In this document: positions 1 to 64,000 of the stretch, in pieces
Position numbering within the stretch: position 1 is the stretch's first letter
Layout: each line of letters begins with the position of its first letter
Source of the DNA: Armatimonadota bacterium
GTDB lineage: Bacteria > Sysuimicrobiota > Sysuimicrobiia > Sysuimicrobiales > Humicultoraceae
Length of the DNA: 64,000 nucleotides
Assembly: GCA_031459855.1 (NCBI GenBank)
Contig: JAVKHP010000001.1
Location: 2,013,906-2,077,905 of the forward strand
Direction of reading: 5' to 3'
Translations under genes and position numbers: made by a program
Notes under the pieces: model-generated
Database searches by the model: none
What the model was told of the DNA's origin: nothing
Seen by the model: the letters and a program-made list of their open reading frames with translations, nothing else

Positions 1-819
1 CTGGAACTCAACGTCACCAGCGGGTTCTTCTACTGCTTCCAGGCCCGTGAGCCGATCCTCGACCTGTTCGAGATGGTCTCCGGCCAGCGCATGATGCACG
101 GCTACATCCGCATCGGCGGGCTGGCCTGGGACCTGCCCGAGGGCTTCGTCCCGCGGGTCCGGCAGGTGATGGAGCACCTGCCCCGCCAGCTGGACGACCT
201 GGAGGCCATGCTCACCGACAACCTGATCTGGCGGCGGCGCACCGAGGGCGTGGGGGTGCTGTCGGCGGCCGACGCGCTCCGCTTGGGGTGCACGGGCCCG
301 CTGCTGCGCGGCTCGGGCGTCGCCTACGACGTGCGCAAAGCGTTTCCGTACAGCGGCTACGAGCAGTACGCGTTCGACGTCCCGGTGGGCACCGCCGGCG
401 ACTCGTTCGAGCGGTACCGGCTGCGCATGGAGGAGATGCGTCAGGCGCGCCGCATCGTCCTCCAGGCCCTCGAGCGGCTGCCCGGGGGCCCGTGGATCGT
501 CGACGACCGCAAGGTGGCCCTGCCCCCGCGGTCGGAGCTCGTCCGCAGCATGGAGGCGGTGATCCACCAGTTCAAACTGGTGAGCGAGGGCCTGCACCCG
601 CCGGCGGGCGAGGTGTACCACGCGGTGGAGTCCCCGCGCGGCGAGAAAGGGTACTATCTGGTGAGCGACGGTAGCAACCGGCCGGTGCGGGTCCGGGTGC
701 GCTCGGCGTCGTTCAACAACCTCCAGGCGCTGCCCGTCATGCTCCAGGGACACACCATGGCCGACGTCGTGGTGGTGATCGCCACCATCGATCCCGTCCT
801 GGGGGACGTGGACCGATGA
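1..819 (+). CDS. nuoD: NADH-quinone oxidoreductase subunit D (C-terminal part)
   Basis: This is the C-terminal 272 codons of the 49 kDa subunit of complex I; the reading frame is open from base 1, so the 5' end lies outside the window. The protein sits in the peripheral arm and, with NuoB, forms the quinone-binding pocket. Visible family signatures are the SPRGEKGYYLVSDG segment, the SFNNLQALPVMLQGH segment and the terminal DPVLGDVDR, which closely match the end of NuoD proteins. It is the first visible gene of a nuoD-N operon in the usual order. Identification is very secure; only the truncation by the window edge limits it. Confidence 0.97.
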   Translation: MELNVTSGFFYCFQAREPILDLFEMVSGQRMMHGYIRIGGLAWDLPEGFVPRVRQVMEHLPRQLDDLEAMLTDNLIWRRRTEGVGVLSAADALRLGCTGPLLRGSGVAYDVRKAFPYSGYEQYAFDVPVGTAGDSFERYRLRMEEMRQARRIVLQALERLPGGPWIVDDRKVALPPRSELVRSMEAVIHQFKLVSEGLHPPAGEVYHAVESPRGEKGYYLVSDGSNRPVRVRVRSASFNNLQALPVMLQGHTMADVVVVIATIDPVLGDVDR

Positions 820-880
820 GCGGCGCCCCGCAGGCCCAGGCGGCATGCGGCCGCGCGGCAGGGACGTCGGCGAGGATGCG

Positions 881-1393
881 ATGCCGGTGAGCGTCCCACC
901 TGCGGCTGCCGCCCGCGCCGACCGGCGACCGCTCAGCGAAGCCGCCCGCCAGGAGATCCGGCAGCTGGCGGCCCGGTACGAGCACCGGCAGTCGGCGCTG
1001 CTGCCGGCGCTCTTCGTGGCCCAGGCGGAGTACGGGTGGCTGCCGCCCGAGGCACTGGAGGGCGTGGCGCAGACGCTGGACCTGCCGCTGGCCGAGGTCG
1101 TGTCGGTGGCGTCGTTCTACCACCTCTTCTACCTCGCGCCCGTCGGCCGGCACGTCGTCCAGGTGTGCACCAACGTCTCGTGCATGCTGGCAGGGTGCGG
1201 GGCGGTGGTGGCGCGCCTGCGCGAGCGGCTGGGCGTGGGCCCCGGGAGCACCACGCCCGACGGGCGGTTCACGTGGCGGACGGCGGAGTGCCTCGCCGCC
1301 TGCGACGAGGCGCCGGTGGTGCTCGTGGACGAGGACCGCTGGCCGCGTGTGCAGCCCGAGGCCGTGGACGACCTGCTGGCGCGCTACCCGTGA
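881..1393 (+). CDS. nuoE: NADH-quinone oxidoreductase subunit E
   Basis: About 170 residues, the 24 kDa thioredoxin-like subunit that carries a [2Fe-2S] cluster next to the FMN site of NuoF. The four cluster ligands are visible as C-x4-C (VCTNVSC) and C-x3-C (ECLAAC). A helical N-terminal segment precedes the thioredoxin-like fold, as in the family. I chose the ATG at 881, preceded by a GCGAGG stretch; an in-frame ATG at 845 would add 12 residues that resemble nothing in the family. The gene lies 61 bases after nuoD and 9 bases before nuoF. Confidence 0.95.
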   Translation: MPVSVPPAAAARADRRPLSEAARQEIRQLAARYEHRQSALLPALFVAQAEYGWLPPEALEGVAQTLDLPLAEVVSVASFYHLFYLAPVGRHVVQVCTNVSCMLAGCGAVVARLRERLGVGPGSTTPDGRFTWRTAECLAACDEAPVVLVDEDRWPRVQPEAVDDLLARYP

Positions 1394-1402
1394 GGCGTCC
1401 CG

Positions 1403-2686
1403 ATGCCTGAGTCCATCCTGTTGAAGTGGACGCGCGACGGCGGGGTGCACGACCTGACGGCCTACTGCCGGGCCGGCGGGTACGCGGCGGCCCGGCGCGT
1501 GGCCACGGGCGAGCTGCCGCCGGAGTCGGTGATCGACCTGCTGGTGCAGTCGGGGCTGCGGGGCAAGGGCGGGGCAGGCTTCCCCACGGGCCAGAAGTGG
1601 AAGTTCATCCCCCGCAGCGCCCCGATCAAGTACGTGGTGGTGAACGCCGACGAGGGCGAGCCCGGCACCTTCAAGGACCGGACGCTCCTGGAAGGCTGCC
1701 CGCACCTGCTGATCGAGGGCATCATCATCGCTGCGGTGACCGTGGGGGCCCGCAAGGCGTACGTCTACCTGCGCCGGGAGTTCCACCGGGCGCGCCGGCT
1801 GCTGGAGCAGGCGGTGGCCCAGGCCCGGGCCGCGGGCTTCGTCGGCGAGCGCATCTTCGGGGGCGAGCACACCGTGGAGATCGTGGTGCACACCGGCGCC
1901 GGTGCCTACATCGCCGGGGAGGAGTCGGCGCTGCTCGAGTCGCTGGAGGGCCGCCGCGCGCTGCCGCGGCTGCGCCCGCCGTTCCCGGCGCAGGCCGGGC
2001 TCTACCAGCAGCCGACGCTGGTGAACAACGTGGAGACCCTCTGTCACGTGCCCGCGATCCTCACGCTGGGCCCCGAGCGCTACCGCGAGCTGGGCCCGCC
2101 CGCGCTGTTCTCCATCAGCGGCCACGTGACCCGCCCCGGGGTCTACGAGCTGCCGCTGGGTACGCCGCTGCGCGCGATGATCTTCGAGCACGCCGGCGGC
2201 CTGCGGCCCGGCCGTCGCGTCCAGGCGGTGTTTCCGGGCGGCTCGTCGTCGATGCTGCTGACCGCCGACCAGCTGGACGTGCCCATGGACTACGACAGCC
2301 TGCGCGCGGTGGGCTCGATGCTGGGGTCGGCGGCGGTGATCGTCATCGACGACTCCGCCGACATCGTCGAGGTCATCGCCCGCGTCGTCGAGTTCTACCG
2401 CGACGAGTCCTGCGGCAAGTGCACGCCCTGCCGCGAGGGCACCGTGTGGATCACCCAGGTGTTCGACCGCCTGCTGGGCGGCCGGGGCCGCCCCGCAGAC
2501 CTGGACCTCCTGGAGGGGATCGCCCGGGGCATGACCGGCACGTGTTTCTGCCCCCTGGGCGAGAGCGTGCCGCCGAGCCTGGTGGCGTCGCTACGCCACT
2601 TCCGCCATGCCTACGAGCGCCACATCGCGCGGGCCGGCGCCGGGGTCGCGGCACCGCCCGCTGCAGGAGCTGCCCATGGCCACTAG
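1403..2686 (+). CDS. nuoF: NADH-quinone oxidoreductase subunit F
   Basis: 427 residues, the 51 kDa subunit that binds NADH and FMN and starts electron flow in complex I. The FMN/NADH glycine-rich loop GLRGKGGAGFPTG lies near residue 55, a second nucleotide-binding segment GAGAYIAGEESALLESLEG near residue 165, and the ESCGKCTPCREG [4Fe-4S] motif near residue 335. The fourth cluster cysteine is in the later GTCFCPLG segment. Length is typical. The stop overlaps the nuoG start by 11 bases, so the two are likely translationally coupled. Confidence 0.97.
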   Translation: MPESILLKWTRDGGVHDLTAYCRAGGYAAARRVATGELPPESVIDLLVQSGLRGKGGAGFPTGQKWKFIPRSAPIKYVVVNADEGEPGTFKDRTLLEGCPHLLIEGIIIAAVTVGARKAYVYLRREFHRARRLLEQAVAQARAAGFVGERIFGGEHTVEIVVHTGAGAYIAGEESALLESLEGRRALPRLRPPFPAQAGLYQQPTLVNNVETLCHVPAILTLGPERYRELGPPALFSISGHVTRPGVYELPLGTPLRAMIFEHAGGLRPGRRVQAVFPGGSSSMLLTADQLDVPMDYDSLRAVGSMLGSAAVIVIDDSADIVEVIARVVEFYRDESCGKCTPCREGTVWITQVFDRLLGGRGRPADLDLLEGIARGMTGTCFCPLGESVPPSLVASLRHFRHAYERHIARAGAGVAAPPAAGAAHGH

Positions 2687-5105
2687 CCCGCCCGAGACCG
2701 TGACCCTCACCATCGACGGGCGGACCGTCACCGTGCCCAAGGGCACCACCGTCTACCAGGCGGCGCGCGCCGCGGGGATCGAGATCCCCATCTTCTGCTA
2801 TCACGACCGGATGCCCCCGCTGGGGGCCTGCCGCATGTGCCTGGTGAAGGTCGAGAAGATGCCCAAGTTGCAGACCTCGTGCACGCTGCCCGCGGCCGAG
2901 GGCATGGTGGTGGACACCCGCGCGCCGGAGGTGCGGGCCGGGCAGGAGGCCATCCTGGAGTTCCTCCTGATCAACCACCCGCTGGACTGCCCCGTCTGCG
3001 ACAAGGGCGGCGAGTGCCCGCTGCAGGATCAGACGCTGCGGTGGGGGCCCGGCCGCAGCCGCTTCGTGGAGGCCAAGCGCGACTTCGCCAAGCCGGTGGC
3101 GCTGGGGCCCGTGCTCGTGCTGGACCGCGAGCGGTGCATCCTGTGCTGGCGGTGCGTCCGGTTCGGCGAACTGGTCGCCGGCGACCACGCCCTGAAGGGC
3201 TTCGCCCGCGGGTTCTCCAGCGAGATCAACACCCCGTTCGCGCTCCCGGTCGAGTCCAAGTTCATCGGGAACACCATCGCCATCTGTCCCGTCGGCGCCC
3301 TGACCAGCCGGACCTACCGCTTTCGGGCCCGGCCATGGGACAACCGGCCGGTGGCGTCCACCTGCACGCACTGCGGGCTGGGCTGCGCGATCTGGCTGGA
3401 CGTGCGGGGCGACGAGGTGGTGCGCACCCGCGCCCGCGAGCTGGCAGCGATCAACGACATCTGGCTGTGCGACCTGGGCTTCTTCGGCCACGACTACGTG
3501 GGCGCTCCCGACCGGCTGCGCGCGCCGCTCGTGCGGCGCCACGGGCGGCTCGAGGAGGCCACCTGGGATGAGGCCCTGGACCTGGTGAGCGCTCGCCTGG
3601 CCGACGCCCGCGCCCGCGCGCCCGGGCGCGTGGCGTTCCTGGGCGGCCGGCGCCTGGCCAACGAGGACGTCGTGCTGGCCGCGGCGCTCTTCCGCGAGGT
3701 CGTGGGGACCCCGCACCTCGACCACCGCACCGACGTGCCCGCGGGCAGCCCCAGCCTGGAGGTCGCCTGGGGCCTGCGGGCGCCGATCGACGAGATCGCG
3801 CGCGGCGACGTGTTCGTGCTGGTCGGCTGCGACCTCACCGAGGAGTACCCGGTGCTGTGGCTGCGCCTGAAGCCGGCGATCGACCGCGGCGCGCGGCTCG
3901 TCGTGGTGCACGCCCGGCGGCCCGAGATCGCCCGCTGGGCCCAGTGGACGATCGTGCGTCCCTACGACCGCCTCGCCCAGGCGGTCATGGAGCTGCGCGC
4001 GGCCACGTCCGCTGCCCGGGACGGCCGCGCGACCGCGCTGGCCGCGACGCTCGACCGCGACGCCACGGCGATCGCCGCCGCCGGCAGCGCGGTGGCCGCC
4101 GGTGGGCGCGTGCACGTCTTCCTGGGCCGCCTTGCCCTCGACGGACCGTCGGGCCGGCCGATCCTGCGCGCTGCGGCCGATCTGGCGGCGCGGGTCGGCG
4201 GCGTGGTGCACGTGCTGCGCGGCCGCGGCAACGACATCGGCGCGCAGCGCCTGGGGCTGCTGCCCGGTGACGGCGGCTGGACCGCCCCGGAGATCCTGCA
4301 GCGCGCGGGAGCGGGCGAGGTGGACGTGCTGTACGTCGCCGGCGCCGATCCCGCCACCGATGCCGCCGATGCCACCGCCTGGACGTCGGCCCGTGCCGGC
4401 GCGCGCTTCGTGGTGGTGCACGACGCGTTCCTCTCGCCGACCGCCGAGACCGCCGACGTGGTGCTGCCGGCGCTGGTGCTCCCAGAACGCGACGGCACGG
4501 TGATGAACCTGGAAGGACGGGTGCTGTCGCTGCGGGCCGCCGTGGTCGGACCCGGGCAGGCGCGGGCGGACGCCGAGATCTTCGCCCGGCTGGCCGAGCG
4601 CCTGGGCGCCGTGCTGGCGCCCGCCGTGCCCGACGAGTTGCTGGCGCGGATGCGCCGGCTGGTGCCCGGGCTTGCACTGGACGCCGTGGCCCCGATCGAG
4701 CCGGTGCGGATGCCTCCGCCCCTGCCCGCTGGCGAGCCCACCGGCACCGGTCCCGGCGGCGACGGGTGGCTCGTGCTTCCCGTCGACGCGCTGTTCACCC
4801 GGGGCACGATGACCGGCCGCTGCCCGGGTATCGCCGGGCTGGCCGGGCCCCCGCGGTGTGTCGTCCATCCCGACGACGCGGTCCGCCTGGGGCTGGTCGA
4901 CGGCGCGCTGGTGGAAGTGGCCACGGACGCGGGTGCGGTGGTGTTGCAGGCGCGGATCAGCGACGAGACGCCGTCCGGGCAGGTCCTGGTGCCACGGCGG
5001 GCCGAAGGCACGCCCGTGGGTCGGCTCGTGCGCTGGCCCCAGATCGCCGCCCGGGGCACGGTGCGGGTGCTGCTGCCGGCCGCCGCCGCAGGAGGCGGCA
5101 CATGA
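2676..5105 (+). CDS. nuoG: NADH-quinone oxidoreductase subunit G
   Basis: 809 residues, the 75 kDa iron-sulfur subunit of complex I. An N-terminal ferredoxin-like [2Fe-2S] domain (C-x10-C-x2-C pattern in YHDRMPPLGACRMC) is followed by the H-x5-C-x2-C-x5-C ligand set (NHPLDCPVCDKGGEC), a [4Fe-4S] set beginning CILCWRC, and a molybdopterin-oxidoreductase-like domain opening with CTHCGLGC. The ATG at 2676 is inside the end of nuoF, with AGGAG a few bases upstream; a longer in-frame start at 2607 would give a meaningless N-terminus. The extra N-terminal cluster in the molybdopterin-like domain (N7 type) is present. Confidence 0.96.
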   Translation: MATSPPETVTLTIDGRTVTVPKGTTVYQAARAAGIEIPIFCYHDRMPPLGACRMCLVKVEKMPKLQTSCTLPAAEGMVVDTRAPEVRAGQEAILEFLLINHPLDCPVCDKGGECPLQDQTLRWGPGRSRFVEAKRDFAKPVALGPVLVLDRERCILCWRCVRFGELVAGDHALKGFARGFSSEINTPFALPVESKFIGNTIAICPVGALTSRTYRFRARPWDNRPVASTCTHCGLGCAIWLDVRGDEVVRTRARELAAINDIWLCDLGFFGHDYVGAPDRLRAPLVRRHGRLEEATWDEALDLVSARLADARARAPGRVAFLGGRRLANEDVVLAAALFREVVGTPHLDHRTDVPAGSPSLEVAWGLRAPIDEIARGDVFVLVGCDLTEEYPVLWLRLKPAIDRGARLVVVHARRPEIARWAQWTIVRPYDRLAQAVMELRAATSAARDGRATALAATLDRDATAIAAAGSAVAAGGRVHVFLGRLALDGPSGRPILRAAADLAARVGGVVHVLRGRGNDIGAQRLGLLPGDGGWTAPEILQRAGAGEVDVLYVAGADPATDAADATAWTSARAGARFVVVHDAFLSPTAETADVVLPALVLPERDGTVMNLEGRVLSLRAAVVGPGQARADAEIFARLAERLGAVLAPAVPDELLARMRRLVPGLALDAVAPIEPVRMPPPLPAGEPTGTGPGGDGWLVLPVDALFTRGTMTGRCPGIAGLAGPPRCVVHPDDAVRLGLVDGALVEVATDAGAVVLQARISDETPSGQVLVPRRAEGTPVGRLVRWPQIAARGTVRVLLPAAAAGGGT

Positions 5106-5148
5106 CCCCGCCTGCCCTGCGGTCCGCGTCGGGACGCGGGAGGCGGCC

Positions 5149-6135
5149 GTGACGGGCGCGGTCGCAGCCGCGGCAGCCAAGAGCGTGGTGCTGCTGGCGT
5201 TGCTGCTCACCGCCTGCGCCTACATGACGCTGCTCGAGCGCCGCCTGCTGGCGAAGTTCCAGCTGCGCTACGGGCCCAACCGGGTCGGTCCCTTCGGCCT
5301 GCTCCAGCCCCTGGCCGACGGGATCAAGCTGCTCTTCAAGGAGAGCTTCGTCCCGGCCCGGGCCGACGTGCTGGTGTACTGGGCGGCGCCGGCGATCTCG
5401 ATGACCGCCGCGCTGTTCGTGTACGCGGTGCTGCCGCTGGGGCCCGAGATCACGGTGGCCGGGCAGCGGATTCCCCTCTACCTGGCCGACGTGAACGTGG
5501 GCATCCTGCTGGTGCTGGCCGCGTCCTCGATCGGCGTCTACGGCATCATCCTGGGCGGCTGGGCGGCCGACAACAAGTACGCGCTGCTGGGCAGCCTGCG
5601 CTCCAGCGCGCAGCTCATCAGCTACGAGCTGGCCATCGGGCTCGCGGTGGTGTCGGTGGTCCTGACCGCCGGCACGCTCAGCCTGGTGGAGATCGTGGAG
5701 GCCCAGGCACGGACGTGGTTCGTGGTGCTGCAACCGGTGGGGTTCCTGCTCTTCCTCGTCGGCGCCGTGGCCGAGACCAACCGCGCGCCGTTCGACCTCC
5801 CCGAGGCCGAGCAGGAGCTCATCGCCGGGTTCCAGACCGAGTACGGTGGCTTCAAGTTCGCGATGTTCTACATCGGCGAGTACGTCGGCATCGTCACCAT
5901 GAGCCTGCTGGCCACGACCCTCTTCTTCGGCGGGTGGCACGGGCCGCTGCTGCCCGGGCCGGTGTGGGTCGCCCTGAAGACCTTGCTGTTCGCGGCGTTC
6001 TTCATCTGGCTGCGGGCGGCGGTGCCGCGCGTGCGGCACGACCAGCTGATGGCGCTGGGGTGGAAGGTCCTGGTGCCCGTGGGGCTGATCAACGTGGTGG
6101 TCACGGCGACGCTCGTGGCGCTGCGCGGAGGCTAG
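5149..6135 (+). CDS. nuoH: NADH-quinone oxidoreductase subunit H
   Basis: About 328 residues, the membrane subunit that forms the entrance of the quinone tunnel and links the peripheral and membrane arms. Multiple hydrophobic helices are evident; conserved stretches include ERRLLAKFQLRYGPNRVGP near the N-terminus, the LADGIKLLFKE segment, the AETNRAPFDLPEAEQELIAG loop and the GEYV segment. GTG at 5149 is the best start, with GGGAGGCGG just upstream, placing it 43 bases after nuoG. The frame extends further upstream but that part overlaps nuoG in a different frame. Confidence 0.95.
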   Translation: MTGAVAAAAAKSVVLLALLLTACAYMTLLERRLLAKFQLRYGPNRVGPFGLLQPLADGIKLLFKESFVPARADVLVYWAAPAISMTAALFVYAVLPLGPEITVAGQRIPLYLADVNVGILLVLAASSIGVYGIILGGWAADNKYALLGSLRSSAQLISYELAIGLAVVSVVLTAGTLSLVEIVEAQARTWFVVLQPVGFLLFLVGAVAETNRAPFDLPEAEQELIAGFQTEYGGFKFAMFYIGEYVGIVTMSLLATTLFFGGWHGPLLPGPVWVALKTLLFAAFFIWLRAAVPRVRHDQLMALGWKVLVPVGLINVVVTATLVALRGG

Positions 6136-6200
6136 GCCGCTGGCGGGGCAGTGGTCGGTGCGCAGCGGGGAAGAGGCCGCAGGCATCGCCTCCACGGTCG

Positions 6201-6261
6201 GGGGGATCTGGTCCGTGGCCTGGGGGATCCTGCCCGGGGCCGGGGGAATCCTGCGCCCGGC
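6201..6261 (+). repeat. three imperfect 20-21 bp tandem repeats in the nuoH-nuoI gap
   Basis: Three consecutive copies begin GGGGGATCTGG, GGGGGATCCTG and GGGGGAATCCTG at 6201, 6222 and 6242, each running 20-21 bases and ending in a GGCC-type block. They sit in a 195-base spacer between nuoH and nuoI, an unusually long gap for this operon. No gene is visible in the spacer. Function unknown; could be slippage-derived. Confidence 0.6.
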
Positions 6262-6330
6262 CGGGCAGGGCCTGGCGCGCGGCGGAGGATCCCGACCCTG
6301 GATGGCGCAGTGCGCGGTGGGGTGAGTGCG

Positions 6331-6804
6331 ATGGGGCGGCTGTGGCAGCAGACGGCGGCGCTGGTGCGTGGCTTGCTGGTGGTGGGCCGCTACGCGCTGC
6401 GACGCCCCGTCACGACGCAGTACCCCGACGAGAAGACGCGGGTGGAGGCGCGCTTCAAGGGCCGCCACTGGCTGACCCGCTACGCCGATGGGCTGGAGCG
6501 CTGCGTGGGGTGCGAGCTGTGCGTGATCGTCTGCCCTTCGCAGGCGATCTACGTGAAGGCCGCGGAGAACACCCCGGAGCACCAGGTGAGCAAGGGCGAG
6601 CGCTACGCCGAGGAGTTCCAGATCAACATGCTGCGCTGCATCTTCTGCGGGTTCTGCGAGGAAGCCTGTCCGACGGGGGCCATCGTCCTGGGCCACGAGT
6701 ACGAGCTGGCCGCCTACAGTCGGGAGGCGATGATCTACACCAAGCCCATGCTCACCGAGCCCTACCCCGGGGCGTCGGGACGCGACCCGCGGAGGGAGGT
6801 CTAG
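6331..6804 (+). CDS. nuoI: NADH-quinone oxidoreductase subunit I
   Basis: About 157 residues, the 23 kDa ferredoxin-like subunit carrying two [4Fe-4S] clusters (N6a, N6b) that pass electrons toward NuoB. Two classical ligand motifs are present: [12 protein letters not shown] and [12 protein letters not shown]. An N-terminal amphipathic segment ([13 protein letters not shown]) is typical. The start is ATG 6331 (GTG 6322 is an alternative); the frame is open further upstream but the extra residues are low-complexity Arg/Gly and come from the repeat-bearing spacer. One base separates it from nuoJ. Confidence 0.96.
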
Positions 6805-6805
6805 C

Positions 6806-7318
6806 GTGGAGTGGGCGGTCTTCCTGGTGGCCGCGGCCCTGGCGCTGGCCGGCGCGGTCGGGGTCGTCGCCGCCCGGGCGCCGGTGCACAGCGCCCTGGC
6901 CCTGCTGGTGGTGCTGGCCGCGCTGGCCGTGACGTACCTGCTGCTGGCCGCCCAGTTCATCGCCGTGCTCCAGGTCATCGTCTACGCCGGCGCCATCGTC
7001 GTGCTGTTCCTGTTCGTGATCATGCTGCTGCACGCGCACTCGGGCGAGGGACCCACCGAGAAGTTGCCGCGCCAGCGCCGCGCGGCTGCGCTGCTCGCCG
7101 CGCTCTACCTGGTGGTGCTCCTGGGGGGGGTGCTGGCGGCGGCCGGTCCGTTCGGACCGCTGCCCGCGGGGTTCGGCACGGCCCAGCAGGTCGGCGAGGC
7201 GCTGTTCCTCACCTACCTGCTGCCCTTCGAACTGGCCTCGGTGCTCCTGCTGGTGGGCATCGTGGCCGCGGTGGTCCTCGGCCGGCGTCCCGAGGGCCCG
7301 TCGGGCGGGACAGGGTGA
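6806..7318 (+). CDS. nuoJ: NADH-quinone oxidoreductase subunit J
   Basis: 170 residues, a small membrane subunit with about five helices, part of the proton-pumping membrane arm beside NuoK and NuoA. The conserved helix [23 protein letters not shown] identifies the family. It starts with GTG at 6806, one base after the nuoI stop, with a strong GGAGGGAGGT ribosome-binding site inside the end of nuoI. The 228 bases that follow before nuoK hold no convincing gene; a GTG-initiated 70-odd codon frame there is Arg/Gly-rich and looks like noise. Confidence 0.95.
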
Positions 7319-7546
7319 GCCGGGTGCACGCGGACATGGGCATCGGGAACGGCGAGACGGCGAGCACGGGCGGGCCAGGCGCGCCCGCGGCGTGCGGTGC
7401 GGGCGTGCGAGGGCCGGGGAGGGCCGTGGCCCGTGCCCAAGCGGTGCGGATGCGGAGGCACCCGCGTGACGCTCGGGGACCCGGGCGAGAGGCGGTCGGT
7501 GTCGATGCCCGCACCGGGCGGCGCGCCGGCGGGGTAGGGGACTGAG

Positions 7547-7849
7547 ATGGTGCCGGCTGGCGCCTACCTGACGCTGAGTGCCGCGCTCTTCGTGCTGGGG
7601 GCCGCGGGCGTCCTCGTGCGCCGCAACGCCCTCATCGTCTTCATGAGCGTCGAGGTCATGCTGAACGCCGTCAACCTGGCGTTCGTGACCTTCGCGCGCC
7701 AGCACGGCGCGCCCGATGGGCAGGTGGTCGTCTTCTTCGTGCTGGTGGTGGCCGCCGTCGAGGTGGTCGTGGGGCTGGCGTTGATCGTGAACATCTTCCG
7801 TGCCCGCGCCACCGTCGACATCGATGACGTGGACCTGTTGCGCGGGTAG
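7547..7849 (+). CDS. nuoK: NADH-quinone oxidoreductase subunit K
   Basis: 100 residues with three transmembrane helices, the antiporter-related small subunit of the complex I membrane arm. Family features are the [13 protein letters not shown] helix, which contains the buried glutamate used in proton transfer, and the [19 protein letters not shown] helix with the second conserved glutamate. ATG at 7547 follows a GGGGTAGGGG stretch. The stop is four bases before the nuoL start. Confidence 0.96.
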
Positions 7850-7853
7850 GCCC

Positions 7854-9719
<1,866 letters not shown>

Positions 9720-9720
9720 C

Positions 9721-11421
9721 ATGCTGTCCTGGTTGATCTTCCTGCCTCTTGCCGGTGCCCTGGTGGTGGCGCTGCTGCCCCGCGACCGCCAGGACCTCGT
9801 GCGGTGGGTCGGGCTCGCGGCCAGCCTGGCCACGCTGGCGGTGTTCGCGGCGGTCTGGGTCGCGTTCGACCCCGCATCGAGCGCGCTGCAGTTCGTGGAG
9901 CGCGTCCCGTGGGTGCCGCAGCTGGGCATCGGCTACGCCGTGGGGGTCGACGGGATCTCCCTGCTGCTGGCGGGCCTGACGGTGGTGACCTTCCCGGTGG
10001 CGTTGCTGGGCGCCTGGAGCGACGTCACCGAGCGCGTGAAGGCGTTCACGGTGGCCATGCTGGGGCTGGAGACCGCGGTGCTCGGCACGTTCCTCAGCCT
10101 GGACCTGATCCTCTTCTACGTCTTCTGGGAAGCCGTGCTGATCCCCATGGCGTTCCTCATCGGGCTGTGGGGGAGCGAGCACCGCCGCTACGCGGCGCTG
10201 AAGTTCTTCCTCTACACGATGGCGGCCAGCGTGCTGATGCTGGTGGCGATCCTGGCGCTCCACGTGCTGGCCGCCGGCCCGCTGGGCGCCCGGAGCTTCG
10301 ACCTGGAGCGCCTGGCGACGGTGCGGCTCGCCCCCGCGGTGCAGGGGTGGCTCTTCGCCGCGTTCGCGCTGGCGTTTGCCGTGAAGGTGCCGGTCTGGCC
10401 GTTCCACACCTGGCTGCCCGATGCGCACACCGAGGCACCCACGCCGGGCAGCGTCATCCTGGCCGCCCTGCTCCTGAAGATGGGCACCTACGGCTTCCTC
10501 CGGTTCGGCCCCACGCTGTTCCCCGCGGCCCTGGCGCAGGCCGCGCCGGTGCTGGCAGCGCTGGCCATCGTCGGCATCCTCTACGGCGCGGCGGTCTCGT
10601 GGGCACAGGCCGACCTCAAGCGGCTGGTGGCGTTCTCCAGCGTCAGCCACCTGGGCTTCGTGATGCTGGGCCTGGCTGCCCTCAACGTGCAGGGCCTGCA
10701 GGGCAGCCTGCTCCAGATGGTCAACCACGGCATCAGCACCGGCGCGCTGTTCCTCATCGTGGGGGTGCTGTACGAGCGCACCCACACGCGCCGGCTCGCC
10801 GACTACGGCGGGGTCGCGGCGCTGATGCCGCGGTTTGCCGCGGTGTTCACCATCGTCATGCTGTCGTCGGCGGCGCTGCCCGGGACCAACGGCTTCGCCG
10901 GCGAGTTCCTGATCCTGCTCGGCGCGTTCCGCACCTCGCGCTGGTGGGCAGCGCTGGCCGCCGGCGGGGTGATCCTCTCGGTGGTGTACCTGCTGTGGGC
11001 CTACCAGCAGGTGATGCACGGCCCGGTGCGGGCAGCCCAGCGCGAGCGGCTGGTCGACCTGCGGCCCCGCGAGCTGGTGGTGTTCGCGCCGCTGCTGGTC
11101 CTGATCGTCGTCATCGGCCTGTACCCGCGCCTGCTGCTCGACCGCTCGGAGGCCACCGTCGCCGCGGTCGTGCAGCGGGTGGCGGCGGGAGCGCCACCAG
11201 CCGCTGTGGCGGGCGCGCCGGTGCCCGTCGGGCGTGAGGTGCATCCTGCACCTCGTGCCCATGGCGCGGGCGTGGCGCCGGTCCCCCGGCGGCCTGCAGA
11301 CCGGGGATTCCCCACGCCTGCATCCACGTGGCAGCAGCCGCAGTCGGGTACGTCCCAGGATACGCTACGACCGATGCGATCCGCGCCCCAGACGGCGAGC
11401 AGCCGGGAGCCCGTGCGATGA
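9721..11421 (+). CDS. nuoM: NADH-quinone oxidoreductase subunit M
   Basis: 566 residues, the central antiporter-like proton-pumping subunit of complex I. Signatures include YVFWEAVLIPMAFLIGLWG, VWPFHTWLPDAHTEAPTPGS and QADLKRLVAFSSVSHLGFVMLG. The final 75 or so residues after the last helix are a proline/alanine/arginine-rich tail not seen in typical NuoM; it may be a real extension or a drift of the stop into the nuoN start. The stop overlaps the nuoN ATG by four bases (ATGA), implying coupled translation. Confidence 0.95.
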   Translation: MLSWLIFLPLAGALVVALLPRDRQDLVRWVGLAASLATLAVFAAVWVAFDPASSALQFVERVPWVPQLGIGYAVGVDGISLLLAGLTVVTFPVALLGAWSDVTERVKAFTVAMLGLETAVLGTFLSLDLILFYVFWEAVLIPMAFLIGLWGSEHRRYAALKFFLYTMAASVLMLVAILALHVLAAGPLGARSFDLERLATVRLAPAVQGWLFAAFALAFAVKVPVWPFHTWLPDAHTEAPTPGSVILAALLLKMGTYGFLRFGPTLFPAALAQAAPVLAALAIVGILYGAAVSWAQADLKRLVAFSSVSHLGFVMLGLAALNVQGLQGSLLQMVNHGISTGALFLIVGVLYERTHTRRLADYGGVAALMPRFAAVFTIVMLSSAALPGTNGFAGEFLILLGAFRTSRWWAALAAGGVILSVVYLLWAYQQVMHGPVRAAQRERLVDLRPRELVVFAPLLVLIVVIGLYPRLLLDRSEATVAAVVQRVAAGAPPAAVAGAPVPVGREVHPAPRAHGAGVAPVPRRPADRGFPTPASTWQQPQSGTSQDTLRPMRSAPQTASSREPVR

Positions 11422-12869
11422 GCGCGCCGCCGCCCGTCGAGCTGGCGTTACTGCGCCCCGAGCTGATCGTGCTCGGGACGGCACTGGTCCTGCTGGTGGC
11501 CGACCTGTGGCTGCCGCCGTCTGGCCGTGGGTGGCTGGTCGCCGCCGGCGTCGCTGGGGCAGCCTGGGCGGGGTGGGCGGCCGTCGTCGCACCGGAGGGC
11601 GTGGGGTTTGCCGGCATGTACGTGCGCGACGATCTGACGCGCACGATCCAGGCCATCGCCGCGGCGGTGGGCGCGCTGGGCCTGCTGGTGGCGCCCGACT
11701 ACCTGCGCCGTGTGGGGCTGGAGCGCGGGGAGTACTACGTGCTGGTGCTGGTGGCTACAGCAGGCGCGATGCTGATGGCCGCCAGCCGCGACCTGTTGCT
11801 GCTGTTCCTCGCGCTGGAGACGCTGTCGATCCCCCTCTACGTGCTGGCGGCGTGGGCGCGCAGCCTGCCGCGTTCGCAGGAGGCCGGTATGAAGTACTTC
11901 CTGCTGGGCGCCTTCGCCAGCGCGTTCCTGCTCTTTGGCGTGGCCTTGCTCTACGGGGTTGGCGGGACGACGCGCCTGCCCGAGCTGGCCGCGGCGCTGG
12001 CCCGGCGGCCGCTCGATCCCGCGGCAGCGGCGGGCATGGGGCTGGTGGTCATCGGGCTGGGCTTCAAGGCCGCGGCCGTGCCCTTCCATACGTGGGCGCC
12101 CGACGCGTACGAGGGCGCGCCGCTGCCCGCCGCGGCGTTCATGTCGGTGATCGCCAAGGCAGGCGCGTTCGCGGCGCTGCTGCGGGTCTTCCCGCTGGCG
12201 CTGGATCCGCTCGCCGACCAGTGGCGCCCGGTGGCGGGGACGCTGGCGGTCGTCACCATGGTGGTGGCGAACCTGGCCGCGCTGGCCCAGACCAACTACA
12301 AGCGCCTGCTGGCCTACTCCAGCATCGCGCACACCGGCTACCTGCTCATCGGCGTCGCCACGGGCACCGCCGCGGCCGCCGCGGCCGTCGTCACCTACCT
12401 GGCCATCTACGCCGCCATGACGCTGGGTGCGTTCGCCGTCGCCGTCGGGCTCGAGCGGGCGGGCAGCGAGGCCGACCGCATCGACGACTACGCCGGGCTG
12501 GCGTCGCGCGCGCCGCTGCTGGCGTTTGCGACCGCCGTGTGCATGGTCTCACTGGCAGGGCTCCCGCCGTCGGGTGGGTTCGTCGCCAAGCTCGGGGTCT
12601 TCGCGGCGGCCATCGAGGGCGGCGGCCGACTCGGCCTGGGCCTGGCGCTGGTGGGCGTGCTGACCAGTGTGGTCTCGGTCTACTACTACCTGCGAGTGGC
12701 CTACGTGATGTACGCGGGCGAGCCGTCGGCGGGCGTGCGCGTGCACCGCAGTCCGCTGGCGGCTGCCGCCCTGGCCCTGGCAGTGCTGGCGATCGTGCAG
12801 GTGGGCGTGCTGCCCGCTGCGGTCACCGGCTTCGCGCAACAGGTGGGCTCGCTGGTGGGCGGACGCTAG
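11418..12869 (+). CDS. nuoN: NADH-quinone oxidoreductase subunit N
   Basis: 483 residues, the third antiporter-like proton-pumping subunit. Family signatures are LFLALETLSIPLYVLAAW, MKYFLLGAFASAFLLFG, AVPFHTWAPDAYEGAPLPAAAF and NYKRLLAYSSIAHTGYLLIG. Start ATG 11418 overlaps the nuoM stop. It is the last gene of the complex I operon; the next gene is on the opposite strand, and no classical U-rich terminator is visible between them. Confidence 0.96.
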   Translation: MSAPPPVELALLRPELIVLGTALVLLVADLWLPPSGRGWLVAAGVAGAAWAGWAAVVAPEGVGFAGMYVRDDLTRTIQAIAAAVGALGLLVAPDYLRRVGLERGEYYVLVLVATAGAMLMAASRDLLLLFLALETLSIPLYVLAAWARSLPRSQEAGMKYFLLGAFASAFLLFGVALLYGVGGTTRLPELAAALARRPLDPAAAAGMGLVVIGLGFKAAAVPFHTWAPDAYEGAPLPAAAFMSVIAKAGAFAALLRVFPLALDPLADQWRPVAGTLAVVTMVVANLAALAQTNYKRLLAYSSIAHTGYLLIGVATGTAAAAAAVVTYLAIYAAMTLGAFAVAVGLERAGSEADRIDDYAGLASRAPLLAFATAVCMVSLAGLPPSGGFVAKLGVFAAAIEGGGRLGLGLALVGVLTSVVSVYYYLRVAYVMYAGEPSAGVRVHRSPLAAAALALAVLAIVQVGVLPAAVTGFAQQVGSLVGGR

Positions 12870-12907
12870 CCCGGGGGCCCGACCGCGCCGGCCGCGGCCC
12901 GGACGTC

Positions 12908-12953
12908 CGTGCCGCACTGGGCACGCCGACGTGTGAACCGGGCACGCCGACGT
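12908..12953 (+). repeat. hairpin and 14 bp direct repeat downstream of nuoN
   Basis: GGGCACGCCGACGT occurs at 12919-12932 and again at 12940-12953. The first copy also pairs with CGTGCC at 12908-12913 to form a small hairpin. It lies in the 187-base convergent gap between nuoN and the iolE-like gene; it has no T tract, so a terminator role is uncertain. Confidence 0.4.
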
Positions 12954-13056
12954 CCCCGCCAGGCCGACGCCGACCGGCAGGGTGCAGCCACACCGCAGGC
13001 CACACCAGCACGCTGTGCCAGGGCGATGGGGCGACGGGCCGTTGCCTTCCGTGGTC

Positions 13057-13962
13057 CTACCGGTCGTCCAGCAGCGCCCGCAACATGGCCAGACTGCGCC
13101 GCGCGCTGTGCAGCGTGTCGGTCTGTGGCTGCACCACCCGGTCCTGCTCGACGACGATCCACCCGGTGTAGGCGGCATCCCGCAGCGCTGCCAGCAGCGC
13201 CCGCAGGTCCAGCGTGCCGCGGCCGAGTTCCACGAACACGTCCTGCCGGGCGGCGTCGACGTAGGACGCGCCGCCGGCCAGCAGCGCCCGCAGCCGCGGG
13301 AGGTCGACGTCCTTGAGGTGCACGTAGCCCAGCCGCGCCGCATGCGCGCGGGCCAGCGCCACGGGGTCGCCGCCACCGAAGGCCACGTGCCCGCTATCGA
13401 GGCACAGCTTCACCAGGTGGGGATCGCAGCGCTCCAGCAGCGTGCGGATCTCGTCGGGGTGCTCGATGTAGGTGCCGCCGTGCGGGTGGAACGAGGGCAC
13501 GAGCCCGTAGTCGAACCGGCAGAGCTGGGCCAGGCGTTCCAGCCGGGTCGCGTACCCTGGCCACTCGTGCGGCCGCAGCCCGTGCGCGCGGGTCTCGTCG
13601 GGCCGGCCGGCGATGCGCGTGCGCAGCTCGTCGCCGGCGTCGGCCAGCAGGATGTCGCGCGCGCCCAGACGCTGCAGGAGTTCGGCCGTCGCGCGGACGC
13701 GGCGTTCGCACTCGGGGTAGGCGGCCGGATCCTTGAGGGGGAGCGGCACGAAGGCCGCAGCCAGGGCCAGGCTCCGACGCGCCAGCGCCTCGGCCAGCAC
13801 CGCGGGGTCAGTCGGCAGGAACCCCCAAGGCCCCAGCTCCGTGCCCGCGTAGCCCGCAGCCTGCATCTCGTCCAGCACGCGCTCGTACGGCAGCTGCGGG
13901 CCCCAGCCCGGGATCTCGCAGACACCCCAGCTGATCGGCGCTGCGCCGATGCGGACGTTCAT
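13057..13962 (-). CDS. sugar phosphate isomerase/epimerase, IolE (myo-inosose-2 dehydratase)-like
   Basis: 301 residues of the xylose-isomerase-like TIM barrel family. The N-terminus APISWGVCEIPGWGPQLPY and the AGYAGTELGPWGFLP stretch resemble inosose dehydratases. Likely metal-site residues are the glutamate of GTELG, SFHPHGGTYIE, LCLDSGH and YVHLKD, then the VELGRG segment. The reaction in this organism cannot be fixed: no other inositol genes are near. It starts 7 bases after the lgt stop, so the two form a minus-strand operon. Could equally be a hydroxypyruvate isomerase-like or other sugar enzyme. Confidence 0.75.
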   Translation of the reverse strand: MNVRIGAAPISWGVCEIPGWGPQLPYERVLDEMQAAGYAGTELGPWGFLPTDPAVLAEALARRSLALAAAFVPLPLKDPAAYPECERRVRATAELLQRLGARDILLADAGDELRTRIAGRPDETRAHGLRPHEWPGYATRLERLAQLCRFDYGLVPSFHPHGGTYIEHPDEIRTLLERCDPHLVKLCLDSGHVAFGGGDPVALARAHAARLGYVHLKDVDLPRLRALLAGGASYVDAARQDVFVELGRGTLDLRALLAALRDAAYTGWIVVEQDRVVQPQTDTLHSARRSLAMLRALLDDR

Positions 13963-13969
13963 GGCGCAC

Positions 13970-14722
13970 CTAGTGCGCTCGTTGCCGGCATTTACTGCGG
14001 CGCCCGCGCCACAGCGCCCACGTCCCCCAGCCCGCGAGCGCCAGCGCCGGCAGCTGCCCCAGCGTCAGCGGCCCCAGCGCCCGCATCTCGCTGCGCAGCG
14101 CGTCGAAGGCCAGCCGTCCCACCGAGGTGGGCACCACGATGTGCCAGAAGACCTCCCCGGGGAAGCGCCGGCGGGCGGCGACGCGCCGCGCCCACAGCAG
14201 GACGACGACCGCCAGGAGCATCTCGTAGATCTGCAGCGGATGGCGCGGCGCGTCGGGCATCGTCGGGAAGACCACACCCCACGGCAGCCCCGTCGGGTCA
14301 CCGTACAGCTCCCCGTTCATGAAGTTGCCGAACCGCACGAAGACGTTGCCGATCGGCAGTGCCCACCCGAACGTGTCGGCGAACTGCCAGACCGAGACCC
14401 CCGTGCGGCGCGCCGCCCACAGGGCATAGAGCAGCCCGGCCGCGAGCGCACCGTGCGACGACAGCCCGCCCCGGTCGACCCGGACGATCTCCCAGAGCGC
14501 CGGGACGAACTCGCCCGGGTGGGAGACGACGTAGCCCAGCCGCGCGCCCACGAACATCACGAGCACCGCGGGAGTGGCGGTGCGGTCGAGCACGGCGGTC
14601 GGCACGCCCAGCCGCGGTCCCATGCGGTACGCGACCCACAGGCTCACGCCGATGGTCACAGCGAGCATCACGCCGTACCAGCGGATCGCCAGGGGACCGA
14701 GCTGGACGATCACGGGGTCCAT
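13970..14722 (-). CDS. lgt: prolipoprotein diacylglyceryl transferase
   Basis: 250 residues, an integral membrane enzyme that transfers diacylglycerol from phosphatidylglycerol to the lipobox cysteine of preprolipoproteins. Seven or so hydrophobic helices are visible. The Lgt signature RFGNFMNGELYG lies near residue 130, a GGLSSHGAL segment with the essential histidine near residue 90, and the HPLQIYE loop near residue 160. Length is slightly short but normal. The predicted promoter leaves almost no 5' leader. Co-transcribed with the downstream IolE-like gene. Confidence 0.95.
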   Translation of the reverse strand: MDPVIVQLGPLAIRWYGVMLAVTIGVSLWVAYRMGPRLGVPTAVLDRTATPAVLVMFVGARLGYVVSHPGEFVPALWEIVRVDRGGLSSHGALAAGLLYALWAARRTGVSVWQFADTFGWALPIGNVFVRFGNFMNGELYGDPTGLPWGVVFPTMPDAPRHPLQIYEMLLAVVVLLWARRVAARRRFPGEVFWHIVVPTSVGRLAFDALRSEMRALGPLTLGQLPALALAGWGTWALWRGRRSKCRQRAH

Positions 14723-14731
14723 GCCGGAGCC

Positions 14732-14761
14732 AGTCTAGCACCGCATGCTGGCCTGCGACAA
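14732..14761 (-). promoter_or_regulatory. predicted promoter of lgt (near-leaderless)
   Basis: On the minus strand TTGTCG (14761-14756) is followed after 18 bases by TAGACT (14737-14732), preceded by TG as in extended -10 promoters. Transcription would begin near 14725, only a few bases before the lgt ATG at 14722, so the mRNA would be essentially leaderless. No ribosome-binding site is evident. Confidence 0.5.
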
Positions 14762-14847
14762 ACGTGCCTGTCCTTCGGCCACCGCTCGGTCCATGGCGCG
14801 GGGCCCTCACAGGAGGACGGGCGTCGCGGGGCAAAAGTGATACCGGC

Positions 14848-16311
14848 ATGAGCGCACGCACCCGTTCCGACGCCCTCGAGCACGTCCTCGCCGAACTCCG
14901 GGGGCTGCTGGGCGACCGCCTCTCGACCGCCGCCGCCGTGCGCGCCCACCACAGCCGGGGCGAGACGTACCTGCCGCCGCAGCCGCCGGACGCGGTGGCG
15001 TTCCCGCAGTCCCTCGACGAGGTGCGCGCCATCGTCGAGGCCTGCGCGCGCTGGCACCTGCCCGTGATCCCCTACGGGGCGGGCACGTCGCTGGAAGGGC
15101 ACGTGGCCGCCCCGCACGGCGGGCTCTGCATCGACCTCTCACAGATGACCCGCATCCTGCGCGTCAGCCCTGAGGACATGGACGCCACCGTCGAGGCGGG
15201 GGTCACGCACCGGCAGCTGAACCGCCACCTGCGCCGCTTCGGGCTCTTCTTCTCCGTCGACCCGGGCGCCGACGCCACGCTGGGCGGCATGGCCGCCACG
15301 CGGGCCTCGGGCACTACCGCGGTGCGCTACGGCACCATGCGCGAGAACGTCCTGGGCCTCACCGTGGTGCTCGCCGACGGCCGCGTGATCCGCACCGGCA
15401 CCCGCGCGCGCAAGTCGGCCGCGGGCTACGACCTGACGCGGCTGTTCGTGGGCTCGGAGGGTACGCTCGGGGTGATCACCGAGGTCACGGTGCGGCTACA
15501 CGGGGTGCCCGCGGCGGTGGCAGCCGCCACCTGCGCGTTCGCGACGATCGCGGGGGCCGTGGACACCGTCATCACCACGGTCCAGCTGGGCATCCCGGTG
15601 GCCCGCATCGAGCTCCTCGACGAGGTGCAGATGGACGCCTGCAACCGCTACGCGGGCCTCGACTGCCCGGTGGCGCCGACGCTCTTCCTGGAGTTCCACG
15701 GGCCCAGCGAGCGCAGCGTCGCCGAGCAGGCGGAGATGGTGCGGGAGGTGGCCGCCCAGCACGGCGGACACGAGTTCCGCTGGGCCACCGACGCCGGGGC
15801 GCGCGAGCGGTTGTGGAAGGCGCGGCACGACGCCTACTGGGCGGCGCTCGCCCTGCGGCCCGGCGCCAGCGGGCTGACCACCGACGTGTGCGTGCCCATC
15901 TCACGCCTGACCGAATGCATCGTGGAGACCAAACGCGACCTGGCGACGTCGCCGGTGCCCGTGGCGCTGGTGGGCCACGTCGGCGACGGCAACTTCCACC
16001 TGGTGTTCGTGGTCAATCCCGACGACCCCGCCGAGATGGCCGCGGTCAAGCAGCTCAACGAGCGCATGGTCCTGCGGGCGCTGGCCCTGGGCGGCACCTG
16101 CACCGGCGAGCACGGCGTGGGCCTCGGCAAGCTGCCCTACATGGCCCGGGAACACGGCGAGGCGCTGGAGGTCATGCGGGCCCTCAAGCGGGCCCTCGAT
16201 CCGCACGACATCATGAACCCCGGCAAGCTGGTGGCCGGTGGGGGCACGACCGATGTGGCGCACGACCTGGCCCCGCCGGTTGACACCGGGTGCGGCCCGC
16301 GCGTAGACTGA
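14848..16311 (+). CDS. FAD-linked D-lactate dehydrogenase / glycolate oxidase GlcD-type
   Basis: 487 residues of the vanillyl-alcohol-oxidase/FAD_binding_4 type with a FAD-oxidase C-terminal domain. The FAD loop is IPYGAGTSLEGHV near residue 77, then TLGGMAATRASGTTAVRYG and YDLTRLFVGSEGTLGVI. The C-terminal domain carries VALVGHVGDGNFH and GTCTGEHGVGLGK, typical of D-lactate dehydrogenases (LDHD/Dld type) and GlcD, which oxidise D-2-hydroxyacids. It is not followed by GlcE/GlcF partners, which favours the single-subunit lactate dehydrogenase. ATG 14848 fits the family N-terminus; upstream frame is non-homologous. The last codons overlap a promoter for the next operon. Confidence 0.85.
   Translation: MSARTRSDALEHVLAELRGLLGDRLSTAAAVRAHHSRGETYLPPQPPDAVAFPQSLDEVRAIVEACARWHLPVIPYGAGTSLEGHVAAPHGGLCIDLSQMTRILRVSPEDMDATVEAGVTHRQLNRHLRRFGLFFSVDPGADATLGGMAATRASGTTAVRYGTMRENVLGLTVVLADGRVIRTGTRARKSAAGYDLTRLFVGSEGTLGVITEVTVRLHGVPAAVAAATCAFATIAGAVDTVITTVQLGIPVARIELLDEVQMDACNRYAGLDCPVAPTLFLEFHGPSERSVAEQAEMVREVAAQHGGHEFRWATDAGARERLWKARHDAYWAALALRPGASGLTTDVCVPISRLTECIVETKRDLATSPVPVALVGHVGDGNFHLVFVVNPDDPAEMAAVKQLNERMVLRALALGGTCTGEHGVGLGKLPYMAREHGEALEVMRALKRALDPHDIMNPGKLVAGGGTTDVAHDLAPPVDTGCGPRVD
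16280..16309 (+). promoter_or_regulatory. promoter for the fluoride-riboswitch operon
   Basis: TTGACA at 16280-16285 and TAGACT at 16304-16309, 18 bases apart, lie at the very end of the preceding dehydrogenase gene. The start point would be about 16316, some 18 bases before the riboswitch aptamer. The perfect -35 box and position make this one of the more convincing promoters in the window. Confidence 0.7.
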
Positions 16312-16333
16312 GCGGTGACAGCCGCATAGTGGT

Positions 16334-16386
16334 GGCGATGGAGCTCGCCAAGCGCCCGGGCGTGCGGGCTGATAGCTCCTACTGAC
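16334..16386 (+). promoter_or_regulatory. fluoride riboswitch (crcB RNA motif)
   Basis: The aptamer matches the fluoride class closely. A 5' GGCGATGG is followed by the P1 strand GGAGCT (16340-16345) and CGCC (16346-16349), which forms the pseudoknot with GGCG (16334-16337). P3 is GCCC (16354-16357) with GGGC (16366-16369), then CTGATAGCTCCTACTG, where AGCTCC (16374-16379) closes P1. Known members turn on fluoride-resistance genes when fluoride binds. Here the P1 3' strand is also the 5' arm of a terminator, so fluoride binding should prevent termination. The genes downstream are uncharacterised, which is unusual for this class. Confidence 0.93.
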
Positions 16387-16409
16387 CGGCAGGTCGGTAG
16401 GAGCTTTTT
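16374..16409 (+). terminator. riboswitch-controlled intrinsic terminator
   Basis: AGCTCCTAC (16374-16382) pairs perfectly with GTAGGAGCT (16397-16405), extended by TGACC/GGTCG with one wobble, loop GGCA, followed by TTTTT (16405-16409). Its 5' arm overlaps the P1 3' strand of the fluoride aptamer, so the two folds are mutually exclusive. It would also end transcripts from the upstream dehydrogenase gene. Confidence 0.9.
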
Positions 16410-16425
16410 GATTCTGGGGCGGACC

Positions 16426-16929
16426 ATGGCGCAGACCTCGACGATCGCGATCGAGTTGCTCGAGGACGACGCCCGCGCCGTCGTGCAGGCGGCAGGCGGC
16501 GATGGCCCCGACCTGCCCCACCGGCTGGCCGCGCTGGTGGCCGAGGGCCTGGACCAGTACCTCCGCGACGAGGCTGCCTGGGAGGTCGCGGCGGGCACGG
16601 GTGCTGGAGTCGGAGCCCAGACGCCCTCAGTGGTCCTCCAGCACCGGGAGGCCGAGGCGCTGGTGGTCGTCATGCGGGCGCGCACCATCACCAGCGAACG
16701 GCACGTCGAGGCCCTGCAAGCACGTGTCCGCGAGCTGGCCCGCGAGCACGCAGCGTACAGGGAGCACATGGCGCGCCTGCGCACGGCAGCCGGGCACCTG
16801 CGGCAACGGCGCGCTCAGCTGCGTGCCGTGCTACATGGCGGGGCGTCGGCCGACGCGGCGACACGCCCGCTCGCGGTGCGGATCGCTGCCCGCCTGCGCG
16901 GGATGCTGCGGCGTGGAACGCCGCCATGA
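16426..16929 (+). CDS. uncharacterised helical protein, first gene of the fluoride-controlled operon
   Basis: 167 residues, not recognised. Residues 5-50 (TIAIELLEDDARAVV ... LAALVAEGLDQYL) look like a short strand followed by two helices, reminiscent of a ribbon-helix-helix fold but without certainty. Residues 75-135 form a probable coiled coil rich in Glu, Arg, Ala and Leu, and the C-terminus is basic. No signal peptide or membrane segment. ATG 16426 lies 16 bases after the terminator U-tract; the stop overlaps the next gene by four bases. Its layout resembles that of the next protein, so the two may be distant paralogues acting together. Confidence 0.75.
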   Translation: MAQTSTIAIELLEDDARAVVQAAGGDGPDLPHRLAALVAEGLDQYLRDEAAWEVAAGTGAGVGAQTPSVVLQHREAEALVVVMRARTITSERHVEALQARVRELAREHAAYREHMARLRTAAGHLRQRRAQLRAVLHGGASADAATRPLAVRIAARLRGMLRRGTPP

Positions 16930-17432
16930 CGACGCTGATCTTCCCCAAGGTGGCGCAGGTGACCGTGGCACTGCCCGATGGGCTGCGGCAGCGGTTGGAG
17001 ACGTTCGCCGCTGCGCGCGGGTGGGGTGTGGACGAGGCCGCGAGGCTGCTGCTGGCCTACGCGGTCGTCACCCGCGCGGGCCGTGCCCTGACGCCCGAGG
17101 AAACGGTCAACAGCTGGAGCGCGGCCCGTGCCGAGCTGGCCCTGTTGCGGCACCGGGCCTACCTGGCCGACGACGCCGCGCGGACCCTGCGCATGAACGT
17201 CACAGGACTGGAGGCGTCCAACACCCAGTACCGGCGCTCGCTGCCTGCCGTCGAAGCGGAGGTTGCGCGGCTGGAGGCGGAGATCCGGGACCTGGAAGCC
17301 CAGTGCATCCGGCGTGGCCTGCCGGTCCCGGCGCCGGAGCCGGTGGAGCCGCCACCCGCTGCCGCACCGCTGGACTTCTTCCGGCGCACCCGCGCCGCCG
17401 ACGGTCGAGGTGATCCGGGTGGCGGCCGGTGA
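16926..17432 (+). CDS. uncharacterised coiled-coil protein, second gene of the fluoride-controlled operon
   Basis: 168 residues, not recognised. Residues 9-45 (QVTVALPDGLRQRLETFAA then GWGVDEAARLLLAYAVV) have the strand-helix-helix pattern of ribbon-helix-helix (CopG/MetJ-like) proteins. Residues 60-125 are a long coiled coil (LPAVEAEVARLEAEIRDLEAQ), followed by a proline-rich linker. ATG 16926 overlaps the previous stop (ATGA), and the C-terminal end overlaps the start of the third gene. Whether it binds DNA or serves as a structural partner cannot be told from sequence. Confidence 0.75.
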   Translation: MTTLIFPKVAQVTVALPDGLRQRLETFAAARGWGVDEAARLLLAYAVVTRAGRALTPEETVNSWSAARAELALLRHRAYLADDAARTLRMNVTGLEASNTQYRRSLPAVEAEVARLEAEIRDLEAQCIRRGLPVPAPEPVEPPPAAAPLDFFRRTRAADGRGDPGGGR

Positions 17433-18195
17433 GTCCGCCCTCGCACGGGACTTCGTGTACCACGCGCTGGTGGCGGGGCTCCATCCCGATCACTGCGTCG
17501 TCTGCCGCCTCAGTCTGGACAGTGTCGAGCGCCACTTTCAGGCGTTCTTCTACGAGCAGGTGAACGACCCATGGGTGCGGCACGCGCTGGTCGCCGCGCG
17601 CGGGTTCTGCCCGACGCACGCCTGGCGGCGTCCCGGGCTGCACGACGCCTCCGGGATCTCCATTGTCTACCATCACCTGCTCTCGGAGCTCGTCACGGTG
17701 TTTCGGGCTGCCGCCGACAGTGCCGCGCACGCGCGCGCAGGCAGCGCGCCGGTGCGGCGGCGGTGGCGCCTGCGCCCTGGCCGCCGGGTCGCCGGCGCCC
17801 TCGCCGCATGGATGACCCCCCGGGGACCGTGCCCGATGTGCGTGACCCAGTGGGAGGCCGAGGACCGGTATGCCGCGGTGCTGGTCCGCGCAGCGGCTGC
17901 CGACGAGTTCCGGGATCGCTACCGGGACAGCTTCGGCGTGTGCATGCCGCACCTGGTCTTGGCCCTCGGACAGGGTGCGGCTCCAGCGGCCTGCGACTGG
18001 TTGGTGGCCACGGAAGGCGCAAAGCTCGCCCGCCTGCTCTGGGAGCTGTCGGAGTACATTCGCAAGCTGGACTACCGGTTCCGGCACGAGACCGTGCTGC
18101 GAGAAGCCACGGCGTGGCAGCGCGCCATCGAGAAGCTGGTCGGGGCGCCGGGCATGGTGTGGCGGCGGTCGCCGACGTCGGCGGATACCCGCTGA
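17410..18195 (+). CDS. DUF6062-like protein with duplicated C-x2-C ... C-x2-H motif
   Basis: About 261 residues. Two repeats share one pattern: C29-x2-C32 with C67-x2-H70 (GFCPTH), and C141-x2-C144 (CPMC) with C178-x2-H181 (GVCMPH); spacing between pairs is 34 and 33 residues. This looks like two zinc- or other metal-binding modules. The overall pattern resembles DUF6062 proteins, whose function I do not know. The region between the repeats is Arg-rich, and a helical C-terminal part follows. The start is uncertain (GTG 17410 or 17419), overlapping the previous gene by about 20 bases. It is the last gene of the fluoride-riboswitch operon; the next gene is convergent. Confidence 0.7.
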   Translation: MIRVAAGESALARDFVYHALVAGLHPDHCVVCRLSLDSVERHFQAFFYEQVNDPWVRHALVAARGFCPTHAWRRPGLHDASGISIVYHHLLSELVTVFRAAADSAAHARAGSAPVRRRWRLRPGRRVAGALAAWMTPRGPCPMCVTQWEAEDRYAAVLVRAAAADEFRDRYRDSFGVCMPHLVLALGQGAAPAACDWLVATEGAKLARLLWELSEYIRKLDYRFRHETVLREATAWQRAIEKLVGAPGMVWRRSPTSADTR

Positions 18196-18362
18196 GGACG
18201 ATGGCCACCGATGCCCGCCCGCGGCCGCGGGGTTGTCGTGCCCACGTCACTACGGTTCACCGTGGAGCCACCTGATGGAAAGGTGTCCCCGCCGGCGGCC
18301 GCGCGGCCGGCAGGCGTGCATGGCGGCCGACGGCGTCGGCACCCTCCCCGCGGCCACGGCCC

Positions 18363-19544
18363 TCACCCGCGTCTGCGCACCACCACGAAGAGGGGCACAG
18401 CCGCCAGCTGCGCCGCCAGCGAGAACACCACGACGGCCGCGACCGCACGATCGTAGAGCGCGCCCATCAACGCGCTCCCGAGGAACCACGCGATCCCGTA
18501 CGCGGCGTTGAGCGCGCCGTAGGCGGCACCCCGCCGGTCGGCTGGCGCCATCTCCGCCACCGCGGCCCGCATGATCGACTCCTGCGCGCCCAGCCCCACG
18601 CCCCACAGCAGCACGCCCGCAAGCGCCAGGGTCGGGCTCCCCAGGAAGGCCAGGGGCACAAACCCCGCCCCAAGCAGCGTCGCGGGCACCAGCACGGTGA
18701 CTCCTGCCCGGTCGAACCACCGGCCGAGCCCGAGGGCCGCGACGGCGTCGGCGCCCATGGCGAGGGCGTAGAAGAGGGGTATCCAGGTCGCTGGGACCAC
18801 GGCGCGCGCCTCGAAGTGGAAGGCGATGAGGGCGAAGTCCGCATAGCCCGCGCCCACCAGCGCCACGGCCGCCACGTACAGCCAGAACCGGCGTCCCAGG
18901 CCGGCTGGCGCGAGCGGCGGCGTCGCCACGTCCAGGTCGCGCGGACGCGGGTACAGGCGGCGGGCCACCACGAGCACGCCCAGGGCTAGCGCCGCCGGGA
19001 CGATCAGGAGGACGAACCCGTCCCGGTACGTGCCCCGGGTGCCCACGGCCGCCGCCACGACGAGCGGGCCCAGCACGGCCCCGACCTGGTCCAGCGCCTC
19101 GTGGAGGCCGAATCCGTAGCCGCGCCCGACCTGCTGGGTGGCATGTGACAGCATGGCGTCGCGGGCCGGCGTCCGGATCGCCTTGCCGACGCGCTCGGCG
19201 ACCACCAGCGCGGCGGCCGTGGTCCAGTGCCCTGCCAGCGCCAGCGCCGGGACCGCCGCGAGGTTCACCACGTAGCCGGTGATCGTGATCGCCCAGTAGC
19301 GACGGGTGCGGTCGGCCAGGCGGCCGGAGACCAGGCGCAGCGCGTAGCCGACCAACTCGCCCAGGCCCGCGACGACGCCCACCGCAGTGGCGCTGGCTCC
19401 CAGCACCGCCAGATAGGGGCCGGTCACGCTGCGCGAGCCCTCGTAGGTGGCGTCGGCGAGCAGGCTCACCACGCCCAGCAGGACCACGAACCGGAGGGCT
19501 GTCCGGCGGCTGTCCTCGGCGGTGGGTGGCGCGGCGACCATCAC
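18363..19544 (-). CDS. MFS transporter
   Basis: 393 residues with twelve predicted transmembrane helices. The inter-helix 2-3 loop LRLVSGRLADRTRRYW matches the MFS motif A pattern, and RRGAAYGALNAAYGIAWFLG near the end of the second half is typical of drug/metabolite exporters of the DHA1 type. The substrate is not predictable. It is the distal gene of the minus-strand fluoride-riboswitch unit, after the antiporter and a universal-stress-protein remnant, so export of a toxic ion or stress-related solute is possible but inferred only from context. ATG 19544; GTG just upstream is an alternative. Confidence 0.85.
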   Translation of the reverse strand: MMVAAPPTAEDSRRTALRFVVLLGVVSLLADATYEGSRSVTGPYLAVLGASATAVGVVAGLGELVGYALRLVSGRLADRTRRYWAITITGYVVNLAAVPALALAGHWTTAAALVVAERVGKAIRTPARDAMLSHATQQVGRGYGFGLHEALDQVGAVLGPLVVAAAVGTRGTYRDGFVLLIVPAALALGVLVVARRLYPRPRDLDVATPPLAPAGLGRRFWLYVAAVALVGAGYADFALIAFHFEARAVVPATWIPLFYALAMGADAVAALGLGRWFDRAGVTVLVPATLLGAGFVPLAFLGSPTLALAGVLLWGVGLGAQESIMRAAVAEMAPADRRGAAYGALNAAYGIAWFLGSALMGALYDRAVAAVVVFSLAAQLAAVPLFVVVRRRG

Positions 19545-19560
19545 CGTACGCTCCGGGTAT

Positions 19561-19608
19561 CAGTGCACCAGCAGGACCATCGTAGCCGACCAGGATGCGC
19601 CGGAACAT
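19561..19608 (-). pseudogene. 5' remnant of a universal stress protein (UspA) gene
   Basis: The ATG at 19608 overlaps the antiporter stop (TGATG). It is followed by the codons for MFRRILVGYDGPAGA, which matches the beginning of UspA proteins (usually FRRILVGYDGS). After about 15 codons the homology ends and the frame runs uselessly into the MFS gene. The rest of the gene, with its ATP-binding GxGxxG region, is missing. The MFS start lies 64 bases downstream, so a deletion probably joined the two. Universal stress proteins are known partners of fluoride riboswitches. Confidence 0.6.
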
Positions 19609-20810
19609 CAGTCCGCGCCCGTCGTCGCCAGGGCCGTGCTCGACTCCGCCTTGCCCGTCGCCTCGGCGAGGTGGCGGACCGGGAGGAAGAACCGGTTGGC
19701 GATCCAGGTGGGTACCACGGCGCTGGCGATCACCGTCGCCACCAGGAAGGAGTACTGGGCCGGAGTGATGATGCCGTGCGACAGGCCGTACAGCGCCGAG
19801 ATGGTGCCGAACGTGAGGCCGGTGGACATGAGCAGGGTAGTGTACATGCCCTCGGCGTGGGGGTAGCGGTAGAGGCGGGTCAGGGGGAAGATGCCCACGA
19901 ACTTACTGACGGCCTTGGCCAGGAAGAGCACCGCGAAGATCCCCGGCGCACCGGCCACCACCGGGACGTTCACGAGCGCGCCCGCCCGGAGGAAGTAGAA
20001 CGGGGTCAGCAGCCCGAAGGTCAGGGTGCGCAGCCGCCGCACCAGCGCATGCTCCCGGCCGACAGTCCCCGCCAGGACCATGCCGAGGAGGTAGGCCGGG
20101 AGGACGGCTTCCGAGCCCGACCACACCGCCAGCCCGCCCAGCACGAACAGCGAGAAGAGCAGGAACCTGGCCTCGAGTTCCGAGGTACGCCCGCCGTACC
20201 GCGCGAAGAACGGACCGGTGGCCCTGAAGAGCACGACCAGCGCGGCCAGTAGCGCGCCAGTGAAGACGAGCGTGCGCGGCCCAAACGGCGCGAAGATGAT
20301 GCCCAACGCTACGACCGTGCCGAGGTCGTTGATGAAGCACGCGGCCAGGATGACCTTGCCAAACGGCGACCGGTTGAGCCCCAGCTCCACCATCACCGCG
20401 TAGACGACCGCCACGGACGTCGTCGAGAGGGCCACCCCGGCCAGGAGGCTGGCCTGGAGGTCCCATCCCAAGAGGGTCCGTGCGGCCCACGCGGCTCCCA
20501 GGAACGGAGCCAGGAACCCGACCAGCCCCACGGCCGTCGCTTCCCGCCAGCTGCGGCGAAATGCGTCGGGGTCGAGTTCCACCCCGGCCAGGAACGTGAG
20601 CACGATCGACCCCAGTCCGGCGAGGAAGGCGATCCAGTCGCGGCGCACGCCCAGCGCGTCCACCCCGAGCAGGGTGCTGAAGACCACCTGCGCGACGGTG
20701 CCGACGACGATCTCCGCAAGCGCCACCGAGACCTTGAGCCAGGTGGACAGCAGCGTGGCGATGAGCGCGAGGCCCAGCCAGACGGCCGCACTGAACCACA
20801 CGTGGTCCAT
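19608..20810 (-). CDS. CPA2-family Na+/H+ (monovalent cation:proton) antiporter
   Basis: 400 residues, about twelve to thirteen transmembrane helices, Na_H_Exchanger domain. FLAGVELDPDAFRRS, ALSTTSVAVVYAVMVELGL and CFINDLGTVVALG are characteristic; the last carries the N-D ion-binding pair. There is no C-terminal RCK/TrkA-N domain, unlike KefB/KefC. ATG 20810 has AGGAG upstream and gives MDHVWFSAAVW; a start further up would translate the riboswitch. Cation/proton antiporters are an established target of fluoride riboswitches, and this one lies directly behind such an RNA. The stop overlaps the Usp remnant start. Confidence 0.9.
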   Translation of the reverse strand: MDHVWFSAAVWLGLALIATLLSTWLKVSVALAEIVVGTVAQVVFSTLLGVDALGVRRDWIAFLAGLGSIVLTFLAGVELDPDAFRRSWREATAVGLVGFLAPFLGAAWAARTLLGWDLQASLLAGVALSTTSVAVVYAVMVELGLNRSPFGKVILAACFINDLGTVVALGIIFAPFGPRTLVFTGALLAALVVLFRATGPFFARYGGRTSELEARFLLFSLFVLGGLAVWSGSEAVLPAYLLGMVLAGTVGREHALVRRLRTLTFGLLTPFYFLRAGALVNVPVVAGAPGIFAVLFLAKAVSKFVGIFPLTRLYRYPHAEGMYTTLLMSTGLTFGTISALYGLSHGIITPAQYSFLVATVIASAVVPTWIANRFFLPVRHLAEATGKAESSTALATTGAD

Positions 20811-20846
20811 GGGTACGCTCCTGTGGGGTAGCGGCACGCGACGGGC

Positions 20847-20877
20847 GGCCCCTACCCGCGGAATGTGGGTAGGAGCC
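20847..20877 (-). terminator. expression-platform hairpin of the minus-strand fluoride riboswitch
   Basis: On the minus strand GGCTCCTACCC (20877-20867) pairs over 11 positions, one G-U, with GGGTAGGGGCC (20857-20847). Its 5' arm is the 3' strand of aptamer P1, as expected for a fluoride switch. No U tract follows, so it may act as a weak or factor-aided terminator or in another way; the ribosome-binding site lies further downstream and is not within it. Confidence 0.7.
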
Positions 20878-20916
20878 ATCAGCCCGAAGAGGGCGGTTCA
20901 GGCGGGCCCCATCGCC
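20867..20916 (-). promoter_or_regulatory. fluoride riboswitch (crcB RNA motif) upstream of the antiporter
   Basis: Minus-strand RNA begins GGCGATGG, with P1 GGGGCC closing on GGCTCC, pseudoknot GGCG/CGCC, P3 GCCC/GGGC, and the conserved CTGATGGCTCCTAC end. It aligns base for base with the plus-strand copy at 16334 except in the P3 loop and P1 compensations. The aptamer begins almost at the predicted transcription start. It should raise antiporter expression when fluoride is present. Confidence 0.92.
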
Positions 20917-20924
20917 TGGGCTGG

Positions 20925-20954
20925 ATTATAGGTGCTCCCGGGAGAGTGCGTCCA
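20925..20954 (-). promoter_or_regulatory. promoter of the antiporter fluoride-riboswitch transcript
   Basis: A perfect TATAAT lies at 20930-20925 on the minus strand; 18 bases upstream is TGGACG (20954-20949), a fair -35. The transcription start would be around 20918, so the fluoride aptamer starts within two or three bases of the RNA 5' end. Confidence 0.7.
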
Positions 20955-21210
20955 GTCCTCCTGGCCGCAGAGGCCATCCTCGTCGCAGGGGTCACCGGCA
21001 TCCGGCCGTACCAGGCCCCGCGGCGACCGTAGCGGCGCATCACCCGCGCCACACCAGGTTGTTACCCAGGGCTGCAGAGCCGCTGGCAGTAGACTCTGCG
21101 CACCTCTCGCGTCCGTATTCGGGATGCTGCGGCGCGCGCATGACGCGGAAAGCGCTCTGGGGGAGAGGCGGTGTGCATCTTCTGGCCCGGGGGAGATGGC
21201 CCTGACCTTA
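20955..21210. other. intergenic, no gene seen
   Basis: Between the antiporter promoter and the sugar ABC operon. A plus-strand frame of about 100 codons (20932-21252) exists but is Arg/Ser/Pro-rich, starts inside the divergent promoter and has no family resemblance, so I do not call it. I see no RNA gene or repeat here. Confidence 0.6.
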
Positions 21211-21247
21211 CGCCATCAAGTTAGATGGCGGATGGCGCGATTCGCGC
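21211..21247 (+). promoter_or_regulatory. two adjacent inverted repeats, candidate operators of the sugar ABC operon
   Basis: CGCCATC at 21211-21217 mirrors GATGGCG at 21224-21230 with a 6-base spacer, and GCGCGA at 21235-21240 mirrors TCGCGC at 21242-21247 around one base. Both lie just upstream of the predicted promoter (-35 at 21250). They could be binding sites for the IclR regulator encoded at the end of the operon or for another regulator; this is inference. Confidence 0.45.
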
Positions 21248-21249
21248 GG

Positions 21250-21279
21250 TAGCCAGGGCTGTCCGTTGCCACGTATAAT
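21250..21279 (+). promoter_or_regulatory. promoter of the sugar ABC transporter operon
   Basis: A perfect TATAAT at 21274-21279 with TAGCCA at 21250-21255, 18 bases apart. Transcription would start near 21286, giving a leader of about 70 bases before the binding-protein ATG at 21355. Confidence 0.65.
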
Positions 21280-21354
21280 TCACTATAGGAACATGGAGTC
21301 CGCATTGTGGACAGATGCAGAGGTTGCCGAGCCCGATACCGGGAGGTGAGCAGG

Positions 21355-22662
21355 ATGCGTAGGCAGGGACTGAGTGATTTCGCCCGGATCCTAACGGTCC
21401 TCGTAGTCGGCATCGTAGTTGGCTCCTCCCCCGCCTGGTCCGCAGAAGTCGTCACGTTGCGATTCTCCAACTGGCACCTGGTGGAGACCGTCTGGGGGCG
21501 CTCTCTGCGCGAGGCGATTGCGATCTTCGAGAGTCAGAACCCTGGCATCCGGATCGTTCCCGAGCCGATTTCCTACGCGGAGAAAGAACCGCGTTACCAG
21601 GCCGAGTGCGCCGCCCGACGTATGCCCGACGTGGTGAAGTTGCACAACTTCTCGCTGACCATGTTCTTCGAACTGGGCTGCGCCGCCGACCTCACGCCCT
21701 TCGTGCAGCGCGAGGGGCCGGACTTCCTCAGGACCTGGTACGAAACGCCGATCAAGACCCTGACCTACAAGGGCAGACTCCTGGCGATGCCAGGGGACTT
21801 CATGTCGATGGTCCTGATCTACAACCGGGAACTGTTCCGGGCCGCGGGGCTGGATCCCAACAGGCCTCCGCGGAACTGGACTGAGTTCCTCGACTACGCG
21901 AAGCGGCTTACCCGCGACACCGACGGTGACGGCCGGACCGACCAGTGGGGCTTCAGCATGCCGGCGTCCAAGAACCCCGGTTTGCCGCTACGCATTGCAC
22001 CAATCGTTTGGAGCTTTGGCGCCGACTTCCTGACGCCTGACGGCCGGCGCTCGGCCATGGACACACGCGAGTTTCGAGAAGCTTTCTCCTACATTGTCGA
22101 CTTGGCGACGGCACACCGTGTGGTCCCGCCAGGGGTCACCACCTTTGGCCCCGGCGACGTGCGCACGCAGATGGCGCATCGGCGGGTGGCGATGAAGATC
22201 GGGTCGGGCTGGTCGTACCCCATCATCAACGACATCAACCCGGCCCTGAAGGCCTACGAGACGCTGGAGGCTGCGCCCGTACCCGTCGGGCGCAAGCAGG
22301 TCACCATGGCGTGGCTTTCGGGGTGGATCATGAGTCCGCACACCCGGTACCCCGAGGCCGCGTGGAAGTTCATCAAGTTCCTCACCAGCAAGGAGACCGA
22401 GAAGAAGTTTTTCTTCGACAACCGGGTGATTTCGTCGCGCAAGGACGTCAACACGTTGCCCATGGTCCAAACCGACAAGTTCTCGAAGGTGATTGTGTCA
22501 CAGCTCCAGTACGCGAGACTCGAGCCGCTCATCCCGGAGTGGCCCGAGATCTTCGACACCTTCGCCACCGCGCTGCAGGAGGCGATCACCGGGGCGAAAG
22601 CTCCTGATCGGGCCCTTGCCGAGGCCCACGCGAGGGTCAATACGATCCTGGGGGTGCGGTGA
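21355..22662 (+). CDS. ABC transporter sugar-binding protein (family 1)
   Basis: 435 residues of the extracellular solute-binding protein family 1 (MalE/UgpB-like). A signal peptide (MRRQ, hydrophobic LTVLVVGIVVGS, cleavage likely after AWSA near residue 30) has no lipobox cysteine. The mature part begins VTLRFSNWH and contains IAIFESQNPGIRIV, MPDVVKLH, the TDGDGRTDQWGF stretch and YPEAAWKFIKFLTS near the end, all usual for carbohydrate-binding proteins. ATG 21355 follows GGGAGGTGAG. It overlaps the first permease by four bases. The exact sugar is unknown. Confidence 0.9.
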   Translation: MRRQGLSDFARILTVLVVGIVVGSSPAWSAEVVTLRFSNWHLVETVWGRSLREAIAIFESQNPGIRIVPEPISYAEKEPRYQAECAARRMPDVVKLHNFSLTMFFELGCAADLTPFVQREGPDFLRTWYETPIKTLTYKGRLLAMPGDFMSMVLIYNRELFRAAGLDPNRPPRNWTEFLDYAKRLTRDTDGDGRTDQWGFSMPASKNPGLPLRIAPIVWSFGADFLTPDGRRSAMDTREFREAFSYIVDLATAHRVVPPGVTTFGPGDVRTQMAHRRVAMKIGSGWSYPIINDINPALKAYETLEAAPVPVGRKQVTMAWLSGWIMSPHTRYPEAAWKFIKFLTSKETEKKFFFDNRVISSRKDVNTLPMVQTDKFSKVIVSQLQYARLEPLIPEWPEIFDTFATALQEAITGAKAPDRALAEAHARVNTILGVR

Positions 22663-23585
22663 ACATCGTGAGAGGCCGGCCCGCGCCGGCCTCTCACGGC
22701 TTCAGAGCTCGCGGGCGCGCCGCGTGCCTGCCGCGGCTGCGCGACGCGCACCTCGGGTACGTCTTCATCGCCCCGACGCTCCTGCTACTGGGTGTGGTCC
22801 TGGCGTACCCCGCCTACGAGAGCGTGCGCCTGAGCCTCAGCCCGCGTGGAGGCGGGGGAGTCACCCTCGTCCAGTACGTGGGGCTGGTGCAGTCCGACCT
22901 CTTCCGGCAGGTGGTCTGGCAAACGGCGGTCTTCGTGACGGCCAGCGTGACGGCGCACGTTGTGCTGGGGCTTGCCGTGGCCCTGGTGCTCAACCGGCCG
23001 CTGTGGGGACGGACGGGCTTCAGGATCCTGGCCTTGTTACCGTGGGTGGTCCCTGATGTCGTAGCCGGGATCATCTGGAAGTGGATTCTAAACCCCCTGT
23101 ACGGGGTGCTCAACGACGCCCTGGCCCGGTTGGGACTGATTGCGCACCCGGTGGAGTGGCTGACCAATCCGTCGCTGGTCTTGTTCAGCGTGATCCTGGC
23201 CAACGTCTGGCGAGGCTTCCCCTTCGTCATGATCATTTTCCTGGCGGGCCTGCAGAGCATCCCGACCGAACTGTACGAAGCCGCGGCCATCGACGGGGCG
23301 GGGACCCTCCAGCGCTTTCGGCACGTAACCTTGCCCGGACTGCGCCGGGTCTTCATCGTGGCCCTGGCCCTCGACACCATCTGGGAGACGCGCCGGTTCG
23401 GTCTCGTCCAGGCAATGACCGGTGGCGGCCCGGGCACCCTCAGTGAGGTCCTCTCGACCCAGGTGTTCAAGCAGTACTTCCAGTTCTTCAAGTTCGAGTT
23501 CGCGTCGGCGATGGCCATCGCGATGACGGGACTGCTGCTGTTCGTGTCAATTCCGTACGTGCGGATGATCGTTCGAGAGGAGTAG
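22659..23585 (+). CDS. ABC sugar transporter permease (MalF/UgpA type)
   Basis: 308 residues, six transmembrane helices. The cytoplasmic EAA loop ELYEAAAIDGAGTLQRFRHV, which contacts the ATPase, lies near residue 210, and GLVQAMTGGGPGTLSEVL follows, both typical of MalF-like permeases. Translation starts at GTG 22659 overlapping the previous stop (GTGA); a C-G-rich inverted repeat lies in the first codons. It pairs with the next gene to form the importer channel. Confidence 0.92.
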   Translation: MNIVRGRPAPASHGFRARGRAACLPRLRDAHLGYVFIAPTLLLLGVVLAYPAYESVRLSLSPRGGGGVTLVQYVGLVQSDLFRQVVWQTAVFVTASVTAHVVLGLAVALVLNRPLWGRTGFRILALLPWVVPDVVAGIIWKWILNPLYGVLNDALARLGLIAHPVEWLTNPSLVLFSVILANVWRGFPFVMIIFLAGLQSIPTELYEAAAIDGAGTLQRFRHVTLPGLRRVFIVALALDTIWETRRFGLVQAMTGGGPGTLSEVLSTQVFKQYFQFFKFEFASAMAIAMTGLLLFVSIPYVRMIVREE

Positions 23586-23592
23586 CCTGCCC

Positions 23593-24441
23593 GTGGACCT
23601 GCCAGCCATCTACAGCCGCTCGCGTCTCGTCTTGGCCTTGGTGTACGTCTTCGCGGGACTCGTGGGCATCTTAGTCTTCTTCCCTTTCGTGTGGATGGTG
23701 CTGACCTCGCTCAAGACGGAGACCGAGGCCTTGCGGATTCCGGTGGTGTGGCTGCCGGACCGCCCCACCCTGGCTGCCTACGTCACCATGTGGTTGCGAA
23801 AGAACTACGCGACGTACTTCTTCAACAGCGCAGTAGTGTCGTTGACCACAGCGGTGATCTCGACACTGTTGGGCGCCATGGCCGGCTACGGGTTCTCGCG
23901 CTTCGCGCTGCGCGGGCGCGGGGTCCTCATGGGGCTGGTGCTCATCAGCCAGATGCTCCCCGGGGTCCTGGTGGTGGGGCCCTACTTCAAGATCCTCTCG
24001 GCCGTTGGTCTCTACGACACCCGCACCGGCCTCATCATCGCATTCCTGACCATCTGCCTGCCCTTTGCCACCTGGATGCTCAAGGGCTTCATCGACGGTG
24101 TGCCGCGGGAACTGGACGAGGCGGCGATGGTCGACGGCTGCAGTCGGTGGCGTATCTTCGTGGGAATCGTCCTCCCGCTGATCCGTCCGGGCATGGTGGC
24201 CACCATGCTCTTTGCGTTTCTGCTGGCATGGGGTGACCTGTTGTGGGTGTCGACTCTCACGCACAGCGAGGGCATGGTGACCGTCACGCTGGCCATTGCC
24301 CGGACGGTCCTCGAGTTCTACGTAAACTGGCCCGAACTGATGGCGGGTGCCCTCATGGGTGGGTTCCCCGGAATCGTGTTGTACTTGTTAATGCAGCGGT
24401 GGCTGGTCGCCGGACTGACGGCGGGCGCCATCAAACAGTAG
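23593..24441 (+). CDS. ABC sugar transporter permease (MalG/UgpE type)
   Basis: 282 residues, six transmembrane helices. The EAA loop ELDEAAMVDGCSRWRIFVGI is near residue 172 and the N-terminal FPFVWMVLTSLKTETEA is typical of MalG-like permeases. Start GTG 23593, eight bases after the first permease. No ATPase gene belongs to this operon, so an MsmX-like shared ATPase elsewhere in the genome would have to energise it. Confidence 0.92.
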   Translation: MDLPAIYSRSRLVLALVYVFAGLVGILVFFPFVWMVLTSLKTETEALRIPVVWLPDRPTLAAYVTMWLRKNYATYFFNSAVVSLTTAVISTLLGAMAGYGFSRFALRGRGVLMGLVLISQMLPGVLVVGPYFKILSAVGLYDTRTGLIIAFLTICLPFATWMLKGFIDGVPRELDEAAMVDGCSRWRIFVGIVLPLIRPGMVATMLFAFLLAWGDLLWVSTLTHSEGMVTVTLAIARTVLEFYVNWPELMAGALMGGFPGIVLYLLMQRWLVAGLTAGAIKQ

Positions 24442-24451
24442 GAGGCGGTCG

Positions 24452-25522
24452 ATGCGCGGCGTTATGAAGGTGGGACGCGGCCCCGGCCTCGTAGAACTCC
24501 ACGAGGTCCCCGACCCGCAGCCGGGGCCGGGCGAAGTGCTGATCGCGGTGGCGGCGGCGGCCATTTGCGGGAGCGACCTGCACATCTTCCACGATCGTCA
24601 TCCGTACTGGCCGCCGGTCATCCTCGGCCACGAGTTCGCGGGAACTGTCGCGGCAGTGGGGGAAGGCGTCAGTGGTTATGCCATCGGGGATCGGGTCGTT
24701 TCCGAGACCAGCACAGGGAGCTGCGGCGTGTGTTTCCTGTGCCGCAGCGGCAACAGGCAGATTTGCGAGCACAAGCGCGCGCTGGGGATCGGGACGAATG
24801 GGGCGTTTGCGCACTACGTGGTTGCGCCTGCCTCGTTGCTCCATCGAGTCCCTGACGGGGTGCCGCTGGAAGAAGCCGCCCTTACCGAGCCGACGGCCAT
24901 TGCCGTCCACGCTATCGTTGAGCGCATGAAGGTGGCGCCGGGCGAAACCGTCGTCATCAGCGGCCCCGGGCCCATTGGCCTGCTGTGCCTGCAGGTGGCC
25001 CGGGCGGCAGGCGCCGGTCTGATCGTCGTCAGCGGGACACCCACCAGCGCGCGCCTGCGGTTGCAAGTGGCCCGGACGGTCGGTGCAGACGTGATCGTCA
25101 ACATTGGGGAGGAAGACTTGGTCCACCGGGTCCTAGCCCTGACCGACGGTCGCGGGGCCGACGTGGCGGTGGAAACCTCCGGGGCACCGCAGGCCGTGGA
25201 GGCCCTGCCACGCCTGACCAGGCGGCTGGGGCGCATCGGCCTGCTGGGCGTGACCGGACACCCGACGGTACCGTTCCCTGCCGATGTCGCGCTCTTCAAG
25301 GGCCTGGAGGTGCAGTGCTCGTTCAGCAGCAAGCACACCAGCTGGGTGACGGCACTCCGTCTGCTGGCATCCGGTCAGGTGCGGGTGCGACCGCTTCTGA
25401 CGACGGCGGTCCCACTGGAACGATGGCAAGAGGCCTTCGAGGCGCAAGAGCAGGGCAGGGCGATCAAGACGTTGCTGATGCCCTCCCGGTGGCCGCAGAA
25501 CCTGGCGGAGGGACGAGGATGA
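24452..25522 (+). CDS. zinc-dependent medium-chain dehydrogenase (sorbitol/threonine dehydrogenase-like)
   Basis: 356 residues. Catalytic zinc region ICGSDLHIF with GHEFAGTVAAVGEGV; the structural zinc lobe shows four cysteines (SCGVCFLCRSGNRQIC); the Rossmann segment is VVISGPGPIGLLCLQVARA near residue 170. It likely oxidises a polyol or sugar alcohol with NAD(P)+. Its position after the importer genes suggests that it acts on the imported compound, or a derivative. The stop overlaps the IclR gene start by four bases. Confidence 0.85.
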   Translation: MRGVMKVGRGPGLVELHEVPDPQPGPGEVLIAVAAAAICGSDLHIFHDRHPYWPPVILGHEFAGTVAAVGEGVSGYAIGDRVVSETSTGSCGVCFLCRSGNRQICEHKRALGIGTNGAFAHYVVAPASLLHRVPDGVPLEEAALTEPTAIAVHAIVERMKVAPGETVVISGPGPIGLLCLQVARAAGAGLIVVSGTPTSARLRLQVARTVGADVIVNIGEEDLVHRVLALTDGRGADVAVETSGAPQAVEALPRLTRRLGRIGLLGVTGHPTVPFPADVALFKGLEVQCSFSSKHTSWVTALRLLASGQVRVRPLLTTAVPLERWQEAFEAQEQGRAIKTLLMPSRWPQNLAEGRG

Positions 25523-26427
25523 GCAGGAGCAGCCGCCGGGACGTGCAGTCTGTCGACCGCGCCATGGTACTCCTGGCCGCGCTGGGCGAGGCTGGATGTC
25601 CACTGGGCGTCCGCGAGCTCAGCGCCCGGGTCATGCTTCCTCGGCCTACCGTCTACCGCCTCCTGCAAACGCTGGAACACCACGGTGCCGTCACTGCCGC
25701 CGACGGACGTTTCATGATCGGGCCTCGCATCCTGTGGCTGGCGGCCCAACGTCTCGAACACATCGAACTGCGCACCGTCGGACGGCCGTTTCTCCTGGAC
25801 CTGCGGGACCGGACCGGCGAGACGGTTCACCTGGCCGTCCTGGAGCAGGGTCAGGTCGTCTACGTGGACAAGGTCGAGCCACCGGGCCCGATGCGCATGG
25901 CCTCGGCGGTCGGAAAGATCATGCCGGCACATTGTACGGCGCTGGGCAAGGCCATGCTGGCCCATCTGCCTCGGGAGCAGGTCCGCGAGGTCCTCGCCCG
26001 CCATGGGATGCCGCAGCGCACGCGGCAGACGATCACCAATGCCGACGTGCTGTTGGCGGAACTGGACGCTGTCCGCGCACGCGGGTATGCCGTTGACAAC
26101 GTGGAGAACGAAGAGGGTATCCGCTGCGTGGGGGCTGCCATCTTCGACCACCGAGGCGAGGTGGTGGGCGCTGTCAGCGTGTCTGGAGCCGTCCGCGCCC
26201 TGACGCTGGAGCGGATTCGCCGTGACCTCGGCCCATGTGTCCGGGACACGGCAGAGTGGATATCGCGGGCCATGGGCTGGCAGACGCCTCGACGATCGGC
26301 GACCGCCGAGGGGCGACCGGGGGATCGCCGGACGCAGACCCGCCTGCCGGGACGCATGATCCCGCGGCGTGGCCAGGCGGCCGTGGTCTCGGGTCGCACG
26401 CGTGGGCCGGCGCGCGCCGGAGGCTGA
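25519..26427 (+). CDS. IclR-family transcriptional regulator
   Basis: 302 residues. An N-terminal winged helix-turn-helix (VQSVDRAMVLLAAL ... LSARVMLPRPTVYRLLQTLEHHGAV) is followed by the IclR effector domain (GETVHLAVLEQGQVVYVDKVE, HCTALGKAMLAHLP, VDNVENEEGIRCVGAAIFDH, VVGAVSVSG). The family binds small sugar- or aromatic-derived ligands and usually regulates adjacent catabolic genes. About 40 extra residues after MGWQ are Arg/Gly-rich and look non-family, perhaps from loss of the original stop near the IS remnant. Probably regulates the sugar operon it ends. Confidence 0.9.
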   Translation: MSRSSRRDVQSVDRAMVLLAALGEAGCPLGVRELSARVMLPRPTVYRLLQTLEHHGAVTAADGRFMIGPRILWLAAQRLEHIELRTVGRPFLLDLRDRTGETVHLAVLEQGQVVYVDKVEPPGPMRMASAVGKIMPAHCTALGKAMLAHLPREQVREVLARHGMPQRTRQTITNADVLLAELDAVRARGYAVDNVENEEGIRCVGAAIFDHRGEVVGAVSVSGAVRALTLERIRRDLGPCVRDTAEWISRAMGWQTPRRSATAEGRPGDRRTQTRLPGRMIPRRGQAAVVSGRTRGPARAGG

Positions 26428-26456
26428 CTGCGTTCACCGCACCGGACTCTTCCAAG

Positions 26457-26493
26457 CCCACGGCCGTCGCTTGCCGCTAGCTGCGGCGAAATG
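26457..26493. repeat. 37 bp fragment duplicated from the antiporter gene
   Basis: This segment matches 20527-20563 in 35 of 37 bases (core CGGCCGTCGCTT then CTGCGGCGAAATG). The matching part of the antiporter gene encodes the FRRSWREATAVGL region. It abuts exactly the truncated end of the transposase gene and supplies the stop codon of that frame. It may be the scar of a lost antiporter-like gene copy or a recombination product. Confidence 0.6.
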
Positions 26494-26824
26494 TCTGGCG
26501 GGGAAACCGGAGGCCCTCGCGCTCCCAGAGCAACTCGGTGAGGTGATGATCGTTCACGCCCGCATAGGTGGTGCGGGCCAGGGTGAGGACGCTGACCCGG
26601 ACAGCCTCGGGGAGGCGCCGCGAGGAGGGGCGGCCGCGGTTGCCATGGACGAGGGCTGCGAGGCCCTGCTGGCGCAGGCGGGCCAGCAGCCCGCGGAGGT
26701 GGCGAAGCGACAGCCCCAACAGCACGGCGGCCTCTGTCGCCCGGAGCACCCCGTGCTGCACCCGGACCAAGACCTGGACACGGTGTTGCTCTTTGCGGGT
26801 CAAGGCAATCGTCTCCCTAGTCAT
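26477..26824 (-). pseudogene. truncated ISNCY-type transposase (N-terminal helix-turn-helix part)
   Basis: About 115 residues of a transposase that would normally be roughly 400. The helix-turn-helix (ATEAAVLLGLSLRHLRGLLARLRQQG), the LVHGNRGRPSSRRLPE segment and YAGVNDHHLTELLWEREGLRF are typical of the N-terminus of ISNCY/IS1202-like transposases. The homology stops at RQT, where a fragment of antiporter sequence is joined; the DDE catalytic domain is gone. Non-functional. Confidence 0.75.
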
Positions 26825-26878
26825 GCCCTCAGGGTGACAGATTCACTGAGCCGTTAGGGGGTGACAAAATCAATGAGC
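26494..26878 (-). mobile_element. remnant of an ISNCY-family insertion sequence, one end preserved
   Basis: Contains the truncated transposase gene and, upstream of it, what looks like the outer end of the element: two 18-base repeats GTGACAGATTCACTGAGC (26834-26851) and GTGACAAAATCAATGAGC (26861-26878), 15 of 18 bases identical and 27 bases apart. Such iterated sites at an element end are plausible transposase-binding sites. The opposite end is missing. Confidence 0.6.
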
Positions 26879-26901
26879 TATTACACACCCGCGCACAGGG
26901 G

Positions 26902-26930
26902 TTGACGCCCACGTCAGGCTGTGCTAGTTT
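26902..26930 (+). promoter_or_regulatory. promoter of the SAM-riboswitch operon
   Basis: TTGACG at 26902-26907 and TAGTTT at 26925-26930 with a 17-base spacer; a TGC just before the -10 makes it an extended -10 type. Transcription would start about 26937, shortly before the SAM-I aptamer. Confidence 0.5.
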
Positions 26931-26953
26931 GACACTCAAACTGCATAGGCGTG

Positions 26954-27058
26954 CTCTTATCAAGAGTGGGTGAGGGACGGGCCCGATGACCCCCGGCAAC
27001 CTGCCGCCGCCGCGGTAAGGTGCCAAGCCCCGCGGAACCCAGTTCCGGCGGATAAGAG
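26954..27058 (+). promoter_or_regulatory. SAM-I (S-box) riboswitch
   Basis: P1 CTCTTATC (26954-26961) closes on GATAAGAG (27051-27058). Inside are the conserved AAGAGTGGGTGAGGGA stretch, the kink-turn/pseudoknot region GGCCCGATGACCCCCGGCAACC and the AAGGTGCCAAGCCC segment with a variable P3-P4. This is a complete SAM-I aptamer. In the family, S-adenosylmethionine binding stabilises the aptamer and favours the terminator, switching off methionine-related genes. Here the downstream gene is homoserine kinase. Confidence 0.96.
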
Positions 27059-27063
27059 GGTGG

Positions 27064-27098
27064 AACCCCTCCAAGCGCAGGAAGTGGAGGGGTTTCTT
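27064..27098 (+). terminator. intrinsic terminator of the SAM-I riboswitch
   Basis: AACCCCTCCA (27064-27073) pairs perfectly with TGGAGGGGTT (27085-27094), followed by TTTCTTG, six bases after the aptamer. An off-state terminator for high S-adenosylmethionine. Confidence 0.9.
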
Positions 27099-27118
27099 GT
27101 TACGTGTGGCAGCGGGAG

Positions 27119-28024
27119 ATGGGCGTGGCGGTTGCGCTGGAACGGGTCACGGTGCACGTGCCGGCGACGGTGGCGAACCTCGGGCCGGGCTTCGATTGCC
27201 TGGGCGCGGCGGTGAACCTGTTCGCCGAGGTCACCCTGGCGCCGGCGTCGACGCCGCGCGTCGAGGTGGCCGGCGTCGACGTGCCGCAGGACGCCACGAA
27301 CCTGATCTACCGTAGCGCCCAGGCGGCAGCGGCGGCGGCGGGCTGGCAGGGGGCGTTCGCGCTGCGCGCGCGCTGGCCGATCCCGCTGCGCAGCGGCTTG
27401 GGCAGCAGCGCGGCAGCCATCGTCGGCGGGCTCGTGGCGGCGCACCGGCTGCTGGGCGACGCCCTGGACGCCCAGACGCTGCTGCGGCTGGCCACCGACC
27501 TCGAAGGCCACCCGGACAACGTGGCGGCAGCGCTGTTCGGCGGCGTGGTGGTCGTGGCACGTGACGGATCGGAGGTGCGGTGGGCGCGCATCGCGCCGGT
27601 GCTGCCGCTGGCCGTGGTGCTGGCGGTGCCCGCCCTCGAGATCGAGACCGCCGCAGCGCGGCGGGTGCTGCCAGCACAGGTCGCGCACGCCGACGCGGTG
27701 TTCAACGTGGCGCGCACGGCGCTGGTGGTGACGGCGCTGGCCACCGGGCAGGCGCAGGCCCTGCGGGGCGCCCTGCGCGACCGGCTGCACCAGCCGTACC
27801 GCGCGCCGCTGGTGCCGGGGTTCGCCGCAGTGGTCGCCGCGGCGGAAGACGCAGGCGCCTACGGTGCGGTGCTCAGCGGCTCGGGGCCTACGGTGGCGGC
27901 CCTGACGCCCCCCGCAGCGGCGGGCGCGGTGGGCGCGGCCATGGTGGCGGCGTTCGCGGCAGCCGGCGTGCAGAGCCGCGCGCTCGAGACGCAGATCGAG
28001 TTGCGGGGGGCGCTGGGGGGCTAG
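27119..28024 (+). CDS. thrB: homoserine kinase
   Basis: 301 residues of the GHMP kinase superfamily, phosphorylating homoserine to O-phosphohomoserine. VTVHVPATVANLGPGFDCLG is the family N-terminus, PLRSGLGSSAAAIVGGLVAA the ATP-binding GHMP motif, and LSGSGPTVAAL the C-terminal glycine-rich motif; EGHPDNVAAALFGG is also typical. ATG 27119 has GCGGGAG before it; a GTG at 27104 is possible. It sits directly behind a SAM-I riboswitch, which suggests its product is tied to methionine supply. Confidence 0.94.
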   Translation: MGVAVALERVTVHVPATVANLGPGFDCLGAAVNLFAEVTLAPASTPRVEVAGVDVPQDATNLIYRSAQAAAAAAGWQGAFALRARWPIPLRSGLGSSAAAIVGGLVAAHRLLGDALDAQTLLRLATDLEGHPDNVAAALFGGVVVVARDGSEVRWARIAPVLPLAVVLAVPALEIETAAARRVLPAQVAHADAVFNVARTALVVTALATGQAQALRGALRDRLHQPYRAPLVPGFAAVVAAAEDAGAYGAVLSGSGPTVAALTPPAAAGAVGAAMVAAFAAAGVQSRALETQIELRGALGG

Positions 28025-28304
28025 GCCGACGGCCGGGCACCTGCCGGTGGAGGGGCCCGTGGGTGACCGTGCAGTGCGCGATGGACTCTGACTGCGCGAT
28101 CCAGGCGGCCTGGCGGGTCTAGTGAGTGCGACCGGCAGCCGGTGCTGATGCAGTGTGCCGCACGTTCACCGCGCGCGATCGCGTCGCAGCCCGCGGCGCC
28201 TGGACGCACGGGCAAGCCCTGTGGGGCGCGCGGGAAGCCGACGCGTGCGGTGGGAGCCGGCGGGTCGGCTGAATGGCACGACGACGGCGTGGGGGAGGCG
28301 GGAG

Positions 28305-29531
<1,227 letters not shown>

Positions 29532-29542
29532 GGAGGACGACA

Positions 29543-29827
29543 GTGGCAACGATCCGCATTCCCACGCCCATGCGGCGGTACACCAATGGCGAGCGTCTGG
29601 TGACGGTCGAGGCGTCGACGCTGGCGGCGGCGATCGACGAGCTGGGCCGGCGCTTCCCCGGGCTGCGCGAGCGCCTGGTGAACGGCGACGGACAGCTGCA
29701 CCACTTCGTGAACGTCTTCGTCAACGAGCAGGACGTGCGCACGCTGCAGGGCCTCGACACCCCGCTGGACGAGCGCGCCGAGGTGTCCATCATTCCCGCC
29801 ATGGCCGGAGGTGCGCCGGCGTGGTAG
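29543..29827 (+). CDS. MoaD/ThiS-family sulfur carrier protein, with C-terminal extension
   Basis: 94 residues with a beta-grasp pattern: VTVEASTLAAAIDELGRRFPGL, FVNVFVNEQDVRTL, then AEVSIIPAMAGG. Members activate the C-terminal GG to a thiocarboxylate that donates sulfur to cysteine (CysO), homocysteine (HcyS), thiamine or molybdopterin. Here GG is followed by APAW, so removal of four residues by a JAMM/Mec-type protease would be needed before activation. GTG 29543, 11 bases after thrC, same operon. Sequence alone cannot tell which pathway it serves. Confidence 0.85.
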   Translation: MATIRIPTPMRRYTNGERLVTVEASTLAAAIDELGRRFPGLRERLVNGDGQLHHFVNVFVNEQDVRTLQGLDTPLDERAEVSIIPAMAGGAPAW

Positions 29828-31897
<2,070 letters not shown>

Positions 31898-31911
31898 GGC
31901 GGGAGGCAGGC

Positions 31912-32457
31912 GTGCAGCGGGGAGCGGGCGAGCGACGGAGAGGGGGCGTGCGGCGGGTCCTCCTCTGGGCCCTGGTACTCGTCGTCGCGGCGGTCGTGCT
32001 GTGGTGGACGCAGCTGCGGCCGCGCGAGGCGCGCGTCGAGGTGTTCTTCGTAGGGCCGGCCGACGGCGGCACCACACTGGTGCCGGTCGCGCGCAGGGTG
32101 TCCGGGCGGCGAGCGGACGAGCTCCTGACGGCAGCGCTCGAGGCCCTGCTGGCCGGGCCCACACCGGAGGAACGCGCCCGGGGCCTGGGCACCGAGATCC
32201 CCGCGGGCACGCGGCTGCGCGCGCTGCAGCTGCGCGAAGGAGTGGTGGTGGTCGACCTGAGCGGCGAGGTGGAACGCGGCGGCGGCGCGACCAGCATGCA
32301 GGCGCGGCTGTGGCAGCTGGTCTACACCGCCACCCAGCTACCGGATGCCCGGCAGGTCCGGCTCCTCATCGACGGGGAGGCGCGACCGGCTCTGGGCGGT
32401 GAGGGGCTGGTGATCGATCGGCCCCTCGGGCGTCCGCCCGTGTTCCCCCGGTTCTGA
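31912..32457 (+). CDS. GerMN-domain membrane-anchored protein
   Basis: About 181 residues. A single N-terminal transmembrane helix (VLLWALVLVVAAVVLWW) follows a basic cytoplasmic tail, then an extracytoplasmic GerMN domain (RVEVFFVGPADG ... LEALLAGPTPEERARGLGTEIPAGTRL, VVVDLSGEVE, LWQLVYTATQLPDARQVRLLIDG). GerMN domains occur in germination protein GerM and lipoproteins such as LpqB. GTG 31912 is chosen for its GGGAGGCAGG ribosome-binding site; GTG 31894 overlapping ligA is the alternative. Role in envelope or sporulation unknown. Confidence 0.82.
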   Translation: MQRGAGERRRGGVRRVLLWALVLVVAAVVLWWTQLRPREARVEVFFVGPADGGTTLVPVARRVSGRRADELLTAALEALLAGPTPEERARGLGTEIPAGTRLRALQLREGVVVVDLSGEVERGGGATSMQARLWQLVYTATQLPDARQVRLLIDGEARPALGGEGLVIDRPLGRPPVFPRF

Positions 32458-32608
32458 ACCTTCACGCGTCCCCAAGGCGCGATCCCGGGGCCTTGAGCCT
32501 AAGGGTGTGCCCCGGGCCCTGCGGCGTCTGACATCAATCCGGGCAGGAGACGCGCGGGCTCCGCAGAACGTAGCGGAGGTCGTCGAGTGTACTACTGGGG
32601 AGTCGCCG

Positions 32609-33829
32609 GTGCCCCGCGAGGTCTTCGCCGAAGAGATCGAGACGTTCCTGGAGCGGCTGGACGCCGTCGCGGCCGCCCGCGTGGTGGCCAACGACGACGG
32701 CGAGATCGAGCGCATCTACGTCACCACGGAGTCGACGCGTGACGACGGCGTCATCCGGCGCGCCATCACCTCGGCGTTGATCAGCCAGTACGGGTTGCCG
32801 GTGGACAGCTGGCGGATCCAGGTGGCTCACCTCGAGCCGCAGCCGTCTCTCGAGCCGATTCCGCCCTGCCACCTCGTCCGGCTGGAGGAGACCCTCACCG
32901 AAACCCTCGCCCGCGCCGTGGTCGAGTTGCGCTACGAGCGCGAGGGCGGACAGAAGACCGTCACCGGCGCGGCCCAGGCCCCGCCCGGGCAGGTGCACCG
33001 GCTGCGGACGGTGGCGCTGGCCACGCTGGAGGCGCTGCGGCCGCTGGCGGAGCGCGCGGGCTTGCGGCCGACGCTGGAGGCGCTGACGCTGACGCCGTTT
33101 GGCGGCGCGACCGTGGCGCTGGCGGCGGTGTCGCTGGCCGCCGAGCGCGGCACGGTGCTCACGGTGGGCGCGGAGACCGTCGAGGCCAGCGAGGCCGAGG
33201 CCGTGGTGGCGGCCGTCGTGGACGCCGTCCGCAAGGCGCGGCGGGCGCGTCCGGGCCAGCGCCCGCGGCCCGACCGGCGCCAGCAGGTCGAGGGGCTGCG
33301 ACGGCACTACGAGCGGCTGCTCCGTCCCGAGGGTGCTACCGCTTCTCCCGCGCCCGCGGGCGAGGTGGCGGCCCAGGCCGGTGGCACGTGGGCGACTGCC
33401 GTCACCCTGGAGACGCCGCCAGCCGACCGTCCCGCCAGCCCGCACCCGGAAGAAGAGGAGTCCGCGCGGCCCTTCCCTGCCCCCGACGACGTCGTCAGTG
33501 ACCTGCGCGAGATCCGTCCCGAACGTGAGGGAGGTGCAGCCACCGTGATGCGCGAGGAAGCACGGCCCGACGCCGCACCGGGCAGCCGGGCCACTGTGGG
33601 GCGGCTGTCCGTCGAGGACGCGTTCTACCGGCGTCTGGTGCTCTCGGGCGCGCCGGTCCACATTCGCTGCCGGGACGGCTACGAGATCCCGTCGGCGGTC
33701 GTGCGCGAGTACGGCACCTACAGCCTGATCGTCGAGGTCAACGGCGTGCAGGAGCTGCTCTTCAAGCACGGGATCATCGCGATCCGGCCCCACGGCCCGC
33801 TGCCCTCCGATCCCGACGTCACCGCCTGA
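32609..33829 (+). CDS. uncharacterised protein with C-terminal Hfq (Sm-like) domain
   Basis: About 406 residues. Residues 5-70 ([30 protein letters not shown] ... [17 protein letters not shown]) resemble a small ACT-like domain common in uncharacterised Bacillota proteins; residues 90-210 form a second alpha/beta domain; 215-330 is a charged, disordered linker. Residues 332-394 match Hfq: [39 protein letters not shown], then [13 protein letters not shown] with the conserved K-H. Hfq proteins are RNA chaperones. A longer frame starts at 32507, but GTG 32609 has GGGGAG before it. Confidence 0.7.
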
Positions 33830-33851
33830 CCGGCGCGGGCACGGACGCGTC

Positions 33852-35399
33852 GTGCCGGGCGACCGCCTGGAGGACCTGCGCCGCCGCCGGGAGCGCATTC
33901 TCGCCATGGGCGGGCCCGACCGGGTCCGCCGCCAGCACGAGAGCGGCAAGCTCACGGCGCGTGAGCGCCTGGACGTGCTGCTGGACCCCGGGTCGTTCGT
34001 CGAGCTCGACCCCTTCGTCACCCCGCGCGCCCGCGACTTCGGCCTGGACCGCGTGGAGGCCCCGGCCGACGGCGTCGTCACCGGGTGGGGCACGATCGAC
34101 GGCAGGCCGGTGCACGTGTTCTCGCAGGACTTCACGGTGCTGGGCGGCTCGCTGGGCGAGGCGCACGCCGAGAAGATCTGCAAGGTCATGGACCTGGCCC
34201 TGCGCACCGGCACGCCCCTCATCGGGCTGAACGACTCGGGGGGCGCGCGCATCCAGGAAGGCGTGATGAGCCTGGGTGGGTACGCCGAGATCTTCTGGCG
34301 GAACACCCAGGCCAGTGGCGTCATCCCGCAGATCTCGGCCATCATGGGGCCCTGCGCGGGGGGCGCCGTCTACTCGCCGGCCATCACCGACTTCGTCGTC
34401 ATGGTGCGGGGCACGTCGTACATGTTCGTCACCGGGCCGCAGGTCGTGAAGGCCGTGACCCGCGAGGACGTCTCCTTCGAGGCGCTGGGCGGCGCCGACG
34501 TGCACGCCGCCCGCAGCGGCGTGGCGCACTTCGTCGCCGACGACGACGAGGCGGCGCTGGCGGTGATTCGTCGCCTGCTCGGCTTCCTGCCCTCCAACAA
34601 CCTCGACGAGCCGCCGCGCCGGCCGTCCGGCGACGACCCGGCGCGGGCCGACCCCGCCCTCGACGATCTGGTGCCCGAGGACCCTGCCAAGCCCTACGAC
34701 ATGCACGAGGTGATCCGGCGCGTCGTCGACGATGGCGACTTCCTCGAGGTCCACGCGCAGTTCGCGCGCAACCTGCTGTGCGGCTTCGCGCGGCTGGCGG
34801 GGCGGCCCGTGGGCGTGGTGGCGCAGCAGCCGGCGGTGCTGGCCGGGGTGCTCGACATCGACGCCTCGGTGAAGGGCGCACGGTTCGTCCGGTTCTGCGA
34901 CGCGTTCAACCTGCCGCTGGTCACGTTCGTGGACGTCCCCGGCTTCCTGCCGGGCGTGGCGCAGGAGCACGGCGGCATCATCCGGCACGGGGCCAAGCTG
35001 CTCTACGCCTACTGCGAGGCCACGGTGCCCAAGCTGACGGTGATCACCCGCAAGGCCTACGGCGGCGCCTACGACGTCATGGCCAGCAAGCACATTCGGG
35101 GTGACCTGAACCTCGCCTGGCCCACGGCCGAGATCGCCGTGATGGGGCCCGAGGGCGCCATCGACATCATCTTCCGCAAAGAGCTGGCCGAAGCCGACGA
35201 TCCCGACGCGCGGCGGCGCGAGCTGGTCGCCGAGTACCGCGCGCAGTTCGCCACGCCCTACGTGGCGGCCGCCCGGGGGTACGTCGACGACGTCATCCCG
35301 CCGCGCGAGACGCGCCGCCGCCTGATCGCGGCCCTCGAGGTGCTGCACCGCAAGCGGGTCCAGGTGCCCCGCCGCAAGCACGGCAACATCCCCCTGTGA
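33852..35399 (+). CDS. pccB: acyl-CoA (propionyl-CoA) carboxylase, carboxyltransferase beta subunit
   Basis: 515 residues, the standard length. It moves the carboxyl group from biotin to propionyl-CoA, giving methylmalonyl-CoA. Family signatures are [50 protein letters not shown], the second crotonase half with [18 protein letters not shown] and [16 protein letters not shown], and the terminal [11 protein letters not shown] 33852. It lies at the head of a complete propionyl-CoA module. Confidence 0.94.
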
Positions 35400-35504
35400 G
35401 CCGCACCGGCCGGTGCGCCCTGCCGGCTCACCGGCCCGCGGGCGAGGAGTCCCCCCGGCGCAGGTGGAATTCCTCACCTGACGCCCGTGCGAGCGCTTGC
35501 GCCC

Positions 35505-36005
35505 ATGACGCTGGAACCCGTCGCTGCTGGCGACCCCCGCTTCCGCGACTGGCTGCGCCGGTACCGCGAGGAAATCACCGGCGAGCCCCCGCCCGAAGGG
35601 TGGCTGGACCGCTACCTGCAGGTGCTCTTCGCCGACCAGGGCACGCGGCGGTTCATCTGGTGGGGCGTGGACAACGGGCGCAAGGTGGGCTTCGCGGTGG
35701 CGGTCCTCACCCGGCACTGGGCCGACCAGTCGCGCACCGTGGGGCAGATCGGCGAGTTCTTCATCTACCCCGAGTTTCGCCGCGAGGGCCGGGGACGCAA
35801 GCTGGCGCAGGCAGTCATCGACTGGCTGCAGCAGCACGGCGCCGACGAGATCCAGTCGGGCGTCGTGGCCGGCAACCTGCGCGGCCTGCGCTTCTGGGAA
35901 GCCTGCGGGTTCCAGATCGCCCGCTACTCGCTGGTGTACCGGCCGGATCGCCCGCGCGCCCCCGACGAGGACGACGAAGACGACGAGGAGCGGGACGACG
36001 CGTGA
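35505..36005 (+). CDS. GNAT-family N-acetyltransferase
   Basis: About 166 residues. The acetyl-CoA-binding core is visible as GQIGEFFIYPEFRREGRGRKLAQAVIDWL, followed by the VVAGNLRGLRFWEACGF segment, typical of GNAT proteins. An acidic tail (DEDDEDDEE) ends the protein. ATG 35505 or GTG 35487 could be the start. Its substrate is not predictable; its position inside the propionyl-CoA module may reflect regulation of acyl-CoA enzymes by acylation, but this is only an idea. Confidence 0.85.
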   Translation: MTLEPVAAGDPRFRDWLRRYREEITGEPPPEGWLDRYLQVLFADQGTRRFIWWGVDNGRKVGFAVAVLTRHWADQSRTVGQIGEFFIYPEFRREGRGRKLAQAVIDWLQQHGADEIQSGVVAGNLRGLRFWEACGFQIARYSLVYRPDRPRAPDEDDEDDEERDDA

Positions 36006-36015
36006 GCGGGGCGCG

Positions 36016-37485
36016 ATGCGGCCCATCCGTCGCCTGCTGATCGCCAACCGGGGAGAGATCGCGGTGCGCGTGGTTCGCGCGTGCCGCGAGCTGGGGATCG
36101 CGCCGCTCGCCGTGTACGCGCCGGTGGATGCCGACGCGCCGCACGTGCGGATGGCCGATGCGGCCCTGCCGTTGCCCGGCGACGCCCCCGCCGACAGCTA
36201 CCTGAACCTGTCTCTGCTCGTCGAGCTCGCCCGCCGTGCCGGCGCCGACGCGGTGCACCCGGGCTACGGGTTCCTGGCCGAGAACCCGGCCTTCGCGGCC
36301 GCGTGCGAGGCCGCCGGGCTGGTGTTCGTGGGACCGCCGTCGGCCGTGCTGGCCCGCTGCGGCGACAAGGCCGCCGCGCGCGCCGCCGCCGCGGCGGCTG
36401 GGGTTCCGGTACTGCCGGGGACCGGGCCGGTGACCGACGACGAGGCTGTGCGCGCGGCCGCCGCGCTGGGGTTCCCGCTGCTCATCAAGGCGGTGGGCGG
36501 GGGCGGGGGGAAGGGCATCCACCACGTGGCGGCGCCCGAGGCGCTGCCGGCCGCCCTGCGGCTGGCCCGCGGCGAGGCGCAGGCAGCCTTCGGCGATCCC
36601 CGGGTCTACCTCGAGCGATGGCTGACCGCCCCGCGCCACGTGGAGGTCCAGGTGCTGGCCGATGCTGCGGGCCACGTCGTGCACCTGGGTGAGCGTGCGT
36701 GCTCGGTGCAGCGACGGCACCAGAAGCTGATCGAGGAGGCGCCGGCGCCCGGCGTGGATCCGGCGCTGCGGGCGGCCCTGGGCGAGGCCGCGGTGGCGGT
36801 GGCGCGCGCGCTGGAGTACCGGGGTGCCGGGACCATGGAGTTCCTGCTGGAGGGCGACCGCTTCTACTTCATCGAGGTGAACGCCCGCATCCAGGTCGAG
36901 CACCCGGTGACCGAGGCGGTGACCGGGTGCGATCTGGTGGCCTGGCAGCTCCGCCTGGCCGGCGGGGAGCCCCTCGACTTCCAGCAGGCCGACGTGACCT
37001 GGCGGGGGGCGGCGCTCGAGTGCCGTATCAGCGCCGAAGACCCCCACGCGCAGTTCCTGCCATCGCTGGGCGCCATCGACGGGCTGGCCGAGCCCGCGGG
37101 GCCCGGCATCCGGGTGGACAGTGGCCTGTGGGTCGGCCAGCGGGTCTCGCGCCACTACGACCCGCTGCTCGCGAAGGTCGTCGCGTGGGGGCCGAGCCGC
37201 GAGGTGGCGCTGGCCCGCATGCGATGTGCCCTGCGCGAGTACTACATCTCGGGAGTCGACACGACGATTCCCTTTCACCTGTGGGCGTTGGACCAGCCGG
37301 CGTTTTGCGCCGGCGTCTACGACGTGCGGTTCGCCGAGCACTGGGACGGCGGTGGCGCGCTCGACGAGACCGCCGTGCTCGCCGCGGCCGCGTGGTACTC
37401 CCGGCGCCTGCGGACGCCGCGGTTGCCCGCCGACGGTGCGGGCGAGCGCTGGGCCGCAACGGCCCGCCTGGAGGCCCTGCGATGA
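36016..37485 (+). CDS. biotin carboxylase subunit of acyl-CoA carboxylase
   Basis: 489 residues, AccC/PccA N-terminal type. ATP-grasp enzyme that carboxylates biotin with bicarbonate. Signatures: LIANRGEIAVRVVRACRELG, HPGYGFLAENPAFA, the ATP-binding KAVGGGGGKGIH, ACSVQRRHQKLIEEAP, IEVNARIQVEHPVTEAV, and RHYDPLLAKVV with the biotin carboxylase C-terminal domain. No biotin attachment site is inside it; that is encoded by the next gene, whose start overlaps by four bases. Confidence 0.94.
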   Translation: MRPIRRLLIANRGEIAVRVVRACRELGIAPLAVYAPVDADAPHVRMADAALPLPGDAPADSYLNLSLLVELARRAGADAVHPGYGFLAENPAFAAACEAAGLVFVGPPSAVLARCGDKAAARAAAAAAGVPVLPGTGPVTDDEAVRAAAALGFPLLIKAVGGGGGKGIHHVAAPEALPAALRLARGEAQAAFGDPRVYLERWLTAPRHVEVQVLADAAGHVVHLGERACSVQRRHQKLIEEAPAPGVDPALRAALGEAAVAVARALEYRGAGTMEFLLEGDRFYFIEVNARIQVEHPVTEAVTGCDLVAWQLRLAGGEPLDFQQADVTWRGAALECRISAEDPHAQFLPSLGAIDGLAEPAGPGIRVDSGLWVGQRVSRHYDPLLAKVVAWGPSREVALARMRCALREYYISGVDTTIPFHLWALDQPAFCAGVYDVRFAEHWDGGGALDETAVLAAAAWYSRRLRTPRLPADGAGERWAATARLEALR

Positions 37486-38009
37486 TCCTCGAGGTCGCCC
37501 TGGGCGGGCGCCGCCACACGGTGGCCGTGACGGAGGACGCCGATGGCATGGTCGTCGCCTGGGACGGGACCCGTCGACACGTGCGGCTGGCACCCCTCGT
37601 GGGCTCCGAATGGTGGCGGCTGGAGGTCGACGGGCGGCGCTATGATGTGCGCCTTCAGCCTTACGACGATGGCGTGCGGGTGACGGTGGGCGCGTCGCGG
37701 GCCGAGGTGCTCGTGCGGCGGGCGCTGCCGGTACCGTCGCGGCGGGCACGCGACCCCGCGGTGGCCACGGCGGTCGAGGTGCGTGCGCCGATGCCGGGGC
37801 TGGTCGTCGCCACGCCGCTGGCCGCGGGGCAGCCGGTGGCGGCGGGCCAGGCGGTCGTCGTCGTCGAAGCCATGAAGATGCAGATGGAGGTACCGGCGCC
37901 CGTCTCGGGGCAGGTCGCCGAGGTGCGGGTGCGGCCCGGCCAGGAAGTGACCGGCTCCCAGGTGCTGGTGGTGCTGCACACGGGGCCGGGCGCCGGGGAG
38001 AGCCGATGA
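37482..38009 (+). CDS. biotin carboxyl carrier protein (BCCP) subunit
   Basis: 175 residues. The N-terminal 90 residues form a small beta-rich region; the C-terminal biotinyl domain carries the attachment lysine K132 in [14 protein letters not shown] and starts with [14 protein letters not shown]. It shuttles the carboxyl group between the biotin carboxylase and carboxyltransferase subunits. ATG 37482 overlaps the previous stop (ATGA), and its own stop overlaps the mutase start. Confidence 0.94.
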
Positions 38010-39598
38010 GCGACCAGGTCCGGCAGGTGACAACGACCGACGGCATGCCGCTGGCCGTCGTGTACGGCCCCGACGACGCGCGCATCGACTACGCCCGCGA
38101 CCTGGGCGCGCCCGGCCAGTTCCCCTTCACGCGGGGCATCTACCCCACCATGTACCGCGGTCGGCTGTGGACGATGCGTCAGTACGCCGGCTACGGCACG
38201 GCGGAGGAATCCAACCGCCGCTTCCACTACCTGTTGGACCAGGGTCAGACCGGCCTCTCGATCGCGTTCGACCTCCCCACCCAGATGGGCTACGACTCCG
38301 ACCACCCCCTGGCCGAGCCCGAGGTCGGCAAGGTCGGCGTCGCCATCGACTCCCTGGCCGACATGGAGGTCCTGCTGGAAGGCATTCCCCTCGACCGGGT
38401 GTCGACCTCCATGACCATCAACGCCACGGCGGCGATCCTGCTGGCGATGTACGTGGCCGTGGCGCGCAAACAGGGCGTGCCACCCGACCGCATCGCCGGG
38501 ACCACGCAGAACGACATCCTCAAGGAGTACGTCGCCCGCGGCACTTACATCTACCCCCCGGGCCCGTCCCTGCGCCTGGTCACCGACCTGTGTGCCTACT
38601 GCGTGCGCTTCCTGCCCCGCTGGAATCCCATCAGCATCAGCGGCTACCACATCCGGGAGGCTGGCGCCACGGCCGCGCAGGAGGTGGCTTTCACGCTGGC
38701 CAACGGGCTGACCTACTTCCAGGCCGCGGTGGACGCTGGGCTGGACCCCGACGAGATCGGCCCGCGGCTGTCGTTCTTCTTCGCAGCCCAGATGCCGCTG
38801 CTCGAGGAAGTGGCGAAGTTCCGCGCGGCGCGTCGGCTGTGGGCGCGCCTGGTGCGCGAGCGGTTCGCCCCGGCCGATCTCCGGGCGGCGATGTTGCGGT
38901 TCCACACCCAGACCGCCGGTGCAGCCCTGACGGCCCAGCAGCCCGAGAACAACGTGGTCCGGGTGACCGTGCAGGCGCTGGCCGCGGTGCTGGGCGGGAC
39001 ACAGTCGTTGCACACCAATGCCCGCGACGAGGCGCTGGGCCTTCCCACCGAGGAGGCGGCGCTGCTGGCCCTGCGCACACAGCAGATCCTGGCCTACGAG
39101 ACCGACGTGGCGGCCACGGTCGATCCCCTGGCCGGGGCCTACGTGATCGAGCACCTCACCGACGCCATCGAACGCCAGGCCCGCGAGCGGATCCGGCAGG
39201 TGGAAGCCGCGGGCGGGGTGCTGCGGGCGATCGAGGCGGGGGTGATCCAGCGCGAGATCGCCGAGAGCGCTTTCCGCGAGGCCCAGGCCATAGAACGGGG
39301 GGACAAGGTGGTAGTCGGCGTCAATCGGTTCCAGAGCGCGTCGCCGGTGCGCGTCGCGACGTTGCGCGTCGACCCCGCGGTGGTGGCGCGCCAGCAGGCG
39401 CGGCTGCGGCAGGTGCGCGCCGGCCGCGACGCCGCCGCGGTCCGGGGGGCCCTGCGCCGCCTGGAGGAGGCGGCGCGGGGCACTGACAACCTCATGCCCC
39501 CCATCCTCGAGGCCGTGGAGGCCTACGCCACCATCGGCGAGCTGTGCGACGTGCTGCGGCGCGTGTTCTCCACCTACCGGCCGCCCGTGGTGGTGTGA
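38006..39598 (+). CDS. methylmalonyl-CoA mutase, catalytic (alpha/N-terminal) chain without B12 domain
   Basis: 530 residues. The TIM-barrel substrate-binding chain interconverts (R)-methylmalonyl-CoA and succinyl-CoA with adenosylcobalamin. Signatures: [119 protein letters not shown]. It ends without the roughly 130-residue cobalamin-binding domain, as in lineages that encode that domain as a separate small subunit; none is visible nearby. Confidence 0.93.
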
Positions 39599-40545
39599 GC
39601 GCGCCGCTGGCCCGCCAGCTCGTGGCCGCCGTGCTGGCCGGGTCGGCCCAGGCGGTCGCCCGGCTCATCTCGCTGGTCGAGAACGACGGCGCGGCGGCGC
39701 AAGACGCGAGGGCGGCCCTGCATCGGCACACGGGCCGGGCCCACGTGGTGGGCATCACCGGACCGCCGGGGTCGGGCAAGAGCACCCTGGTCAACGCCGC
39801 GATCCGGGCGTTGCGCCAGGCCGGACAGCGGGTGGGTGTGGTCGCCATCGACCCCACCAGCCCGTTCACCGGCGGCGCGCTGCTCGGCGACCGCATCCGC
39901 ATGATGGATCACAGCACCGACCCCGAGGTGTTTGTGCGCTCGATGGCGACCCGCGGCAGCCTCGGGGGGCTGGCACCGGCGACCAGCGATGCCGTGGCGA
40001 TCCTCGACGCATGGGGCGCGGCCACGGTGCTGGTGGAGACGGTCGGCACCGGCCAGGCCGAGGTGGACGTCGTCTCCGCGAGTGATTCGGTCGTCGTGGT
40101 GGCGGTGCCGGGAACGGGCGACGCCATCCAGACCCTGAAAGCGGGCGTGATGGAGATCGCCGACCTGTTCGTCGTGAACAAGGCCGACCGCCCCGATGCC
40201 AGCCGGCTCGTGGCCGATCTGGAGATGGCGGTGCGCCTGCTGCCCGCGGGCGGCTGGCGCCCGCCGGTGCTCACCACCGTGGCCACGACAGGGGAGGGGG
40301 TCGATGCCGTGCTGGCCGCCCTGGCTGAGCACCGCCGCCACCTGGAACAGACCGGTGCGCTGCAGGCCCGGCGGCGCGCCCGCTGGCGGCGCGAGATCCT
40401 GCGCATCGCCGAGGGGCGGATGCGCGCGCGCCTGCTGGAGGACGCTGGCCCGCTGCTGGAGGAGCTGGCGGCCCGCGTGGCCGCGGGCGACCTCGATCCC
40501 TATGCGGCGGCCGAGCGGCTGCTGCAGGCCGGCACGCCACACTAG
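39595..40545 (+). CDS. meaB: methylmalonyl-CoA mutase-associated GTPase MeaB
   Basis: 316 residues, G3E/ArgK-type GTPase that protects and reloads the mutase with cobalamin. Walker [16 protein letters not shown], the [24 protein letters not shown] segment, [14 protein letters not shown] and the NKAD specificity motif are all present. GTG 39595 overlaps the mutase stop (GTGA), supporting coupled expression with its partner. Confidence 0.95.
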
Positions 40546-40548
40546 GCC

Positions 40549-40950
40549 GTGCGGCTGCACCACGTGGGCATCGCCGTCCGAGACCTCGAGGCGGCTGCGC
40601 GGGTCTATCGCGAGGCGTTTGGCCTCCAGCCCGGGGTCCCCGAGCGCGTCGAGCGCGACGCCGTCGCGGTGCTGTTCGTCCCGGCAGGTGGGGTCCTGCT
40701 GGAGCTGCTGCAGCCGCTGGACGAGGACGGACCGGTCGCGCGATTCCTCGCACGGCGTGGGGAAGGCGTGCACCACGTGGCCTTTGCGGTGCCCGACGTG
40801 GCCGCAGCCCTGGACCGGGCGCGCGCTGCCGGGATGCGCCCGGTAGACGCTGCGCCCCGCCCCGGCGCCCATGGCTGGTGGGTCGCCTTCCTCCACCCAC
40901 GCGACCTGCACGGCGTGCTCGTGGAGCTGGTGGAGGACCCGGGCGCGTAG
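40549..40950 (+). CDS. mce: methylmalonyl-CoA epimerase
   Basis: 133 residues of the VOC (glyoxalase-like) superfamily. Metal-binding signatures are LHHVGIAVRDL near the N-terminus, LELLQPL, GVHHVAFAVPDV and GVLVELVE near the C-terminus, with the usual metal ligands His, Gln/Glu, His and Glu. It interconverts (S)- and (R)-methylmalonyl-CoA so that the product of the carboxylase can be used by the mutase. GTG 40549, three bases after meaB. Last gene of the propionyl-CoA module. Confidence 0.92.
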   Translation: MRLHHVGIAVRDLEAAARVYREAFGLQPGVPERVERDAVAVLFVPAGGVLLELLQPLDEDGPVARFLARRGEGVHHVAFAVPDVAAALDRARAAGMRPVDAAPRPGAHGWWVAFLHPRDLHGVLVELVEDPGA

Positions 40951-41022
40951 CGCGTCACCGAAAAGCGAGCGCCCGCCGCGGAGCGACCACGGCGGAGGAC
41001 CCGGCCGCGTAGCGCGTCACCG
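40932..41022 (+). repeat. 29 bp direct repeat spanning the mce stop codon, 62 bp offset
   Basis: The segment GGAGGACCCGG...GTAGCGCGTCACCG at 40932-40960, which contains the mce stop codon, recurs at 40994-41022 with one mismatch. The offset is exactly 62 bases, indicating a partial duplication of the gene end into the following spacer. Confidence 0.65.
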
Positions 41023-41031
41023 CCGCCGCCC

Positions 41032-41060
41032 TTGCGCGACCCCCAAGAGTTCTCTACACT
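41032..41060 (+). promoter_or_regulatory. possible promoter of the 3D-domain/rsmA genes
   Basis: TTGCGC at 41032-41037 and TACACT at 41055-41060 with a 17-base spacer. The start would be near 41067, leaving a leader of roughly 135 bases before the GTG at 41204. Matches are moderate. Confidence 0.4.
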
Positions 41061-41203
41061 ATTGATCAGTTTCCGCACCCCGACGACGCACGCACGTACC
41101 CGGACCTGCGGCGCACAACGCACCGCGGCGCAGTCCTACGGCCTGCCGGCGCCATGGCGGCGCGGGGCCATCCTGATCGACAGCCCGAAGGGAGGTGAGA
41201 GGC

Positions 41204-42208
41204 GTGAGCGCTTCTCTGCGACGCATCGGGCTGGCATGGCTGCTCTGCACCGCCGTCACCACCGTGGCCACGGCGGCCGTTGCCGACGCCTGGAGGGCCG
41301 TCGTCGTTGCCACCCCCGATCCGCGCCTCGTGCTGACCTGGCGCGGTACGGTGGGGGAAGTGCTCGCCGATCTCGGGGTCCGGGTGGGAGCCCAGGACCG
41401 CGTCAGCCCGGCTCTGGGCGCTCCGGTGGCCTCGGGCGCGGCGATCCGCGTGCGTCGGGCGGTGCCCGTGACGATCGCGGTGGGGCAGGCGCGGTACCGC
41501 GTGTGGAGCGCGGCAGAGACCGTGGGCGACCTCCTCGCCGAGCGCCCGGGGGGACTGGTCGTACGGCCCCGCGATCGGGTCTTTCCCGCCCGCGAGGCCG
41601 CCCTGGCCGCGCACACGGTCGTCCGGGTGATCCGCGTCGAAACACGAATCGTCGAGGAGACCGAACGGGTGGCCCCGGGACGGGTGGTGCGCGCAGACAG
41701 CGACCTGCCGCGGGGGCTGGCGCGCGTCGTGCAGGTCGGCCGTCCAGGGATACGTCTGCGTCGCGTGGCCGTCACCCTCGCGGACGGCGTCGTCATCGAG
41801 CGGCGCGAGGTGGGCAGGGTGCTCGTGCAGCCCCCGCAGGACCGGATCGTGCACGTCGGGACCCGGCGCATGATCGCCTCGCGCGGCGAGTTCGTCGGCA
41901 GGGAGATCCTCCACATGGAAGCCACCGGGTACGCGCCGTGGACCGGCCCCGGGGTGGACGATGTCACCGCCACGGGCATGCGCGCCGGCTACGGGGTCGT
42001 GGCCGTCGATCCAGCGGTGATCCCGTTGGGGTCGCGGCTCTACATCGAGGGCTACGGCGTCGCCATCGCGGGCGACACCGGGGGCGCCATCAAGGGCTAC
42101 CGCATCGACCTGGGCTTCGACACGGCCCGGGCAGCGATCCGGTTCGGCCGACGCACGGTGCGCGTCTACATCCTGTCCACCCCGACGGCGTCCCGTCCAT
42201 CACGTTGA
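41204..42208 (+). CDS. secreted 3D-domain protein of the YabE/RpfB type
   Basis: About 334 residues. An N-terminal signal/anchor helix (IGLAWLLCTAVTTVATAAVAD) is followed by a DUF348-like region with two repeats (GTVGEVLADLGVRVGAQDRVSPAL, ETVGDLLAERPGGLVVRPRDRV), a G5-like domain (RVETRIVEETERVAPGRV) and the C-terminal 3D domain (MEATGYAPWTGPG, TATGMRAGYGVVAVDP, IPLGSRLYIEGYGVAIAGDTGG, IDLGF) whose aspartates define the catalytic double-psi barrel. It should cleave peptidoglycan glycan strands. GTG 41204 follows GGAGGTGAGAGG. YabE next to rsmA is a Bacillota-type arrangement. Confidence 0.9.
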   Translation: MSASLRRIGLAWLLCTAVTTVATAAVADAWRAVVVATPDPRLVLTWRGTVGEVLADLGVRVGAQDRVSPALGAPVASGAAIRVRRAVPVTIAVGQARYRVWSAAETVGDLLAERPGGLVVRPRDRVFPAREAALAAHTVVRVIRVETRIVEETERVAPGRVVRADSDLPRGLARVVQVGRPGIRLRRVAVTLADGVVIERREVGRVLVQPPQDRIVHVGTRRMIASRGEFVGREILHMEATGYAPWTGPGVDDVTATGMRAGYGVVAVDPAVIPLGSRLYIEGYGVAIAGDTGGAIKGYRIDLGFDTARAAIRFGRRTVRVYILSTPTASRPSR

Positions 42209-43080
42209 GCGCCGGCGCCCCGGCGCTGCCACCGGACGTCGACCTGGCCACCCGAGCCGGTGCCGTCGCGGTGCTGCGGGCCTTCGGCCTGCGCCTGCGG
42301 CCCGCCCGCGGGCAGCACCTCCTGGTCAGCCGGCGCATCCTCGACCGCATCGTGGCGGCAGCGGCCCTGGACGCGCGTGACGTCGTCCTGGAGATCGGCG
42401 GCGGAATTGGCACGCTGACCCTGGCCCTGGCCCGCACGGGTGCGCGGGTGATCACCATCGAAGTGGATCCGCGCCTGGTGCCCGTGCTGCGCGCGGTCTG
42501 CGCACGGGAGCCGCGGGTGCACGTCGTGCACGGCGACGCCATGGCCCTGCCGTGGACCGCCCTCCCGTGGACGCCGACCGCGGTCGTCGCCAACCTGCCA
42601 TATGCCATCGCGTCGCCGCTGCTGGTGCGGCTGTTGGAAACCGGCACAGGACGTCGCCTGGTGGTGATGGTCCAGGAGGAGGTGGCCGACCGCCTGCTGG
42701 CCGCGCCCGGCACGCCCGCCTACGGGTTGCTGACGGTGCTGGTGCACCTCTACGCGCGCCCCACGCTGGTCGTGCGGGTGCCGCGTACGGCCTTCTACCC
42801 CATGCCCCAGGTGCGCTCGGCCGTCGTCCGCCTCGACCTCCACGTCAGGCCGGTGCGGCCGCCCGAGCGCCTGCCCGCGGTAGTGGCCGTGGCACGCGCC
42901 GCCTTCGCCAAGCGGCGCAAGATGCTGCGGGCCGCGCTGCGGCAGGTCGGCGGGCGGCGCCTGGATGCGGCGGCGGTGACGGCGTGGTGTGCCCGGGCCG
43001 GCATCGACCCGCGGCGGCGGGGCGAGACCCTCTCCGTCGAGGAGTTCGCGCGCCTGGCCGACGTCTGGGAGACGGCGTGA
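42205..43080 (+). CDS. rsmA: 16S rRNA dimethyladenosine transferase RsmA (KsgA)
   Basis: About 291 residues. It dimethylates the two adjacent adenosines in the 3' hairpin of 16S rRNA. The SAM-binding motif VVLEIGGGIGTLTLALA, the IEVDPRL acidic loop and NLPYAIASPLL (motif IV) are clear, as is FAKRRKMLRAAL in the C-terminal domain. The best start is TTG 42205, overlapping the previous stop (TTGA); the family N-terminus begins near LRAFGLRLRPARGQHLL, so a slightly later start is also possible. Confidence 0.93.
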   Translation: MSAGAPALPPDVDLATRAGAVAVLRAFGLRLRPARGQHLLVSRRILDRIVAAAALDARDVVLEIGGGIGTLTLALARTGARVITIEVDPRLVPVLRAVCAREPRVHVVHGDAMALPWTALPWTPTAVVANLPYAIASPLLVRLLETGTGRRLVVMVQEEVADRLLAAPGTPAYGLLTVLVHLYARPTLVVRVPRTAFYPMPQVRSAVVRLDLHVRPVRPPERLPAVVAVARAAFAKRRKMLRAALRQVGGRRLDAAAVTAWCARAGIDPRRRGETLSVEEFARLADVWETA

Positions 43081-43113
43081 GGCCCCGCGGCATCACGGGC
43101 CAGAGTGTACGCG

Positions 43114-43320
43114 CATGGCCCGTGGGGTGGGGGGTCGATTGGGGGTCATCGAGGTTGCCGGCCGGACCGTCAGGGCATGGCCCCCGGGTTCGCGGGCCGA
43201 TCGGCTGGGGTCGATCGCGAACCCCGCGATGTCGCGCAGGGGCCCCCGGGTTCGTGGGCCGATCGGTCGACATCGGGTTGCCTGTCAGACGAACAACGCA
43301 TGGCGGGGGATCGACGGGCC
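43114..43320 (+). repeat. about four degenerate 62 bp tandem repeats, rsmA to aminotransferase spacer
   Basis: CATGGC or a variant recurs at 43114, 43176, 43238 (degenerate) and 43299, a period of 61-62 bases. The best-conserved block GGCCCCCGGGTTCG followed by GGGCCGATCGG occurs at 43179-43204 and 43241-43266 with one mismatch. This explains most of the 307-base gap between rsmA and the aminotransferase; no gene is visible in it. Confidence 0.65.
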
Positions 43321-43387
43321 GACGTCCGGGAGAGGAGAGGAGTCCTGCGGTGAGGAAGACCACGGGGGAGTATCCCGGGAGGGCATC

Positions 43388-44635
43388 GTGATCGACTACC
43401 AGGCACGCTTCGCCCGCTTGACCCGCGTCGCCGAGCGGTCGCTCATCCGCGAGCTGCTCAAGGTCTCCCGCCAGCGCGACGTGATCTCGTTCGCCGGCGG
43501 GTTCCCCGACCCGTCCACGTTCCCCGTGGCCGAGATCGCCGAGGTCACCCAGGAGGTGCTGCGCACGAGCGCGGCTCTGGCCCTCCAGTACGGCCCCACC
43601 GAGGGCGATCCGGCGCTGCGCGACCAGCTGGTGGCCTGGATGGCCAAGGACGGGCTCCGGGTCAGCCGCGAGCAGGTGCTGGTGACCACGTCGTCCCAGC
43701 AGGCGCTCGATCTCGTCGGCAAGGTGTTCCTCGATCCCGGCGATGTGGTGGTGGTGGAACTGCCGTCGTACCTGGGCGGACTGCAGGCGTTCCGCGCCTA
43801 CGGCGCCGACCTGGTGGGGGTGCCCCAGGACGACGAGGGCATCGACGCCGACCGCCTGGCACAGACCCTTCATCACCTGCAGCGCGCGGGGCGCCGGATC
43901 AAACTGCTGTACGCCGTACCCGACTTCCAGAACCCCTCGGGGGTGACCTGGAGCCGGGCCCGGCGCGAGCGTCTCCTGGCCCTGGCCCGCGAGGTCGACG
44001 CCCTCGTGGTGGAGGACAACCCGTACCGCGAGATGCGGTTTGCCGGTACCGCGCCGCCGCCCATCGCCGCGCTGGACGACGAGGGCCGTACCCTCTACCT
44101 CTCGACGTTCAGCAAGACGCTCGCGCCGGGCCTGCGCATCGGGTGGATCGCCGGCCCCGAACCCGTGGTGGCCCAGTGCGTCACGGTCAAGCAGGCGATG
44201 GACCTGTGCAGTCCATCCCTGACGCAGGCCATCGCGGCGGGGTTGCTCCGCCGGGGCGACCTGCTGCGGCGCCTGCCCGCGACGGTGGCGCTCTATGGGC
44301 GCAAGCGGGACGTCATGCTCGAGGCGCTGGCGCGGGAGATGCCGCCGGGTGTGACCTGGACGCGCCCGGAGGGCGGCCTGTTCCTGTGGGTGCGGCTGCC
44401 CGAGGAGCTCGATGCCGGTGCGCTGCTGCCAGCGGCCGTGGAGGCGGGGGTGATGTACGTCCCGGGTCAGGCGTTCTTCGCCGACGGCACGGGGCGCAAC
44501 ACGCTGCGGCTGAACTTCTCCTACCCGTCCGAGGACGAGATCCGCACGGGGATCGCGCGGCTGGCGGCGCTGGTGCGTGGGGCGGTGGCGCCTGTCCACA
44601 CGATCCACAGCAGGGGAACGACCGTTTCGGATTGA
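43388..44635 (+). CDS. PLP-dependent aminotransferase, 2-aminoadipate/MocR-type class I
   Basis: About 415 residues, class I/II fold. ISFAGGFPDPSTFP, LQYGPTEGDPALRDQL, the YAVPDFQNPSGVTWS loop, VVEDNPYREMRF and the PLP lysine K243 in STFSKTLAPGLRIGW are typical of LysN/2-aminoadipate aminotransferases and the catalytic domain of MocR proteins. There is no N-terminal GntR domain. GTG 43388 follows CGGGAGGGCATC. Substrate unknown; broad specificity for branched or aromatic amino acids is common in the family. Confidence 0.85.
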   Translation: MIDYQARFARLTRVAERSLIRELLKVSRQRDVISFAGGFPDPSTFPVAEIAEVTQEVLRTSAALALQYGPTEGDPALRDQLVAWMAKDGLRVSREQVLVTTSSQQALDLVGKVFLDPGDVVVVELPSYLGGLQAFRAYGADLVGVPQDDEGIDADRLAQTLHHLQRAGRRIKLLYAVPDFQNPSGVTWSRARRERLLALAREVDALVVEDNPYREMRFAGTAPPPIAALDDEGRTLYLSTFSKTLAPGLRIGWIAGPEPVVAQCVTVKQAMDLCSPSLTQAIAAGLLRRGDLLRRLPATVALYGRKRDVMLEALAREMPPGVTWTRPEGGLFLWVRLPEELDAGALLPAAVEAGVMYVPGQAFFADGTGRNTLRLNFSYPSEDEIRTGIARLAALVRGAVAPVHTIHSRGTTVSD

Positions 44636-44660
44636 CGCCTGGCACTGCCCGTGGTAGCGT
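44632..44660 (+). promoter_or_regulatory. promoter-like sequence for the RNA candidate
   Basis: TTGACG at 44632-44637 overlaps the aminotransferase stop; TAGCGT follows at 44655-44660 with a 17-base spacer. Predicted start about 44667 coincides with the 5' edge of the long stem described next. Confidence 0.4.
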
Positions 44661-44663
44661 CAG

Positions 44664-44755
44664 GTCCGTCAGCGGCTCGCCGCTGGCTGAGGTGGGAGGA
44701 GGTACTCCTTCGGGAGCAACCCGGCCTAACTCGCCGCGGGAGCCGCTGACGTTTT
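44664..44755 (+). ncRNA. structured RNA candidate of unknown class
   Basis: GTCAGCGGCTC (44668-44678) pairs perfectly over 11 bases with GAGCCGCTGAC (44740-44750), followed by GTTTTGG. The enclosed 61 bases contain a stable ACTCC-TTCG-GGAG hairpin and a GGTGGG/CCCGGCC region. CAGCGG can alternatively pair with a close CCGCTG (44680-44685 region), giving two exclusive folds. It lies between convergent genes, behind a promoter-like sequence. It does not match SRP, 6S, SAM or c-di-GMP RNAs that I know. Confidence 0.4.
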
Positions 44756-44847
44756 GGGCGCCGCGGGATTCCACGGCATCGGGAAGGACGTGCAGCGGCC
44801 TGATGACGGCGCGGGCGCGCCCCCGCGGGTCGTCGCAGTCGGTGGCG

Positions 44848-46182
44848 TTAGTCGGCGCGGCGCAGCGGCGTGGCGGACAGGACGCGGGACGCGTCCCTGG
44901 CGAGGACGATGGTGATCGAGGGAGGGTGGTCGGCGGGCTCGCGGCGGATCGCCGCGCGGGGCAACGCGGTGGCGATCATATGGGCGAACCCCCGACGTCC
45001 GGTCCGGTCGATGACCGTGGTGACGTCGGCGGCGCGGGCGTCGCTGCCAACACGGATCTGGGCGAAGCCCAGCGCCGCCAGGCGCTCGGCCACCTGTCGG
45101 GCCAGCCCCGAAGTCCCGCTGGCGTTGACGACCTCCACCTGGACCGCTGCCATCTCCTCCACCGTGACCCCGTAGAACAGGTCGGCGACGAGCGCGCGCA
45201 CCCGCGCCCGGTCGGGCTCCCAGTACAGGGGCGCGAACGTGCCGGGCAGGGTGTGCAGCTGCAACGGGTGGTCGCGCACGCGCAGGGCGAACACGCCCAG
45301 GGTCAGCAACTCGGCGGGGCCCAGGTTGGTATCGGTGTGCGCGCTGATGGCGCGCAGCAGGCGGGGCGCCGCCAGCAGGGTGGACGGCTGGCGCAGGTGC
45401 GCCACCAGCGCGCGCAGCAGCCGCTGCTGGCGCTCGACGCGCCCGATGTCGCCCAGGGCGTCGTGCCGGAAGCGGATGTAGCCGGTGGCCTGCCGGCCGT
45501 CCAGGCGCTGGCGGCCCTTGCGCAGGTCGATGGTGTAGCCGGCCCACGAGTCGGTGTACCGCATGTCCTTCTCGACGTCGACCTCGACGCCGCCCAGAGC
45601 GTCGACGATCTTGGCGAACGACTCCGGCCCCAGCTTGACGTAGTAGGGCACGCGCACGCCCAGCAACTGCTCCACCGTCCGGATCGTCAGCCCGACCGCG
45701 CCGTACGCGTAGGCGGCGTTGATCTTGGTCTCCCCGTGCCCGGGGATCACGGCGCGGGTGTCGCGTGGGATGGAGAGGACACCGATGCGGCCGCGCTCCG
45801 GGTCGAACGTCACCAGCGCCAGCGTGTCGGCGCGCGCGACGTTCAGCACGCGACGCCGGTGGTCGAGGGTGACGTCGGTGCCGATGACGAGGACGTTCAC
45901 GCGGTCGACCAGGCGCAGCGGCCACGCGAAGGCGGGCACGCGGGGCCGCCGCGGCATCACCTCGCGTACGGCGATCTGGCTCGCCAGGTAGAGGTAGGCG
46001 CCCGCCAGGAGGCCGCCGACGATGACGACGACCGCGGGCACGCCCCAGAGCAGCCAGCGGAGCCACCGGCGCGGGACGCGCCCGGTCGCCTGCGGCGCCA
46101 GGCCGCCCGCCGGGACGAGCGCGCCCTCGTCGCGCACGGGGTCGGGCAACGGAGCGGGAGGCAGCTGCGGGTCCTGCGTCAC
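44848..46182 (-). CDS. LytR-CpsA-Psr (LCP) family cell-wall ligase with LytR_C domain
   Basis: About 444 residues. One transmembrane helix (LLWGVPAVVVIVGGLLAGAYLYL) follows a cytoplasmic proline-rich tail. The LCP domain shows RVNVLVIGTDVTLDHR, RADTLALVTFDPERGRIGVLSIPRDTRAVI, ETKINAAYAYGAVGLTIRTVEQLLGV, and FRHDALGDIGRVERQQRLL with the arginines that hold pyrophosphate; a LytR_C domain (VEVVNASGTSGLARQVAERL) ends the protein. The family attaches polymers to peptidoglycan. GTG 46182 coincides with the predicted transcription start. Confidence 0.9.
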   Translation of the reverse strand: MTQDPQLPPAPLPDPVRDEGALVPAGGLAPQATGRVPRRWLRWLLWGVPAVVVIVGGLLAGAYLYLASQIAVREVMPRRPRVPAFAWPLRLVDRVNVLVIGTDVTLDHRRRVLNVARADTLALVTFDPERGRIGVLSIPRDTRAVIPGHGETKINAAYAYGAVGLTIRTVEQLLGVRVPYYVKLGPESFAKIVDALGGVEVDVEKDMRYTDSWAGYTIDLRKGRQRLDGRQATGYIRFRHDALGDIGRVERQQRLLRALVAHLRQPSTLLAAPRLLRAISAHTDTNLGPAELLTLGVFALRVRDHPLQLHTLPGTFAPLYWEPDRARVRALVADLFYGVTVEEMAAVQVEVVNASGTSGLARQVAERLAALGFAQIRVGSDARAADVTTVIDRTGRRGFAHMIATALPRAAIRREPADHPPSITIVLARDASRVLSATPLRRAD

Positions 46183-46189
46183 GGCCCCT

Positions 46190-46218
46190 ATCTTACGGGA
46201 ACCCCCTGCCAGGCGCAA
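46190..46218 (-). promoter_or_regulatory. predicted leaderless promoter of the LCP gene
   Basis: TTGCGC (46218-46213, minus strand) and TAAGAT (46195-46190) are 17 bases apart. The predicted start (about 46183) is at or next to the GTG start codon at 46182, suggesting a leaderless transcript. The same TTGCGC -35 appears upstream of the 3D-domain gene. Confidence 0.45.
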
Positions 46219-46293
46219 CGAACCGCGAGAGGACTTGCGGGCCGCGACACCTAAGGAGTTAGGGCCGCCGGATCCCGCGGGGAGGCAGTCCGC

Positions 46294-47160
46294 GTGAAGG
46301 AGCTCCGTCTCAACGCCTACGCCAAGGTCAACCTGGGGCTGAACGTCTTGCACAAGCGGGACGACGGGTACCACGAAGTAGAGGCCGTGCTCCACACCGT
46401 GGCGCTCTACGACGTGGTCGTCCTGCGCGAGGCCGGCGATGCGATCCGCGTCGTCGCCGAGGGCGAGCCGGTGCCCGAGGGCACCGCGAACCTGGTCTTC
46501 CGCGCGGCGCAGCTGCTGCGGGAGCAGTACGGCATCACCCGGCCCGTGGAGATCCACCTGCGCAAGCAGATCCCCGTCGCCGCCGGCCTGGGCGGCGGCA
46601 GCGCGGATGCCGCCGTGACGCTGTTGGGCCTTGCGCAGCTGTGGAAGCTGCGCCTGGATGGGCGCGAGTTGCGGGCGGCGGCGGCCAAGCTCGGCTCGGA
46701 CGTCCCCTTCTTCCTGGAGGGAGGGTCGGCCCTGGCCCGGGGGCGTGGGGAACGCGTCCATCCGCTGCCGGCGCTGCCGACCACGTGGGTCGTGCTGGCC
46801 CGGCCCCGCATCCCGATCCTGACGGAATGGGCCTACGCCCACTTCCAGCCCGCCGAGGTCACGCGGCGCCCCGACATCCCGGCGCTCGTCGACGCCGTGC
46901 GCCGCGGCGACGTGCCGGCGGTGGGGCGGCTGATGGGCAACGTGTTCGAGGAGTTCATCGCCGCGCGCCATCCCGTCGTCGCCGAGCTGAAGCAACGGAT
47001 CCTGCGGGGCGAGGCGTACGGTGCCTGCATGACCGGGACCGGTCCCACCGTGGTGGGCCTGATGGCCAACGAGGCCGCGGCCCGCCGCGTGGCGGACGAC
47101 TGCGGGAGCGTCCCCGACGTGGACGTTTTCGTGACCAAGACGTTCGCGGAGGAACGATAG
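46294..47160 (+). CDS. ispE: 4-diphosphocytidyl-2-C-methyl-D-erythritol kinase
   Basis: 288 residues, GHMP kinase of the MEP isoprenoid pathway. NAYAKVNLGLNVLHKRDDGYHEVEAV is the family N-terminus, PVAAGLGGGSADAAVTLLGL the ATP-binding motif, KLGSDVPFFLEGG and the C-terminal ACMTGTGPTVVG complete it. GTG 46294 is preceded by GGGGAGGCAG. Followed by a nucleotidyltransferase and purR, as in several Bacillota-like genomes. Confidence 0.95.
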   Translation: MKELRLNAYAKVNLGLNVLHKRDDGYHEVEAVLHTVALYDVVVLREAGDAIRVVAEGEPVPEGTANLVFRAAQLLREQYGITRPVEIHLRKQIPVAAGLGGGSADAAVTLLGLAQLWKLRLDGRELRAAAAKLGSDVPFFLEGGSALARGRGERVHPLPALPTTWVVLARPRIPILTEWAYAHFQPAEVTRRPDIPALVDAVRRGDVPAVGRLMGNVFEEFIAARHPVVAELKQRILRGEAYGACMTGTGPTVVGLMANEAAARRVADDCGSVPDVDVFVTKTFAEER

Positions 47161-47204
47161 GCGTGCCGTCGTCGCCGGGCCCCGCCGACAGCCGGGGGGG
47201 ATAG

Positions 47205-47969
47205 GTGCCGCCCGCGGTCGTCCTCGCCGGCGGAGCGCCGGAGCCCCGGCTCGCTCCTGGCGTGCCCAACAAGGCGTTCCTGCGCCTGGGTGGGATGACG
47301 CTGGTGGAGCGGGTGGTGGCCGCAGCGCGCGGCTGCAGCGCCATCGAGCGCGTCGTGGTCGTCGGCCCCGCGCCGGCGCTGCGCGCCCTGCTGGGCACCG
47401 GTGTCGAGGTCGTGGCCGGGGATGGGGGCATGATGGACAACGTCGCCGCGGCGCTGCGGGCGCTGCCCGATGCCCCGGCTGTGCTGGCCATCGCCGCCGA
47501 CCTGCCCCTGCTCACCGCCGAGGCGCTCGCTGGGTTTCTCGCGCGCTGCGAGGGTGACTACAGCCTGTTCTACCCCATCGTGCCCCAGGCGGCGGTCGCG
47601 CGCCGCTACCCCGGGGCGCGCAAGACCTACGTGCGCGTCGCCGACGGCGTCTTCACGGGGGGGAGCGTGCTGCTGTTCGACCCATCGGCCCTGGAGCGGA
47701 TCCGCGGCTTCGTCGAGCGGGTGATGGCCGCGCGCAAGAAGCCATGGCTGCTCGCCCAGCTATTCGGATGGGGGACGGTCTTGCGGTTCGCCTCGGGCGC
47801 GTTGTCCATTGCCGAGATGGAGGCTCGCGCCCGGGAGGTCACCGGCCTGCGCGCGCGGGCCGTGATCGTCGACGACCCGTCGCTCGCCCTCGACGTGGAC
47901 GCCGAGCGCCCCGAGAACCTAGCCGTGGTGCGGGCCGTCCTGGAAGGCGGTCGACCGGTGGAGCCCTGA
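47205..47969 (+). CDS. nucleotidyltransferase family protein (MobA-like NTP transferase)
   Basis: 254 residues. The N-terminal AVVLAGGAPEP ... GVPNKAFLRLGGMTLVERVV is the GT-A type nucleotide-binding signature; LAIAADLPLLTAEAL contains the metal-binding DLP-type aspartate. Members of this superfamily transfer nucleotides to sugars, molybdopterin or phosphates. Substrate unknown. A homologue often lies between ispE and purR in clostridial relatives. GTG 47205, 45 bases after ispE; one base before purR. Confidence 0.8.
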   Translation: MPPAVVLAGGAPEPRLAPGVPNKAFLRLGGMTLVERVVAAARGCSAIERVVVVGPAPALRALLGTGVEVVAGDGGMMDNVAAALRALPDAPAVLAIAADLPLLTAEALAGFLARCEGDYSLFYPIVPQAAVARRYPGARKTYVRVADGVFTGGSVLLFDPSALERIRGFVERVMAARKKPWLLAQLFGWGTVLRFASGALSIAEMEARAREVTGLRARAVIVDDPSLALDVDAERPENLAVVRAVLEGGRPVEP

Positions 47970-47970
47970 C

Positions 47971-48951
47971 GTGACGACCGGGCGCCAGCACCGCGGACCG
48001 GGCCGTCGCAGGGCGCCCGGTGCCCCGGCAGCCGGGGAGCCGTGGGGCGCTCCCGCCTCGACGCCGCAGGCCAGCCAGGCGCAGCGGCCCGGCGGCCGGC
48101 TGCGCCGCGGCGAGCGCATGGTCGTCATCGCGCACACGCTGCTGCGCGCACCCCACCGGCTGATCCCGCTGTCCACCTTCGCGGACCTGCTGGGCGCCGC
48201 CCGCTCGACCATCAGCGAGGACCTGGGGTTCCTGCGGGGCGTCTGCGAGCGCTTCGGGTTGGGGCGGGTGGAGACCCTGCCCGGGGCAGCGGGCGGCGTG
48301 CGCTACAGCCCGACCCGAACGCCCGCGCAGATCGGCGCGCTGGTGGACGAGCTGTGCGCGCGCCTGCGGGAACCCGGCCGCGTGCTGCCCGGTGGGTTCC
48401 TCCTCACCAGCGACCTGCTGGCGCTGCCGTGGCTCGTGGCCGACCTGGGCGAGGTGTTCGCCACCCTGTTCGAGGCGACCAGGCCCGACGTGGTCCTGAC
48501 CATGGAGGTCAAGGGCATTCCGCTGGCGCTGATGACCGCGCGTGCGTTCAACGTGCCCCTGGTCACCGCGCGGCGCGACGGCCGGGTGACCGAGGGACCG
48601 TCCGTCAGCGTGAACTACGTCTCCGGCTCCTCGCGCCTCGTGCAGTCCATGACGCTGCCGCTGCGCGCCGTGCCGCCCGGCGCCCGGGTGCTCTTCATCG
48701 ACGACTTCCTCCGGGGCGGCGGCACCGCTCGAGGCGTGTACGACCTCATGCGCGAGTGCCGGGCTGAAGTCGCCGGCATCGGGGTATTAGTAGAAGCGGA
48801 GCAGCCCGCGGAGAAGCTGGTGGAGCGCTACGTCGCGCTCGTCACCTATGCCGGAGCGGGAGCCACGGGCGAGGCGATCGTGCGGCCAAGCCGGTGGATC
48901 CGTGCCTACCTCGAGACCGCGGGCACCCATGGCGCAGAGGAGCGGCAGTGA
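47971..48951 (+). CDS. purR: pur operon repressor
   Basis: 326 residues of the Bacillus-type PurR. A proline-rich extension of about 45 residues precedes the winged-helix domain (RRGERMVVIAHTLLRAPHRLIPLSTFADLLGAARSTISEDL) and the type I phosphoribosyltransferase-like domain with the PRPP motif VLFIDDFLRGGGTARG near residues 240-255 and the TARRDGRVTEGPSVSVNYVSG loop. It represses purine synthesis genes and is released by PRPP. GTG 47971; its stop overlaps the next gene (GTGA). Confidence 0.93.
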   Translation: MTTGRQHRGPGRRRAPGAPAAGEPWGAPASTPQASQAQRPGGRLRRGERMVVIAHTLLRAPHRLIPLSTFADLLGAARSTISEDLGFLRGVCERFGLGRVETLPGAAGGVRYSPTRTPAQIGALVDELCARLREPGRVLPGGFLLTSDLLALPWLVADLGEVFATLFEATRPDVVLTMEVKGIPLALMTARAFNVPLVTARRDGRVTEGPSVSVNYVSGSSRLVQSMTLPLRAVPPGARVLFIDDFLRGGGTARGVYDLMRECRAEVAGIGVLVEAEQPAEKLVERYVALVTYAGAGATGEAIVRPSRWIRAYLETAGTHGAEERQ

Positions 48952-49550
48952 CCCTCGACGACATCTGGGCGGCGTTGGGCTACTTTGGCCCCGGCGTCGT
49001 GCGCCTGAACCCGCCGGCCGCGGAGCGCGACATCCGCCGGGCCGAGCGCGAGTTGAGCGTGCGACTGCCGCGCTCGATGCGGATGGTGCTGCTCGCCTTC
49101 AACGGCGGCTTTCTGATCACCGACCCCCTCCACGGCGTGCCACCGGTGCAGTCGGCGCTGGACCTGGTGTTCGCCACCCGGCAGGCGCGGGCCTACTGGG
49201 GCCCGTTGGGGTGGGCGCAGGAGTTCGTGGAGGTGGGCAACGACGGCGCGGGCAACCCCTACGTGCTGCTGCTGGACCGCACCGATCCCTACGGCGAGTC
49301 GCCGGTGGGCGTGTTCGATGCAGGGGTGATGGACGTGTGCGAGGTGGTGGCGTCGTCCTACCTGCACTTCGTCTGGTTCCTCATCGAGGATCTCAAATGG
49401 CGCCACCTGCCCGACGGCAGGCCGCACCCGCGGGAAGAGGTCGTCTGGACCAGCACCCGGGTCGTGGTGCGGCCGGAGGCGCTGTCACCCTGGCGGTTCA
49501 ACGAGGCCTGGATGCTCGCCCACGATCCGGGGCTGGCGCGCTGGCGCTGA
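48948..49550 (+). CDS. SMI1/KNR4 (SUKH-like) domain protein
   Basis: About 200 residues. The pattern AERDIRRAERELSVRLPRSMRMVLLAFNGGFL is the SMI1/KNR4 N-terminal signature (LP-x-SY/R-...-NGG), followed by VGNDGAGNPYVLLL. Members occur as immunity proteins or as general protein-interaction domains. No toxin gene lies beside it, so an immunity role is not supported here. GTG 48948 overlaps the purR stop. The 199 bases after it hold no gene. Confidence 0.8.
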   Translation: MTLDDIWAALGYFGPGVVRLNPPAAERDIRRAERELSVRLPRSMRMVLLAFNGGFLITDPLHGVPPVQSALDLVFATRQARAYWGPLGWAQEFVEVGNDGAGNPYVLLLDRTDPYGESPVGVFDAGVMDVCEVVASSYLHFVWFLIEDLKWRHLPDGRPHPREEVVWTSTRVVVRPEALSPWRFNEAWMLAHDPGLARWR

Positions 49551-49749
49551 GACCGGAGCCGCGCAGGCGTGGCGGGGCGCGGGAGCCGTCAGGCCCCGCG
49601 GCGCGCTGCACACGATCCTGTGGGCTTCGTCCGCCGTCCCCAGACGGCGTCGTGAGCGCGTCTGCCCCGCTGCGCCGTCGCCGGGTGTTCGCCGATCCTG
49701 CGCGACCGGCGCCAGCCGGCCGCGCGCTGTCTGGGAGGAGGTCGTCGCG

Positions 49750-51120
49750 ATGAACGTCCGTGTGGCCGCGCAGCGCCCCGTGCTGCTCGGCCTCGCTGTG
49801 GGTGTGGCTGCCGCGCTGGTCCCCGCGCCGCCGGCGTCCGCCCAGGCCGCCCGGCCGATCACGCTGGCCGAGGTGCTGACGCTGGCCGCGCAGCACAGCC
49901 CGGCGCTGCGCGTCGCTGCGTTCGAGGTCGCAGTCGCCCGGGCGCAGCTGGCGCAGGCCGAAGCCGCCCGCAACGGCACCCTGGTGCTGACCGGGTCGTA
50001 CACGCGGCTCAACGAGCGGGAAGGCGGTGCCATCGTCATCCCGGGCGGCACCATTCCCGGCGTGCCCACGCCCATCACCATCCCGTTGCCGCCACCCACC
50101 GCCGACCTCTACACCACGGCGCTCACCGTGCAGTACCCGCTCCACACCGGCGGGCGCATCGAGGCGGCCGTAACACTGGCCCGCGCCAACGTCCAGGGCG
50201 CCGAGGCGGCGCTGGAACGCGCCAAGCAGCAGCTGATCCTGGAGGCCAAGCAGGCCTACTACCAGATGCTCCTGGCCCAGGCCGGGGTCGAGGTGGCGCA
50301 GCGCGCGCTGGCCGCAGCCGAGGAGAACCTCCGGGTGGCGCGGGCGCGCGTCGCGGCCGGGACCTCGCCGCGCTTCGACGAGGTGTCCGCCGAGGTGAAC
50401 GCCGCCAACGCCCGACAGGGCGTCATCCGCGCGCGCAACGCCCTGGCCCTGGCGCAGCACGCTCTGGCCGCGCTCGTGGGCCAGCCGCTGGACACCCTGC
50501 TGCAGCCGCGTGAGACCATGACCGTCGTGCCGGTGCGTACCGCGGCGGAGGCGCTGGTGCGCCGCGCCCTGGACGCGCGCCCCGAACTGGCCGAGCACCG
50601 GGCGCGGATCGCGGCGGCTGCCGCCGCGATCGAGGTGGCCCGGGCCGGGGCGCGCCCGGCCCTGGTGCTGACCGGCGGGCCCACCTGGGGCAACACGACC
50701 GCCGCGGGCCTGGGGACGTCGGCGGCGTTCGGGTGGAGCCTGACGCTGGCCGCCACCGTGCCCCTGTTCGACGGCGGCCTGACTGCACACCGCATCCGCG
50801 AGGCCGAGGCGCGCGTGGCGCAGCTGCGGGCCGCCGAGGTCCAGCTGCGCCAGACCATCGAGCTGGACGTACGCCGTGCGCTCCTGACTCTGGCGTCGGC
50901 CGCGGAGGAGGTGGCGGCCGCGGAAGCTACCGTGCAGCAAGCCATGGAAGGGCTGCGCATCGCGAACGTGCGCTTCGCAGCCGGCGTGTCCACCAACCTG
51001 GAGGTCATCACCGCGCAGGCGGCGCTCGCGCAGGCCGAGGCCAACCGCGTGCAGGCGCTGTTCAACGTCAACGTGGCGCGGGCGCAGCTCGAACGCGCCG
51101 TCGGCGGCCCGGTCGAGTAG
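49750..51120 (+). CDS. TolC family outer membrane efflux protein
   Basis: 456 residues. A signal peptide (LLGLAVGVAAALVPAPPASAQA) precedes two related halves rich in long alanine-rich helices (SPALRVAAFEVAVARAQLAQAEAA; ARPALVLTGGPTWG; GVSTNLEVITAQAALAQAEANRVQAL). It forms the outer-membrane channel of a tripartite pump. Presence of such a gene implies an outer membrane. GGGAGGAGG precedes ATG 49750. First of a five-gene efflux operon. Confidence 0.92.
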   Translation: MNVRVAAQRPVLLGLAVGVAAALVPAPPASAQAARPITLAEVLTLAAQHSPALRVAAFEVAVARAQLAQAEAARNGTLVLTGSYTRLNEREGGAIVIPGGTIPGVPTPITIPLPPPTADLYTTALTVQYPLHTGGRIEAAVTLARANVQGAEAALERAKQQLILEAKQAYYQMLLAQAGVEVAQRALAAAEENLRVARARVAAGTSPRFDEVSAEVNAANARQGVIRARNALALAQHALAALVGQPLDTLLQPRETMTVVPVRTAAEALVRRALDARPELAEHRARIAAAAAAIEVARAGARPALVLTGGPTWGNTTAAGLGTSAAFGWSLTLAATVPLFDGGLTAHRIREAEARVAQLRAAEVQLRQTIELDVRRALLTLASAAEEVAAAEATVQQAMEGLRIANVRFAAGVSTNLEVITAQAALAQAEANRVQALFNVNVARAQLERAVGGPVE

Positions 51121-51130
51121 GAGGGACGGC

Positions 51131-52450
51131 GTGGCCGGGGCCCGGCGAGGGCACCTGCCGATCGTGCTCGTGGCGCTGGCGGCGGCGCTGGCCGTCTACG
51201 CCGCGAGCCGCGCAGTGGCGGACCGGCGCGCGGCGAACGCGCCGTACGTCGAGGGCTCGGGCACGATCGAGGCCACGCAGGTGCAGATCGCGGCCAGGAT
51301 CGCCGGCCGCGTACGCGACGTCACCGTCGACGCCGGGGACGCCGTCCGCGCCGGGCAGGTGCTGGTCCGCCTCGATGCGGCCGAGCTGGACGCCCAGGTA
51401 GCGCAAGCGGATGCCGGCGTGGCCGCGGCGCGCACGCGGCTCGCGCAGGCGCAGGCGGCGCTGCGCGCCCAGCGTACGCAGACCGCGGCCGCGCTGGCCC
51501 AGGCCGAGGCTGCCGTGCAGGCCGCAGCCGCCCGGGTGGGCCAGGCCCGCGAGGCATTGCGGCTCCAGGAAGACCAGGCGCGTCAGCAGGTCGCACAGGC
51601 ACAGGCTGCCGTGGCGGCGGCCGAGGCCGCGCGCCAGGCGGCCCGTGCCGCGCGCGACGCCGTGCGCGCGAACCTCGAGAAGGCCCGACGAGACCTGGTT
51701 CGGGCGCAGGCGCTCTTCCGCGAGGGCGCAGTCGCCGCCCAGGCCGTGGACGCGGCCCGGGCGGCGGTCGACGCCCTTGCGGCGCAGGAGGCCGCCGCAG
51801 CCGCGCAGGAAGCGGCGGCGGCGCAGCAGGTCGAGCAGGCCCGCGCGGCGCTGGCGCTGGCCGAGGCCGCCCGGCGCCAGGTGGCCATCCGTCGCCAGGA
51901 CCTGGCAGCGGCGCTGGCCCAGCGGGAGCAGGCCGATGCTGCAGCGGCGAGCGCCCGCGCCGGCCGTGACCTCGTGGCCCAGCGCCAGGAGGAGGTGGCG
52001 GCCGCGGCGGCGGCGGTCGCCAGCGCCGAGGCCGCGCTGCGGCACGCGCTGGCCCTGCGGGCCAACACCGTGCTGCGCTCGCCCATCGACGGCGTGGTGC
52101 TGGCGCGGACGGTAGAGCCAGGCGAGGTGGTCGGCGCGGGCATCCCCCTGCTCACCGTGGCCGACCTGCGCCGCGTGTGGCTGCGCGTCTTCGTGCCGGA
52201 AGCGCAACTCGGCCGGTTGCGGCCCGGTGCCCCGGCGCAGGTCTTCGTGGACGCGTTCCCCGGACGGCCGTTCCCGGGCACCGTCACCGAGATCGCCAGC
52301 CAGGCGGAGTTCACGCCCCGCAACGTGCAGACCCGTGAGGAGCGGGTGAAGCTGGTCTTCAGCGTGCGCATCACGCTGGAGAACCCCGCCGGGCTGCTCA
52401 AGCCCGGCATGCCCGCCGATGCCCGGATCACACTGGCCGGGCCGCCATAG
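51131..52450 (+). CDS. HlyD-family membrane fusion (periplasmic adaptor) protein
   Basis: 439 residues. One N-terminal transmembrane helix (LPIVLVALAAALAVYA), a lipoyl half (EGSGTIEATQVQIAARIAGRV and LRSPIDGVVLARTVEPGEVV) on either side of a very long alanine/glutamine-rich coiled coil (residues 85-300), then a beta-barrel domain. Similar to the YbhG/EmrA adaptors. It links the inner-membrane ABC pump to TolC. GTG 51131, 10 bases after tolC. Confidence 0.92.
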   Translation: MAGARRGHLPIVLVALAAALAVYAASRAVADRRAANAPYVEGSGTIEATQVQIAARIAGRVRDVTVDAGDAVRAGQVLVRLDAAELDAQVAQADAGVAAARTRLAQAQAALRAQRTQTAAALAQAEAAVQAAAARVGQAREALRLQEDQARQQVAQAQAAVAAAEAARQAARAARDAVRANLEKARRDLVRAQALFREGAVAAQAVDAARAAVDALAAQEAAAAAQEAAAAQQVEQARAALALAEAARRQVAIRRQDLAAALAQREQADAAAASARAGRDLVAQRQEEVAAAAAAVASAEAALRHALALRANTVLRSPIDGVVLARTVEPGEVVGAGIPLLTVADLRRVWLRVFVPEAQLGRLRPGAPAQVFVDAFPGRPFPGTVTEIASQAEFTPRNVQTREERVKLVFSVRITLENPAGLLKPGMPADARITLAGPP

Positions 52451-53442
52451 TGGGGCACCTGACCGCAGCTCGTGTTCCGGCGTCTGGCGGCGGCCCGGTG
52501 CCACCGGCCGTCGAGGCGCAAGGGCTGACGCGGGTCTTCGGTACCGTGACGGCCGTGGCGGGGCTCGACCTGCAGGTGTCCGCGGGCGAGGTGTTCGGGC
52601 TGGTGGGTCCCGACGGCGCGGGCAAGACGACCTTCTTCCGGATGCTGGCCGGCGTGCTCGACCCCACCGCAGGGCGCATCCGGATTGCGGGGTGTGACCT
52701 CGCCACAGCGCCCGAGGTCGCGCGGTCCCAGCTGGGGTACATGCCCCAGGCGTTCGCGCTCTACCGCGACCTCAGCGTCGTCGAGAACCTCCGCTTCTTC
52801 GCCGAGGCCTACCAGGTGCCCCCACGCGCCATGGCCGCCCGCTTCCAGCGACTCCTGGCCTTCGCACGGCTGGAACCGTTCGCGGACACGCTGGTCGAAC
52901 ACCTCTCCGGCGGCATGAAGCAGAAGCTGGCGCTGGCCTGCGCGCTCCTCCACGAGCCCCAGGTGCTCGTGCTGGACGAGCCGACGACCGGCGTCGACCC
53001 CGTGTCGCGCCGCGAGTTCTGGGACCTGCTCTACGACCTGAACCGGCGCGGCGCCACCGTACTGGTCGCGACGCCCTACATGGACGAGGCCGAGCGGTGC
53101 ACGCGCATCGGCCTCCTCTACGGCGGACGGCTGCTCGCCGTCGATACCCCCGACGCCCTGAAGGCGCAGGTCGCTGGCGAGCTCCTCGAGGTGCGGGCCG
53201 AACCGCGGCGGCGGGCGCTGGCCGTGGCCCGCGCGCTGCCGGAGGTCCGCACCGGCAGCATCTTCGGCGACGCGCTGCACCTGACGGTTCCCGACGCCGC
53301 CAGGGCGGCACCGCGCGTCCGGGCGGCGCTCGAGGCCCAGGGCATCGCCGTGGCAGCGGTGGCGCCAGCAGCCCCGTCGTTGGAGGACGCCTTCATCGCG
53401 CTCCTGGCCGCTGCGCCCGCCGGGCCGGACGGCCACTCGTGA
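52450..53442 (+). CDS. ABC transporter ATP-binding protein (efflux, first)
   Basis: 330 residues. Walker A GPDGAGKTTFF (Asp in place of the usual Asn), signature LSGGMKQKLALA, Walker B VLVLDEPTTGVDP. Like the first half of YbhF-type double ATPases, it has an additional C-terminal ~90-residue domain. GTG 52450 shares a base with the HlyD stop. Confidence 0.92.
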   Translation: MGHLTAARVPASGGGPVPPAVEAQGLTRVFGTVTAVAGLDLQVSAGEVFGLVGPDGAGKTTFFRMLAGVLDPTAGRIRIAGCDLATAPEVARSQLGYMPQAFALYRDLSVVENLRFFAEAYQVPPRAMAARFQRLLAFARLEPFADTLVEHLSGGMKQKLALACALLHEPQVLVLDEPTTGVDPVSRREFWDLLYDLNRRGATVLVATPYMDEAERCTRIGLLYGGRLLAVDTPDALKAQVAGELLEVRAEPRRRALAVARALPEVRTGSIFGDALHLTVPDAARAAPRVRAALEAQGIAVAAVAPAAPSLEDAFIALLAAAPAGPDGHS

Positions 53443-53461
53443 GACCGTGCGTTCCCGGCCT

Positions 53462-54481
53462 ATGAGCGAGCCGGCCGTCGTCGCCCGGGGGTTGACCAAA
53501 CAATTCGGGGCCTTCGTCGCCGTGGACCACATCGACCTGGAGATCCGACGGGGCGAGGTGTTCGGCTTCCTGGGTCCCAACGGCGCGGGCAAGTCCACCA
53601 CGATCCGCATGCTGTGCGGGCTCCTCGATCGCTCCGCGGGGGAGGTGCAGGTGCTGGGGTACGATCCGGCCCGCGAGCCCGAGCGACTGCGGCCCCGCAT
53701 CGGCTACATGAGCCAGCGGGCGAGCCTCTACGGCGACCTGACCGTCGTCGAGCAGCTGGAGTTCTACGCGCGCGTCTACGGGCTGGACTCCGCGACGCGA
53801 CGCCGCAAGGTGCGCGACTGGATCGCCATGGCGGGACTGGCCGGCCGCGAGCGCGACCTGGTGGCCACCCTCTCGGGCGGCTGGCGGCAGCGGCTGGCCA
53901 TGGGCTGCGCCATCCTCCACCGGCCCGAGCTGCTGCTGTTGGACGAGCCCACCGCGGGCGTGGACCCGCTGTCCCGCCGGCAGTTCTGGGACCTGATCTA
54001 CCGGTTCGCGGAGGACGGGACGACGGTCATGGTCACCACGCACTACATGGACGAGGCCGAGCACTGCGACCGGCTGGCCTTCATCCACGGCGGCCGCATC
54101 GTGGCCCAGGGCGCGCCGGCCGAGCTGAAGCGACGGCACCTACCCGGCGCGCTGCTGCGGGTCGAGGCCGACCCCTGGGCGCGCGCCCTCGACGTCGTGC
54201 GCACCTCCCCGCTCGTCACGGATGCCGCGCTCTACGGCACCGCGATCCACGCGCTGGTGGCCGACCCCCACCGGGCCGCGCCGGCCCTGGCCGACGCCCT
54301 GGCCGCGGCCGGGGTGCGCGTGCGCGCGGTCGCACCACGCGCGCCCGCCCTGGAGGATGTCTTCGTGGCCCTGGTAGCGGGCCGGCACACCGAGGCAGCG
54401 GCCGGGCCGCAGGCCGCGGGGCAGGACCACAGGACGGCCCCGCCCCGTCCCGCCGGGCAGCGATCGGAGGGCGCGCGGTGA
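53462..54481 (+). CDS. ABC transporter ATP-binding protein (efflux, second)
   Basis: 339 residues. Walker A GPNGAGKSTTIRM, signature LSGGWRQRLAMG, Walker B LLLLDEPTAGVDPLS, then a C-terminal domain resembling that of the previous gene. The two ATPases probably pair as a heterodimer and together correspond to the two halves of YbhF. ATG 53462; an in-frame GTG lies five codons upstream. The stop overlaps the permease GTG. Confidence 0.92.
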   Translation: MSEPAVVARGLTKQFGAFVAVDHIDLEIRRGEVFGFLGPNGAGKSTTIRMLCGLLDRSAGEVQVLGYDPAREPERLRPRIGYMSQRASLYGDLTVVEQLEFYARVYGLDSATRRRKVRDWIAMAGLAGRERDLVATLSGGWRQRLAMGCAILHRPELLLLDEPTAGVDPLSRRQFWDLIYRFAEDGTTVMVTTHYMDEAEHCDRLAFIHGGRIVAQGAPAELKRRHLPGALLRVEADPWARALDVVRTSPLVTDAALYGTAIHALVADPHRAAPALADALAAAGVRVRAVAPRAPALEDVFVALVAGRHTEAAAGPQAAGQDHRTAPPRPAGQRSEGAR

Positions 54482-55596
54482 CCCGGCGGTTGGGGGCCAT
54501 CGTCATGAAGGAGTTCATCCAGCTCGTGCGCGACCGGCGCACGCTGGCCATGGCGCTGCTGCTGCCCGTGATCCAGCTGCTGCTGTTCGGGTACGCCATC
54601 ACCACCGACGTCCAGCACCTGCCCGCGGCGGTCGTGGACCACTCGCGGACCCCCGAGAGCCGGGCGCTGCTGCAGCGGTTCGCGAACACCCGGTACTACG
54701 CGCTGCGCTACCACCTCGACCGGCTCGCCGACGCCGAGGTGCTGGTGCAGCGGGGGCGGGCCCGGGTGATCATCGTCGTGCCGCCCGACTTCGCGGTGCG
54801 CCTGCGGCGCGGGCTGGGCGCCTCCGTGCAGGTCATCGTAGACGCGTCCGATCCGCTGGTGGCCAGCAGCGCGCTGGGCGCCGCCGAAGCCCTGGGTCGG
54901 GTGGCGTCGCTGGAGATCGTCGGCCGCCAGCTGGGCGGGCGCGGGCTCCAGGCGCCCATCGAGGTGCGGACCCGCGCCTGGTACAACCCCGACCTGCGCA
55001 GCACGTACTTCATGGTACCCGGCCTGCTGGCGGTGGTGCTGCAGAACATCACCCTGAGCCTCACGGCCATCGCCATCGTGCGCGAGCGGGAGCTCGGCAC
55101 CATCGAGCAGCTGGTGGTGACGCCCATCCGCCGCGGCGAGCTGATGCTGGGGAAGATCCTGCCCTACGTGGTCGTCGGGTACGCCGACATCACGCTGGCG
55201 CTGCTGATCGCCGCCTTCTGGTTCCAGGTGCCGATCCGTGGCAGCCTGGCCCTGCTCTACCTGGTGACGTTCTTCTTCTACTTCTCGAGCCTGGGCCTCG
55301 GGATCTTCGTCTCCACGGTCTCGCGCACCCAGCGCCAGGCGATGCAGGCGTCGTTCTTCGTCCTGCTGCCCACGCTCATCATCTCGGGGTTCATGTTCCC
55401 GCGGGAGGGCATGCCCCCGTTCCTGCAGTGGCTCTCCTTCGGGTTGCCCATCACGTACTTCCTGGTGATCGTGCGCGGGGTGATCCTCAAGGGCGCGGGG
55501 CTGGCGGACCTGTGGGACCAGATCCTCCCCATGGCCGCCCTGGGCGTGCTCTTCTTCATGGTGAGCGTGGCTCGCTTCCAGAAGAAACTCGACTGA
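54478..55596 (+). CDS. ABC-2 type efflux permease
   Basis: 372 residues. One N-terminal helix (TLAMALLLPVIQLLLFGYAIT), a large extracytoplasmic loop (residues 45-175), then five helices with the ABC-2 signature ERELGTIEQLVVTPIRR and FVLLPTLIISGFMFPREGMP. Similar to YbhS/YbhR. Only one permease gene is present, so it either homodimerises or a second is elsewhere. GTG 54478 overlaps the second ATPase stop (GTGA). Confidence 0.92.
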   Translation: MTRRLGAIVMKEFIQLVRDRRTLAMALLLPVIQLLLFGYAITTDVQHLPAAVVDHSRTPESRALLQRFANTRYYALRYHLDRLADAEVLVQRGRARVIIVVPPDFAVRLRRGLGASVQVIVDASDPLVASSALGAAEALGRVASLEIVGRQLGGRGLQAPIEVRTRAWYNPDLRSTYFMVPGLLAVVLQNITLSLTAIAIVRERELGTIEQLVVTPIRRGELMLGKILPYVVVGYADITLALLIAAFWFQVPIRGSLALLYLVTFFFYFSSLGLGIFVSTVSRTQRQAMQASFFVLLPTLIISGFMFPREGMPPFLQWLSFGLPITYFLVIVRGVILKGAGLADLWDQILPMAALGVLFFMVSVARFQKKLD

Positions 55597-55625
55597 GCCG
55601 CTCCGGACCCTTGCGCCCGCGGCGC

Positions 55626-55650
55626 GGCCCCGGGCCCCAGGCCCGGGGCC
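55626..55650 (+). terminator. perfect GC-rich inverted repeat between convergent genes
   Basis: GGCCCCGGGCC (55626-55636) mirrors GGCCCGGGGCC (55640-55650) perfectly around three bases. It lies 30 bases after the efflux permease stop. No T tract follows, so it is a possible terminator or RNA-stabilising hairpin. Confidence 0.5.
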
Positions 55651-55664
55651 AGGGGCCCAACCGG

Positions 55665-55760
55665 GATCGCCATGCGACGCCCTGGGTCGATGATGAAGGT
55701 CCCCGCGCCGTCATCATGGGGGACGCGAAGGCCCGGCCGGATCGCCGTGCGACGCCCCGG
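55665..55760. repeat. 21 bp direct repeat and inverted repeat after the efflux operon
   Basis: GATCGCCATGCGACGCCCTGG at 55665-55685 recurs at 55740-55760 with two mismatches; the second copy ends directly at the stop of the minus-strand gene. Between them ATGATGA (55690-55696) mirrors TCATCAT (55711-55717). Confidence 0.5.
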
Positions 55761-56213
55761 TCAGATGCGGATGTCCACGATGGCCGAGACGCCCACGCCG
55801 GGCACGCGCCGGAACGCCTCCCACGGTTTCAGGTTGTCGACGGGCACGTAGGCCTTGATGCGAAACGCCGTCTGGAAGTCGGCTTCGAGCAGGGCCACGG
55901 CCTGGACGCGATTGACCGCCGCGGCCGGCCCCGAGACCTGTGCCGCCCCGATGTAGGCGCCGCCCGGGTTGCCCACGCCGATGGCGAGGCTCAGGATGGG
56001 CACCACCTTCGTCTGCTGGCGCACGGCGACGCCGCGGTTCTGCAGCAGGTCGTTGATGAAGTTGTTGATCTGCGGCGCGAACTGCCGTACGGCGTACCCG
56101 ATGCCCAGGGTCTTGATGATGCCAAAGAGGTCCTGGGCGTAGGCGCCGGCGGTGACGCCGGTCGCAACCAGGACGACGGCCACACAGACTGCGACGAACC
56201 GGGTGCTGCGCAT
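55761..56213 (-). CDS. uncharacterised secreted protein
   Basis: 150 residues. A signal peptide (FVAVCVAVVLVATGVTAGAYAQ) is followed by DLFGIIKTLGIGYAVRQFAPQINNFINDLLQN and a region with repeated Val/Ala (VVPILSLAIGVGNPGGAYIGAAQVSG). I do not recognise the family. GGGAGGGAGAG precedes the ATG at 56213, an excellent ribosome-binding site. It lies 24 bases after the DUF72 gene and is probably co-transcribed. No lipobox. Confidence 0.7.
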   Translation of the reverse strand: MRSTRFVAVCVAVVLVATGVTAGAYAQDLFGIIKTLGIGYAVRQFAPQINNFINDLLQNRGVAVRQQTKVVPILSLAIGVGNPGGAYIGAAQVSGPAAAVNRVQAVALLEADFQTAFRIKAYVPVDNLKPWEAFRRVPGVGVSAIVDIRI

Positions 56214-56237
56214 CTCTCCCTCCCGTATCATCAGGAC

Positions 56238-57101
56238 CTACCGGAGCGGCGTACCCTTCCGGGCTCCTCTACGCACCCTGCCGCCTTTCGGTTCCCTTGT
56301 ATGGTGCCCGGGCGCGCCCGCCGGTGCCGGGCGTGGCGGCCCGCCGCCACCGCCGGTGCTGTCGGTGCCGGCAGACCCGCCGGCGGTACCCCGCATCTGT
56401 GCGACACGGCGGGCCAGCGCCTGCGCGTAGGCCGGCGCCGGTGCCCCGTCCTCGTGGGTGAAGTAGGCGTAGACGTCCCTGCCCTGGGCGAGCAGGTCGA
56501 CCACCCGCGCTGCCCAGGCGGCCATCGCGTCGTCACCATAGCCGGACCGGTGGAGGCGCAGGTACGCGAACGGTCCGACGAAGCGCAGCACCGGCGGGTC
56601 GTCGTCGGCCTCCATGACGACCAGCGCGGCCTGCGCGTCGTCGAGCGCCGTGTAGACCTCGTCCGTGTGCCACGACGCGTGGCGGAACTCCACGGCCAGC
56701 GCCATGGGCGGGAAGAGCGCCAGGAACGCGCGCAACAGCGGCAGGTCGCGCCGCAGCGACGGCGGGAGCTGCACCAGCAGCGGGCCCAGCCGATCGTCGA
56801 GCCATCGGGCGCGCTCCAGCTGCACGCTCACCAGCTCGTCCACGTCGCGCAGCCGCTTGAGGTGCGTGATGGTGCGGTGGACCTTGACGGCGAAGCGGAA
56901 GCCGGGGGGCGTGGCGAGGCGCCAGGCGTCCACCTGCGCGCGGCGCGGGAACCGGTAGAAGGTGGTGTTGAGTTCGACCGTGGGGAAGGCGCGGCTGTAG
57001 AACGCCAGCATCTGGTCGGCGGGGAGGTCGGCCGGGTAGAACGTCCCGCGCCACTCGGGGTAGCTGAACCCCGACGTGCCGGCGTAGAGAGCGCGGCTCA
57101 T
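56238..57101 (-). CDS. DUF72 family protein (YecE-like)
   Basis: 287 residues. TSGFSYPEWRGTFYPADLP, LNTTFYRFP, RFAVKVHRTITHLKRL, GPLLVQLPPSL, VEFRHASWHT and YAYFTHEDGAPAPAYAQAL are all characteristic. DUF72 proteins adopt a TIM-barrel-like fold; their function is not established. The C-terminal 50 residues are Gly/Pro/Arg-rich and not family-typical. It is 112 bases after the amidohydrolase gene, a gap that holds a small GC hairpin (GCGCAC/GTGCGC). Confidence 0.88.
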   Translation of the reverse strand: MSRALYAGTSGFSYPEWRGTFYPADLPADQMLAFYSRAFPTVELNTTFYRFPRRAQVDAWRLATPPGFRFAVKVHRTITHLKRLRDVDELVSVQLERARWLDDRLGPLLVQLPPSLRRDLPLLRAFLALFPPMALAVEFRHASWHTDEVYTALDDAQAALVVMEADDDPPVLRFVGPFAYLRLHRSGYGDDAMAAWAARVVDLLAQGRDVYAYFTHEDGAPAPAYAQALARRVAQMRGTAGGSAGTDSTGGGGGPPRPAPAGAPGHHTREPKGGRVRRGARKGTPLR

Positions 57102-57213
57102 GAAAACGCCCGTACCCGCACCTCACGGTCTCCGGCATGCGGGGTGTCCGGGCCTCCGCGGCGCACGCCCCTGGGTGCGCGCCATGCGGGGCACGGTCTG
57201 TACGGGCGACGCG

Positions 57214-58596
57214 TCATGTCTGCGGCCGCACCCACTGGCCCCAGCCTGGCTCGCCGACCACCTGGCCGTCGCGCATCACCACGCGCCCGCGCACGAGCGT
57301 AGCCACCGGCCGGCCGCGCAGGCGGAGTCCGTCGTAGAGCAGGGCCACGTCGCGGGCCTTCGTGTAGAGGGTGCGGTGGTCGTGCACCCACTCCGCCTGC
57401 AGGTCGACCAGCACGACGTCGGCGTCGGCGCCTGGGACCAGGGCGCCCTTGCGCGGCCACAGGCGGAACAGCCGGGCGGGGTTCTCGCTGGTGAGGCGCA
57501 CCAGGCGCGGCAGGTCCAGCTGGCCGCGCGCGACGGCGGTCAGCAGCAGCGGCGCGAACTCCTCCAGCCCCGGCAGGCCGGCCGCGGCGCCCCAGATGTC
57601 GTCGACGTAGGGCGCCTTCTCCTCGGGCAGGTAGGGCGCGTGATCGGTGCCCAGCACGTCGATCACCCCGCTGCGGACGGCCTCCCACAGGCGCTGCTGC
57701 GTCTCCAGCGGCCGCAGCGGCGGGTTGCACTTCGCAAACGGGCCCCACTGGGCCAGGGCGTCGTCGGTGAACATGAGGTAGTGCGCGCACGTCTCGGCGG
57801 TCACCGGCAGGCCTGCCTCCTTGGCCCGCGCCACCCACGCCGCGGCGGTGGCCGTGCTGAGGTGCACGACCTGCAGGCGCGCGCCGGTGGCCTGCGCCAG
57901 GGCGATGCACTGGGCGACGGACGCCACCTCCGCCGCCTCGGGCCGGGCCAGGGCGTGCGCACGGCCGTCGTGGCGCCCCGCGGCACGCACGGCCGCCTCG
58001 GCCACATCGAGGATCTGCTGGTCCTCGGCGTGCACGGCGTGCAGCAGCCCCGTGCGCGCGGTCCGCTCCATGACCCGCAGCATCTGCCCGGCGTCGGGGC
58101 AGCAGATGCCGGTGAACTCGTGCTCGCGGCCGGCCGGCGCGCGGGTGCGGAAGGTCTTGAAGGCCACGGCGCCCGCGGCGGCCATGGCCTCGAGCTCGTC
58201 GAGGTTGTCGCCGCTGGCAGCGCCGTAGAGGGCGAAGTCCACGATCGAGCGGGGTTGCACGTGCGCCGCCCGCGCCTGCAGGAGCGCCGCGCTGTGCACG
58301 GGCGGGATCGCCAGGGGCATCTCCAGGATGGTCGTGATGCCCCCCGCCGCCGCGGCACGGGTGCCCGACAGCCAGTCCTCGCGCTCGGTCCGCCCCGGGT
58401 CGCGCAGGTGCACGTGCGTGTCGATGATGCCCGGCAGCACGTGCAGGCCCGTGGCGTCCAGGACCTCGCGGGCTTCGGGCATGGCGTCGTCGCGATCGAC
58501 GGCGACGATGCGCCCGTCGGCGATGGCGACCGCGCCGCGGCGCGCACCCGCCGCGGTGACCAGCGTGCCCCCGCGAATGACCAGGTCGGCGATCAT
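57214..58596 (-). CDS. allantoinase/dihydroorotase-type cyclic amidohydrolase
   Basis: 460 residues of the amidohydrolase superfamily. Metal ligands are visible: H61 and H63 in DTHVHLRDPG, the carboxylated lysine K147 in AVAFKTFR, H186/H189 region (LLHAVHAED), LQVVHLST, and the catalytic D in LGTDHAPY. Best match in style is allantoinase AllB or a dihydroorotase-like hydantoinase; the precise substrate is not certain. No pyr or all genes are beside it. ATG 58596. Confidence 0.8.
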   Translation of the reverse strand: MIADLVIRGGTLVTAAGARRGAVAIADGRIVAVDRDDAMPEAREVLDATGLHVLPGIIDTHVHLRDPGRTEREDWLSGTRAAAAGGITTILEMPLAIPPVHSAALLQARAAHVQPRSIVDFALYGAASGDNLDELEAMAAAGAVAFKTFRTRAPAGREHEFTGICCPDAGQMLRVMERTARTGLLHAVHAEDQQILDVAEAAVRAAGRHDGRAHALARPEAAEVASVAQCIALAQATGARLQVVHLSTATAAAWVARAKEAGLPVTAETCAHYLMFTDDALAQWGPFAKCNPPLRPLETQQRLWEAVRSGVIDVLGTDHAPYLPEEKAPYVDDIWGAAAGLPGLEEFAPLLLTAVARGQLDLPRLVRLTSENPARLFRLWPRKGALVPGADADVVLVDLQAEWVHDHRTLYTKARDVALLYDGLRLRGRPVATLVRGRVVMRDGQVVGEPGWGQWVRPQT

Positions 58597-58709
58597 GGCA
58601 GGGATCGCCTTCGTCGCGCGGTCGTCCGCGTCCTACCGCCGACCTCCCGGGGGCGGTGCCCGGTGTCCGAGGCGTCGAGGACGGGCGCAGGTGCACCGCC
58701 ATGCGCGCG

Positions 58710-58739
58710 TTGACACCGCTGCGGCGGGTTGGCTATCAT
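58710..58739 (+). promoter_or_regulatory. promoter of the initiator tRNA
   Basis: TTGACA (58710-58715) and TATCAT (58734-58739), 18 bases apart; a start near 58746 is five bases before the tRNA. A strong promoter, as expected for a stable RNA. Confidence 0.75.
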
Positions 58740-58750
58740 AGGTGGTGCGA

Positions 58751-58827
<77 letters not shown>

Positions 58828-58831
58828 AGCG

Positions 58832-58877
58832 CGACGCCCGAAGCTCTTCCCCCCTGCGCTTCGGGCGTCGATCTCTT
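58832..58877 (+). terminator. terminator of the tRNA gene
   Basis: CGACGCCCGAAG (58832-58843) mirrors CTTCGGGCGTCG (58859-58870) perfectly, a 12-base stem, followed by ATCTCTT. Confidence 0.8.
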
Positions 58878-58999
58878 CGGTGGCCGGCTAGTCCGTCAGG
58901 CCAGGGAGCGCCAGTGCGACCCGTGTGGGAGGAGGAGTCCTCTCCTCCAGCGCGAAGGCTCACCCACTTTTGCTACCTGCGGTGCAGGCGGGTGCGCCA

Positions 59000-61900
59000 A
59001 TGGCAGAGCGGGCTCTCCGGATCGAACTGCTCGGCGGCTTTCGCCTGACCAGCGACGGGCGGCCGGTCACAGACGTGCGGACCGTCCGGCAGCAGTCTCT
59101 GTTGGCCTACCTGCTTCTCACCCGGCATCAACCCCAGTCACGGCAGCGGATCGCGTTCGTCGTCTGGCCCGACTCGACCGAGGCGCAGGCGCTCACAAAC
59201 CTGCGCCGCGAACTGCACCATTTGCGCCGTGCCCTGCCAAATGCCGAGCGCTTCCTCGACGTGGAAGGAAAAGTGCTGCGGTGGCGAACCGATGCGCCGT
59301 TTACGTTCGACGTGGCAGAGTTCGAAGACACCCTGGCGTGCGCCTACGCCACCCAACCACCGGCGCGAGGGAAACTGGAGGAAGCCGTCGCGCTGTGTCA
59401 TGGCGATCTGCTCCCTGAGTGCTACGACGAATGGATCCTGCCCGAGCGCGAACGATTGCGGCAGCGCTATCACAAAGCGTTGGAGGATCTCGCCGAGGCC
59501 CTCGAGTACCGCAGGGAGTTCGCGGCCGCGATCCGTCACGCGCGCGGCCTCCTGCAACTGGACCCGCTGCGTGAAGCGACCTATCGCCGCTTGATGCGGC
59601 TCTATGCCCTGAGCGGTGAACGCGCCGCGGCACTCCACGTGTACCACACGTGCGTAACAGTCCTGCGGCACGAACTGGGCGCGGAGCCCGATCCCGCCAC
59701 GCAGGACATGTACAGGCGCCTGCTCGAGGTGGAGGCAGGAGAGGTCAGGCCCCCCGGGCTGGCAGCCAGTTTTCCACTCGTCGGTCGGGAGCAGGAGTGG
59801 CAGCGGCTACTCTCGATCTGGCACGGCGCCGCGAACGGCCATGCGCAGTTGGCGATCATCTCCGGTGAGGCTGGGATCGGCAAGACGCGGCTGGGGGAGG
59901 AGTTGCTGGCCTGGTGCGCCGGACAGGGCATTGCCGCCGCACGGACGCGCGCGTACGCGACCGAAGGCCGCCTTGCGTACGCGCCCATCACCGACTGGCT
60001 GCGCTCCGAGGCGCTGCGGCCTGCGCTGCCACGGCTGGAGCCCATCTGGCTCGCCGAAATTGCGCGGCTTCTCCCTGAACTTCTGACCGAGCGCCCGGAC
60101 CTGCCACATCCAGAGCCGCTCACCGAAGGCTGGCAGCGCCGGCGATTCTTCGAGGCGCTGGCCCGGACCGTCCTGGCGGCCGGACCGCTCCTGCTGCTGA
60201 TCGATGACCTGCAGTGGTGCGACCGCGACACGCTGGAGTGGCTGCACTACCTGCTGCGATTCGACCCTCGGGCCCGCCTCCTGATGGTGGGCACCCTGCG
60301 CACCGAGGAGCAGGTGGACAACCCGGCTCTCGCGCCACTGCTCCTCGAGCTGCGTAACCTGGAACAACTCGAAGAGATCGAACTGGGCCCCCTGGGCGAA
60401 GACGGGACCGTCGCGCTCGCCCAACACGTCGCCGAGCGCACCCTGGACGCGCAGGCCCGCGCGGACCTGTTCCGGCAGACCGAGGGCCATCCGCTCTTCG
60501 TCATCGAGATCGCCCGGGCCGGCCTGCCGCTCGGCGACGATGCCCTCCGCAGACCCGGTGCGACGGCGTTGCCTCCGAAAGTCCAGGCCGTCATTGCGGC
60601 GCGGCTCACCCAGCTGACGCTGTCAACCCGTGAACTCGCGCATCTCGCGGCCGCGATCGGGCGCGATTTCGGATTCGAACTGCTCCGTGAAGCCAGCGAC
60701 CTCGATGAGGCAGAGCTGGTCCGCGCGCTCGACGAACTGTGGCAACGCCGTATCGTCCGGGAGCATTCAGGCGACGCCTACGACTTCAGCCACGACCGCA
60801 TCCGCGAGGTCGCCTACGCGGAAGTGAGCCCCCCCAGGCGCCGCTTGCTGCACCGGCGGATCGCGCAGGCGCTGGAGATCCTGCACGCGTCCGACCTGGA
60901 TCGCGTCAGCGCGCATCTCGCCGCGCATTGGGAACACGCGGGGCAGCCGACGAGGGCGATCGAGTTCTACGAGCGCGCGGCCAGGATGGCGAACAACGTG
61001 TGCGCCAGCGAGGAGGCGATCCGCGACTACGGGAAGGCGCTTGCGCTCCTCCAGCAACTCCCCCAGAGCCTGGAGCGCGATCGGCGAGAACTCGACCTGC
61101 ACCTCGCCCTCACCTCGCCGCTCAATGCTGCCCGCGGGTACGCCGCGCCCGAACTGGAGTCGGTCCTGGAGCGCGTCCGCGTGCTCGGCGAGCGCTTCGG
61201 AGACGCTCAGGCCGTCGTGCGATGCTTGTGGGGCCTGTGGGCAGTCAATTTCGTGCGGGGAAACATCCGTAGATCTCTCGAGATCGCCGGAACGTTGCAC
61301 GAGCTGACCGAGAGGAAGGCGACCCGGCTTTCCGAAGGCCGCCACGCCTTCGGGGGAAGCCTGACGAGCATAGGCGCCCTGGAACGCGGGCTGCACATGT
61401 TCGAGCAGGCCGTCGCGCACCACGACTTCGAGCACCATCATCCGTCGCTCTACGGATCGGACCTCGGCGTATTCACCCTCGCCTGGCAGGCGCACACCCT
61501 GTGGCTATCGGGCTATCCCGATCGGGCCCGCGAGCGCAGCCTGCGGGCCATCGCTCTGGCCGAGCGGTTCGGGCATCCCTACAGCCAGGCGCTCGCCTAT
61601 GCGCACGCCGTCGTGCAGTTCCAGCTGCGGCGCGATCTGGAAGCGATCTGGCGATACGCGGACGCACTCCTGGAGATCTGCGGGAAGTACGGCTTCGCCT
61701 ACTACGGCGAGTGGGGGCGGATCATCCGCGGCTGGGCCGTGGCGGAAACCAGTCCGGGCGAAGGGGCCGTCGCGGAAATCCGGCGGGGCATGGACAACCT
61801 GCGGGCTATCGGCGCGGAGACGCGGCGGCCCTACTATCTCTCGCTGCTGGCCTGGGCCCATGCGCGGGCCGCACAGATGGATCAGGCAGGAGCAGTGCTC

Positions 61901-62302
61901 GACGCCGCGCTGGCTACGGCCGCGGGAAACCACGACCTCTGGTGGAGCGCGGAACTCCACCGGCTCAAGGGCGAGTTCGGCCAGCCCGATGCCGCGGAGG
62001 CCTGGTTCGGCAGGGCGCTGGAGATCGCCCGGTCGCAGTCCAGCCGTTCCCTTGAACTGCGGGCCGCTGCGAGCCTGGCCCGTCTCTGGGCGGCGCGGGG
62101 CCAGGCCCGCGCCGCGCGGGACCTGCTGGCGCCCATCTACGCGCGCTTTACGGAAGGCCTGGATACCCCCGATCTGCTGGACGCCCGGGCCATCCTGGAC
62201 GGCCTGGACCGGCCGACGCCGAACGCCGGCGCGAACGGTTTGCGAACGCCCCTCCCGATACGCTTCCCTCACAACACTCGAGGGGGGGAACGTTCATCAT
62301 GA
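59000..62302 (+). CDS. BTAD-domain, AAA/NACHT-type ATPase and TPR transcriptional regulator
   Basis: 1100 residues. The N-terminus (LRIELLGGFRLTSDGRPV) is a winged-helix of the SARP/OmpR type; residues 95-240 are the bacterial transcriptional activator (BTAD) TPR domain; then an AAA-type ATPase with Walker A GEAGIGKTR near residue 290 and Walker B LLLLIDDLQWCD near 397; the C-terminal half is TPR-like. Similar to AfsR/SARP-type regulators. It probably controls the cupin and oxidoreductase that follow. ATG 59000 begins the family N-terminus; the frame opens 25 codons earlier. The cupin start overlaps the stop. Confidence 0.85.
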   Translation: MAERALRIELLGGFRLTSDGRPVTDVRTVRQQSLLAYLLLTRHQPQSRQRIAFVVWPDSTEAQALTNLRRELHHLRRALPNAERFLDVEGKVLRWRTDAPFTFDVAEFEDTLACAYATQPPARGKLEEAVALCHGDLLPECYDEWILPERERLRQRYHKALEDLAEALEYRREFAAAIRHARGLLQLDPLREATYRRLMRLYALSGERAAALHVYHTCVTVLRHELGAEPDPATQDMYRRLLEVEAGEVRPPGLAASFPLVGREQEWQRLLSIWHGAANGHAQLAIISGEAGIGKTRLGEELLAWCAGQGIAAARTRAYATEGRLAYAPITDWLRSEALRPALPRLEPIWLAEIARLLPELLTERPDLPHPEPLTEGWQRRRFFEALARTVLAAGPLLLLIDDLQWCDRDTLEWLHYLLRFDPRARLLMVGTLRTEEQVDNPALAPLLLELRNLEQLEEIELGPLGEDGTVALAQHVAERTLDAQARADLFRQTEGHPLFVIEIARAGLPLGDDALRRPGATALPPKVQAVIAARLTQLTLSTRELAHLAAAIGRDFGFELLREASDLDEAELVRALDELWQRRIVREHSGDAYDFSHDRIREVAYAEVSPPRRRLLHRRIAQALEILHASDLDRVSAHLAAHWEHAGQPTRAIEFYERAARMANNVCASEEAIRDYGKALALLQQLPQSLERDRRELDLHLALTSPLNAARGYAAPELESVLERVRVLGERFGDAQAVVRCLWGLWAVNFVRGNIRRSLEIAGTLHELTERKATRLSEGRHAFGGSLTSIGALERGLHMFEQAVAHHDFEHHHPSLYGSDLGVFTLAWQAHTLWLSGYPDRARERSLRAIALAERFGHPYSQALAYAHAVVQFQLRRDLEAIWRYADALLEICGKYGFAYYGEWGRIIRGWAVAETSPGEGAVAEIRRGMDNLRAIGAETRRPYYLSLLAWAHARAAQMDQAGAVLDAALATAAGNHDLWWSAELHRLKGEFGQPDAAEAWFGRALEIARSQSSRSLELRAAASLARLWAARGQARAARDLLAPIYARFTEGLDTPDLLDARAILDGLDRPTPNAGANGLRTPLPIRFPHNTRGGERSS

Positions 62303-62781
62303 GGAACCGGAGCTGGAGAGGCGTTGCGTTGGTCGTGGCCAGCGTGGTAATCGGCGTAGTCGGCTGGTCAACCGTTGTCGCGCAGAGTCGCCATGTCATG
62401 CTTACGCCGGATGAGATGACGTGGGCGGCCGGCCCGCCGTCGCTCCCACGCGGCGCACAGATCAGCGTCCTGGAGGGGGATCCTGCAAAGGCCGAGCCGA
62501 TCACAATGCGGCTAAAGTTTCCCGCGGGCTATGAGATCGCTCCACACACGCATCCCGCCATCGAACATGTCACGGTGCTTTCCGGCACGTTCCACATCGC
62601 CGCGGGTGAAAAGATGGACAAGACGCTCGGGAAGCGACTTCCCGCCGGCAGTTTTGTCGTGATCCCGACGGGCAGCCCGCATTTCGCGTGGACCTCTGAG
62701 GACACTGTCTTGCAGCTCCACAGCGTCGGCCCGTGGGGTATCACGTACCTCAATCCGGCGGACGACCCGAGGCGGCGCTAG
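62299..62781 (+). CDS. secreted cupin-domain protein
   Basis: 160 residues. An N-terminal signal sequence (GVALVVASVVIGVVGWSTVVAQS) precedes a cupin barrel: MRLKFPAGYEIAPHTHPAIEHVTVLSGTFHIAAG holds the H-x-H and E metal ligands, and GSFVVIPTGSPHFAWT the third histidine. Function unknown: metal-dependent dioxygenase or sensor are possible. ATG 62299 overlaps the regulator stop (ATGA), so the two are coupled. Confidence 0.82.
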   Translation: MRNRSWRGVALVVASVVIGVVGWSTVVAQSRHVMLTPDEMTWAAGPPSLPRGAQISVLEGDPAKAEPITMRLKFPAGYEIAPHTHPAIEHVTVLSGTFHIAAGEKMDKTLGKRLPAGSFVVIPTGSPHFAWTSEDTVLQLHSVGPWGITYLNPADDPRRR

Positions 62782-62811
62782 AGCCAGAACGTAACGTATG
62801 GAAGAGATGCC

Positions 62812-64000
62812 ATGAGCTACACACCCGGCCCCGGCGGACGGGCCACCCGGCCAGATCCATCCGCCGTCAGCGCCTTCAAGGCTGGGCTGCGCGGCCAGCT
62901 CGTCCAGCCGGCCGACGACGGCTATGACCAGGCGCGCAAGGTCTACAACGCCATGATCGACAGGTTCCCCGCGCTGATTGTCCGCTGCGCCAACGTGGCC
63001 GATGTCGTCCGGGCCGTGCACTTCGCCCGCGACCAGGGGCTACCGGTCGCAATCCGTGGCGGCGGGCACAACGGCGCCGGCCTGGGGACCTGCGACGACG
63101 GGCTGGTCATCGATCTCTCGCGCATGAAGGGCATCCGCGTTGATCCCCGGGCCCGCACAGTTCTGGTCGAAGGCGGCTGCACCTGGGGCGACGTCGACCA
63201 CGCGACGCATGCGTTCGGTCTGGCGGTGCCCTGCGGGATCATTTCCACCACCGGGGTTGGAGGGCTCACGCTTGGCGGCGGGCTCGGCCATCTGACGCGT
63301 AAGTACGGCCTCACCATCGACAACCTGCTCGCGACCGACATGGTGCTGGCCGATGGGAACCTGGTGACCGCCAGCGCCGATGAGCATGCGGATCTGTTCT
63401 GGGCGATACGCGGCGGCGGCGGCAACTACGGCGTGGTGACCGCCTTTCTCTTCCGGGCGCACCCGGTCAGCACTGCTGTTGTCGGTCCGACGCTGTGGGA
63501 GTTGGACAAGGCCGTCGACGTGCTCCGCTGGTATCGCGAGTTCATTCCCCAGGCCCCGAACGACCTCAACGGCTTCTTTGCGTTCGTCACCGTACCACCG
63601 GTACCGCCGTTCCCGGAGCACCTGCATCTCAAGAAGATGTGCGGCGTGGTGTGGTGCTACACGGGGCCCGAGTCGCAGGCCGACGAGGTGTTCAGGCCCG
63701 TTCGCGAGTTCGGGCCGCCGGCCCTGTACGGTATCCACCCCGCGCCGTTTCCGGCCCTACAGACCGCGTTCGACGGGCTCTACCCGCCCGGACTGCAGTG
63801 GTACTGGCGCGCCGACTTCTTCACGGAGCTCCCCGATCGGGCCGTCGAGGTGCACGCCGAGCATGGCTCGCAGCTGCCCACGCTGCAATCCACCATGCAT
63901 CTCTACCCTGTTGACGGCGCCGCGCACCGGGTCGGGAAGCATGACACGGCCTTCAGTTACCGGGATGCCCGGTTTGCAGGGGTCATCGTTGGCGTCGATC
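62812..64000 (+). CDS. FAD-linked oxidoreductase of the berberine-bridge type (partial, 3' end outside window)
   Basis: 396 codons, running off the window. FAD_binding_4 domain: AIRGGGHNGAGLGTCDDGLVIDLS, with H86 the likely covalent FAD histidine, then STTGVGGLTLGGGLGHLTRKYGLTIDNLL, FWAIRGGGGNYGVVTAF. C-terminal substrate domain follows. Similar to 6-hydroxynicotine oxidase/oligosaccharide oxidases and to bacterial BBE-like proteins. ATG 62812; 30 bases after the cupin. A substrate cannot be named. Confidence 0.88.
   Translation, partial: MSYTPGPGGRATRPDPSAVSAFKAGLRGQLVQPADDGYDQARKVYNAMIDRFPALIVRCANVADVVRAVHFARDQGLPVAIRGGGHNGAGLGTCDDGLVIDLSRMKGIRVDPRARTVLVEGGCTWGDVDHATHAFGLAVPCGIISTTGVGGLTLGGGLGHLTRKYGLTIDNLLATDMVLADGNLVTASADEHADLFWAIRGGGGNYGVVTAFLFRAHPVSTAVVGPTLWELDKAVDVLRWYREFIPQAPNDLNGFFAFVTVPPVPPFPEHLHLKKMCGVVWCYTGPESQADEVFRPVREFGPPALYGIHPAPFPALQTAFDGLYPPGLQWYWRADFFTELPDRAVEVHAEHGSQLPTLQSTMHLYPVDGAAHRVGKHDTAFSYRDARFAGVIVGVD

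Follow-up and report, generated by a model that had tools for sequence, protein, structure and literature searches.

A set of three genes, here called P1, P2 and P3, lies behind a fluoride riboswitch in the genome of an Armatimonadota bacterium, and a second fluoride riboswitch nearby precedes transporter genes that run towards them. Judged from sequence, this locus is best read as a set of fluoride-response genes, some of them uncharacterised, in which one transcriptional ON switch would control P1-P2-P3 and a second, facing the opposite direction, a CPA-type antiporter and an MFS transporter (CPA-MFS). We analysed a stretch of 64,000 nucleotides (the window), for which a new fluoride-response system had been proposed. 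The fluoride link stands, as homologs follow fluoride aptamers across phyla, but the three genes are not self-contained, since here and elsewhere they are found with CPA, MFS, Usp, or MutS-like genes or with CrcB.

A fluoride switch ahead of P1-P2-P3

The operon is preceded by a sigma-70-like promoter (TTGACA-18-TAGACT, positions 16280 to 16309, forward strand) that falls inside the 3′-terminal part of the preceding FAD-oxidase ORF. It was assigned by consensus match only, with 10 of 12 positions matching and 0.0 such matches expected in 50 shuffles. The aptamer that follows (16325 to 16388, forward strand) scores 37.9 bits against the RF01734 covariance model (gathering score 34, E 6e-7, or 7.6e-9 when its own genome alone is searched). 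In an alignment of 42 sequences that includes both aptamers of the window, 15 columns are invariant; this core is present in the operon leader, as are the pseudoknot segments, with the loop complementary to the 3′ strand. A genome-wide search returned only two RF01734 aptamers, both in the window. The covariance score, the own-genome search, and the equal position of the aptamer in relatives rule out a chance match.

The expression platform is an intrinsic terminator (16374 to 16409, forward strand) in the 5′ leader, immediately ahead of the P1 start codon. Its hairpin (16374 to 16405) has 14 pairs and a loop of 4 and is followed by TTTT, with 0.0 such structures expected in shuffled sequence. 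The 3′ portion of the aptamer, the segment AGCTCCTAC, supplies its 5′ arm, and the same overlap between aptamer and hairpin is found in 14 related leaders. The promoter, the fluoride aptamer, and the overlapping terminator of the original prediction were thus all recovered. In the fluoride riboswitch class, binding of Mg-fluoride stabilises the aptamer and transcription then proceeds. Here, the 3′ strand of the aptamer would either be held in the aptamer pseudoknot or serve as the 5′ arm of the terminator. The leader therefore has the core, the pseudoknot segments, the terminator overlap, and the position of the crcB motif (RF01734), for which the overlapping-terminator pattern has been described (PMC2864571). 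The genes under its control are different: the usual targets are fluoride exporters, mutS, K+/Cl- transport, formate hydrogen lyase, antiporters, pyrophosphatase, and enolase (PMC11139923, PMC2864571), whereas P1, P2, and P3 are absent from these lists.

The proteins of the operon

P1 (167 aa, 16426 to 16929, forward strand) and P2 (168 aa, 16926 to 17432, forward strand) overlap through ATGA (16926-16929), and P3 starts at 17410, inside P2, which agrees with the tight overlap noted originally. In-frame conservation in other genera rules out that P1, P2, and P3 are spurious ORFs. Sequence comparison showed P1 and P2 to be homologous to each other. Neither matches a Pfam family at its cut-off, the FitA-like ribbon-helix-helix (RHH) model giving 14.2 bits against 27, so that of the earlier description, as ribbon-helix-helix/coiled-coil-like proteins, we retain the label RHH-like only. 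P2 has an RHH-like N-terminus and a helix of 73 residues; its AlphaFold2 monomer model (pLDDT 84) shows two helices placed as in RHH and no strand, and most of its leading Foldseek matches are RHH proteins, none of them significant (E of at least 0.5). An ankyrin similarity of P2 was dismissed, as the per-domain E-values exceed 1 in the alignments shown. P1 and P2 appear to resemble the RHH regulators Arc, CopG, FitA, and AmrZ in having a helix-turn-helix arrangement behind an extended stretch at the N-terminus. However, the 73-residue helix of P2 and a strongly conserved post-RHH region set them apart, and they form a tandem pair of paralogs that lacks a toxin partner. P1 and P2 may pair as a DNA-binding heterodimer of the RHH type, lengthened by a long coiled coil, that acts as a fluoride-induced regulator or a chromosome-binding factor.

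P3 (261 aa, 17410 to 18195, forward strand; GTG at 17410, start codon uncertain) is a full-length member of DUF6062 (PF19538), with 51.2 bits against a cut-off of 27 over profile positions 18-238 of 243. This confirms the family proposed earlier, and so do the two CxxC...CxxH modules, whose eight ligands (C29, C32, C67, H70, C141, C144, C178, and H181) are 100% conserved among the rows that fill those columns of the alignment (43-44 rows and 11-12 rows). The structure model (pLDDT 86, pTM 0.80) matched no solved fold in Foldseek, and any role for P3 is therefore a guess. This missing match does not establish a new fold, and the 14-3-3-like matches (Z no higher than 5 across some 80 residues) are typical of helical proteins. 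P3 may be a soluble protein built entirely of helices, with two Cys3His sites that would bind a metal, zinc being the likeliest. Working alone in the cytosol, it would protect metal-dependent functions that are sensitive to fluoride, or serve them as an adaptor, rather than act as a transporter.

One could also imagine that P3, with or without P1-P2, binds fluoride or a metal-fluoride species and sequesters or senses intracellular fluoride, adding a second layer to that of the riboswitch. Several phyla have members of the family behind fluoride aptamers, some copies are in tandem or of double length and carry up to four Cys/His modules, which would suit a binding protein, and the carboxylate/amide positions E49, N52, and D53 are conserved in most members. 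Nevertheless, an Anaerolineae clade that lacks the aptamer keeps these same residues. In addition, Cys3His sites favour soft metals, whereas fluoride binds hard ones, which makes the conserved site more likely structural. We consider fluoride binding by P3 improbable, and the earlier idea that the proteins of this operon sense fluoride-metal complexes was not supported.

DUF6062 genes recur behind fluoride aptamers

In 301 Chloroflexota genomes, examined with independent Pfam and Rfam models only, 15 DUF6062 genes start at most 300 nt behind a fluoride aptamer, with about 0.002 expected. Twenty-four have an aptamer within 2.5 kb, against control counts of 0 for downstream aptamers and 2 for the opposite strand. 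Contigs with the labels Rokuibacteriota, Spirochaetes, Thermodesulfobacteriota, UBP3, and Bacillota also have aptamer-DUF6062 units, some of which adjoin CrcB or CPA. At 18 of the 45 DUF6062 loci from outside the home group, a same-strand aptamer precedes the gene by under 1 kb (eight at or above the Rfam cut-off). In the profile scan of genome contigs, P3 alone as the query gave no matches and the alignment did. Going by these genome comparisons, the association between the aptamer and DUF6062 is not accidental. As the aptamer fits its model and homologs of the operon are found behind fluoride aptamers beyond its own genus, family, and phylum, the prediction has withstood both of the sequence-based attempts to refute it. 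DUF6062 is not exclusively a fluoride gene, because the Anaerolineae clade without the aptamer (12 rows, beside a radical-SAM gene) and 80 of the 104 Chloroflexota matches (none within 2.5 kb) lack this neighbor. In the class of a Syntrophomonadaceae genome, only 1 of 63 had DUF6062.

Within the home group, the P1-P2 pair is directly behind a fluoride aptamer in 14 of the 14 genomes that have it; a decayed 15th pair was found in L132. Full-length DUF6062 genes follow an aptamer in 10 of 11 cases; the distance is 0.8-1.05 kb for eight of these, 25 nt in G028, and 2.9 kb in G016, where the gene belongs to the CPA-MFS operon. The RHH pair occurs without P3 in G002 and G034-G037, and P3 without the pair in G028, L072, L073, L083, and L115. 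P3 and P1-P2 are therefore separable modules and an obligate three-gene unit is ruled out, which weakens the original suggestion that the overlapping genes likely work together. The two would instead be separate modules with a common fluoride signal.

The surroundings of DUF6062 bear on a broader reading, in which the riboswitch only brings ordinary genes for ion and pH stress under fluoride control, P1-P2-P3 belong to a general metal or acid response, and fluoride is biochemically incidental to them. DUF6062 loci have Usp, MutS-like, HEAT, and dynamin-like genes as neighbors, one clade and many single genes are free of the aptamer, and pH-homeostasis genes are already part of known fluoride regulons (PMC11139923). 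However, the repeated link is specifically to fluoride aptamers and CrcB, and all 14 genomes with the P1-P2 pair have it behind an aptamer. Such a general stress role seems to us somewhat unlikely.

A second switch and the question of export

The second RF01734 aptamer (20863 to 20925, reverse strand), 2.7 kb beyond the operon and overlooked in the original prediction, scores 56.8 bits and is thus stronger than the first. It forms the leader of a CPA-type cation/proton antiporter gene (Na_H_Exchanger, PF00999; 19608 to 20810, reverse strand; ATG at 20810 after AGGAG), behind which an MFS transporter gene (18363 to 19544, reverse strand) was recognised by Pfam and by comparison with relatives. 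Between the two lies a relic of the start of a universal stress protein (MFRRILVGYDGPAGAL, 19560 to 19608, reverse strand). An intact Usp (PF00582) follows CPA in L115, where CPA is itself directly behind DUF6062, and the gene order in Ardenticatenia is CPA-Usp-DUF6062-DUF6062-RHH. The earlier statement that none of the downstream genes is a known fluoride-resistance gene thus holds for the operon itself but not for its surroundings. As this second unit faces the operon, the whole region can be read as a fluoride island. CPA antiporters are the commonest riboswitch-associated class after exporters (PMC11139923), and the second switch likewise drives one. Unlike the usual fluoride-switched CPA genes, this one is convergent with RHH and DUF6062 genes and accompanied by MFS, and in relatives it is joined to them.

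No match to the CRCB or Voltage_CLC models was found, either in the operon or elsewhere in the genome, an absence that rests on family models in an assembly that is 97.7% complete and may be missing genes. Fluc/CrcB and CLC-F exporter operons are also fluoride-switched, and DUF6062 adjoins CrcB in L083 (directly ahead of it) and L116, whereas P1, P2, and P3 include no transporter. With neither exporter found, the protein that actually exports fluoride in this lineage could be the MFS or the CPA, with P1-P2-P3 only regulating or assembling it. In relatives, MFS orthologs close RHH or DUF6062 operons, and in G026 one is directly behind an aptamer; moreover, transporters outside Fluc and CLC, such as BenE-I, can confer fluoride tolerance (PMC13104614). 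Nevertheless, CPA genes behind fluoride switches are usually read as serving pH homeostasis (PMC11139923), and DUF6062 is found together with CrcB, too, and in the absence of MFS (L083 and L115), making a role of P3 tied to MFS alone unlikely. We regard this alternative as very unlikely.

We give roughly even odds (about 0.5) to the reading in which a fluoride-defence island has two switches and the operon forms its rightward half, with CPA-MFS, P1-P2, and P3 in the roles proposed. Fluoride would enter as HF, and CPA and MFS would handle the ion and pH load and, as the genome lacks detectable CrcB and CLC, possibly export.

Significance

The name DUF6062 was not found in the searchable literature, and no function is described for the family. 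Neither was a paper found that combines the fluoride riboswitch with ribbon-helix-helix proteins, although an earlier listing, as in the 2012 gene list for this riboswitch, is possible. The sequence evidence points to DUF6062 as a fluoride-defence component that we did not find described in this literature. Possibly, though we hold it doubtful, DUF6062 is an unrecognised and widespread fluoride-response family, with the RHH-like pair as a lineage-specific partner, that would allow survival without Fluc or CLC by a non-export mechanism, such as binding metal-fluoride species or shielding metalloenzymes.

From a biological perspective, the understanding of fluoride stress has so far drawn on two families of exporters and on the listed neighbors of riboswitches. 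The recurrence of DUF6062 behind fluoride switches in several phyla, including in a lineage in which no exporter was found, gives a direct clue to a still unknown step in fluoride resistance, and its role is open to a simple test by expression in a fluoride-sensitive strain. It is also relevant to the engineering of organofluorine metabolism, in which fluoride toxicity is the bottleneck (PMC11139923).

Results

A fluoride aptamer with a promoter and an overlapping terminator had been proposed for this operon, and all three elements were recovered. The aptamer (RF01734, 16325-16388, + strand) passed the suggested covariance check at 37.9 bits (gathering score 34), and it lies between a promoter-like TTGACA-18-TAGACT (16280-16309, +) and a terminator (16374-16405, +), neither expected by chance in shuffled sequences. 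Since the aptamer 3′ strand, AGCTCCTAC, is also the terminator 5′ arm, the two structures are mutually exclusive. The crcB RNAs have the same type of platform, in which the ligand is expected to increase expression (PMC2864571). This overlap recurs in 14 related leaders, where the corresponding 3′ aptamer segment likewise forms the 5′ arm of a strong hairpin; a T-rich run follows the hairpin in most of them.

A second aptamer, missed in the original prediction, scores higher (20925-20863, − strand; 56.8 bits). It precedes a unit convergent with the operon, namely, a cation/proton antiporter (CPA; 19608-20810, −) and, next to P3, an MFS transporter (18363-19544, −). Between them lies the relic of a universal stress protein (Usp) gene (19560-19608, −), whose start overlaps the CPA stop codon before the frame is broken. 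The hairpin of this leader lacks a T-run, and its control mode may therefore differ from that of the first. No other RF01734 match was found across the 3.19-Mb genome, in which searches for the exporters CrcB and CLC found neither. The window also carries a SAM riboswitch (RF00162, 26954-27058, +; 85.7 bits).

P1 (16426-16929, +) and P2 (16926-17432, +), joined by an ATGA overlap, reached no Pfam family; searching with a profile built from P1 orthologues recovers P2 (E 1e-33), which makes the two paralogues. The AlphaFold2 model of P2 has an extended N-terminus, two short helices, and one 73-residue helix, within which conservation peaks (R68, E70, L71, L74, R75, R77, N91). Its leading Foldseek matches are mostly ribbon-helix-helix (RHH) repressors and antitoxins (Arc, AtaR, AmrZ, CopG, FitA). 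As none of these matches is significant, we call P1 and P2 RHH-like and go no further. P3 (17410-18195, +), described earlier as DUF6062-like, belongs to DUF6062 (PF19538; 51.2 bits, cut-off 27). Each of the eight Cys/His residues in its two predicted CxxC...CxxH modules is invariant across all rows filling those columns, in the main DUF6062 group and an Anaerolineae clade alike; double-length members with as many as four modules also occur. Its AlphaFold2 model is confident and all-helical (pLDDT 86, pTM 0.80), with no significant match among the solved structures compared.

The window's own phylum, class, and order (the home group) comprise the same 43 searchable genomes at each level; NCBI titles their contigs Armatimonadota or Armatimonadetes, others Bacillota or simply bacterium. 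Aptamers occur in 21, CrcB in 3, and CLC in 6. Fourteen genomes carry a P1-P2 pair, each with its first gene starting ≤200 nt from a fluoride aptamer (a weak one in G011, E 0.04); a 15th, decayed copy (G009, L132) also kept its aptamer. Among full-length DUF6062 genes, 10 of 11 lie on the same strand as an aptamer and ≤3 kb behind it. Two diverged copies paired in G028 and a G038 fragment lack this placement. G039 and G040 have the order aptamer-RHH1-RHH2-DUF6062-MFS-aptamer-CPA. G034 and G037 have aptamer-RHH1-RHH2-MFS-aptamer-CPA without DUF6062, G028 has aptamer-DUF6062 alone, and in G016 aptamer-CPA-MFS-DUF6062 faces aptamer-RHH1-RHH2. P3 and the RHH-like pair each occur without the other and are therefore separable modules, which weakens the suggestion that the three proteins likely work together. 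G026 (L047) has two aptamer pairs, back to back on opposite strands and 160-240 nt apart (7906-8277 and 13558-13863); similar pairs occur in several Chloroflexota genomes.

A search with the P3 alignment gave 51 loci, 45 of them outside the home group (Chloroflexota, Bacillota, Rokuibacteriota, Spirochaetes, Thermodesulfobacteriota, UBP3, FCPU426, and others). With a covariance model built from home-group aptamers only, 18 of the 45 have an aptamer <1 kb upstream on the same strand, and one more, L095, has it 951 nt away with a small gene between. The Rfam model reaches its cut-off upstream of DUF6062 at L072, L073, L087, L094, L112, L113, L114, and L115. Homologs behind fluoride aptamers, the comparative evidence sought originally, thus exist in the home group and in other phyla. 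DUF6062 is directly followed by CrcB at L083 and by a CPA at L115. The Ardenticatenia loci L080 and L086 read CPA-Usp-DUF6062-DUF6062 and then an RHH-like homolog (E 5e-17 and 4e-15), so the RHH-like partner is present in a second phylum. One-cluster small proteins are encoded directly behind a weak aptamer match and upstream of DUF6062 at L095 (2670-3101, +; zinc-ribbon plus HEAT-repeat) and L086 (4926-5393, +). MoxR-type AAA ATPase and DUF58 genes adjoin DUF6062 at L106, L114, L078, and L082, several with an aptamer upstream.

Independently of the window's sequences, 301 Chloroflexota genomes were scanned with the Pfam model for DUF6062 and the Rfam model for the fluoride aptamer, giving 104 DUF6062 matches and 150 listed aptamers. 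Among the listed aptamers, DUF6062 lies ≤300 nt behind one in 15 cases (~0.002 expected), and 24 have an aptamer ≤2.5 kb upstream, with controls of 0 (downstream) and 2 (upstream, opposite strand). The aptamer label clusters on a tree of 56 DUF6062 domains, with 10 changes against a shuffled mean of 18 (0/500 as low). Of the 23 rows that lack an aptamer, 12 group in a single Anaerolineae clade (SH-aLRT 100), whose members adjoin a radical-SAM gene. Fluoride gene status is not universal among DUF6062 members, and the family may have a second, fluoride-independent context in this clade. There the radical-SAM gene is convergent (L070, L074, L075, L077, L090, L092, L097, L108, L109), and most loci also have a small gene similar to the C-terminal domain of U32 peptidase. 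At L084 and L089 (Bacillota MAG), a dynamin-like GTPase gene directly follows DUF6062, and no aptamer was found directly upstream.

Discussion

Comparative sequence analysis shows two leaders, predicted to be ON-type fluoride riboswitches, and a conserved genomic link. By analogy with the known riboswitch class, Mg-fluoride binding would prevent termination. The CPA and MFS proteins would handle proton and ion load, perhaps also export, P1-P2 could act on DNA, and P3 might be a cytosolic metal-site protein independent of P1-P2. We give this reading of the fluoride island as a whole roughly an even chance; its regulatory part is very probable, and the roles suggested for P1-P3, CPA, and MFS are tentative and rather doubtful.

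Reported fluoride-switch targets include exporters, Na+/H+ antiporters, pyrophosphatase, enolase, haloacid-dehalogenase-fold proteins, formate hydrogen lyase, mutS, and K+/Cl− transport (PMC11139923, PMC2864571). In the literature searched, whose scope left out the original 2012 fluoride riboswitch gene list, DUF6062 was absent, and no paper joining a fluoride riboswitch with ribbon-helix-helix proteins was found. Compared with the known fluoride-switched genes, the window would hold a fluoride-switched defense island with new components, P1-P2 and DUF6062.
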